Source: Spirochaetales bacterium
GTDB taxonomy: Bacteria > Spirochaetota > Spirochaetia > JC444 > Marispirochaetaceae
Assembly: GCA_016935695.1 (NCBI GenBank)
Contig: JAFGQL010000166.1
Span: 1 to 37,411 of the forward strand
DNA: 37,411 nt
Direction: 5' to 3'
Of the stretch, positions 1-37,411 are shown one piece after another. The position numbers were made by a program, and so were the translations under genes. The notes under the pieces are model-generated. The model was not told the origin of the DNA, made no database searches, and was given only the letters and a program-made list of their open reading frames with translations. Position 1 is the first letter of the stretch. Each line of letters begins with the position of its first letter.

Positions 1-3000
1 ACTTCTCTCTCCATTCAGCTGAACGTGGATAACACCCTGCCGACAGGCGAGTTTAACTACAACGATGACCTTGCGGACACGGGAGGCATCTACTCCTTCT
101 ACGGCAATGCCACAGACGGCGGTGATTATCTTTTGATCGGCAGTGCCGAAGATGCAGGAACCATCAGCGGTATTGAATCGGTGCAGGTGTATTTCGTGAA
201 AGGCGGTAATTTCTACAACCCGACCACCGGCGCGACCACCGCGGTCACGACAGCCGATGTTCCCGATATGACCGGAACGCCGGTGACCATACCGTTTATT
301 ACCGACGCGGCATATATCATTGATGTAGACAAGCGTTCAGAACGCGGTCTTTATGACAGCGATCTTACCGACGGAGACCAGGACGGGTTCCAGGAATCCC
401 TCCGGTCCATGGGGACCTTTGATCAGTGGTATGTATATTTTGATACCACGGTTTTCCCCGACGGGCCGATGGACATGTATACCGTGGTATATGACGAGGC
501 GGGAAATTACGCCTACGAACAGATGGACATTCAAATCGTCAACAACCCGCCGACCATAGACAGTATTGAGATAGACGGCATCGGAACCGAGTATACCGGC
601 TTGTTCAAACGTGCCAACTCGGTATATTTATTGGTGAACGCGTCAGACCTTGAGGGCATAGACCCGGCCAGCTATCAGGCAACGATTACCGGCAGACGCA
701 TAGCACCCAACGGCGCGGATGATCCCACCGGTACTCCTGTAGTGGGTACGGTACTGGATATCGCGGACACCGGCGACGGCTCTGCAGCCAATGATATCAC
801 CATAGATGTGTCCGGTTGGGAATCGGGCGTTCAGTACACCCTCGAGATCGAGGTGCTGGATACCGACGGAAACATAGTGGTTTCTGAGCTTGAGCTGTGG
901 GTGAATAATGTGGATGCCACACCGCCGACGGTGGCAATGGACGACATTACCCAGGCGAACATAGACGGAACGACCGGGTATGTAAATGAAGCGGGCTTCT
1001 CTACCAACGACGGCGCAAGTACTGTCGGAGCGATAACCAGTGTGACCGGCGACAGAACAGCAGTGACCTCAAACGCCCTTATCGGCAACGGCAGCATCCA
1101 GTACGGATGGACCGCGGCCTTTGAAACAGGCGAATGGCGCTCGGTTGAGTCCTTTGATGCAGGAACAGGAGAAATCACCCTGTCATCTGCCCTGACCCAG
1201 ACTCCCACGGGAGACGTGACCTTACAAGAGGGGCAGGCGGACATTTCCGGTGTGATTACCCTAACCGGTGCGGCTTATGATGACACCATTGTGACTGATG
1301 TTGAGCTGTCCTTTGACGGCGGCACAACCTGGTACTCGGTGGACACCATGACTCTTGACGGCGGAAACGACATCGAAGGTTTTGACTACTCATGGACCTA
1401 CACCATCAATACAGGAAACCCGACAGAAACCACAAGTTGGAACCAGGCCCTTCTGAACCACGAGATCATGGTCCGTGCCCAGGATGGCTCCAACCCGGGT
1501 GTCCTTACAGAAAGCGGTGAAAGCCCCAACAAGACAGTGGACATTGTGCCCTATATCACCTCAGTGACCAGGGAAACAACCGGCCTCAAGACCTACCGGT
1601 CAAGGTTCGGACGGTATTCGGTATACCACAACGAAGCCGATATCGTGGTCAGGGGTTTCAACCTGAATCCGGCCTCCGCGGGGCTGTATCCCAACGCAGC
1701 CGGTACGGGCACTCCTGACACCCTTACGGTGAGCGGTATTGCAGCTGACCATACCAGCTTTGAACTGACAACCGGCAACACCACCAGAAGCGGCTGGCTC
1801 GGCATACGGGTAGACGGCATTGACGCGGTGAACAACACCAATGACAACAGCCTGGACTACAATAACTCCTACGGCACCGACGGTGACGAAGATGATTACA
1901 GCGACGACCGGTACTTCTTCCTGTTCAGGGTAGGCGAGTATTTCGGTCCCGACGCGAACAGTTCCTACAGTCCCCAGCACCCCGCCATGACCATACATCC
2001 GACCACGTCCCGGCTCTTCGGCGCCTGGTCGAGTTACGCGACTTCCGATGTGTTCTTTGCATCGACAAACACAGACGCCGACGCGTTCAGAAGCAGGGTG
2101 TACCACACCTATGACACGGCGGAATACATAGACATCGCCATGGACGCGACAGCCCCCACCACCACCGGCCGCCTTGCCCTTGCGTGGCTTTCCAACAACT
2201 CGTCTGACGGTAACTATGCTGACGGTCATGTGACCTCATTCCCCTACGAACGGGATGCGGACTTCATAAACGGAGATGTGGACCAGTGGTGGGAAGAAGC
2301 AAATCTTCCTTCAGACGATCTACAATGGTCGCGAGGCGGTTTTGATAACTGGTATTACCAGGGTGAAGGTTTGTCTTATGACAGCGAGCTGTTCCAGTTC
2401 ACCGGTGTGAAAACCCAGCGCTACGGCGCCAATACCCACTGGGCCTACCACGACACCATCTCCATGACGGTGAAGTACCAGCATGTGCTTACCTCTCTTA
2501 ACAATGAAAATGAAATTACGAACTGGGTAAACATTGACGGTACCGATACCGATACCGACGGCGGCGAGAATAACAGGATGGTGACCAACGGGGTTGCCAG
2601 AACAGATGAAGCGGGAGAATACCTGGATCTGACCCTGGACGAGGATTATTACCCTGTGCTTGTCTACTATGACGGAGTTAATAAGACCTTGAAACTCGCG
2701 CGTACCGGTTCTACCGCCCCGGGGGCCGATGAAAATCAGTGGACCCGCCAGGACGTGTTCCTGGGCGACGACCCCAACAGGTCCTTTACAGGGAAACATA
2801 TCTCGGCGGTGGTAGACGGAGACGGGTACCTCCACATCGCGTTCTGGAGCGATGATACCGGGTACTTGTACTACATCAGGTCTACCAATAACCCGGAAGG
2901 GGGGGCAGCCTACACCTTCGGCTACTCGGAAATTGTGGACGCGACCGGTACCGCCGGTATTTACGCCGACCTGACCTTGAACCGGAGTACCAACGAGCCC

Positions 3001-3237
3001 TACATTGCCTACTTGAACCAGGCGCGTCTGAATACCCGTGACGGTATCAAGATTGCCTACTACGACAGCACTCTCGGCGGATGGGAATACCTGGTGGTTG
3101 CCAATACTACTGTTGTATCTCAGAAGCGTATAAGTGTTGAGTACGCCAGGGGCGGCAGCCCCGACTGGCAGGCAGCGATCGGTTACGCCTCGGATTACCG
3201 CTTTGAACTGAACTACCTGATGCCCGAGGTGCCCTAA
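1..3237 (+). CDS. Large secreted/surface protein with Ig-like, TIG-like and propeller-like regions (5' partial)
   Basis: The frame is open from the first base of the window, so the true start and any signal peptide lie upstream; the first in-window candidate (GTG at 25) is not a credible start. At least 1078 residues are encoded. Bases 1 to about 1545 read as beta-rich Ig/cadherin-like modules separated by VNNPPT (near 540) and VNNVDATPPT (near 905) linkers. Bases about 1550-1830 resemble an IPT/TIG domain. From about 1930 to the end there are repeated blade-like motifs such as DGDGYLHIAFW and NEPYIAYL, as in propeller or sialidase-like folds. I see no cysteine, and Asp, Thr, Gly and Tyr dominate, as in extracellular adhesins. 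No catalytic motif is evident. Function unknown; export to the surface is inferred from composition and domains. Confidence 0.75.
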   Translation, partial: TSLSIQLNVDNTLPTGEFNYNDDLADTGGIYSFYGNATDGGDYLLIGSAEDAGTISGIESVQVYFVKGGNFYNPTTGATTAVTTADVPDMTGTPVTIPFITDAAYIIDVDKRSERGLYDSDLTDGDQDGFQESLRSMGTFDQWYVYFDTTVFPDGPMDMYTVVYDEAGNYAYEQMDIQIVNNPPTIDSIEIDGIGTEYTGLFKRANSVYLLVNASDLEGIDPASYQATITGRRIAPNGADDPTGTPVVGTVLDIADTGDGSAANDITIDVSGWESGVQYTLEIEVLDTDGNIVVSELELWVNNVDATPPTVAMDDITQANIDGTTGYVNEAGFSTNDGASTVGAITSVTGDRTAVTSNALIGNGSIQYGWTAAFETGEWRSVESFDAGTGEITLSSALTQTPTGDVTLQEGQADISGVITLTGAAYDDTIVTDVELSFDGGTTWYSVDTMTLDGGNDIEGFDYSWTYTINTGNPTETTSWNQALLNHEIMVRAQDGSNPGVLTESGESPNKTVDIVPYITSVTRETTGLKTYRSRFGRYSVYHNEADIVVRGFNLNPASAGLYPNAAGTGTPDTLTVSGIAADHTSFELTTGNTTRSGWLGIRVDGIDAVNNTNDNSLDYNNSYGTDGDEDDYSDDRYFFLFRVGEYFGPDANSSYSPQHPAMTIHPTTSRLFGAWSSYATSDVFFASTNTDADAFRSRVYHTYDTAEYIDIAMDATAPTTTGRLALAWLSNNSSDGNYADGHVTSFPYERDADFINGDVDQWWEEANLPSDDLQWSRGGFDNWYYQGEGLSYDSELFQFTGVKTQRYGANTHWAYHDTISMTVKYQHVLTSLNNENEITNWVNIDGTDTDTDGGENNRMVTNGVARTDEAGEYLDLTLDEDYYPVLVYYDGVNKTLKLARTGSTAPGADENQWTRQDVFLGDDPNRSFTGKHISAVVDGDGYLHIAFWSDDTGYLYYIRSTNNPEGGAAYTFGYSEIVDATGTAGIYADLTLNRSTNEPYIAYLNQARLNTRDGIKIAYYDSTLGGWEYLVVANTTVVSQKRISVEYARGGSPDWQAAIGYASDYRFELNYLMPEVP

Positions 3238-3268
3238 CGCCGGTGCTGTCCCGTTACCGTGGTGAAGG

Positions 3269-3283
3269 CCTGTAAATTACAGG
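3269..3283. repeat. 15-bp perfect palindrome downstream of the surface protein gene
   Basis: CCTGTAA and TTACAGG flank a single A. It lies 32 bases past the stop codon at 3237 and before the terminator-like hairpin. It could be a protein-binding site or a small 3' RNA structure, and nothing in the sequence decides between these. Confidence 0.4.
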
Positions 3284-3306
3284 ATTTCAACGTGAGATTT
3301 TACCGG

Positions 3307-3327
3307 CCCCGGATGAAACATCCGGGG
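3307..3327. terminator. Hairpin between convergent genes, candidate bidirectional terminator
   Basis: A 9-bp perfect stem (CCCCGGATG / CATCCGGGG) with an AAA loop sits between the convergent stops at 3237 and 3362. The following U-tract is weak (CTGCTTTG), so termination may be inefficient or protein-assisted. Position and stem strength make a terminator the best reading. Confidence 0.55.
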
Positions 3328-3361
3328 CTGCTTTGTGTGAGAATGGCGGAGCCTGTGGGCT

Positions 3362-4495
3362 TTACTCCGGTTTTTCCAGGTATTTTAAAAGGGGCTGCAG
3401 GTCCGGGTCCCGTACATTCTGGGTAATGGATGGTATTTCCCGTTTCGGGAGGAACGCCGAATCCCTGGTTATCGGCAGCAGGAATATTCCGGTGGAGGAA
3501 AGGACGCGTCCGGTGACGGTGTCCCCGTGCAGATACTTCCGTACCGCGTCCCCCGCTTTGAGCGAATCATTTTTCCTTTTGTCACCGCTTTTCAGTGCCG
3601 GATCCAGAAGGGCCAGGAAAAAACTGGTGCCGATCTGCCAGTTGTCAGCGCCGGGGAACGTCACGCCCGCAATGTAGCGCCGCTGTTCAGGTGGATATAC
3701 GCGGTAGGCCGACGGGTCGCTCAGAACGAACAGTCCCTTGCCTCCGCGGATGCCCAGCTGGGCGCTTGCCATGTTCATGGTTCGGTAGTCCCGGTTGAAC
3801 ACTCCCGGTTTCTCGGAAAGACGCTGCCAGGCCGAAAGGCCCCGCTCCCAGGATGCCACATCGTAGTCGCCGGGGACCCGCCCGTTTCTTGACAGGGCTT
3901 CCAGGTGCTCAATCCAGGCAAGCCAGGGCCAGAAAAAGTCAGCTCCCAGGACAAAAACCGATTCCCCTTCATTCAAGGCGGGAAGCAGTTCTTCTATAAA
4001 TTTTTCAAGGCCCTTATTTACGGCAGCCTCGAGCCTTTTTTGGTCCCAACCCGCTGCCGAAAGGCGTTCAGTGTCGTAATAAAGCTGCCAGTCGGTCCTT
4101 TGCCAGGGCCGGAATTCCTGTATGAGGGGCTGTATGTCCGGGTGGGCCAGATCGCCGCCGGTGAGGACTGTCACGATTACCTGATCTTCATCCTGGTCGG
4201 GGTCTTCTCCCCTGCGGTCTTCCTGCTTCAGGTTTTCCAGTAATAGACGTTTCATGTCCTGGTAGGGCAGTACATGGGGGCTGATTGTCAGTGCCGGGTG
4301 CTGGCTGTCAAATTCCTCAAGCAGTGAGGAAAGAATCTCATCTGCCGGCTGGGCATATAAATGGAGGTACACGGAAACGCTTCCCTTCAGAGCCCCTGAG
4401 TCGCATGCGCTCATAAGTACAGCGCATAGCAAGGCGGCGCCAATAACCATTCCCAGGGCAATGGTACGCCCGGGTTGTAAAAATGAGGGTTTCAT
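3362..4495 (-). CDS. Lipoprotein resembling an ABC extracellular solute-binding protein
   Basis: The 377-residue protein starts with MKPSF, a hydrophobic stretch and a lipobox ending LMSAC at about residue 31, so it should be exported and lipidated. I chose this ATG over an upstream one at 4549 because it puts the signal peptide at the N terminus. The mature part begins with a strand (SVYLHLYAQ) followed by EEFDSQHPALTISP, the pattern seen at the start of family-1 sugar-type binding proteins. A central GADFFWPWLAWIEH segment and a late TFPGADNWQIGTSFFLAL segment also fit that fold. No permease or ATPase gene adjoins it, so the transport role is inferred. It is transcribed away from the gene at 4604 and converges on the surface protein gene. 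Confidence 0.7.
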   Translation of the reverse strand: MKPSFLQPGRTIALGMVIGAALLCAVLMSACDSGALKGSVSVYLHLYAQPADEILSSLLEEFDSQHPALTISPHVLPYQDMKRLLLENLKQEDRRGEDPDQDEDQVIVTVLTGGDLAHPDIQPLIQEFRPWQRTDWQLYYDTERLSAAGWDQKRLEAAVNKGLEKFIEELLPALNEGESVFVLGADFFWPWLAWIEHLEALSRNGRVPGDYDVASWERGLSAWQRLSEKPGVFNRDYRTMNMASAQLGIRGGKGLFVLSDPSAYRVYPPEQRRYIAGVTFPGADNWQIGTSFFLALLDPALKSGDKRKNDSLKAGDAVRKYLHGDTVTGRVLSSTGIFLLPITRDSAFLPKREIPSITQNVRDPDLQPLLKYLEKPE

Positions 4496-4566
4496 GAATT
4501 CAACTATACAGGGGCATGGAGTATCTGTCCATGAATATATGGGAAACACACCGTTAAGAGGAAAGT

Positions 4567-4595
4567 TTGAAACCGCTGTCGTGGATGCTTACACT
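4567..4595 (+). promoter_or_regulatory. Candidate sigma-70 promoter giving a leaderless mRNA
   Basis: TTGAAA (4567-4572) is followed by a 17-base spacer and TACACT (4590-4595). Transcription would start near 4602, about two bases before the ATG at 4604. No Shine-Dalgarno sequence precedes that ATG, which agrees with a leaderless transcript. Confidence 0.4.
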
Positions 4596-4603
4596 TAATT
4601 GAT

Positions 4604-5335
4604 ATGGATACTTCCCTCTCGGTACTGTCCAGAAACGCAGGAATACAATCCTGTACCTTTTTACCGGCTGAGGTTACCGGTTCTGACCTGGAACAGGCCA
4701 TGCCTATCGCTGCCGGGTTGTACCGGTCCTACGGCTGTGTACTCTACGGAGGCCAGACAGCGTCACCGCACATTTACGGGTACAAGACCATGCGAAGCCC
4801 CACCACCGACCTGGATTTCCTGTGTACCATCGAGAGTGCGCGGATGATCGTTCAGCAGGAAAGGGGCCTCCTGTATCATCCGGACTATGACATCCTGTTC
4901 TGTTACCGCAGCCACATCCCATTGACCTTTGCAGTGGCACATATCCATGACTGCCTGGCAGGCTCTGAGGTTATAGCGACGGCAGAAACGGTACAGACTC
5001 CCTATGGGCCCATCGCGTGCGCGAACAGGGAGTTTTGCATCATTCTTAAAATGCGCCGGAGCGAAGATTGCCTGGCCCGCCGCCGCAGTATCTTTGGCAA
5101 GGACGCCCTTGATATCATCAGTATTGTCACCCGGGCGGCTGCCGATGAACGGCCCCTTGATGTGAAGGTCTTCGCGGCCCTTTTCCGGACCCATGTGACG
5201 GCCGACAGGGAAGAGGCCCTGGAAATCTGCACTGAAATCAACCTGTACGAAAACCATCTCGCCGCCCATGAACGGGGGTTGTTTCTTGCTGAATGGGAAA
5301 GACTGGTACGTGGTGTCGCCGGAGCATGCGCATGA
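4604..5335 (+). CDS. Nucleotidyltransferase-like protein of unknown role
   Basis: This is a 243-residue soluble protein. The stretch YGGQTASPHIYG followed by RSPTTDLDFLC near residues 48-75 resembles the substrate-fixing Gly-Gly and the Asp-x-Asp metal site of AbiEii-type and related nucleotidyltransferase folds. Later, FCIILKMRRSEDCLARR and KDALDIISIV resemble the helical segments that follow in that group. The match is by pattern only and no second catalytic Asp is certain. There is no ribosome-binding site before the ATG. Its stop overlaps the next start as ATGA (5332-5335), so the two genes are probably translationally coupled. It could instead be an uncharacterised family with a coincidental DLD motif. 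Confidence 0.6.
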   Translation: MDTSLSVLSRNAGIQSCTFLPAEVTGSDLEQAMPIAAGLYRSYGCVLYGGQTASPHIYGYKTMRSPTTDLDFLCTIESARMIVQQERGLLYHPDYDILFCYRSHIPLTFAVAHIHDCLAGSEVIATAETVQTPYGPIACANREFCIILKMRRSEDCLARRRSIFGKDALDIISIVTRAAADERPLDVKVFAALFRTHVTADREEALEICTEINLYENHLAAHERGLFLAEWERLVRGVAGACA

Positions 5336-6159
5336 AAAATGTTCAAACGGCAGCCGGGCCCCGGGTATTGGTCAGCCGTTTTGTCGAAGACCCCATGATG
5401 GATCTTTCCCTTTTTGAAGGCACCGCCATGCAGGTGGCCTTTTACCGGCGCAGGGTGTTCCGGTACTTTGACCACCGGCTGTTTAAACAGCGGTTGCATG
5501 ACGCGGGAATACAGGTTGAGTCGGTCCACGCGCCGGCCATGGATGTGTACCACCAGGCGAACGATGAGTTCATGACCACCCTGCGTACCATCCGGGAGGT
5601 GTACGGCGTAGAGGTCATTACCATACACCCCCAGCGGGGCGATAAACGCCAGGCCCGGGCCTATTACCGTAAACTGGACCGGGAGATCAGGGCCATGGGC
5701 ATCACCCTGGCGTATGAAACCTTTGAAAAGGAAGCCATGAACACAAAGTGGATTTCCCAGCTTAAGGAAATGCACGAGTATTTTGATCTTATGGATTTTC
5801 CTTTTTTAGGAATCACCTATGACTTTACCCACGGCGATTCCCTTACGATGATGGACGAGGTAAGGATGTATCACCGGAAAATCCAGGTGATCCACTTGAG
5901 CGACGCCTTGAGCCGCCGTCCTCTGGACGGGAACGAGTACCACCAGCATCTGCCCCTGGGCCGCGGCGACTATCCTGTTGAGCAGTTCCTGGATCTGTTG
6001 ACCGGACTGGGCTACCGGCATTTTGTGGTGCTGGAATATCACCCCTGCAACGATCACCTTCTACGGCACGATGCCGCGGCGGTTGACGGGTACCTGCATG
6101 GAGAGAGGGAAGGCTTGCTGGCCATTCTGGAACAACGGCGCAGGGGCCAGGGCCTGTAG
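5332..6159 (+). CDS. Sugar phosphate isomerase/epimerase-type TIM barrel protein
   Basis: This 275-residue protein belongs by pattern to the xylose isomerase-like (AP endonuclease 2) TIM-barrel group. Strand-end motifs appear in order: SVHAPAMD, VITIHPQRG, LAYETFEKE, LGITYDFTHG, VIHLSDA, HLPLGRGDYP and FVVLEYHP, supplying the His/Glu/Asp residues usual for divalent metal binding. I start it at the ATG at 5332, which has GGAG at 5321-5324 and overlaps the upstream stop as ATGA; a longer in-frame start at 5293 lacks support. The substrate cannot be read from sequence; an isomerase, epimerase or endonuclease IV-like role are all open. It is probably co-expressed with the nucleotidyltransferase-like gene. 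Confidence 0.78.
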   Translation: MKNVQTAAGPRVLVSRFVEDPMMDLSLFEGTAMQVAFYRRRVFRYFDHRLFKQRLHDAGIQVESVHAPAMDVYHQANDEFMTTLRTIREVYGVEVITIHPQRGDKRQARAYYRKLDREIRAMGITLAYETFEKEAMNTKWISQLKEMHEYFDLMDFPFLGITYDFTHGDSLTMMDEVRMYHRKIQVIHLSDALSRRPLDGNEYHQHLPLGRGDYPVEQFLDLLTGLGYRHFVVLEYHPCNDHLLRHDAAAVDGYLHGEREGLLAILEQRRRGQGL

Positions 6160-6194
6160 GGGATGCGGATAACCCGGTCCAAAACAGGCGCGGG

Positions 6195-6224
6195 TTTACA
6201 GCGCCGGGGTTTTGCACGTATACT
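6195..6224 (+). promoter_or_regulatory. Sigma-70-type promoter for the aldo/keto reductase gene
   Basis: TTTACA (6195-6200) and TATACT (6219-6224) each match the consensus at five of six bases, with an 18-base spacer. Transcription would begin near 6231, leaving a leader of about 47 bases that carries GAGGGGG before the ATG at 6278. Short GGCGC/GCGCC arms (6187-6191 and 6201-6205) flank the -35 element and might be an operator. Confidence 0.5.
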
Positions 6225-6277
6225 GGTATCGAACGCGCTTTCGAAACATCCGTACACAGACATGAGGGGGCTTATCA

Positions 6278-7426
6278 ATGAAATACAGGAAAATCGGTTC
6301 CAGGGTAGAAGGGTCATACTCGGCCCTGGGGTTCGGGTGCATGCGTTTTCCCATGAAAAAACAGGATGATGCCATGGTAATCGATCTGCCCCAGGTGGAA
6401 CGCATGTTTGAACAGGCCCTTGACGCCGGCATCAACTATTTTGATACTGCCTATCCCTACCACAACGGCATGAGTGAGACCATTGTCGGCGATCTTTTGT
6501 GCTCCCGCCACAGGGACCGCTTCTCTTTGGCCACAAAAATGCCGGTCTGGGAGGTCAAGAAAGAAGAGGATTTCGATACCATATTCAATAAGCAGCTTGA
6601 AAAACTCAAAACCGACCATGTTGATTTCTATCTCATTCACGCCATCGACAAGACCAAATGGGATACAATGAACGGCTTCAACGTGAAGCAGTGGCTTTTG
6701 AAAAAACAGAAAGAAGGGAAGATCCGCTATAAGGGTTTTTCGTTCCACGGTCCCGGCCAGGATTTTATCGACATTATAGACGACTGGGCCGATGACTGGG
6801 ATTTCTGCCAGATACAGTACAATTTCATGGACACGAACAATCAGGCCGGGACAGCCGGGCTTCATCACGCCGCCTCCAAAGGCATAGGGGTGGTCATCAT
6901 GGAACCCCTGTTGGGCGGAAGCCTGGTAGATCCTCCCGGACCGGTCAGAGCCATCTGGGAAGGGGCCGGTTCGTCCCGTACTCCTGTGGAATGGGCCCTT
7001 CAGTGGCTCTGGGACCAGAAGGAAGTTGCCATTGTGTTGAGCGGCATGAGTTCCCTTGCCCAGTTAGAGGAAAACATCGCCATTGCCGGCCGGTCCGGTA
7101 TAGGAAAACTGACAGACGCGGAAAAGGCCCTGTTTCCCAGGGCCGAGGAATTGTACAAAACCCTCCGTCCCGTGCCCTGTACCGCCTGTGAATACTGCAT
7201 GCCCTGTCCCAACGGTGTACAGATTCCCCAGGTATTCAGGATTTACAACGATGCCGTCGGTTTCAACCAGTCCCCCCAGATACGCCGCGGCGCCTATAAT
7301 TGGGCGCTGAAGGAAGAAGAGCGGGGTGATGCATGCGTTGCCTGCGGCGAATGCATGCCCAAGTGTCCTCAGGGGATCGACATTATTTCCATGCTCAAAG
7401 AAGCCCACGACTATATTACCGCCTGA
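6278..7426 (+). CDS. Aldo/keto reductase with C-terminal 2x[4Fe-4S] ferredoxin domain
   Basis: Residues 1 to about 280 form an aldo/keto reductase TIM barrel. It has the opening LGFGCMRFP, FDTAYPYHNGMSE with the Asp and Tyr of the catalytic tetrad, ATKMPVW with the Lys, and FYLIHAID with the His. The C-terminal part holds two CxxCxxCxxxCP clusters (CTACEYCMPCP near residue 307 and CVACGECMPKCP near residue 351), each expected to bind a [4Fe-4S] centre. This architecture is common in anaerobes, where the clusters may exchange electrons with ferredoxin. The substrate is unknown. A GAGGGGG ribosome-binding site precedes the ATG. It is monocistronic and converges with the ModF-like gene. Confidence 0.9.
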   Translation: MKYRKIGSRVEGSYSALGFGCMRFPMKKQDDAMVIDLPQVERMFEQALDAGINYFDTAYPYHNGMSETIVGDLLCSRHRDRFSLATKMPVWEVKKEEDFDTIFNKQLEKLKTDHVDFYLIHAIDKTKWDTMNGFNVKQWLLKKQKEGKIRYKGFSFHGPGQDFIDIIDDWADDWDFCQIQYNFMDTNNQAGTAGLHHAASKGIGVVIMEPLLGGSLVDPPGPVRAIWEGAGSSRTPVEWALQWLWDQKEVAIVLSGMSSLAQLEENIAIAGRSGIGKLTDAEKALFPRAEELYKTLRPVPCTACEYCMPCPNGVQIPQVFRIYNDAVGFNQSPQIRRGAYNWALKEEERGDACVACGECMPKCPQGIDIISMLKEAHDYITA

Positions 7427-7455
7427 AGGGCATGTATCTCCCGGGTACAGGTCCG

Positions 7456-8892
7456 TCAGCGGATACAGACCTCCCGGGTAAGGGCCAGATGATTTTTGAT
7501 GGATGGGACCCGGTCTTCCTGGTGGTGGGTCACATACAGTACCGTGGCTCCGCCCTTGGATGCGATGATGTCAATGAGTTGCAATACCAGTTCCCGGTTT
7601 CCCGGATCAATGCCCTGGCAGGGCTCGTCCAGGATTAATAACCGGGGCTGTTTGACCATGGCCCGGGCAATGAGTACAAGCCGCTTCTGGCCGAAGGACA
7701 GCCCGGGGAAGGGAAGGCAGGCCTGGTTTTCCATTCCCAGTAGCGCAAGCCATTCCCGGGCAAGGGCCTCCTGGCCGGGGCTGTGGCGGGTGTACATGCC
7801 GATGGAATCATAAAAACCGCTGATGATTGTGCCTGTCACGCTTGAGCGTACCCGGTAATCGAACTGCAGGGCCGACGACACGATGCCTATATCCTTTTTG
7901 ATGTCCCAGATCGATTCCCCGCTTCCCCTTGAGATACCGAATATCTTTACGTCATTGGCATAGCACTGGGGATGATCGCCGGTAATCAGGGACAGGAGGG
8001 TGCTTTTTCCAACGCCGTTCGGGCCTGTGATTTTCCAGTGCTCTCCCTCCATCACCCGAAAGGAGAAATTCCTGAAAACTTCTTTTACCCCGCTGTCCCT
8101 GTCATGATAGGACACGTGTATGTCCGACAGGCATATAAGGGGCTTTTCCGGATCCAGGCGGTCCTTGGAACCCTTCATTCCGGGAAGAGTATCGGGAATA
8201 CGGGTATGCAAATGGTAGAGCTGGGAGAATAACGGGCTGTGAAGGACTGAGGTATCTCCCGCCAGGACGGCGGTTCCGTTGTGTAAAAGCGCTGCGTGGG
8301 TTGCGTAGTCCGGGATTTCTGATAGCCTGTTCACAAAGAATACCAATGTTTTTCCTGAATTCTTGAGGTCAGTAAAGGTGTGTGACAGATACCGGCGGGT
8401 CTGCTCGTCCAGGGATGTGTAGGGATCATCCAGGACAAGGACTTCTTTCTCTTCTATGACAGCCGCGGCAAGCAGCACTTTCCTCATTTCTCCGGTGGAC
8501 AGGTATTTGATTCCCTGGTCCTTCAATTCCCAAAGACCAAAAAGTGAAAGGGCGCGGGTGACTGAATCCGGCGTCCGGCCGGGAAGACCGTGAAGATAGT
8601 CTCCTACACTTCTTCCCGGATCTATCTGGTTTATGAAGTCTGTCTCGTCCCGTTCCCGTTCCTCGTTCAGGAGGGCTTCCTGGGCTTCGAACCCGATATA
8701 CGTGGCGTTTTCTGCGGTAGATGCAATACTGCGGGCGAGGGTGGTTTTTCCGCAGCCGCTGGGTCCTGTAAACACCCAGGTTTCACCATGGCGGATACAA
8801 AACCCGCTGGTGCGGTACATGATCGTCATGAACGGCATTATCCCGGCGGGACGGAAAAAATACAAGGGCATGGTGTGTATTGAAAGGGGCAT
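7456..8892 (-). CDS. modF: ModF-like protein with two fused ABC ATPase domains
   Basis: Two ATPase cassettes lie in one 478-residue chain with no membrane segment. Cassette 1 has Walker A GPSGCGKTT near residue 43 and a variant signature LSTGEMRK. Cassette 2 has GPNGVGKST, signature LSFGQKRLV and Walker B LLILDEPCQGID. The second half shows runs typical of E. coli ModF: GEHWKITGPNG, SLITGDHPQCYANDVKIFG and IWDIKKDIG. The frame runs far upstream to 9294, but that part lies antisense to the helicase gene. I prefer the ATG at 8892, preceded by GGAA at suitable spacing, which gives a length close to ModF (about 490). An ATG at 8871 is also possible. No modABC genes are nearby, so a molybdate link is by homology only. 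Confidence 0.85.
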   Translation of the reverse strand: MPLSIHTMPLYFFRPAGIMPFMTIMYRTSGFCIRHGETWVFTGPSGCGKTTLARSIASTAENATYIGFEAQEALLNEERERDETDFINQIDPGRSVGDYLHGLPGRTPDSVTRALSLFGLWELKDQGIKYLSTGEMRKVLLAAAVIEEKEVLVLDDPYTSLDEQTRRYLSHTFTDLKNSGKTLVFFVNRLSEIPDYATHAALLHNGTAVLAGDTSVLHSPLFSQLYHLHTRIPDTLPGMKGSKDRLDPEKPLICLSDIHVSYHDRDSGVKEVFRNFSFRVMEGEHWKITGPNGVGKSTLLSLITGDHPQCYANDVKIFGISRGSGESIWDIKKDIGIVSSALQFDYRVRSSVTGTIISGFYDSIGMYTRHSPGQEALAREWLALLGMENQACLPFPGLSFGQKRLVLIARAMVKQPRLLILDEPCQGIDPGNRELVLQLIDIIASKGGATVLYVTHHQEDRVPSIKNHLALTREVCIR

Positions 8893-9040
8893 TATTACCG
8901 TTCCGGCCATTCCATAAGAAGCGATTATAGGATATAATAATGCCACTAATTCCGAGATCAACGTTTTCTTTATCCGATTCATGAACAAATCCAAAAAGAC
9001 TTTATCTCGTAAATCCAAAGTGTTAATGTACAGGAGTACT
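8893..9040. promoter_or_regulatory. Divergent promoter region between modF and the helicase gene, with abutting -10 elements
   Basis: On the plus strand TATAAT occurs at 8933-8938. On the minus strand TATAAT occurs at 8924-8929, four bases away, so polymerases firing in the two directions would compete. Good -35 boxes are not obvious. The helicase mRNA would have a leader of roughly 95 bases containing the direct repeat AAATCCAAA (8987-8995 and 9011-9019) and ending with AGGAG at 9032-9036. Confidence 0.35.
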
Positions 9041-10546
9041 ATGTCACATTTTTCTGATTTTCCTCTCATCGATGCCCTCAAGCAGGCTGTTGAGAAAATG
9101 GGGTTCGATACCCCTACCGAAGTCCAGGCCGGCGTTATCCCGCTGGTCCTCGAACATCCCGGCGATGTTGTCGCCCTGGCCCCCACGGGAACGGGTAAAA
9201 CCGCCGCCTTCGGGCTTCCTCTTCTGCAGAGACTGAATCCCGAAATACACGGTATACAGGTCCTTGTCGTAACCCCCACCCGTGAGCTGTGCAATCAGGT
9301 CGCCGCCGAGCTGTCGAAATACGCGTCATTCCTGAAAGGGGTGGACATCCTGCCGGTGTACGGCGGCGCCGCCTTTCGCAGCCAGGTTCAGGGCTTAAAG
9401 CGCGGTCCCCAGATCGTGGTTGCAACCCCCGGTCGTTTGATCGACCACATGCAGAGGGGCAGCATCCGCATGGACTCGATTAGTACCGTGGTATTGGACG
9501 AAGCCGACGAAATGCTCTCCCTTGGTTTCCGGGATGACATGGAAAAGATCCTTCAGGGAACTCCCGATGACCGCCGGGTATGGCTGTTTTCCGCCACCAT
9601 GCCGGCTGATATCCGCAAAATTGTGGCGTCTCACCTGAAAAACACCGTTGAGTTCAAGACAAGCAGGGGCGAGGACAGGGCGGCATCCACTATTGAACAC
9701 AAATACGTACTGGTACAGCACCGGGACCGTGAAAAGGCCCTGGAGGGAATTGTCGCCGTGGAAAGCGATATCTACGGTATCGTGTTTTGCAGAACCAAGG
9801 ACCAGACCAAGGAAGTGGCAAACGCCATGGCAACCCATGGTTTTTCCGCCGACGCCCTCCACGGAGACCTGAGCCAGGTCCAGCGGGAATACGTAATGCA
9901 CCGTTTCCGTAACCAGGTTATCAAGGTATTGGTCGCCACCGATGTGGCTGCCCGGGGTATTGATGTGGAAGACCTTACCCATGTTATCCACTACGAGCTG
10001 CCTGATGAACGGGAACGGTACATACACCGCAGCGGAAGGACCGGACGGGCGGGCAAAAAGGGCATATCCATTGCGATTGTCGCGCCCAGGGAACACGGCC
10101 AGCTGCACCGTCTGGAAAAGCTGATCGGCCAGACCTTCGAAAAAATTGAAGTGCCGCGGTCCGGCGATATACTCAAGTCCCGTCTTGCCAAGTTTGTGAG
10201 GGAAATTGAAGAAGGCACCGAATTACCCGAGGAATATCAGGGCTACGCAAAGGAGCTTGTTGAACGCCTTGCGGGGATTCCCCGGCAGGACCTCATACAG
10301 AGTTTTCTTGGTGTATACCTCAAGACCCTTGCGGGAAGCGGCGGAAACGATGAGAATATAAACCTGGATCCCAGCCAGGCGATACGGCCTGAATTCCCCG
10401 TCCGCCGTGGAAAAAGCCCAAGAGGCGGTTATCCCGGTCCCGGCAAAGGCCGGAGCGGTGAAAGAGGCCGCAGTTACGGCGGCTATAAGGGCAAAGGGAA
10501 AACCTACCCGGGGCCCAAGAGCGGTCCCCGGAAAAAACGGCCGTAA
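9041..10546 (+). CDS. DEAD-box ATP-dependent RNA helicase
   Basis: The 501-residue protein has the full DEAD-box motif set: Q motif GFDTPTEVQ (21-29), motif I APTGTGKT (47-54), PTREL, GG, TPGR, motif II DEAD (153-156), motif III SAT (184-186), VATDVAARGID and HRSGRTGRAG. The C-terminal tail is rich in Gly, Arg, Lys and Pro (RGGYPGPGKGRSGERGRSYGG) and likely binds RNA. Such enzymes unwind RNA during ribosome assembly, cold adaptation or mRNA decay; DeaD/CsdA-like or RhlE-like roles cannot be separated here. I start at the ATG at 9041 with AGGAG five bases upstream; an in-frame ATG at 8981 would add 20 basic residues but has no ribosome-binding site. Confidence 0.95.
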   Translation: MSHFSDFPLIDALKQAVEKMGFDTPTEVQAGVIPLVLEHPGDVVALAPTGTGKTAAFGLPLLQRLNPEIHGIQVLVVTPTRELCNQVAAELSKYASFLKGVDILPVYGGAAFRSQVQGLKRGPQIVVATPGRLIDHMQRGSIRMDSISTVVLDEADEMLSLGFRDDMEKILQGTPDDRRVWLFSATMPADIRKIVASHLKNTVEFKTSRGEDRAASTIEHKYVLVQHRDREKALEGIVAVESDIYGIVFCRTKDQTKEVANAMATHGFSADALHGDLSQVQREYVMHRFRNQVIKVLVATDVAARGIDVEDLTHVIHYELPDERERYIHRSGRTGRAGKKGISIAIVAPREHGQLHRLEKLIGQTFEKIEVPRSGDILKSRLAKFVREIEEGTELPEEYQGYAKELVERLAGIPRQDLIQSFLGVYLKTLAGSGGNDENINLDPSQAIRPEFPVRRGKSPRGGYPGPGKGRSGERGRSYGGYKGKGKTYPGPKSGPRKKRP

Positions 10547-10591
10547 ACAGGCAGTGTCCCGGTACACTTTTCGGATAAGCTGGAGGTATGT

Positions 10592-11752
10592 ATGAACAGA
10601 GAACTGGCTGCAACTCCGCCCATGGGGTGGAATTCGTGGAACATGTTCGGTCCCGCAGTAGACGAAGAAAAGATAATGCGGACTGCCGACACACTCGTAA
10701 AAAAAGGGATGAAGGAACTTGGGTATACCTATGTGGTCATTGACGACTGCTGGACCATTAAGGACGGCCGTGACCCGCAGGGCAACCTTGTTCCCGATCC
10801 CGGCCGTTTTCCGTCGGGGATCAAGGCCCTTGCTGATTATGTGCACAGCAAAGGCCTCAAGCTGGGTATCTATTCAGACGCAGCGGACCGGACCTGTGCG
10901 GGATATCCCGGCAGTTACGGACATGAAGAACAGGACGCCGCCCTGTGGGCATCCTGGGGCATTGATTTTTTGAAATACGATTACTGCAACGCTCCCTGGG
11001 ACCAGAAAAGCGCCATAGAGCGTTACCGGCGGATGGGGAATGCCCTGGCTTCCTGCGGTCGGGATATTCTTTTTTCCCTGTGTGAATGGGGCGCCCGCAG
11101 TCCCCACCTGTGGGGAAAGACCGTCGGCGGAAGCATGTGGCGTTCGTCGGGGGACATTTTCGACAGCTGGGTGGACATATGGGTACAGCCTCCGGGCGGT
11201 ATCGGTTATTACGGTGTGGGTATCGACACCAATATAGAACTGGCTGCCCGGATTGCCGGTTACGGCGGTCCCGGGGGATGGAATGACCTGGACATGCTGG
11301 TTGTCGGTCTCAAAGGCAAGGGGCAGATTGAAGGCAATGGCTTAAGCCCCTTTGAATACCGCACTCATATGAGCGTCTGGTCCATTACCTGTTCGCCCCT
11401 GTTTATCGGCTGCGATATTACCGCCATGGACGCCGATACAGAGGCCATCCTTACAAATCCCCATGTTATCGCCGTCAACCAGGACCCTCTCGGTGTCCCC
11501 GGGAAGCGCATTCTTTCAAAAAACGGCTGCGACGTGTTCCGCAAACCTCTTCATGACGGCAGCACCGCCATGGCAGTGGTCAACCGTGGATCAGCGCCTG
11601 CCGAGTGTTCCTTCTCTGCCGGTGAACTGGGTTTCCTGGACACCGAAAAAACCGTGTTCGATATCTGGCAAGGGGCAAATACCCATGAATTCACCGGGGA
11701 CCTCCGGGTGAAGATAGAGGCCCACGAAACCAAATTCTGGCTGATACCTTAG
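10592..11752 (+). CDS. Alpha-galactosidase, glycoside hydrolase family 27
   Basis: The 386-residue protein opens with PPMGWNSWNMFG, the GH27 signature, and continues with VIDDCW, GLKLGIYSD, FLKYDYC and RSSGDIFDSW. By family pattern Asp130 (in KYDYC) is the nucleophile and Asp188 (in SSGDI) the acid/base. The barrel is followed by a short beta domain near residues 300-386. It would release terminal alpha-galactose from oligosaccharides such as melibiose or raffinose types. There is no signal peptide, so it should act in the cytoplasm on imported sugar. GGAGG precedes the ATG. It lies 45 bases behind the helicase gene and may be co-transcribed. Its stop overlaps the stop of the convergent kinase gene by four bases. 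Confidence 0.92.
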   Translation: MNRELAATPPMGWNSWNMFGPAVDEEKIMRTADTLVKKGMKELGYTYVVIDDCWTIKDGRDPQGNLVPDPGRFPSGIKALADYVHSKGLKLGIYSDAADRTCAGYPGSYGHEEQDAALWASWGIDFLKYDYCNAPWDQKSAIERYRRMGNALASCGRDILFSLCEWGARSPHLWGKTVGGSMWRSSGDIFDSWVDIWVQPPGGIGYYGVGIDTNIELAARIAGYGGPGGWNDLDMLVVGLKGKGQIEGNGLSPFEYRTHMSVWSITCSPLFIGCDITAMDADTEAILTNPHVIAVNQDPLGVPGKRILSKNGCDVFRKPLHDGSTAMAVVNRGSAPAECSFSAGELGFLDTEKTVFDIWQGANTHEFTGDLRVKIEAHETKFWLIP

Positions 11753-13647
11753 GTTTTCCGTTCTACGGGAATCCGCAAAAGAAGCCGGAACCCCTTCTGA
11801 GAGGACATCTCCATGTCCGCTTCAAGCTGCTTTGACAGAATTTCGATGATCTGAAACCCGAAGCCCTGGGTCTGTTCCGGTCCTGCTGCTGACGGAGGCA
11901 GTCCCCTGCCGTCATCGGTGTAATCCAGCACCGTAACGCCGTTTTCGGTGAACAGCTTTACCGAGATACGGCCTTGATCTCGGTCACGGAAGGCGTGTTT
12001 ACAGCTGTTGGTTACCAGCTCGTTCAGAATGAGTCCCAGGGGAATGGCCCGTTCAATGGAAAAGGTGATGTCCATTACGTTGAAATCCACCGTAATGGGC
12101 AAACGGTCCAGGTTCAGGCTCTGGTACAGGTTTTTCATTATGTGGTCCAGGTATTCCTGAAGTTTGATGCTTGAATAATCCTCGGCCTGGTACAGCATTT
12201 CATGGACTTCCACCATGGTATACATGCGGTTTTTCGCTATATCCAGGAAATCCTGCATTTCCCGGTTATCGGTCGAGTGTTTCTGCAGGCTGAACAGGCT
12301 TGCCACCGCCTGGAAATTGTTTTTCACCCGGTGGTGGACTTCCTTCAGGAGCGCGGAACGCTCTTCCAGGCTTCGGAGCAGGGCCTCATCGACGGTCCGC
12401 TTGCGCTCTACCATATTATTGGTGAGTTCCGCTATCTCCCGCAGTTCATGGATGCGGAACTTGTTTAAATCCAGCATCTTGTTTTCGAACACCGAGGTAC
12501 GGAAGAACGCGTAAAACAGCCGGTAGCTTTTCTTGAATTGCAGGGAAAACCATCCTATGGCGAACAATGCCAAAAGCAGGACGGCGGCATATACCGCGCT
12601 GAGGGTCATGATGCGCATGGATATGGTTTTCTGAAGACGTTCTCTGGCCGCGGCAATTTCGTTGTCTATTTCATGAACGTACACGCCGAATCCCAGGTAC
12701 CATCCCCAGTTCTCTACCGGCGCCGCGTAGCTGATTTTCGGCTGGGGCCGGGCGCCTTCGAATCCGGGCATGACATATTCCACAAAACCGCCGCCCTTGC
12801 GGGCCGCGGCGATTAATTCCTGTACGATTTTCTTCCCCTGGGAATCCCTTAGCTCAAACATGTTGTTCCCTTTCTCCGGGCCCAAGAGGCTCACCCCGTC
12901 ATAGGTTCCACCGAATATGTACCCCGCATCCTTTATCCTGATGGAAGACAGATCCTCGAGTATTTCTTTCTTCATATCGTTTTCCACAGACTCCGGGTAT
13001 TCTCCTACGCCGACAATCCAGTCGATACTGGGGATCATTTTTACGTAAGCAATTTTCTTATGAAAGGTGCTCATGTCGCCGGGCATGGGCCAGGTGTACT
13101 CGTAAAAGCCCTCTCCCCTGGTTTCGGCGATCGCCAAAAGATCGGGAACGACGGGCTGACCGTTCGAGTCCCGGACCTCCGCCATGTTTTTCCCTTCCAG
13201 GGAAGGATTAAGGGGGAACAGCTGTTCGGTCAGGGTGCGGTCAAAGGCAAAATAATAGCCCCGGCCGTTGAAGAAGCGTATACTCCGCAGGGTTTCCCTC
13301 ACTATTTCCCTTACCCGGGCCTTGTCAAAACGGTCTTTGTAATGGACGGAAAGCTGCCCTGCGATGTCCGCCGCTTCCTGTACCCTTGCTTTGATGTTTG
13401 CCCGGGCAATAGCTTCCGCGTAGGACCTTTTACCATTGATATACGCAAGGACACTGTCCACTTCTTCCTTTAAAAAGGCCTTTTTCTGTTCAATGTAGTC
13501 CTGTTTGAGTTTCCGGGATTCCGCGGCGAATGCGCGCATCTCGGTCATGGTAAGAAGCACGCCGTTCGCGGCGAGGGAAAGAAACACGGTTACTGCAATG
13601 AACGTGAGGATCAGGCCGCTGAGCCGGAAAGTACGGGGTTTGCTCAT
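11749..13647 (-). CDS. Double-Cache sensor histidine kinase (HisKA_2 type)
   Basis: This is a 632-residue membrane kinase. A first transmembrane helix (LILTFIAVTVFLSLAANGVL) is followed by a periplasmic region of about 300 residues with two Cache-like repeats, marked by FNGRGYYFAFD with WIVGVGEYPE and by DAGYIFGGTYDG with WGWYLGFGVYV. A second helix follows (LSAVYAAVLLLALFAIGWF). The cytoplasmic part has the HisKA_2 phospho-acceptor motif EVHHRVKNN (His438-439) and an HATPase domain with LILNELVTNSCKHAF, DDGRGLP and GFGFQII. It would sense small organic ligands outside and phosphorylate a response regulator, but none is encoded nearby, so it looks orphan. The ATG at 13647 is preferred to a TTG at 13692; neither has a clear ribosome-binding site. 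Confidence 0.88.
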   Translation of the reverse strand: MSKPRTFRLSGLILTFIAVTVFLSLAANGVLLTMTEMRAFAAESRKLKQDYIEQKKAFLKEEVDSVLAYINGKRSYAEAIARANIKARVQEAADIAGQLSVHYKDRFDKARVREIVRETLRSIRFFNGRGYYFAFDRTLTEQLFPLNPSLEGKNMAEVRDSNGQPVVPDLLAIAETRGEGFYEYTWPMPGDMSTFHKKIAYVKMIPSIDWIVGVGEYPESVENDMKKEILEDLSSIRIKDAGYIFGGTYDGVSLLGPEKGNNMFELRDSQGKKIVQELIAAARKGGGFVEYVMPGFEGARPQPKISYAAPVENWGWYLGFGVYVHEIDNEIAAARERLQKTISMRIMTLSAVYAAVLLLALFAIGWFSLQFKKSYRLFYAFFRTSVFENKMLDLNKFRIHELREIAELTNNMVERKRTVDEALLRSLEERSALLKEVHHRVKNNFQAVASLFSLQKHSTDNREMQDFLDIAKNRMYTMVEVHEMLYQAEDYSSIKLQEYLDHIMKNLYQSLNLDRLPITVDFNVMDITFSIERAIPLGLILNELVTNSCKHAFRDRDQGRISVKLFTENGVTVLDYTDDGRGLPPSAAGPEQTQGFGFQIIEILSKQLEADMEMSSQKGFRLLLRIPVERKT

Positions 13648-13838
13648 GGAATAAGTGTAGTAAAGGCGTGAGCGGACTACAAGTGGTTTCAAGCTGCTCT
13701 CTAAATATGACAGGACTCACGGTGTTTTTAAGAGGGTGGTTTTTTTTGCTGTGTGCAAATATACTTTATCGTGGCAGTCGTGTATGATGTCGGACTGTGC
13801 CTTCACAGACGGCAGGCAGGTTACAAGGAGGAGCGTAA
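13648..13838. promoter_or_regulatory. Divergent intergenic region upstream of purA and the histidine kinase
   Basis: The region holds a perfect 5-5-5 inverted repeat (TTTGC, TGTGT, GCAAA at about 13747-13761), TATACT just after it, and TATGAT about 55 bases before the purA start. AAGGAGGAG precedes the purA ATG at 13839. No strong -35 element is evident, so the exact promoter is uncertain. The inverted repeat could be an operator. No small gene is seen. Confidence 0.3.
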
Positions 13839-15098
13839 ATGGTTCATGCGGTTGTAGGACTTAACTGGGGCGACGAGGGGAAGGGCCGAATGGTCGATTA
13901 TTACGCCGCCGAATCAGATATGGTGGTACGTTTTCAGGGCGGCAGCAATGCCGGACATACGGTCAAGAACGAAAAAGGGGACTTCGCCTTCCACAGTCTG
14001 CCTTCGGGAGTATGCTACCCGGAGGTACAGAATGTAATCGCCTCCGGCGCCGTACTCAACCCGAAAGAGCTGTTTGAAGAAATGACGGGTATCGGCGAAA
14101 AGGTCGGATCATTCAAGCTTCTCATATCCGACCGGGCTATTCTGACTCTGCCCTATCATGTCCTTCAGGAAAAAGCCGAGGAAGAACGTCTGGGCGACAA
14201 GAAATACGGATCCACCCTTTCCGGGATCGCTCCCGGATACGGCGATAAATTCCTGAAAAAAGGCATCCAGACCGGTGAGCTTTTGTATCCGGACTACCTG
14301 CGGGATCACGTCAGAGATGTGGTCGACTACAAGAATTTTCTCCTGGCCTCCTACGGCATTGCATCCCTCGATGCAGGGGAAATATATGACTGGCTCGTGG
14401 AATACGGAGAAAAGATCATTCCTTACATAGGCGATGCCGGCGCGGCGGTGTCCGGTGCCGTCGCCAAGGGCCAAACGGTCCTGCTGGAAGCCCAGCTTGG
14501 GGCCTTGAGGGACATTTCCCACGGGATCTATCCCTATACCACCTCGTCCTCGGTCCTGGCGGGATACGCCTGCGCCTCGGTGCCAGTCAAGCCGTCTGCG
14601 GTATCAACCATCACCGGTATCACCAAGGCCTACTCTACCTGTGTAGGAGACGGCGCCTTTGTTACCGAACTGTCGGGAGAGGTGGCCGACCGCATCCGTG
14701 AAACCGGTAAGGAATACGGCGCCAAGACCGGACGGCCCAGAAGGATCGGCTGGTTCGATACGGTAGCCACCCGTTACGGCTGCAGGCTTCAGGGCGCCGA
14801 CGAAGCGGTCATGACCTGCCTTGATGTATTGAGCGGTCTGGAAGAACTGAAGGTGTGCACCGCCTACCGGATCGGCAATCAGGTGACAGGCGATTTCCCT
14901 GTGTATCCGGCCCTTCTTGAGGCCGAGCCGGTCTACGAGACGCTGCCAGGCTGGAAGGAAGATCTGGGGGATGTCCGGTCCTTCGATGAGCTTCCTCCGC
15001 GGGCCCGGTCGTATGTGGAATTCATCGAGGACCGCATAGAGACCCGCATTTCCTGTATCTCCGTCGGGCCCCGCCGGGACGAGCTCTTTTTCCGCTAG
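13839..15098 (+). CDS. purA: Adenylosuccinate synthetase, divergent form
   Basis: This GTP-dependent enzyme would join IMP and aspartate to make adenylosuccinate in AMP synthesis. It has 419 residues against about 430 usually. GLNWGDEGKG near residue 8 carries the expected catalytic Asp12, and GGSNAGHT carries His40. The C-terminal half retains TGRPRRIGWFD and a PVYETLPGWKEDL segment. Several nucleotide-contact motifs are altered: the usual EGAQGTLLD-type stretch reads LEAQLGALRD, GIGPAYEDK reads GIAPGYGDK, and the TKLDVL motif reads TCLDVL. Retention of Asp in GDEGKG argues against the phage PurZ variant. The ribosome-binding site is strong. It converges with the APH-type kinase gene with 14 bases between. 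Confidence 0.9.
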   Translation: MVHAVVGLNWGDEGKGRMVDYYAAESDMVVRFQGGSNAGHTVKNEKGDFAFHSLPSGVCYPEVQNVIASGAVLNPKELFEEMTGIGEKVGSFKLLISDRAILTLPYHVLQEKAEEERLGDKKYGSTLSGIAPGYGDKFLKKGIQTGELLYPDYLRDHVRDVVDYKNFLLASYGIASLDAGEIYDWLVEYGEKIIPYIGDAGAAVSGAVAKGQTVLLEAQLGALRDISHGIYPYTTSSSVLAGYACASVPVKPSAVSTITGITKAYSTCVGDGAFVTELSGEVADRIRETGKEYGAKTGRPRRIGWFDTVATRYGCRLQGADEAVMTCLDVLSGLEELKVCTAYRIGNQVTGDFPVYPALLEAEPVYETLPGWKEDLGDVRSFDELPPRARSYVEFIEDRIETRISCISVGPRRDELFFR

Positions 15099-15112
15099 GC
15101 TGTATCCTGGTT

Positions 15113-15907
15113 TTACAGATTGCCGCGGACAAGGGACATAAGCCATTGCTGTTCCCCGGGAATCTGTTCCACAAGCCGCGCCGCGGCCATTACCGGAATC
15201 CATTGGCAAAAATCACCCTTGCGTTTACCGGAAAGCCCCAGATACTCGTTTCGGAAGACCCGGGCCATTGCCGGCTTGAGGCATTTCAGCAGGATTTTCA
15301 GGGGCGCCGGGATACCCTCCGGCAGATAGGGTGATGCAAACATAAGCCAGGTTCTGGCCGCGTCGCTCAAGGGGTTTCCCGCGTAGGCGTTCATCCAGTC
15401 GATGGCAATGTATTCTCCGCCGCGGACCATGATGTTCCCGGGATGGTAGTCACCGTGGCACAGGAAGGCTTGTGAATCGAGACCCTCTAGTCGTGCGATT
15501 ACTTTCTCATAATAACCGCCTAACTGTTCCTTCGAAAGACCTATCATGTCTCCCAGGCGTTCTCTCTGGGAGATGAGTTTTTTCGGTGCTGCGATGGAAT
15601 TGATCCGGTACTGTTCCCTCGCCATGTTTTTGATGAATTTTTTAAGGGGCGCGAAGGGTTTTTTGAAGTTGGCCATCAACTCATAACCGGATATCCGTTC
15701 ATATACCAGACCGGTCCGTCCGCCGGACTTCTGAATCCCATGGAACTGCGGCGCTGCTCCCAGACCGTTGATTGCTTCGGCGATCCGGGCTTCATGGAGG
15801 GCCATGCCTTCATCGAAATGGGGGTAATACAGTTTCAGGATCCGGTCGTTCTCCAGAGAGAAAATTTCCGCGGTCATTCCTTTTCCAATAAGAGTGAGTT
15901 CCGGCAT
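15113..15907 (-). CDS. Aminoglycoside phosphotransferase-family (APH-like) small-molecule kinase
   Basis: This 264-residue protein has the kinase-like APH fold. An N-terminal lobe carries GKGMTAEIFSLENDRILKLYYP, with the Lys expected to bind ATP. The catalytic loop FLCHGDYHPGNIM (near residue 153) has the HGDxHxxN signature, and YIAIDWMNA supplies the metal-binding Asp. The family phosphorylates antibiotics, choline, homoserine, fructosamine or other hydroxyl compounds. Nothing in the sequence or neighbourhood points to resistance, and a metabolic kinase is as likely. AAGGAG lies before the ATG. It is divergent from the OsmC-like gene. Confidence 0.87.
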   Translation of the reverse strand: MPELTLIGKGMTAEIFSLENDRILKLYYPHFDEGMALHEARIAEAINGLGAAPQFHGIQKSGGRTGLVYERISGYELMANFKKPFAPLKKFIKNMAREQYRINSIAAPKKLISQRERLGDMIGLSKEQLGGYYEKVIARLEGLDSQAFLCHGDYHPGNIMVRGGEYIAIDWMNAYAGNPLSDAARTWLMFASPYLPEGIPAPLKILLKCLKPAMARVFRNEYLGLSGKRKGDFCQWIPVMAAARLVEQIPGEQQWLMSLVRGNL

Positions 15908-15992
15908 GCCAAAGGCTCCTTTTTTTCCGGCCGCAGACGTCCTAAAGGCCGTCAGTATGCTTTGTGTGTATGAATTTCCTGTGGATATCTAC

Positions 15993-16022
15993 CGTGAAAC
16001 TCTTGCTTTATTCACGTATAAA
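15993..16022 (+). promoter_or_regulatory. Candidate promoter and operator for the OsmC-like gene
   Basis: TATAAA (16017-16022) is a plausible -10 and GTGAAA (15994-15999) a weak -35 with a 17-base spacer. A 6-bp inverted repeat, CGTGAA at 15993-15998 and TTCACG at 16011-16016, overlaps the -35 and abuts the -10, the usual layout for a repressor site. Confidence 0.35.
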
Positions 16023-16065
16023 AATACCTTGCCCCGATGACGGGTTGTGGTTTATCTTTCAATCC

Positions 16066-16476
16066 ATGAAAGCATACGGAAAACTTATAAACGGCAGTTT
16101 ACGGTCGGTCCTCACCGATGACAGGGGACACGAAGTGTTGAGCGATGTTGGCCAGGAGTTCGGCGGTGAAGACACCGCGCCGAGCGCCCTGGAATTGACG
16201 GCCCTTTCCCTCGCGGGGTGTCTGACCACCATATGGGGCATTGTGGCAAAGAATTCCGGGGTAAGCTATACGGACTTCGAGGTGGAGATTGATGCCGAGA
16301 AGGACAGCCCCATGGGCACCATCTGCAAGGCCAGGGCCACTGCCCGGGTCAGCTCCGGCGAGGACCGTGTAAAGCTGGAAAAATGTTTCGAGAAGGTCCT
16401 GAAATCCTGTCCCGTCGGCCAGATATGGGAAAAAGCGGGGATTGATCTGACCGAGGAACTGGTTATTCGAGACTGA
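16066..16476 (+). CDS. OsmC/Ohr-family protein
   Basis: The 136-residue protein shows OsmC-family patterns: a beta-rich start, the APSALELTALSLAGCLTT helix with Cys52, and a CPVGQIWEKAG segment with Cys115. These are the two cysteines expected for thiol-dependent reduction of organic hydroperoxides, though many OsmC-like proteins lack a proven peroxidase role. I start at the ATG at 16066, which gives a family-typical N terminus; the frame is open back to 15964 but those residues look non-coding. There is no strong ribosome-binding site. Its last 14 bases overlap the end of the convergent tonB gene. Confidence 0.85.
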   Translation: MKAYGKLINGSLRSVLTDDRGHEVLSDVGQEFGGEDTAPSALELTALSLAGCLTTIWGIVAKNSGVSYTDFEVEIDAEKDSPMGTICKARATARVSSGEDRVKLEKCFEKVLKSCPVGQIWEKAGIDLTEELVIRD

Positions 16477-17107
16477 ACCGGATCGGATAGCGAAAGCGTA
16501 CGGCTACCGGCGTTTCGTTGGCCATGGCAGGGGTGCAGGTAATGCCTTCAAAGGCCGCCACGGCCGCCTGGGCCAGGCCGTAGCCCGGGTCTTTCAATAC
16601 CTCGATATCGCGGATACGCCCCGTACTGTCGATATACAGCATCAGATACACGACCCCTTCTATCTTTTGTTTGTTTGCCAGGGCCGGGTAGATGATATTT
16701 TCCCGGATGCGGTCGGTGGGGATGCCCGGAGGTCTGCTGATTTTATGCTGGGGAAGGTATTCAATGGGTGCATCGGCTTCCATGACGGTCTTGTCGGTCA
16801 CTTTCACGTCCTCTACCACCCCTTCCTGAGGGTCGACTTCAATCACTTCTTCCCGCTTGGGCGGCGTCTTTTCTACAGGTTTATCTTCCTGCTCCTTCAC
16901 CGGGGCAAGCTCTGTTATGTCCACCACCTTGAAAATGCTATGGTCTATCCTGTCCTCTGCCGGTACCGTCTTGAAGGTGAGGGTTAACAGTAGTATGACA
17001 TGGACCGCGGCGGCGGCGCCGTATACCAGGGTCCTGCTCCACGGGGGAACCGATCGATTGCCAGTGCCCACACGGGGCGGCAGAGGCTGTTTCATGATGG
17101 TTTCCAT
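16463..17107 (-). CDS. tonB: TonB-family energy transducer
   Basis: The 214-residue protein has one N-terminal membrane helix (LVYGAAAAVHVILLLTLTF, about residues 28-46). A charged Pro/Glu/Lys/Val periplasmic linker follows, then a C-terminal TonB domain (IIYPALANKQKIEGVVYLML, ID.TGRIRDIEV, FRYPIRFSL). It spans the periplasm and passes ExbB/ExbD energy to outer-membrane receptors, here most likely the two at 19404 and 22128. AAGGAG sits six bases before the ATG, and the upstream exbD stop overlaps it as TAATG, so translation is coupled. It is last in its operon. Confidence 0.93.
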   Translation of the reverse strand: METIMKQPLPPRVGTGNRSVPPWSRTLVYGAAAAVHVILLLTLTFKTVPAEDRIDHSIFKVVDITELAPVKEQEDKPVEKTPPKREEVIEVDPQEGVVEDVKVTDKTVMEADAPIEYLPQHKISRPPGIPTDRIRENIIYPALANKQKIEGVVYLMLYIDSTGRIRDIEVLKDPGYGLAQAAVAAFEGITCTPAMANETPVAVRFRYPIRFSLE

Positions 17108-17511
17108 TATACATTCTCCTTGACGACAAGGGATACAACCCTGTGCTGCAGGATCTGCAGGGTTTCCATGATGGTGTTGATATGGCGGTAGGGTGTGTGC
17201 CGGTCCGCGAGGATGTGTATCCGCAAGGACGGATTTTCTGCAATTTCGCCGGCAATGATTCCTTCCGCCGTTCTTGCCGTTATGAGAGCGCCTTCATGAA
17301 AAATGTCCCCGTCCCTTGTGATCCACAATTCAAGGTTTGCGTCGGCGTTGACCGACTCCTGCATCACCGCTTCCGGGTATTCAATTTTTATTTCCTTCCG
17401 GTAGTTTATCAGGGAAATAAGCATGATGAATATGAGAAGGAGGAATGCGATATCCGACATGGAGTTGATGGGGATAATGGGTTTCCTGCGCGCCTTTTTT
17501 GTCAGGTTCAT
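17107..17511 (-). CDS. exbD: ExbD-type proton channel subunit, copy 1
   Basis: This 134-residue protein has a short basic cytoplasmic N terminus, one membrane helix (DIAFLLLIFIMLISLINY) and a periplasmic domain. Asp20 at the start of the helix (SMSDIAFLL) matches the ExbD proton-carrying Asp. ExbD works with ExbB in the inner membrane to energise TonB. It starts at an ATGA overlap with the other exbD (17508-17511) and ends at a TAATG overlap with tonB. It differs clearly from the neighbouring exbD, so this is a two-ExbD system and not a recent duplication. Confidence 0.92.
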   Translation of the reverse strand: MNLTKKARRKPIIPINSMSDIAFLLLIFIMLISLINYRKEIKIEYPEAVMQESVNADANLELWITRDGDIFHEGALITARTAEGIIAGEIAENPSLRIHILADRHTPYRHINTIMETLQILQHRVVSLVVKENV

Positions 17512-17924
17512 TGCTGAGCACCTCCGTCTTTCATGGCAAAGGAAAAGTTCTCCACTTCTGTCAGCCGTACCATGTCGATGATGTCCACCACGTCCTGGTA
17601 TTCGGCATCGGGATGTATGTGCAACAGGAAGGTCGCATTGGGCCGCAGGGCTATCATGTCCTTTGTCCGGCGCTCAAGTTCCTCCATGTCCAGACTTTCT
17701 CCGTTTGCCGAAATGCTTCCGTCGGCGGCTATCCAGACTTTCATGATGTCGTCTATGTTCACAATTTTCTGGGAGTCCTTTTTGGGCAGTTCCAGAATGA
17801 AGCCTTTGTTGATGTTGAATACCGCGATGACGATGAAAAACACGATCAGCAGGAAGGCCAGATCGCTCAAGGCCCCTGAGTCGGCGATATCGATGCGTTT
17901 TTTGCGTGTTTTACGTATGTTCAT
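17508..17924 (-). CDS. exbD: ExbD-type proton channel subunit, copy 2
   Basis: This second ExbD/TolR-family protein has 138 residues. Basic start MNIRKTRKKR, then GALSDLAFLLIVFFIVIAVF as the single membrane helix with Asp21 at the conserved proton-relay place, then a periplasmic domain with a KIVNIDDIMKVWIAADG strand-helix pattern. It lies 39 bases behind exbB. GGGGAG occurs about 11 bases before the ATG. With two distinct ExbD chains the complex could be hetero-oligomeric, or one could serve a different TonB partner. Confidence 0.92.
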   Translation of the reverse strand: MNIRKTRKKRIDIADSGALSDLAFLLIVFFIVIAVFNINKGFILELPKKDSQKIVNIDDIMKVWIAADGSISANGESLDMEELERRTKDMIALRPNATFLLHIHPDAEYQDVVDIIDMVRLTEVENFSFAMKDGGAQQ

Positions 17925-17963
17925 AACCCGTGTTTCTCTCCCCTGGACTCTTCCCGGGCGGTT

Positions 17964-18602
17964 TTACCGCGCAAAGGTTCCGCGCTGTTCTGTTACCAAT
18001 ACCTGGGTGATGATCCGCGACCCTGTTTCCTCTATGCGCGCAGAAAACTTCTCTGTAACATGGGCGAATATGTTGTAGGCCGTGATGGCTACAATGGCGA
18101 TGGAAAGTCCGAAGGCTGTGGTGATGAGGGCCTCGAAAATGCCTCCCGCTACCAATTGGGCGTTGACCTCCGCCGCATTCGCGATGGACTGGAAGGCGCC
18201 GATCATTCCCGAAACAGTCCCAAGAAATCCGGTGATGGGAGCAATGGAACCGATGGCAATGAGCAGGTCAAAGCCGGTTTCCATTCTGTTGATCTGTTCC
18301 GAAGCCTCGGTCTCCATGGCCTTTTCCATCCGGTGTTCGCCCAGCTCATACAGCTTGAGTCCCGAAAGGAACACCAGGGGTGCGACGGACTGTTTTTTAG
18401 CCGTCTGGCACAGGGCGACAGCGCTGCCAGTGTTTCCGGAATCAATCTTCTCCAGAATCTGGGCGGCGATGGTATCGGTTTTCAGATCGTGGATGAAGAA
18501 GTAGATGCAGCGCTCAAGAACAATGGCAACGGTGGTGATGGAAAATACGAGAAGGGGCCACATTGCCCATCCTCCAAGGCTGAAAAGATCCTGTAAACTC
18601 AT
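17964..18602 (-). CDS. exbB: ExbB/MotA/TolQ-family proton channel protein
   Basis: The 212-residue protein has three membrane helices: near residues 13-34 (WPLLVFSITTVAIVLERCIYFF), near 112-136 (LLIAIGSIAPITGFLGTVSGMIGAF) and near 155-185 (ALITTAFGLSIAIVAITAYNIF). The GFLGTVSGMI and TTAFGLSIAI motifs are hallmarks of this family. It forms the pentameric stator around ExbD. Its AGGAG site lies inside the last codons of the upstream lipoprotein gene, whose stop is two bases before this ATG, so the two are co-translated. Confidence 0.93.
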   Translation of the reverse strand: MSLQDLFSLGGWAMWPLLVFSITTVAIVLERCIYFFIHDLKTDTIAAQILEKIDSGNTGSAVALCQTAKKQSVAPLVFLSGLKLYELGEHRMEKAMETEASEQINRMETGFDLLIAIGSIAPITGFLGTVSGMIGAFQSIANAAEVNAQLVAGGIFEALITTAFGLSIAIVAITAYNIFAHVTEKFSARIEETGSRIITQVLVTEQRGTFAR

Positions 18603-18604
18603 GA

Positions 18605-19393
18605 TTATCTCCTGTAAAGTTGGAATTTTTCTATGTATTCATTGGCGACAAAGGCCAGGTTATATAATGACAGAAGCATCTGCGGGGCTTCTTCAAAGTC
18701 CCTCCACAGGCTGCCTGAATTGCGTAAATCATGCAAATGTTCGGGAAATTCCTTTTCGGTATAGCCTGAGTCCCAGGTTTCGCCCCGCTCAAGGCAGCCG
18801 ATATCGCTGACATCCTTCCGGTTGTAGTACTCAGGGAACAGAAATGCTCCCTGGACATTTATGAACCCGTCGCCGTAGGCAGTCTTTTTCTTCATGCTGC
18901 CGCTCACCTTCGGAAAATGCCTGTCGGTCTTTAAAAAACGCGCCAGTTCTTTCATCCGGTCCACGCGCTGGCGGGCCTTGTGAAGGCCGTTGTCTCCCCG
19001 GAAATAGGTGTCGAAATAGCGGATTTCGCCCTTTTCTATTTCCCACAATTCCAGGGGGGCCGTTACGTTGACCCATAAGCCGTTTCCGCTTTCGACAAAG
19101 GTGTAAGTTCCGGAGGCCTCGTAGCGGCAGTGGGTCCAGCCGTTTGGCCAGTTGCCGAACATGTTCACCGAGGTGACGGAAAAGGTCCGCGGATTGGACC
19201 TGTCTGTCTCGCCGATGATCTCAAGTCCAGGCAGGAGGGTGGATGTCATGACGGTCTTGCCGTCCCTGGCAACGGTGATTGTCAGTTCCCCGCCTGCATA
19301 CAGCCTGTAGTCAACGGGGCCGGTTTTTTCACGGGTCGCACAGGACACCGCGGTGGTAAGGGCTACTACCAGTATGATCAGTTTCTGTTTCAT
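18605..19393 (-). CDS. Lipoprotein of unknown function embedded in the TonB operon
   Basis: This is a 262-residue protein with a short signal peptide and lipobox TAVSC (Cys18). The mature part starts with a beta-rich domain (ELTITVARDGKTVMTSTLLPGLEIIGE, about 33-60). Helical and Tyr/Trp-rich segments follow, ending with a helix (LLSLYNLAFVANEYIEKF). I recognise no family. It is too small for a SusD-type partner. It starts 10 bases after receptor 1 ends, with AGGAAG overlapping the receptor's stop region, and runs directly into exbB. That position suggests an accessory part of the uptake system, perhaps a periplasmic or surface ligand handler; this is inference. Confidence 0.8.
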   Translation of the reverse strand: MKQKLIILVVALTTAVSCATREKTGPVDYRLYAGGELTITVARDGKTVMTSTLLPGLEIIGETDRSNPRTFSVTSVNMFGNWPNGWTHCRYEASGTYTFVESGNGLWVNVTAPLELWEIEKGEIRYFDTYFRGDNGLHKARQRVDRMKELARFLKTDRHFPKVSGSMKKKTAYGDGFINVQGAFLFPEYYNRKDVSDIGCLERGETWDSGYTEKEFPEHLHDLRNSGSLWRDFEEAPQMLLSLYNLAFVANEYIEKFQLYRR

Positions 19394-19403
19394 GTTGTTC
19401 TTC

Positions 19404-21962
19404 CTAATAACTGAGCTTCATGCCGAAGCTGGGAATGATAAAGCTGAAATCAGCGCTTGGCGCGTTGGTGTCCTCGCCGGTGTAAGGGTCGGTCTGGATT
19501 GAATCTTCAGGGGCCATTTTGGCAAGGAATGACGACAGCACGTCCTCAACGGCGACGTAAAACTCCCACTGTACCTTGGACTGTTTGTAGTAATTGTGGA
19601 AGGACAGCTTGAAGTCCAGGGGCAGCGAGAAATAGGTCCGCTCGCTGTCGCTGTAGATCATTTCCCTGGTATACCGTTCGGTGACGGTATCCGTGCCGCT
19701 TCCGTCGGTTATGACTGCGGGGTACATTGTCTTTTCTCCGGATACCCTTTTCGGAGTCCCCGTGGCGAAGGCCAGCTTGGTGGTAAAGGTCATCCAGTTT
19801 GTGGGCTTCAGGTTCAGAAGGAAATTCAGGGTGTGGAACCGGTGAAAGTCCGGAAAGTACCAGCCGCCGGTACCGTCTCCCGTTGTGGTGATTATTCCGT
19901 TGCCTTCCGGCAGCGGGTCTTTGTACCGGGCCCAGATGAACGAGTAGGACAGCATACCGTCCCAGTAACGGGAGGTTTTGCGGTCGATAAGGAAGTCAAA
20001 ACCCGCAGCGTGGCCGATGCCGTCGTTTTTTATGATGAGCTCCTGGTTTCCGGTCGCGTCGTCGATACGGGCGGCGTAATAAAACCGGTCGTACAGATAT
20101 TTGTAGTAACCTTCGATCCTGAAACGGAGGTTCGACGGGAGCTCGGTTTCCCATCCGGCGACGGTCATCAGGGACTTGGGCATGGTAATGTCGAAACTCT
20201 CAAGGCCCATTTCCTTTGTAGCTCCCAGGGCGTCGAAAGGAACCTTGGAAAAAATACCCGATCCCAGACTGAAGGTCTGTTTTTTAAGGAAGCCGCCTTC
20301 TCCCGGCAGGGTATACCGGAGACTGAGTCTCGGACTGGCGATAGGGTAGGTATTGACTTCAAAATCCTTTGCCCAGATGTACCCGTGGTCTGCCCGGGCG
20401 CCGGCGTTGACCTCCATGGCCTCGTCAAGGAGTTTCCATGACAGGTTGGTATAGGCAAAGGATTTAAGGACCGACGTTTCATCTGCTTTTGTGTCGTAGC
20501 TTGCCTTTACCAATTCCGGAACGCCATCGCTGTAATCGGTGAAAAAATAGTTCCCCCGGTTTTCTACAGTGGTAAGGTCGTAGTAGGCGCCTGTCCCGTT
20601 CTGCCAGACAAGGGAATCGTTTATGGCAAAGTCGGTATCAAACCGTCCCTGGGCCCCCTGGTTCAGTATGTCGTTGATAAAGGCGCTTTCCATGTCCACC
20701 GTGAAAGTGTCGCCGTCAGAAAGGCCAAAGCTTGCACCGAAGGTGTCGATGAACTCATCCGAATATTCCCGTGTGCCGAATTCCCTCATTTCGCCGTCGA
20801 TGGAAGCGAGCCAGTATTCATACCCCCCCAACAGGTTGATGAGGAGCCGCTCGCCGGCCATTATTTTGACACCGGTGTTTACGAAGGCGTCGGTATTGTA
20901 GAACTTGAAGTCAAAATCATTGACGATACCATTGGTATTTTCCAGGACCTCATCGGTCACTTCGATGCCTATGCCGTCGTTGCCGGCGAAGGCGTTGACA
21001 TACCATTCGAATCCGTCATGAGGCCGGTACACGGTCTTGAAATAGGCGTCGTAAATGTAGGGTATCCGGGAAAAAGTCGTTCCCTGTTTTTCCATTTCCG
21101 ACCGTGAAAGCTCAAAGGACAGGTCGTAGCTGGTCAGCCGGAATCCGGCGAACATACCGGCTTTTGTCCCTACCGGCATTTCCACAAAGGCTTCCTCTGT
21201 ACTTAGGGACGAGACCACCGACCAGGAAAGGCCGTCTCCCAGGTTTTCGTAACCGCTGTGGGCCTGGGGGCTTATGGTGTTTATTTCCAGAAGACCGGAA
21301 CCGGCATCGCCGTGTTTGGCCGTAAAGACACCCGGGGAAAACTTGACCGATTCCACCATGTTAGGGTTGAAGATGGAAAACCCGCCGCCCCAGTGGTAGG
21401 GGTATTTGACCACGAATCCGTCCTGGACGGCCGTCATTTCCCCGGGGGCTCCGCCACGGACCGACAGATAACTGTTGAACATGCCGCCGAAGCTGACACC
21501 CGGGAGCATGGCTACCGAGCTCATTACATCTTCTATCAGGCCCATTTTGGAGGCGCTCTGGATTACCTCTTTCTCGATGACGGTGGATGTGCCGACTTCC
21601 TCGTCGGTTTCTCCGATGGCTTTTTCAATGACGACAAGCTCCTCCCCTTCGAGAATGCCTTCCATCAACAGTTCGATGGTTACGGGTTTTGAAAAATCCC
21701 TGATGAGTATTTTTCTTGGTTCGTAACCGATGAGCTGGGCTACAAGTACCACCCTGTCTGTCCCGTCGGCTATGGCCATCACCGCGGTACCAGATGCATC
21801 GGTGAATATCTGTGTCCCGGATTCAGTAACGCTCAAGAGAACGCCTTCGAGGGGGATCTCCAGATCCCTGTCCATTACCTGTATTTTCAAGTCGATCGCG
21901 AAAAAACGTACCGAAAGACATACAAGGGCGAAAATTACTGCTGTCAGTTTCTTAATGTTCAT
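19404..21962 (-). CDS. TonB-dependent outer-membrane receptor 1
   Basis: The 852-residue protein has a signal peptide (about 1-22) and a carboxypeptidase-regulatory-like beta domain (about 24-100, ending LIGYEPRKILIRDF). A TonB-box-like stretch EELVVIEK follows (107-114). The plug carries MLPGVSFGG, LSVRGGAPGE and GDAGSGLLEI, and a long barrel ends in FGMKLSY with a terminal aromatic. It should bind a ligand at the cell surface and import it with TonB energy. The ligand is unknown. The lipoprotein, exbB, exbD, exbD and tonB genes follow with gaps of 39 bases or less, so it probably leads that operon. It is a clear paralogue of the gene at 22128. Confidence 0.92.
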   Translation of the reverse strand: MNIKKLTAVIFALVCLSVRFFAIDLKIQVMDRDLEIPLEGVLLSVTESGTQIFTDASGTAVMAIADGTDRVVLVAQLIGYEPRKILIRDFSKPVTIELLMEGILEGEELVVIEKAIGETDEEVGTSTVIEKEVIQSASKMGLIEDVMSSVAMLPGVSFGGMFNSYLSVRGGAPGEMTAVQDGFVVKYPYHWGGGFSIFNPNMVESVKFSPGVFTAKHGDAGSGLLEINTISPQAHSGYENLGDGLSWSVVSSLSTEEAFVEMPVGTKAGMFAGFRLTSYDLSFELSRSEMEKQGTTFSRIPYIYDAYFKTVYRPHDGFEWYVNAFAGNDGIGIEVTDEVLENTNGIVNDFDFKFYNTDAFVNTGVKIMAGERLLINLLGGYEYWLASIDGEMREFGTREYSDEFIDTFGASFGLSDGDTFTVDMESAFINDILNQGAQGRFDTDFAINDSLVWQNGTGAYYDLTTVENRGNYFFTDYSDGVPELVKASYDTKADETSVLKSFAYTNLSWKLLDEAMEVNAGARADHGYIWAKDFEVNTYPIASPRLSLRYTLPGEGGFLKKQTFSLGSGIFSKVPFDALGATKEMGLESFDITMPKSLMTVAGWETELPSNLRFRIEGYYKYLYDRFYYAARIDDATGNQELIIKNDGIGHAAGFDFLIDRKTSRYWDGMLSYSFIWARYKDPLPEGNGIITTTGDGTGGWYFPDFHRFHTLNFLLNLKPTNWMTFTTKLAFATGTPKRVSGEKTMYPAVITDGSGTDTVTERYTREMIYSDSERTYFSLPLDFKLSFHNYYKQSKVQWEFYVAVEDVLSSFLAKMAPEDSIQTDPYTGEDTNAPSADFSFIIPSFGMKLSY

Positions 21963-22127
21963 ATCAATTCGAATAATCCTTTTTTAGTATACGTTCATCG
22001 TACATCGTGTTGAACACCACGCGGGCAAGAAGGTGTCACTTTATATCCTTATGAAATACCGCTGTACTGCTCAGATATTTTCATGTATTCCGGTTTTTTT
22101 ATGAGTTTCCTTTGAATCGTTTGCTGA
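21963..22127 (-). promoter_or_regulatory. Promoter/operator region upstream of receptor 1
   Basis: Read on the minus strand, TATACT (21986-21991) is a good -10, with a weak -35 (TCAACA) 16 bases upstream. The perfect 11-bp palindrome GTGTTGAACAC (22007-22017) overlaps that -35 and is a candidate repressor site. AAGGA lies before the ATG but 14 bases away. No hairpin terminator for receptor 2 is evident in this gap, so read-through from receptor 2 is possible. No gene is seen. Confidence 0.4.
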
Positions 22128-24665
22128 CTAATAACTCAATTTGAGTCCGAAACTGGGAATAATGAAACTGAATCCGGGACCCGGATCGGCAGTGCTGCCT
22201 CCTCCGTATCTATCCGGGTGCTGGGAATCTTTCTGCTGCATTTTCGCGATTACGGGAGAGAGTATATCCTGTACTGCTGCGTAAAATTCCCACTGCACCT
22301 TTGAATCTTCACCGTAGTTGTGAAACGACAGCTTGAGATCGAGAGGCAGTGAAATCGTCCGCCTTTTTGAGTCGCTGTAGATCTGCTCGCTGGTGTACAT
22401 TTCTGCAAGGGTTGTCGATCCGTCATCATTGAGTATTTCGGCAGGATACATGTACCAGTCTCCGAATACGGGTTTCGGCGTTCCCGTCGCGAATGCAAGC
22501 TTTGTCGTAAACGTGATACGGTTCGATGGTTTTATGTTCACGAGCAGATTGACTGTATGGTAGCGGTGGAATGCCGGGTAGTACCAGTCTCCCGTGGATT
22601 CACCGCTTCCCGGCTCACTGCCTATGCCGTTCTGTGAGGCTGCGGGGTTCCTGTACCGTGCCCATATAAAGGAATAACTGAGCAAACCGTCTATATGGCG
22701 GGAGATCTTTCTGTCAAGAAGCAGATCGAATCCGGCCGCATGGCCGATACCGTCGTGGTGTATGTCCATTGACTGGATTCCCGTGGTTTCATCGACATAT
22801 CCTGTCATGTAACTCCTGTCGAAAATATACTTGTAATAACCTTCGAGCCTGAACCGCATGTCCGCCGGTAATGCCGTTTCCCACCCGGCAATGGCCATAC
22901 ATGTTTTTGCCATGGGCAGCTGATATGTCTTTCCGGCCGGTTCGTCCGTTCCCGCCATGAACGGCGGCATGTGCGCGAATATTCCTGCTCCCATACTGAA
23001 GGTCTGGTGCAGGAGGATCCGGTTTGTGCCGCCGGGAGTATATGTAGCGTTTATGCGGGGGCTTGCGAAGGGAACTGTGCTCACCGTTGTTGCATGTGCG
23101 TCCCGGGAGTACCCCCAGTCAAGGCGGACACCGCCGTCCATGTTCAGTTTTCTGTCGCGGGAATGCCAATTCAGATTGCTGTATCCGAAGGTTTTCAATA
23201 CCGAAAGTTTGTCCGCTTTTGTAGAGAACTCCGCTTTGCGGTAGACAATCTGCTCGCCGCTGAAATCATCGAAGTAGTAGGTGCCGTCGATCCTGCTGGT
23301 AGTAAGGTCAAAAAACGAACCGGCTCCGTTTTGCCAGATTACCGAATCGTTCACCGCATAGTCGCAGTCTATCCTTCCCTGAATGCCCTGGGTGACGGAA
23401 TCCTCGGAGAAATGGGTGTCGAAGTCGACGGTAAATGTATCGCTTTCCGGATGCAGGTATTCCTTGAACAAATCCGAGTATACGCCGGTGCCGAACTCCC
23501 GCTCTTTCCCTTCTACCGTATGGAGCCAGTATTCATACCCGCCGAGGACGTGGAGCAGGACTTTTTCGTTAGGCATATACCGTACACCGGAGTTTAGGAA
23601 CCAGTCTGTGTTGAAATAGGACAATTCAAAATCAGTGGCAATATTGTCCCCGGCTTTCTCAAGCATTTCGTCGGTGACTTCTGTTCCCACACCGTCATTC
23701 CCGGCGAATCCGTTTACATACCATTCCAGGGATTCGACAGGCCGGACGAAGCTTTTAAAGTAAATGTCGTAAATATACGGAATGCGGGAAAACGTGATTC
23801 CCTGCTCCTCCATGATGTCCCTGGTCATCTGGAAGGACAGGTCGTAGTTGGTGAATCTGAACCCGCCGAATACTCCGCCAGAGTTGCCCAGGGGCGCTTC
23901 CACAAAACCTTCGGCAGTACCCAGTGCGGCGACCGCTGAGTAACGAAACCCCCGGTCCGGTGTTATGGTATGCACCTCAAGGACTCCGGAGCCTGCGTCG
24001 CCGTATTTCGGCGAGAATACCCCCGGTGAAAACTTTACCGATTCGACAATATTCGGATTGAATATGGAGACTCCGCCGCCCCAGTGAAACGGGAATTTCA
24101 CGACGAATCCGTCCTGGAGCACCGAAAGTTCCCCCGGGGCCCCTCCGCGGACAGACAGACTGTTCTCAAAAGTCCCGCTGAAACTCACCCCAGGGAGCAT
24201 GGCAACCGATGTCATGACATCTTCAATTATTCCCATTTTTGAAGCGCTTTGTATTGTTTCCTTTCCCATCACGGTTGAGGTGCCGACTTCCTCGTCAGTC
24301 TCACCCATGGCCTTGTCTATGATGACCAGCTCTTCCCCTTCCAGGACCCCTTCCATTATTAACTCGATAAGAACGGGGTTGTGGAAATCCCGGATAAGGA
24401 TTTTCCGCGGTTCGTAACCGATCAACTGTGCCAGGAGTACCAGACGGTCAAGGCTGTCAGGCAGGGTGAGTACCACAGTCCCGTTTATGTCGGTATACAC
24501 CGGTTCGCTCAGCTCCGGGCTGCTCAGCATGACCCCTTCCATGGGTATGTCCAGGTCCTTGTCTATGACTGTTACCGTGAGGTCCAACCCGTACAGGGGC
24601 AGGAAAGCGAAAAAACAGACAACGGCGCATACCGTCGAAACAAGGCGCGGTGAATGAGATGTCAT
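22128..24665 (-). CDS. TonB-dependent outer-membrane receptor 2
   Basis: This 845-residue paralogue of the receptor at 19404 has the same order: signal peptide, carboxypeptidase-regulatory-like domain, EELVIIDK TonB-box-like stretch, plug (MLPGVSFSG, LSVRGGAPGE, GDAGSGVLEV) and barrel ending FGLKLSY. The plug and its lead-in (GTSTV..KE.IQSASKMG) are nearly identical between the two, while loop segments of the barrel differ in sequence and length. That suggests a shared TonB partner and different or diversified ligands. AAAGGATG precedes the ATG. It has its own upstream gap (24666-24730), so it may be separately expressed or head the whole cluster. Confidence 0.92.
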   Translation of the reverse strand: MTSHSPRLVSTVCAVVCFFAFLPLYGLDLTVTVIDKDLDIPMEGVMLSSPELSEPVYTDINGTVVLTLPDSLDRLVLLAQLIGYEPRKILIRDFHNPVLIELIMEGVLEGEELVIIDKAMGETDEEVGTSTVMGKETIQSASKMGIIEDVMTSVAMLPGVSFSGTFENSLSVRGGAPGELSVLQDGFVVKFPFHWGGGVSIFNPNIVESVKFSPGVFSPKYGDAGSGVLEVHTITPDRGFRYSAVAALGTAEGFVEAPLGNSGGVFGGFRFTNYDLSFQMTRDIMEEQGITFSRIPYIYDIYFKSFVRPVESLEWYVNGFAGNDGVGTEVTDEMLEKAGDNIATDFELSYFNTDWFLNSGVRYMPNEKVLLHVLGGYEYWLHTVEGKEREFGTGVYSDLFKEYLHPESDTFTVDFDTHFSEDSVTQGIQGRIDCDYAVNDSVIWQNGAGSFFDLTTSRIDGTYYFDDFSGEQIVYRKAEFSTKADKLSVLKTFGYSNLNWHSRDRKLNMDGGVRLDWGYSRDAHATTVSTVPFASPRINATYTPGGTNRILLHQTFSMGAGIFAHMPPFMAGTDEPAGKTYQLPMAKTCMAIAGWETALPADMRFRLEGYYKYIFDRSYMTGYVDETTGIQSMDIHHDGIGHAAGFDLLLDRKISRHIDGLLSYSFIWARYRNPAASQNGIGSEPGSGESTGDWYYPAFHRYHTVNLLVNIKPSNRITFTTKLAFATGTPKPVFGDWYMYPAEILNDDGSTTLAEMYTSEQIYSDSKRRTISLPLDLKLSFHNYGEDSKVQWEFYAAVQDILSPVIAKMQQKDSQHPDRYGGGSTADPGPGFSFIIPSFGLKLSY

Positions 24666-24730
24666 TGGTGTACATCCTTTTAAATTATGTTATGTACGTT
24701 TTAACAATACCGGGTGGGAATTCTGCTGCT

Positions 24731-25453
24731 TTAATTAGTTTCTTTCTTGAACTTTTTCCGGCGGTCAAGCCATTCGAGGGTCGATCCCAGGCTGCGGTTG
24801 ACAATCTGGTGTTCGGGAAGCCCTTCTTCCTGTATCAGGGCCAGGATATGTGAAAGGTCACCCAGCTCATTCACCGTATGGCTGTCCGAGTTCACCATGA
24901 CAGGGCAGCCTGAGTCTATGCAGGCCCGGATCAGAGCCCTGGTCTCACTGTCGTGCACCCGTTTGTACCGGACTTTTGAGTTGTTCAGTTCCAAAGCCAC
25001 GCCTGCCGCTTTTGCGGCCCGGGCCAAAACAGGGTAGTCCACAGGGTACGAATAACTGTTCGGGTGGGTAATGCCGTCAATGAAAGAGTTGGCCTCGATG
25101 GCTGCCAGAAGTCTCTCTGTGTAGTATGTTCTATCCTTTCCGGAGGGCACCGTTTCGTGGAGCCCCAGGATGAGGATGTCGCAGTAGGGAATGAATTGTG
25201 GGGGGATATCCACCCCGGTGCCTTCGTGTTCCAGGTTCAGTTCTACGCCCTTTAAAAGGCGTATACCGGGAATGGGGTTTTCAAACCGGTCAAAAAAAGT
25301 GCTCGGCAGGCGGCCGCCCAAAAGGGGGCCGTGGTCGGTAACGGCGATTGCCTCAAGGCCCTTTTCTTTTGCCGCGCTTATCATTTCCAGGGCGGAATGG
25401 ATACCGCAGGAACTCATGATGGTATGGGTGTGTAAATCAACGCGTATGTCCAT
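24731..25453 (-). CDS. PHP-domain phosphatase/phosphoesterase (YcdX-like)
   Basis: The 240-residue protein starts MDIRVDLHTHT, the first metal-binding His pair of PHP enzymes. The other metal-site motifs follow in order: AVTDHGP, LKGVELN, LILGLHE, GITHPN and NSDSHT. Length and motif order match YcdX-type proteins, which hydrolyse phosphate esters with a trinuclear metal site. A DNA polymerase-associated or histidinol-phosphatase role is less likely. I start at the ATG at 25453 because it places DLHTHT near the N terminus as in the family; a GTG at 25489 would add 12 residues. Neither start has a good ribosome-binding site. Confidence 0.88.
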   Translation of the reverse strand: MDIRVDLHTHTIMSSCGIHSALEMISAAKEKGLEAIAVTDHGPLLGGRLPSTFFDRFENPIPGIRLLKGVELNLEHEGTGVDIPPQFIPYCDILILGLHETVPSGKDRTYYTERLLAAIEANSFIDGITHPNSYSYPVDYPVLARAAKAAGVALELNNSKVRYKRVHDSETRALIRACIDSGCPVMVNSDSHTVNELGDLSHILALIQEEGLPEHQIVNRSLGSTLEWLDRRKKFKKETN

Positions 25454-25554
25454 AGGCCAAAGGTAAGGTTCTTTTCTCGTTGTGTCCACACTTGAATTGT
25501 ATTAAGATACACTACCGTCCTTGTTTCAAGGCGCTGCCCAGGAGTTTTACCGCC

Positions 25555-26190
25555 ATGATTGAATACATCTTCGCCCACAATATAGACGACCGGATAATCG
25601 TCCGGGCGGTTACCCTTCTGCAGGAAGGAGGGCTTGTGGCATTTCCGACAGATTCAAGCTGGAGTATCGGTTGTTCCATTCAGTCAAAAACCGGCATTGA
25701 GCGCTTGAAGAAACTGAAGGACGATCATGATGAGCATCACTTCACCCTCATCTGTTCCGGGATTCATCAGATCAGTGACCTTGCTTCCTTAAGTACGTCC
25801 CATTTCAGGACCATAAAACGCCTGACGCCGGGGCCTTTCGTGTTTGTCCTCCCCAGCCTTACCCGCATAGAGAAAATCATTCAGATGAAACGGAAAGAGA
25901 TCGGGGTGCGGATTCCCGACAATCCGGTCCCTCTGCGTCTGGTGGACGCTCTCGGGCTGCCCCTGTATTCCATTACCGCCAAACGCTCAATGATGGATGA
26001 ACGGCTTGCGGGTAACGCCTTTGATGAAGAGCTTATGTTCGACATGGGCTGGGAAATCGAGGAAATTCCCGGGGTTTCCATGGTTCTGGACCCGGGGGAG
26101 GAACATCCGCGGATCATGTCGACGGTCCTGGACCTTACCGGAGAGGAAGTTACCGTGCTCAGGCAGGGGGTCGGCGTATATGAGGGTTAG
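25555..26190 (+). CDS. Sua5/YciO/YrdC-family protein, YciO-like
   Basis: The 211-residue protein has the YrdC fold signatures LLQEGGLVAFPTDSSWSIGC (about 21-40), KLKDDHDEHHFTLIC, LTPGPFVFVLPS and KRKEIGVRIPDNP, and ends VTVLRQGVGVYEG. The pattern fits E. coli YciO better than TsaC or Sua5, so threonylcarbamoyl-AMP chemistry or a related nucleotide/RNA-binding role is expected but not certain. AGGAG precedes the ATG at 25555; the frame is open to 25480 without a better start. Its end overlaps the NUDIX gene by 11 bases, which implies coupled translation. Confidence 0.88.
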   Translation: MIEYIFAHNIDDRIIVRAVTLLQEGGLVAFPTDSSWSIGCSIQSKTGIERLKKLKDDHDEHHFTLICSGIHQISDLASLSTSHFRTIKRLTPGPFVFVLPSLTRIEKIIQMKRKEIGVRIPDNPVPLRLVDALGLPLYSITAKRSMMDERLAGNAFDEELMFDMGWEIEEIPGVSMVLDPGEEHPRIMSTVLDLTGEEVTVLRQGVGVYEG

Positions 26191-26587
26191 GGTTGCTGCG
26201 GGGGTCATCCGTCATGACGGCCGCGTCCTGATCGCCCGGAGGTCGCCGGGACAGAAACTCGCCGGGTTTTGGGAGTTTCCCGGCGGTAAAATTGAGGACG
26301 GGGAAGACCCCCTGGACGCTCTTGTCCGGGAGATCCGCGAGGAGTTTCTTTTACCGGTAAAAGCGCTCCGGGTCCTGACGGAATATGACCATTCCTACGA
26401 TTTCGGAGACCTCACCCTCATCGGCATTCTCGCCGAGGCAGCAAGCCGGGATCTGACCCTTCATGTGCATGACCAATCTGTATGGGTGCTTCCCGGAGAA
26501 CTTGACCGTTACGAGCTTGCGCCTGCCGATCTTCCGCTGTCAGCCCTTGTCGCGGGGGGCTCTGATGCCCCGTGTGTTCTGTCATAA
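26180..26587 (+). CDS. NUDIX hydrolase (MutT-like)
   Basis: The 135-residue protein carries a NUDIX box GGKIEDGEDP...REIREEF (about residues 35-59), which supplies the Glu residues for metal-dependent diphosphate cleavage. RRSPGQKLAGFWEFPGGK is typical of the MutT branch, which removes 8-oxo-dGTP or similar nucleotides; the exact substrate is unproven. I start at the ATG at 26180, inside the end of the yciO-like gene, with AGGGGG nine bases upstream. The frame extends back to 25997 but that part is only the other gene read out of frame. It converges with the decarboxylase gene with a 6-base overlap. Confidence 0.9.
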   Translation: MRVRVAAGVIRHDGRVLIARRSPGQKLAGFWEFPGGKIEDGEDPLDALVREIREEFLLPVKALRVLTEYDHSYDFGDLTLIGILAEAASRDLTLHVHDQSVWVLPGELDRYELAPADLPLSALVAGGSDAPCVLS

Positions 26588-27745
26588 AAAATAGGTTTTA
26601 AGAGGCGGAAAGCCGTTGAACTCGATGGAACTGTAGGTGCTGGTATACGCGCCGGTGGACAACCAGTACAGCCGGTCGCTGATGGCAAGGTTCAAGGGCA
26701 GAGGGTATTTGCTGTTTTCATACATAATATCCATGCTGTCGCAGGTGGGCCCCGCGATAATCGCTTCTTCCACCTCGCCGGTCCTGCCTGAATAAATCGG
26801 GTATTTTATAGCCTCGTCCAGGGTCTCGATCAGACCGGTGAACTTGCCCACGTCTGTATACACCCAACGGTTGAGGGCGGTCCTGGATTTCCGCGCGATC
26901 AGCACCACTTCGCTGACCAGTACTCCGGCGTCACCCACCAGGGAACGGCCCGGTTCAAGAATGATCTCCGGCAGATTGTCGCCGAAACTCTCATTAAGAA
27001 AACGGGTTATTTCCTGAGCATACAGATCAAGTTCGTTTGTCTTTGCCAGGTAATTCGCGGGGAATCCTCCGCCGAGGTTGATCATCTTGAGCTCTATCCT
27101 GTCTTCTTCCATGAGCCGCTCGAAAATAACCTTTACTTTACCTATTGCAGCGTCCCAGGCGCCGATGTCCCGCTGCTGGGAGCCTACATGGAATGAAATA
27201 CCGTAGGGATCCAATCCAAGGTCTTTTGCCAGAATGATCAGGTCCATGGCCATGTCGGACTGGCAGCCGAATTTCCTGGACAGGGGCCAGTCGGCTGTGT
27301 AGGTACCCTCGGTCAATATCCGGACAAACACCCTGGAACCGGGCGCGGCCTTGGCGATGCTGCGGATATCCGCTTCCGAATCGGTAGCAAAAAGGCGGAC
27401 GCCCTTGTCATAGAAATACCGGACATCCTTGCTTTTCTTTATGGTATTGCCGAAACAAATCCTCTCTGGAGCAATGCCCAGAGACAGGACCCGGTCCAGT
27501 TCGTAAATCGAGGCTATGTCAAAATTAATGTTTCTGTTTTTCATCAATGAAAGTATTTCCACCGCGGGATTGGCCTTTACGGCGTAGTACACCTTTGCAT
27601 AGGGAAAGAGGGATTCCAGTTCATCCAGCTTGCGCATGATTGTTGACGTATCGACTACTATAAATGGGGTTTCCTTGTCTTTTGAAAAGGACAGAATTTC
27701 GTCGAAGGTTTTCCGGTCCATGTATTCGTCGGGGTGTATCGGCAT
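26582..27745 (-). CDS. Fold type III PLP-dependent decarboxylase (ornithine/lysine decarboxylase type)
   Basis: The 387-residue enzyme has all the alanine-racemase-fold decarboxylase marks: YYAVKANP with the PLP Lys57, SFHVGSQ (His186), GGGFP (225-229) for the phosphate, EPGR (264-267), and GPTCDSMD with Cys335 and Asp336 at the active site across the dimer. Length and motifs match the bacterial ornithine/lysine decarboxylase group better than diaminopimelate decarboxylase or biosynthetic arginine decarboxylase. It would form putrescine or cadaverine for polyamine supply. The start is at the ATG at 27745 with GGAG eight bases upstream. A near-consensus promoter and a structured leader lie upstream. 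Confidence 0.92.
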   Translation of the reverse strand: MPIHPDEYMDRKTFDEILSFSKDKETPFIVVDTSTIMRKLDELESLFPYAKVYYAVKANPAVEILSLMKNRNINFDIASIYELDRVLSLGIAPERICFGNTIKKSKDVRYFYDKGVRLFATDSEADIRSIAKAAPGSRVFVRILTEGTYTADWPLSRKFGCQSDMAMDLIILAKDLGLDPYGISFHVGSQQRDIGAWDAAIGKVKVIFERLMEEDRIELKMINLGGGFPANYLAKTNELDLYAQEITRFLNESFGDNLPEIILEPGRSLVGDAGVLVSEVVLIARKSRTALNRWVYTDVGKFTGLIETLDEAIKYPIYSGRTGEVEEAIIAGPTCDSMDIMYENSKYPLPLNLAISDRLYWLSTGAYTSTYSSIEFNGFPPLKTYFL

Positions 27746-27778
27746 TGTGTGTGCTCCAGGGGATTTGAAAGTAGGAAA

Positions 27779-27810
27779 CCGGGCCCGCAAGGTACCCGGA
27801 TACTTTTTTT
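27779..27810. terminator. Hairpin with T-run inside the decarboxylase leader
   Basis: CCGGG (27779-27783) and CCCGG (27795-27799) form a 5-bp stem with an 11-base loop, followed on the plus strand by ATAC and seven T. On the plus strand it looks like a weak terminator but no plus-strand gene leads into it. In the minus-strand decarboxylase mRNA the same arms would form a leader hairpin upstream of the ribosome-binding site. Confidence 0.35.
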
Positions 27811-27846
27811 ACTGAATATTTTTTTGCTGTTTCACTGTTGAAATGG

Positions 27847-27875
27847 AATATAGGAGAACTTGCACGGGTTGTCAA
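27847..27875 (-). promoter_or_regulatory. Near-consensus sigma-70 promoter for the decarboxylase gene
   Basis: On the minus strand a perfect TTGACA (27870-27875) and TATATT (27847-27852) are separated by exactly 17 bases. Transcription would start near 27840, giving a leader of about 95 bases before the ATG at 27745. This is the strongest promoter I see in the window. Confidence 0.65.
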
Positions 27876-27924
27876 CCGGCTGTACGCGCTCTGTATGGGG
27901 ATTTGCCTGCACAAGTAAAAAACC

Positions 27925-27953
27925 TTGAAATTCAGGAAAACTAACGGTACCAT
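27925..27953 (+). promoter_or_regulatory. Candidate promoter for the serine-protease lipoprotein gene
   Basis: TTGAAA (27925-27930), a 17-base spacer and TACCAT (27948-27953) fit a sigma-70 promoter. It would give a leader of about 34 bases containing AAAAAGGA before the ATG at 27994. Confidence 0.45.
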
Positions 27954-27993
27954 TAGGCTTCTTGTGTACAACAACAAAAAGGATGTGTGAAAT

Positions 27994-30030
27994 ATGAAAA
28001 AAACAAGACTGACCTTTCTACTTGCAGGAGCAGCGCTGTTCATGCTGAGTTGTGTTTCCGGGGCGGGTACGGCCACAACGGACCTGTCTACGCTTGACGG
28101 GATTCTCACGATCAAGAAATCCTGTTTTGAAGTCGTGGTGAAGAAACCGGCCGAAACAACGATCACCTACGAGAAGGACCTTCCCTGGGACCTGGTCGAT
28201 ATTAATTACCGAAACGACGATTACGAGTCCCTGGGGACCGCTTTTGCCATATCGCCTACCGAGCTTATAACCGCGAATCATGTCCTTGATCTGCAGAGTG
28301 ATTCCATGCTGTACACACAGCGATTCATACGGGAAACAAAAATAGACGGAGCAGGCAACAAGGAAGAGTTCGTCTATGAGCTGGATACCATCGTTTCCGT
28401 AAACAACCATAAAGACTATGTGGTGTTTACCGTAAAGGACAAGGTGTTTGACAGCTGGCTTCCCCTGGAAATGAATTACGCCCTCAATACCAGGGTGTAT
28501 ACTGCCGGCAACGCCTACGGAGAGGGGATTGTACTCAGAGACGGCATGCTCCTTGATCAGGTTCCCGAGAGTGAAAACGGCGAGTGGAACATCCTTAAGT
28601 GTTCATCCCTCACTAACCCGGGTAACAGCGGGGGGCCGCTCCTTACTCCTGAGGGAAAGGTGATCGGTATCGTGCTTGCCAAAAAGGACGACTTTTCCTA
28701 TTCCCTCCCTGTAGCCGAAGTGCAGCGGCTTGAGGGGCTTTTCCATTTCAGGGGACAGTTCGGATTTACTCTCATGGCTGACAAACACCGCGTCGATTAT
28801 GATTATAACCTCGCCGATGAAGGCGTGGCCCTTCCTGTTCCTTACCGGGAGTATATCCAGTTTCATCAGAAGAAATATACCGCCTTCTATGAACGCGGGA
28901 TGAACGGGCTGTTTGAAGAATACAAAGAGGAGACCTTTCCCAACGGCAAGGAATCACTCCCGGCGCTGTACGGTTCCCGGCAGACCATGTTTCCCCAGAT
29001 TTTGCTGAAAGACAGCAATGACAAGAAATGGTTTTACACAAACCTGTCGCCGGAAGTGGTGACAATGGACAATAACGGTTTTATCAGATACCAGCAAATA
29101 TATAAGGATGCCGGACTCTGGTTTGTGGAGATAGAAAAGCCGGATGATATGCTTTTACAGGATCTGTATACGAATCCCCGGACGGCAATGGATTATTTTT
29201 TTAAAGGAGTGAGGTTTTCCCGTTCCCTGTACGACAATGATCCGGGAACCAGGATCCTTTCCCTGGGCGACCCCTTCGAGACAAGTGACTTTACCGATAC
29301 CTACGGCCGCGACTGGAAATTCAGCCACTGGCTCCAGGAATACAATGACAGGGTGTTCACCCTTATATCTACGCCGACTCCCAAGGGGGTTATCTTCATT
29401 TTCAATGCCTATACTTCCTCCGACAAGGTGTATTGGGAATACGACCATAAAAAGATCGTGGACTTTGTGAGCATTACCTACAGCGGAAAGAACGAAGACT
29501 GGGTTGAGTTCTTCCAGAACAGGGACCTTATTCCATCGGTGTTCGCCGATTACAGGTTTTCTTTTGAGGAAGAAAAACAGATGGACATTTCAGCGCCGGC
29601 GTTCGATATCCGCTTTGACGAATCCCTGTTCAGAATTTCCAAAAAAGACATTCTCACCCTTAATTTTGATTTTTTCAAATTTGACAATACTGTTCTCTGG
29701 GATGTTCGAAAGATCATCTATTCGGAACCCTCATCGAACAACTATTTTGTTTCCTACCGGTTCATAAAGCCGGACGCAGAGCTTCCTGAAGCGTATCACA
29801 ATGAATGGGAGGACGTCGTTGAACAGCGGCATCCGTTCAATGAAAAACCGTATATAGATGACGACGGCAACACGAAGATCGGGGCGATACACCCCCGGTT
29901 CCTTGACCACGGCCCCCTCGATAAAAACGGCTATGCGTTCTCTATCATTATGTCCAAAGACGGAAAGGAAGATGATGAAACCATGACGGGTTATCTGGAG
30001 AAACTGAAGATGAGTTACGACATCCGCTGA
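27994..30030 (+). CDS. Trypsin-like serine protease lipoprotein with large C-terminal region
   Basis: The 678-residue protein has a signal peptide and lipobox MLSC (Cys20), so it should be membrane-anchored outside the cytoplasm. Residues about 70-240 form a trypsin/DegP-like domain. It shows LITANHVL with His96, NHKDYVVF with Asp141 and NPGNSGGPL with Ser212, a complete catalytic triad, and ends GIVLAKKDDFSYSLPV. There is no PDZ domain, unlike DegP/HtrA. The remaining roughly 430 residues are rich in Phe, Tyr, Asp and Lys, look beta-rich, and match no family I recognise. AAAAAGGA precedes the ATG. The lipB gene starts five bases after its stop, so the two are likely co-transcribed. Confidence 0.88.
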   Translation: MKKTRLTFLLAGAALFMLSCVSGAGTATTDLSTLDGILTIKKSCFEVVVKKPAETTITYEKDLPWDLVDINYRNDDYESLGTAFAISPTELITANHVLDLQSDSMLYTQRFIRETKIDGAGNKEEFVYELDTIVSVNNHKDYVVFTVKDKVFDSWLPLEMNYALNTRVYTAGNAYGEGIVLRDGMLLDQVPESENGEWNILKCSSLTNPGNSGGPLLTPEGKVIGIVLAKKDDFSYSLPVAEVQRLEGLFHFRGQFGFTLMADKHRVDYDYNLADEGVALPVPYREYIQFHQKKYTAFYERGMNGLFEEYKEETFPNGKESLPALYGSRQTMFPQILLKDSNDKKWFYTNLSPEVVTMDNNGFIRYQQIYKDAGLWFVEIEKPDDMLLQDLYTNPRTAMDYFFKGVRFSRSLYDNDPGTRILSLGDPFETSDFTDTYGRDWKFSHWLQEYNDRVFTLISTPTPKGVIFIFNAYTSSDKVYWEYDHKKIVDFVSITYSGKNEDWVEFFQNRDLIPSVFADYRFSFEEEKQMDISAPAFDIRFDESLFRISKKDILTLNFDFFKFDNTVLWDVRKIIYSEPSSNNYFVSYRFIKPDAELPEAYHNEWEDVVEQRHPFNEKPYIDDDGNTKIGAIHPRFLDHGPLDKNGYAFSIIMSKDGKEDDETMTGYLEKLKMSYDIR

Positions 30031-30035
30031 CGTTC

Positions 30036-30755
30036 ATGGCAGGTATCATAGTTCCGGATTCGCCGCTTCATGTGTATATTCTGGGCAGAATGGAGTACAG
30101 GGAAGCCCTTGCGCTGCAGATGAACCTGGCCCGTGAAAGGAGGGAGGAGAGGATTCCCGACATCCTGCTGCTCCTCGAACATCCTCCTGTCATTACCCTC
30201 GGCAAACGCGGCGGCAGCGGAGACATCCTTCTTAGCCGGGAGGTACTCGCCGCGAAAGGCGTGGATGTGGTGGAGATCGACCGCGGCGGCCAGGTCACCT
30301 ACCACGGGCCGGGGCAGATGGTAGGGTACTTCATCTGTAACCTGTACGAACATCAGCGAAAGGTTCGGCTTTTTGTGGAACGCATCGAACAGAGCGTCAT
30401 CTCTTTTTTACGCAAGGAATGGGACATACCGTCCCGGGCCGACCGGGACAATGTAGGTATCTGGGCAGGCGACGAGAAAATTGCCGCCATAGGCATCAGC
30501 ATTGCCCGGGGCATCACGATGCACGGCTTCGCCCTCAACATCACCACAGACTTGTCTCATTTCGGGTGGATCGTCCCCTGCGGTATTACCGACAAAGGAG
30601 TGACATCGGTGGAGAAACTCCTTGCTTCCGACAGCTCTGGCGCGGTATCTGTGGACATGGACAGTCTCAAACGGCGCATGGCACAGGTGATACAGGAGAC
30701 CTTCGGATACCCCGAAATGAGTGTGTTTCATGGGCCGCCGCAGCCTGGCTTTTGA
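30036..30755 (+). CDS. lipB: Lipoyl(octanoyl) transferase LipB
   Basis: The 239-residue enzyme moves octanoate from acyl-carrier protein to lipoyl domains, the first step of lipoate synthesis. The signature RGGQVTYHGPGQ (83-94) is intact, as are the catalytic Lys148 (in EKIAAIG) and Cys182 (in IVPCGI). HGFALNITTDL and KGVTSVEKLL are also typical. Length is normal. The start is five bases after the protease gene stop, with no strong ribosome-binding site, so it probably depends on that transcript. No lipA gene is in the window. Confidence 0.95.
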   Translation: MAGIIVPDSPLHVYILGRMEYREALALQMNLARERREERIPDILLLLEHPPVITLGKRGGSGDILLSREVLAAKGVDVVEIDRGGQVTYHGPGQMVGYFICNLYEHQRKVRLFVERIEQSVISFLRKEWDIPSRADRDNVGIWAGDEKIAAIGISIARGITMHGFALNITTDLSHFGWIVPCGITDKGVTSVEKLLASDSSGAVSVDMDSLKRRMAQVIQETFGYPEMSVFHGPPQPGF

Positions 30756-30781
30756 ATAAGTAAACAGGATAGTTGTTATAT

Positions 30782-30793
30782 CCCTTTTAAGGG
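30782..30793 (+). promoter_or_regulatory. Palindrome overlapping the ribosome-binding site of the 30804 gene
   Basis: CCCTTTTAAGGG is a perfect 12-bp palindrome whose 3' arm is part of the AAGGGGG ribosome-binding site. It could mask that site by pairing between transcripts or be a DNA-binding site. The two-base loop makes a simple hairpin unlikely. Confidence 0.3.
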
Positions 30794-30803
30794 GGTAATC
30801 GGC

Positions 30804-31430
30804 ATGCAGTATCGATCATGTCTGTTTTTTTTCAGTCTCCTTTTATTATGCCCATCCTGCCACACCTGGCAGCGGAACATAACAGTCGGGGAGGTATCCT
30901 ATTCGAAATTCCGGTACACAGGACGCGAAAGGGAAAGCGAATATGCGTATTCAATAGGAATGCTTGCAGAAGTGGCCCGGGTGAACGGCCTTATGTACAA
31001 AGGCTACCTTCACCTTCGCGGAAACGGGACCGTCTCGGGCGGAATCCTGGCACAACCTGTATTCCTGTGCGAAACCCTTTTTCCCGAGAACACCTGGGTT
31101 TCCTTCAGTCCGGAGGGCTGGCTTGAAACCTGCGCCCTGCCTGATTCCATGGACATTCAGGGGTTTCCTGTTTTAGGCACCGGAGGGGGAGTCAAAGGGG
31201 CCCATGCTTCTTTTTACCCAAGCGGTGATCTGCGCTTGTTTTTTACCGGGAAGGATATGGAAGTGGACGGTATTCCCTGCAAGGGCGGTTTGCTTTCGTA
31301 TATTGAACTTTACTCCGGCGGCAGATTGAAAAAATGCACTTTGTCCAGGGATGTGGTAATAGACGGAATCCTCTACAGAAAAGGGAGCGGGCTCAAGCTT
31401 ACAGAGACCGGACGCATACTGGCCGAATAG
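30804..31430 (+). CDS. Small lipoprotein with internal MORN/YwqK-like repeats
   Basis: The 208-residue protein has a signal peptide and lipobox CPSC (Cys19). The mature part contains about four imperfect repeats of roughly 30 residues around a G-x-L strand and a later (V/I)DG(I/F)-x-(Y/C) turn. Examples are FYPSGDLRLFFTG..MEVDGIPCKGG and LYSGGRLKKCTL..VVIDGILYRKG. This resembles MORN or YwqK-type beta-hairpin repeats, but I cannot assign a family. AAGGGGG precedes the ATG. It lies 48 bases behind lipB on the same strand and converges with the UvrA-family gene. Function unknown. Confidence 0.75.
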   Translation: MQYRSCLFFFSLLLLCPSCHTWQRNITVGEVSYSKFRYTGRERESEYAYSIGMLAEVARVNGLMYKGYLHLRGNGTVSGGILAQPVFLCETLFPENTWVSFSPEGWLETCALPDSMDIQGFPVLGTGGGVKGAHASFYPSGDLRLFFTGKDMEVDGIPCKGGLLSYIELYSGGRLKKCTLSRDVVIDGILYRKGSGLKLTETGRILAE

Positions 31431-31438
31431 CCCGCGGT

Positions 31439-34354
31439 TTACGCGATCGCTTTTTTCCGGCGCTTTTGCATCGGTAATGGGTCGTCCAGCACTTTTCTCA
31501 ATTCGACCCCGGTGTACGAGTTCCTTGTGCCGGCAACCTGTTCAGGAGTTCCTTCGGCTACCACCATGCCTCCGCCTTTGCCTCCTTCCGGTCCCAGGTC
31601 GACGATGTGATCCGCGGATTTGATCAAATCAAGGTTATGCTCAATGACGATGACCGTGTTTCCCCGGTCTACGATCCTGTTAAGGCATTTGAGCAGAAGT
31701 TTTATATCCTCGATGTGGAGCCCTGTCGTCGGTTCGTCGAGGATGTAGAGGGAACGCTGGCGTTTGCGTTTCGACAGCTCCGTTGCGAGTTTGATCCTTT
31801 GGGATTCGCCCCCCGAAAGGGTATTCGAGTGCTGGCCGAGGGCAATATAGCCGAGCCCGATGCTGCACAAGACGTTCAGTTTGTTTCGCAGGTACGGTAT
31901 GTCGTCAAAGAACCCCTTTGCTTCGGACAATGTCATGTTGAGTACGTCGTTGATGGTTTTGCCTTTGTATTTGACCATAAGCACGTTCTCGTTGTAGCGC
32001 TTGCCCTCGCAAACCGGACAGTGGGACTTGATGTCGGGCATGTAATAGAGTTTGGTTATGATATATCCGTGTCCGCCGCATTCGGGGCAACGCCCTCCCG
32101 TTGAAAACTGGCTGAACTCCGTAATGGAGAACCCCTGCTCCCGTGCCTCATCGGTGTCGGCGAAAAGCTTGCGTATTCTGTCGAACAAGCCGATATACGT
32201 GGCCGGCGTCGACATACTTGTTTTTCCTATAGGTGACTGGTCGATGCTGATGATGTCGCTTATCTGTTCAAGGCCTTCTATACGGTCGTGTTTGCCTGCC
32301 GCCATCTGCCTTCCCGAATGCAGCGCGATGCGCTTGTATTTCTCGTTGAACGCCTGGTAATACAGTATGTCGTTTATGAGAGTGCTTTTTCCCGAACCGC
32401 TCACCCCGGTAATGCAGGTGAGGGTAGAAAGGGGAATGGCCACATCGATGCGTTTGAGATTGTTTTCCCGCGCGCCCCGTATGCATATCCACCCATTGCC
32501 CTTTCTGCGGACGTTTGGAACCGCTATGGATTTAGCGCCCGAAATATACGGAGCAATGATAGATGGTTCGCAGCCGGTGATTTCCGATGACGTTCCTGCG
32601 AAAAGCACTTCACCGCCCTTCTCCCCTGGGCCCGGCCCGAGTTCCACCAGGTAGTCGGCGCTCTTTATGGTTTCAAGGTCGTGTTCGATGACGACCACCG
32701 TGTTGCCTTCTCCCTGGAGTTTTCTCATGGCCGTTATGATGCGGCTGATGTCCCGCTGATGCAGCCCTATGCTGGGCTCATCGAGGATGTACAGCATGCC
32801 TAACAGACCTGAATTGATCTGGGTGGAAAGCCGGATGCGCTGGTATTCTCCTCCGGAGAGGCTGTCTGATTTGCGGCCTAGATTGATATACCCCAGGCCG
32901 AGTTCAATCAGATTGTCCAGTCGCTTGAGCAATTCCTCTATGACCGTTTTTACCTGCTTCTGTCCTTCCAGACCGGAGATGAAACTCCGGACGTCGTTGA
33001 TTTCCATGCAGCGCACAGCGTGTATGTTTCTGCCGTCTATGGTGATCGCAAGACGGTCGTTGCGCAGACCTGTTCCGCCGCAGTCGGGGCAAATGTATTC
33101 TGCCATAAGACGTTTGAACAGGTTGGTTTCGTACTCCTTCATGTTGCCCCTGTTGCGCGCCCACCTGTACCAGTTGTCAACCTTGGTGACCATTCCCTCG
33201 AAGGCAACGGCTTTCCCGATATCAGAACGGTATTTCACCGGTTTGTCAGGCGCTTCCACAAGGATGAACTTTTCACCTTTGGTTCCATACAGAATGACAT
33301 CCTGAATATGCTGGGGCAGATCCTCAAAGGGTGTGCTCATAGAGAATCCGTAATGCAGTGCCATGCTGTACAGAAGCATGTAGCGGTTCGGATGCAGCAC
33401 GCTCCACAGCCCGTTGTCAATGGCGCCTCTCCCGAGGCTCTTGTGCGGCTTGGATACGACGAACTCCGGCCTCCCCTGGAGGGTCGTTCCCAGCCCTTTG
33501 CAGGTATGGCAGGCCGAGTCGGAATCGTTGGGAGAAAAGTAATACGGCAGCAGTTCTCCCGTAAGGTAATGATGTCTTGGGCAGGCGAGGCCTTCGAAAA
33601 AGGAGTCCTTCAGTTTTTTGCTCACTTCTTTGCCTGCGAGTTCTATCCTTATCCTCCGGTCCTGTCCGTGAATGACCGATTTGAGTATCTGTATCATCGC
33701 GTCATATTTTATTTCGCCTTTCACGAAGTTATCGTACAGCGCTTCAATAAGGTAATGTTCTTCTTCTACCAGCTCAATGTCATCGGAAAGGGAACGTTCA
33801 ATGCCGTCGATCCGCACCCTGGAAATGCCCTTCTGTCGTATATGATCGAGCAGATATGCGTAGTTCTCGCCATATATCTTGTCCATCAGCTTGTACAGGC
33901 GGATCTCGACGCCGTCTGGCAGATTTGCGATCCGTTCGCCTATCTGGGTTATCTTTTTCACATCGAAAGGTTCGCCGCATACCGGGCATACGGACTGGGC
34001 AATGTTTGCGAACAATACCCGGAGGTATCCATCGATTTCGGTAATGGTACCCACATAGGAACGCGGATTTACCACGCCTTTCTTCTGGTCGATGGCGATG
34101 ACCGGCGACAAACCGTGGACGAAATCGAAGTCCGCTTTTCTCCCTTGGGAGATATAGCGTTTTGACTGCTGGCCCATTGTCTCCAGGAGTTTCCGCTGTC
34201 CTTCACGGTACAGGATATCGTGGACCAGCGTTGATTTGCCAGACCCGGAAACGCCCGTGCACACGGTCAGGTGTTCCCGCGGAATAATGACGTCTATGTT
34301 TTTCAGGTTGTTTTCCCGCGCGCCGTGTATTGATATGATTGTATTCATTTTCAT
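31439..34354 (-). CDS. uvrA: UvrA-family excinuclease ABC subunit A, divergent
   Basis: The 971-residue protein has the UvrA layout: split ABC domain I with Walker A GVSGSGKST (34-42), a UvrB-binding-like region (LLDHIRQKGISRVRIDG), signature LSGGEYQRIRLSTQ and Walker B LYILDEPSIGLHQRD. Domain II has GVSGSGKST, LSGGESQRIKLATEL and LYILDEPTTGLH. Zinc-type motifs are CPVCG, CPDCGG and CPECGG...CPVCEGKRYN; one expected CxxC pair reads CPRH. The N-terminal stretch REGQRKLLETMGQQSKRYIS departs from the usual UvrA sequence, so it may be a second UvrA-like paralogue, some of which serve in drug tolerance, not general repair. AAGGAG precedes the ATG. It follows a nucleotidyltransferase gene by eight bases and is likely co-transcribed. 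Confidence 0.88.
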   Translation of the reverse strand: MKMNTIISIHGARENNLKNIDVIIPREHLTVCTGVSGSGKSTLVHDILYREGQRKLLETMGQQSKRYISQGRKADFDFVHGLSPVIAIDQKKGVVNPRSYVGTITEIDGYLRVLFANIAQSVCPVCGEPFDVKKITQIGERIANLPDGVEIRLYKLMDKIYGENYAYLLDHIRQKGISRVRIDGIERSLSDDIELVEEEHYLIEALYDNFVKGEIKYDAMIQILKSVIHGQDRRIRIELAGKEVSKKLKDSFFEGLACPRHHYLTGELLPYYFSPNDSDSACHTCKGLGTTLQGRPEFVVSKPHKSLGRGAIDNGLWSVLHPNRYMLLYSMALHYGFSMSTPFEDLPQHIQDVILYGTKGEKFILVEAPDKPVKYRSDIGKAVAFEGMVTKVDNWYRWARNRGNMKEYETNLFKRLMAEYICPDCGGTGLRNDRLAITIDGRNIHAVRCMEINDVRSFISGLEGQKQVKTVIEELLKRLDNLIELGLGYINLGRKSDSLSGGEYQRIRLSTQINSGLLGMLYILDEPSIGLHQRDISRIITAMRKLQGEGNTVVVIEHDLETIKSADYLVELGPGPGEKGGEVLFAGTSSEITGCEPSIIAPYISGAKSIAVPNVRRKGNGWICIRGARENNLKRIDVAIPLSTLTCITGVSGSGKSTLINDILYYQAFNEKYKRIALHSGRQMAAGKHDRIEGLEQISDIISIDQSPIGKTSMSTPATYIGLFDRIRKLFADTDEAREQGFSITEFSQFSTGGRCPECGGHGYIITKLYYMPDIKSHCPVCEGKRYNENVLMVKYKGKTINDVLNMTLSEAKGFFDDIPYLRNKLNVLCSIGLGYIALGQHSNTLSGGESQRIKLATELSKRKRQRSLYILDEPTTGLHIEDIKLLLKCLNRIVDRGNTVIVIEHNLDLIKSADHIVDLGPEGGKGGGMVVAEGTPEQVAGTRNSYTGVELRKVLDDPLPMQKRRKKAIA

Positions 34355-34362
34355 CCAACTCC

Positions 34363-35310
34363 TTACGCTAAAGCTTCTTTGTGCATGTACGCCGGTTCGG
34401 CGAAGGACCGGGTTGAGCGTTTCGTAAGACGTATGTCAGCCACTCCCTTTGCTGCCAGTCCATTATCCACGAGCAATTCACAGGCTCCGAAGGTGAGCTC
34501 TATATTCTTGTTGTTCAGGACCTGGGAAAACCGCTGGTGGATGACCGATAACGGCGTCATGCGGCCTTCGTCCTTCAGGAAGTCCAGCAACAGCCCGAAG
34601 ATGCCGTGCAGGTTCTCTTGTACATACCGGGCCATCATATTTGCCGATTCGAAGATGACATCCACCGGCGGCATGGCGGAATACACTATCTTTGAGTACC
34701 GGTCCATCAGTTCGGGTTCCAGTTCGGCCGCCTGTTCCAGCACCTCCCTCTCGGGGATGATTCCTTTGCTCAGGATGACGAGGGCGGCATACCGGTTTAC
34801 CATGTACCCCAAAAGCATATACGCGCGCTTAGGTTTTCCCTGGCCGCAGTATTTGGTAAGCTTTTGCATGTAGAAATGCCACCAGGCCCCCTCGGTAAAC
34901 AGGCGGCATGCCTTCTCGTAGGTGCCCAGCCTGTTGTCCTTGGAAAAGAATTTTTGCAGGGACGAATCACTGCAGTATGCAAGCTTTCCTGAGTGCCGCA
35001 TGGAAGCCGGCCCGACACCGGTGGTCATTCCTTCGCACAGCTGCCTGAAAAGGCTTCTTGAAAACATGAATGTCTCGAACCAGTGGCCGTCTTCCACCAG
35101 AACGAACTGCTGCATGCGCACGTTCTCATCGGTGGTGATGAGCATGACGTCAATATCTGAATGGGCCCAGAAGTCGCCCCTGACGGTGCTTCCATAGAAA
35201 AAGCAGGCAATGATCTGGGAATCGCGTCTGGCCTTTTCCACGAAGGCGTCCATTGCCCTGTCTCTGGAGGCCCTGTCTTCCTTGACGTCGTAGGTTTCGA
35301 TCGTTCCCAT
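34363..35310 (-). CDS. Nucleotidyltransferase-domain protein
   Basis: The 315-residue protein has an N-terminal Pol-beta-like nucleotidyltransferase domain. FFYGSTVRGDFWAHSDIDVM gives the Gly-Ser pair (40-41) and Asp52/Asp54 that bind metal. The rest is helical (YMLLGYMVNRYAALVIL, IFGLLLDFLKDEG), as in aminoglycoside adenylyltransferases and related proteins. The substrate is unknown. AAGGAGGA directly precedes two adjacent ATG codons (35313 and 35310); I chose 35310 for better spacing. It heads a likely two-gene operon with the UvrA-family gene, which hints at a shared stress or drug-response role. Confidence 0.82.
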   Translation of the reverse strand: MGTIETYDVKEDRASRDRAMDAFVEKARRDSQIIACFFYGSTVRGDFWAHSDIDVMLITTDENVRMQQFVLVEDGHWFETFMFSRSLFRQLCEGMTTGVGPASMRHSGKLAYCSDSSLQKFFSKDNRLGTYEKACRLFTEGAWWHFYMQKLTKYCGQGKPKRAYMLLGYMVNRYAALVILSKGIIPEREVLEQAAELEPELMDRYSKIVYSAMPPVDVIFESANMMARYVQENLHGIFGLLLDFLKDEGRMTPLSVIHQRFSQVLNNKNIELTFGACELLVDNGLAAKGVADIRLTKRSTRSFAEPAYMHKEALA

Positions 35311-35410
35311 CATTCCTCCTTGCATATGGTGATCCTGCTCATCAGGAGCATACCCTGCCAAACGCCGGCGGAATTGACTTTTTTTCTCATTGTTTTTTTT
35401 TACCGCGGCA

Positions 35411-36307
35411 TCATTCAAGTTCGACGTAGTAGTCGAGACGGATAATCTCGTCGGGAGGGAAGTGCTGTACGTGTTCCTCAATCATCCGGGGCCCGTCGTC
35501 GTACTCCTTGGGCCGATAATCGGCGGACTCAATAAGCTTGAACATTTTTGCCCAGGACCTGCCTTTCCATTCGAGGCCGTATTCGGAGGATTCCGCGCTC
35601 ATGACCGCGTAGCGGCCCGCGGGTATGACGCTCTTGGCGAACCCCGCCGATGGTTGCGCGTTTTTCCCGACAGTCAAAAGGAATTCGTATCCGTATGCAA
35701 CCCCGGGAACAGGCGTAAAATATGGGTTTCCGTTTTCATCGGTTCTTTTCATTTTCGGCGGAGGCGGACATTCGCGCCCGAAAATGCGGTACGGTTTTTT
35801 CAGGTATTGCTGGGTCCTTGCCCATCTTTGGAGGGGCGTCCACGCGTCCCTCTCGGGGGTTGCCGATACGGCGGCGTTGGTTACCACATGCTGCTCTTCC
35901 AGAAATTTTATGACCAGATCGTCAAAAAACTCGGTAACAAGGGTGACCGGTTCGAGGCCCCGCATATTCAGTTCACCGGTGGCCGCCGCGTATTTGCGCA
36001 CCTGGGACGGATTGCGCCCGAATTCGCGGGAGAACGCCCTTGCATAGGATTCCTCGGTATTGAACCCGGAATCGAATGCGATATCATAGATACTTTCTTC
36101 AGAGAATGCAACTTTTTCCAGACTTTCGCACAACCTGCGTTTGCGCACATATTCCTTGAAAGAATACCCGGTAAACTCGGGAAACAGGCGATAGTACTGG
36201 GCTGTGGACAAGAATGCCTGGGAGGCGGCTTCCTCGGCACTGATTTCCGCTCCGAGGTTTTCCTCTATGAAGTCGATGGATTTCTGGATGCGCCGGTAAT
36301 AATTCAT
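35411..36307 (-). CDS. AraC-family regulator with C-terminal effector-binding domain
   Basis: The 298-residue protein carries an N-terminal AraC double helix-turn-helix (about 1-105): LGAEISAEEAASQAFLSTAQYYRLF, then SIYDIAFDSGFNTEESYARAF and NPSQVRKY. The C-terminal part (about 115-298) is an AraC effector-binding (GyrI-like) domain with PVPGVAYGYEFLL, IPAGRYAVMSA and FPPDEIIRLDYYVELE. This is the Rob-type order with DNA-binding first. The start is taken at the ATG at 36307; the frame runs to 36484 into the opposite gene. It is divergent from the regulator at 36371, which has the same domain order and exactly the same length. Confidence 0.88.
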   Translation of the reverse strand: MNYYRRIQKSIDFIEENLGAEISAEEAASQAFLSTAQYYRLFPEFTGYSFKEYVRKRRLCESLEKVAFSEESIYDIAFDSGFNTEESYARAFSREFGRNPSQVRKYAAATGELNMRGLEPVTLVTEFFDDLVIKFLEEQHVVTNAAVSATPERDAWTPLQRWARTQQYLKKPYRIFGRECPPPPKMKRTDENGNPYFTPVPGVAYGYEFLLTVGKNAQPSAGFAKSVIPAGRYAVMSAESSEYGLEWKGRSWAKMFKLIESADYRPKEYDDGPRMIEEHVQHFPPDEIIRLDYYVELE

Positions 36308-36370
36308 GGGGTTTTCCAGTGTATCATATTGCAATACCCTGCGGAAAGTGTAGTATTTCAACTTGAAACA
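36308..36370. promoter_or_regulatory. 63-bp divergent promoter region between two AraC-type regulators
   Basis: On the plus strand TTGCAA (36329-36334) and TAGTAT (36351-36356) with a 16-base spacer are a candidate promoter. On the minus strand TATGAT (36323-36328) is a candidate -10. Both leaders would be only about ten bases. The short gap means either regulator bound here would affect both genes. Confidence 0.35.
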
Positions 36371-37267
36371 ATGAATACATACGAAGAACGCATAAAAAAT
36401 GTCGTAGAGTTCATGGAAACTCATTATCCCAAAGAGCTGAAGCTTAAGGACCTGGCCCAATCCGCCTGTTTTTCCGTGTATCATTTCGCCAGGATTTTTC
36501 AGCTCATAACCGGCACAACCCCCATCAAATACCTCAAGGATGTGCGCCTTAAGAACGCTGCCGCGCTGCTTATCCAGACGGATATGCCGGTTACGGAAGT
36601 CGCCTTATCCACGGGGTTCGGTTCAATCTCGAGCTTCAACGCATCGTTTAAGTCCAGGTTCGGCGTCACACCGGTTGAGCTGCGAGGGGGCAAAGAAAGC
36701 AATTTCCAGGAAGCTTTTGGCAAAATGCAGGAAGCGGATGCCCCGGCCCACGGCCATACTCTGAATAAATCATTAGTAAAGAGGGTATGGAACATGAATG
36801 TATCAGTAAAGGAATTTTCACCAAAGCGGGTTGGGTATTTCAGGCATACGGGAAGCTATCTTGATACCGGAGCCAACTGGCAGAGACTTCTCGGGTGGGT
36901 GGCAAAAAACGGTTTATTCCGGCCGAGCGCGGAGTTCATCGGGATATCACTCGACGACCCCGAGACAACCGAGGACGACGCCTGCCGCCATGACGCCTGC
37001 ATCACATTGCCGGAAGGTTTCAACGAAGCGGAACACACGGGCGCCTCGTATCAGACCTTGCCCGGCGGCAGTTACGCGGTTTACCGCTTCCACGATACAA
37101 TCGACAAGCTTTTACTTGCCTTCCGGAGCCTGTATCTCCAGTGGCTGCCAGAGAGCGGGTACGAGGCGGACGACCGGCCGGTGATGGAAATCAACCTGAA
37201 CAATCCGGCGGATGATCCCGAACACAAAAGCAGATGTGATGTATGCATACCGGTGAGGAAATCCTAA
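36371..37267 (+). CDS. AraC-family regulator with C-terminal GyrI-like domain
   Basis: The 298-residue protein starts with an AraC DNA-binding domain (about 1-100). It shows LKLKDLAQSACFSVYHFARIFQ, the recognition-helix region MPVTEVALSTGFGSISSFNASF, and KSRFGVTPVELR. A linker leads to a GyrI-like small-molecule-binding domain (about 142-298) with KEFSPKRVGYFRHTGSY, LPGGSYAVYRFHDTI and PVMEINLNNP. The frame is open far upstream (to 35390), but that part is only the complement of the divergent regulator. The ATG at 36371 gives a normal AraC N terminus. The acetyltransferase gene starts 13 bases after its stop. Confidence 0.88.
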   Translation: MNTYEERIKNVVEFMETHYPKELKLKDLAQSACFSVYHFARIFQLITGTTPIKYLKDVRLKNAAALLIQTDMPVTEVALSTGFGSISSFNASFKSRFGVTPVELRGGKESNFQEAFGKMQEADAPAHGHTLNKSLVKRVWNMNVSVKEFSPKRVGYFRHTGSYLDTGANWQRLLGWVAKNGLFRPSAEFIGISLDDPETTEDDACRHDACITLPEGFNEAEHTGASYQTLPGGSYAVYRFHDTIDKLLLAFRSLYLQWLPESGYEADDRPVMEINLNNPADDPEHKSRCDVCIPVRKS

Positions 37268-37280
37268 GGAGCTGAAACGG

Positions 37281-37411
37281 ATGATTCGGAAGCTTACCAA
37301 TGATGATATGGCTATGACTGCTGCGCTGTTTTCCATGGTTATCTCAGATTTGCAAAAGAACGGGATCGACCAGTGGGACGAAGCGTATCCGTCGCGCGCC
37401 GTCTTGGAAGC
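37281..37411 (+). CDS. GNAT-family N-acetyltransferase (3' truncated by window end)
   Basis: Forty-three codons are present, starting MIRKLTNDDMAMTAALF and including KNGIDQWDEAYPS, a segment seen near the N terminus of many GNAT acetyltransferases of unknown substrate. The acetyl-CoA site would lie beyond the window. AAGGAG lies nine bases before the ATG, partly overlapping the stop of the AraC-type gene, so the two are probably co-transcribed. Confidence 0.65.
   Translation, partial: MIRKLTNDDMAMTAALFSMVISDLQKNGIDQWDEAYPSRAVLE

Follow-up and report, generated by a model that had tools for sequence, protein, structure and literature searches.

The seven minus-strand genes at 16463–24665 of the analysed window, a 37,411-nucleotide stretch of DNA from a Spirochaetales bacterium, probably form a self-contained cassette of Spirochaetia for TonB-dependent transport across the outer membrane, which, judging from sequence, would combine a motor with heterodimeric ExbD, a lipoprotein partner and duplicated receptors. 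A literature search found no paper on this locus, and outside Leptospira the TonB systems of spirochaetes have hardly been described.

Gene content and conservation of the locus

The initial annotation had recognised two TonB-dependent receptors, a lipoprotein, exbB, two exbD genes and tonB. All seven were recovered at the same place and on the same strand, and their families were confirmed by Pfam, where the matches to TonB_C, both ExbD, MotA_ExbB and both Plug domains exceeded the cut-offs. The features are as follows.

22128..24665, minus strand: receptor 2 (R2), TonB-dependent transporter, 845 aa; Plug PF07715, 5.4e-7; signal peptide, beta domain (aa ~27-106), TonB box (about 112-117, ELVIID), plug (~127-236) and barrel (241-844)
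21963..22127, minus strand: gap between R2 and R1, 165 bp, space enough for a second promoter
19404..21962, minus strand: receptor 1 (R1), TonB-dependent transporter, 852 aa, adjoining the lipoprotein as is usual; Plug, 1.6e-6
18605..19393, minus strand: lipoprotein, 262 aa, lipobox Cys18; conserved, unnamed family
17964..18602, minus strand: exbB, proton-channel subunit, 212 aa; MotA_ExbB PF01618, 1.7e-29
17508..17924, minus strand: exbDa, first ExbD, 138 aa, membrane Asp in ALSDLAFLL; ExbD PF02472, 8.3e-20
17107..17511, minus strand: exbDb, second ExbD, 134 aa, membrane Asp in SMSDIAFLL; ExbD, 1.2e-16
16463..17107, minus strand: tonB, 214 aa, one N-terminal hydrophobic segment, C-terminal domain 138-213; TonB_C PF03544, 5.7e-15

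From R1 to tonB, the genes are as tightly packed as had been claimed, with 10 bp between R1 and the lipoprotein, 2 bp between the lipoprotein and exbB, 39 bp between exbB and exbDa, and overlaps of 4 bp (exbDa/exbDb) and 1 bp (exbDb/tonB). A promoter-like match was found in the wider gap behind R2 at 22013-21986 (TCAACA-16-TATACT), and such matches were no more frequent in these 165 bp than in shuffles. A plug with a large barrel, a TonB C-terminal domain, ExbB and ExbD with its channel Asp are all encoded in the block, and its description as a self-contained Ton system was borne out.

The order receptor-lipoprotein-exbB-exbDa-exbDb-tonB recurs as a unit across Spirochaetia, which answers the question of conservation in related genomes that the initial annotation had raised, and no conserved flanking gene was found among the recurring loci. 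Cultured relatives with this block include Breznakiella homolactica and Brucepastera parasyntrophica. The receptor alignment served to find relatives, as a mixed lipoprotein alignment was without a usable conserved stretch. The receptor was present in 48 of the 395 genomes of the class and a lipoprotein match in 39, all of which also carried the receptor except for two marginal matches (E 2.5e-4 and 7.5e-4) and one fragment. Among the six genes of the block, the pairwise distances correlate throughout (r 0.51–0.87). A common purA flank shared with three related loci (L085, L087 and L089) was dismissed as coincidence; both genes are purA, but they are only 36–37% identical and the intervening genes differ. 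At 16 related loci, the gene immediately upstream of the receptor encodes a caspase-like protein with a signal peptide and an intact His/Cys motif and often follows an ECF sigma factor, and in rumen Treponema such a protease gene adjoins the receptor.

The ExbD pair and the motor

ExbDa and ExbDb are 28% identical, and each forms one clade (70 rows apiece, support 99/100) in which the membrane channel Asp is kept throughout (70/70 in both, 140 in total). By their phylogeny, the two are the products of an ancient split. Since each is a single clade with the channel Asp in all 70 members, an obligate ExbDa/ExbDb heterodimer is suggested. Almost all complete loci in the comparison have retained the two genes together. 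An ExbB ring would accordingly hold one ExbDa and one ExbDb instead of the usual ExbD homodimer, and proton flow through ExbB-ExbDa-ExbDb would move TonB. TonB would then pull the TonB box of R1 or R2, whereupon the plug would open and an extracellular ligand could enter the periplasm.

Tandem ExbD pairs in Ton loci are already known from Xanthomonas (PMC3551730) and Myxococcus (PMC6434023). The tonB-exbB-exbD1-exbD2 cluster of Xanthomonas campestris likewise contains two tandem exbD genes; there, however, exbD2 is dispensable for iron uptake (PMC3551730), whereas both ExbDs of the present cassette are nearly always retained together, and here receptor and lipoprotein belong to the block as well. 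The ancient, fixed pair offers a natural system to ask if the ExbD chains of a Ton motor differ in their job.

The locus had been proposed to be dedicated to one ligand class, which is not supported as a generalisation. No ExbD other than exbDa/exbDb was found in seven relatives (G203, G246, G332, G336, G340, G369 and G376). Most of the seven carry other receptors, with five plug-domain receptors in the complete genome G246; the cassette therefore appears to act as the general Ton motor there. As the only ExbD found, the pair may be the general outer-membrane energiser of these seven species, and the same four-gene motor, where it is the only one, would have to power all receptors. The window's own genome holds other Ton genes, so dedication of the motor to its own receptors is possible in this case. 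The related proposal of one shared energiser was supported, here for several receptors, by tandem receptor duplicates, which arose several times independently according to the tree, and by the genome G408 with three receptor-lipoprotein pairs and one exbB-exbDa-exbDb-tonB set of this type.

The lipoprotein

The lipoprotein is an orphan, as it had been called, only in having no named family: none was assignable from Pfam, NCBIfam or PHROGs, while 73 distinct members with a common lipobox and SG-RD-EE motifs were collected, conserved across Spirochaetia and found in some other Spirochaetota. Its predicted structure is confident (pLDDT 91.7), with an N-terminal beta region followed by helices, and gave no match under E 0.03 in the PDB, with a TM of at most about 0.3. 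A viral fold match (E 6e-4) was discarded as meaningless (TM 0.15, rmsd 18.5).

Because the gene sits between receptor and exbB in 57 of the 73 distinct cases, a count that includes one case of overlapping ORFs (L052) scored by eye, the arrangement is not due to chance. The rumen Treponema branch has retained receptor and motor and lacks the lipoprotein, which is therefore not essential to the mechanism. With less certainty than for the other parts, we propose a membrane-anchored partner that may capture the ligand or stabilise the receptor-TonB contact. The SusC-SusD glycan importers of Bacteroidota similarly combine a TonB-dependent receptor that has an N-terminal extra domain with an adjoining lipoprotein gene. 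However, the 262-aa lipoprotein of the window has no Pfam match to the SusD family, nor did any of its 43 relatives searched show one, and its neighbourhood has no recurring carbohydrate genes.

A credible, though on balance unlikely, alternative assigns the lipoprotein to the energiser instead of the receptor, as an accessory of ExbB-ExbDa-ExbDb-TonB that would, for example, anchor TonB at the outer membrane or peptidoglycan. Three genomes (G246, G332 and G336) indeed keep lipoprotein-exbB-exbDa-exbDb together with the receptor elsewhere, and several loci have a single lipoprotein for two or three receptors in tandem. At four other loci (L107/L163, L161, L164 and L167), however, receptor-lipoprotein pairs occur without a motor gene alongside, and both the three pairs of G408 and the motor without lipoprotein in rumen Treponema speak against a motor part. 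The partial distance correlation of the lipoprotein was highest with exbB (0.36), compared with 0.02 for the receptor after accounting for exbB; overall, the distance-correlation test does not separate receptor from motor as its partner. As a conserved protein without a matched fold, it is a candidate partner of either.

A far-reaching extension, which we consider quite doubtful, would place the lipoprotein in a new structural class of TonB-receptor partners, as its first member to be noticed. Together with the permanently split ExbDa/ExbDb pair, it would form a variant of the Ton machine, which in many spirochaetes would be the only Ton motor. In rumen Treponema, the caspase-like protein, secreted and controlled by an ECF sigma factor, would then have taken over the partner role, leading to protease-linked transport or sensing.

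The receptors and their substrate

R1 and R2 are 57% identical and sisters in the tree (support 100), in agreement with the earlier notion of two paralogues; on this phylogeny, the pair is the product of a lineage-specific tandem duplication. With branch lengths of 0.29 and 0.69 for R1 and R2, respectively, R2 is the faster-evolving copy. It would have arisen from an R1-like gene and, because of its faster divergence after the duplication, may have a second ligand. The initial annotation had described nearly identical plugs and differing loops. While the plug is the most conserved part, it reaches only 77% identity, and divergence extends over the whole barrel (54%; loops 48%, strands 59%). 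A loop-specific divergence was rejected, as conservation of the extracellular loops was not significantly below that of the remaining barrel (p = 0.11 for the external against the periplasmic half), so that the two ligand specificities suggested earlier are possible rather than shown. Gene conversion between the plugs was likewise rejected, since four-fold sites of identical plug codons are 31% identical, as in the barrel.

The AlphaFold model of R2 (pLDDT 84.3) contains a beta-rich N-terminal domain at 27-102, and Foldseek aligned it with numerous TonB-dependent transporters of solved structure (best E 6e-22). An ELVV/ELVI segment ahead of the plug is kept across 58 receptors, with E112 and L113 of R2 nearly invariant, and by this conservation it is the predicted TonB box of the receptors; in the R2 model, the conserved E-L-V-V segment falls where confidence is low and the chain flexible.

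In line with the initial annotation, no cofactor, siderophore or glycan gene consistently adjoins the cassette in the related loci compared, and no metabolic or pathway neighbour is conserved among them. It seems unlikely to us that the cassette is simply an ordinary uptake system for iron/haem or cobalamin whose neighbours are not recognisable. TonB-dependent transporters serve these ligands most often, and iron, cobalamin and other receptors are represented about equally among the fold matches of R2. However, Fur boxes were not enriched upstream of the receptors, no Rfam riboswitch was found in the window or in five relatives, and no iron or haem ABC gene recurs near the related loci. Moreover, the locus C67 elsewhere in this genome combines tonB with a YncE/DUF5074-like propeller and a small receptor and appears more like a cobalamin-type set, and at a further locus (C131) the partners of a receptor are a PstS-like binding protein and ABC permeases.

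Nearly all TonB-dependent transporters that have been characterised serve import, which argues against an exporting cassette. An exception is the Ton-Oar system of Myxococcus xanthus, in which tonB1-exbB1-exbD1-exbD2 serves the receptor Oar, through which the protease PopC is reported to be secreted (PMC6434023). In its parts, the present cassette is similar: its receptors have a plug, a TonB box and an additional N-terminal domain, and tonB, exbB and a pair of exbD genes lie with them. No lipoprotein is named in the Oar set, however, and Oar carries the carboxypeptidase-regulatory-like domain PF13620, which matched neither R1 nor R2 in the Pfam search; R1 has only a weak CarbopepD_reg_2 match (0.0015; PF13715, 18.9 bits versus a cut-off of 32.2) and R2 no PF13715 match. 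That an Oar-like receptor lets a periplasmic protein out is thus highly improbable despite the shared parts list and the caspase-like genes upstream of 16 related receptors, as those neighbours are confined to a branch of relatives, the block contains no protease gene in the window, nor does it at most loci, and the N-terminal domain stays below the cut-off. An unlinked protease cargo for the window's cassette is possible.

Conservation of the block in relatives

The ORF listing and family searches bore out all seven genes of the TonB locus claimed in the initial annotation:

16463-17107, minus strand, tonB
17107-17511, minus strand, second exbD (exbDb)
17508-17924, minus strand, first exbD (exbDa)
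17964-18602, minus strand, exbB
18605-19393, minus strand, lipoprotein
19404-21962, minus strand, receptor R1
22128-24665, minus strand, receptor R2

By coordinates, the six genes from tonB through R1 are almost contiguous, and 165 bp separates R1 from R2. The window is contig C165 of a 3.0-Mb genome (182 contigs, 82% complete). A 1070-aa open frame at 25-3237 (plus strand) had no Pfam match at E 1e-5.

With the lipoprotein as bait, 35 of the 395 genomes in the class gave a match to a single-sequence search and 39 to an alignment search, and nearly all larger stretches around the matches carried the order receptor-lipoprotein-exbB-exbD-exbD-tonB. A receptor-alignment scan of named genomes gave 80 loci in Treponema, Breznakiella, Brucepastera and unnamed Spirochaetales, and the closest relatives of the window receptors were almost all in records named Spirochaetes, which suggests Spirochaetia as the class. 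Gene order in relatives, which had been proposed as a check, was conserved: the lipoprotein gene lay between receptor and exbB in 57 of 73 distinct cases. The others adjoined exbB only (3) or a receptor only (4), stood alone (2) or lay at contig ends (7), with locus L052 classed by eye because an over-long ORF masked its receptor. Neighbour clustering revealed no flanking gene common to window-type loci, and 0 of 10 flanking window genes checked was conserved beside them. As the order recurs without conserved flanking genes, the block is a cassette, and the case is stronger than could initially be known.

The receptor of L076, from a record named 'Clostridia bacterium isolate SZUA-474', fell within the spirochaete group, adjoining L075; this record is probably mislabelled or a mixed assembly. 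At L056 and L057 (genomes G369 and G376), a solitary lipoprotein gene lies behind a proC-like gene, and the receptor and exbD pair are on other contigs.

The lipoprotein and the receptors

Lipoprotein family members are 19-42% identical to the window protein and share the lipobox Cys, a GW motif and an SG..xRDxEE motif. No family in Pfam, NCBIfam or PHROGs matched the window protein, and Pfam searches of 43 members returned only one marginal, irrelevant match. The confident AlphaFold model (mean pLDDT 91.7, pTM 0.85) opens with a beta region at the N terminus and continues in helices. Foldseek found nothing significant in the PDB (best E 0.03) and no meaningful match among viral proteins, and sequence profiles matched no solved structure. 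With shared sequence and no family, PDB or viral fold match, the lipoprotein represents a conserved family without prior characterisation; the term 'orphan' holds for the lack of a named family, but not in view of 73 distinct genes with shared motifs.

Receptor-lipoprotein pairs without the motor occur at L107/L163, L161, L164 and L167, lipoprotein-motor blocks without a receptor in G246, G332 and G336, and receptor-motor blocks without the lipoprotein in rumen Treponema. Pairwise distance correlations did not tell these cases apart. Overall, a receptor partner is slightly favoured over a motor accessory.

The R2 model is a TonB-dependent transporter (pLDDT 84.3) with many matches to solved transporters (E below 1e-18, identity 8-14%), which favoured no ligand class; no solved relative was found by sequence. 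R1 and R2 are sisters in the tree (support 100; branch lengths 0.29 and 0.69) and stem from a lineage-specific tandem duplication, R2 being the faster-diverging copy. Tandem receptor copies have arisen independently at L052, L058, L108 and L135. The plugs, described as nearly identical, are only 77% identical; identity is 48% in the extracellular loops, which had been proposed to differ, 59% in strands and 60% in the N-terminal domain. Loop bounds are approximate, as DSSP on the model yields 24 strands versus the usual 22. Silent sites are saturated throughout, which rules out recent gene conversion of the plugs and indicates that the plug is conserved by selection.

The ExbD pair and the reach of the motor

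ExbDa and ExbDb are 28% identical, and in a tree of 70 loci the two positions fall on opposite sides of one branch (support 99/100), so their split is older than the sampled members. The membrane Asp is kept in 140/140 ExbDs and aligns with that of E. coli ExbD, used as a marker. Two channel-competent, never interchanged copies would be best explained by a heterodimer within the ExbB ring. Tandem exbD genes are known from Xanthomonas (PMC3551730) and Myxococcus (PMC6434023), and the arrangement is thus not new in itself.

In the window's genome, plug-domain receptors and TonB C-terminal domains number four each, spread over contigs C67, C69, C131 and C165, and there are three ExbD-bearing loci. 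Since other Ton genes are present, a motor dedicated to the window receptors is possible there. As a general rule, the suggested dedication to one ligand class is not supported: seven relatives showed no ExbD other than the exbDa/exbDb pair, and one of these, the complete genome G246, has five receptors, four of them outside the window receptor family. Judging from this gene content, the same four motor genes must power unrelated receptors in G246, unless a strongly diverged ExbD was overlooked. A fairer description is that of a general Ton motor, often found travelling together with a single receptor family. The initial observation stands, and its interpretation is supported in part; what makes the locus notable is a lipoprotein without a match, an ancient split between the two ExbDs and a motor that in several spirochaetes is the only Ton energiser.

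On C131, locus L072 combines exbB-exbB-exbD-tonB with genes for a TPR protein and for a receptor of 1079 aa that has a carboxypeptidase-regulatory domain. Genes for a PstS-like binding protein and two ABC permeases come next, and the whole resembles a TonB-dependent uptake locus of the phosphate type. L181 (C67, 7644-11451) may be a cobalamin-type set: it encodes a small receptor and a YncE/DUF5074-like propeller along with tonB, which is adjoined by a gene for a GH10 glycosidase. No exbB or exbD match was found on that contig.

Ligand clues and caspase-like loci

The riboswitch search found none in the window or in five relatives, and Fur boxes showed no excess upstream of receptors. The sole glycan gene noticed nearby, flanked by genes for a DEAD-box helicase and for a dCache histidine kinase, is encoded on the strand opposite to tonB at a distance of about 4.7 kb:

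10592-11752, plus strand, alpha-galactosidase (Melibiase_2)

It was not seen beside other loci, and no pathway gene is conserved beside them, in agreement with the earlier statement that no cofactor, siderophore or glycan gene marks the ligand.

A caspase-like gene lies directly upstream of the receptor at 16 loci, mostly in rumen Treponema (L085, L087, L089, L092, L095, L096, L098, L103, L105, L106, L110, L111, L115, L117 and L121 among them), and these are a different version of the locus. The arrangement resembles the protease link between the Myxococcus receptor Oar and PopC (PMC6434023), whereas the window has no caspase-like gene. The predicted products have about 750 aa, a signal peptide, intact His and Cys motifs, a PF00656 caspase domain (39-44 bits versus a cut-off of 21.4) and a repetitive C-terminal part, which in L089 ends in Phe. 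Genes for an ECF sigma factor and a protein of about 260 aa, in most cases with a hydrophobic segment near residue 85, often precede the caspase-like gene. The lipoprotein is missing from most of these loci but retained in at least L085 and L089.
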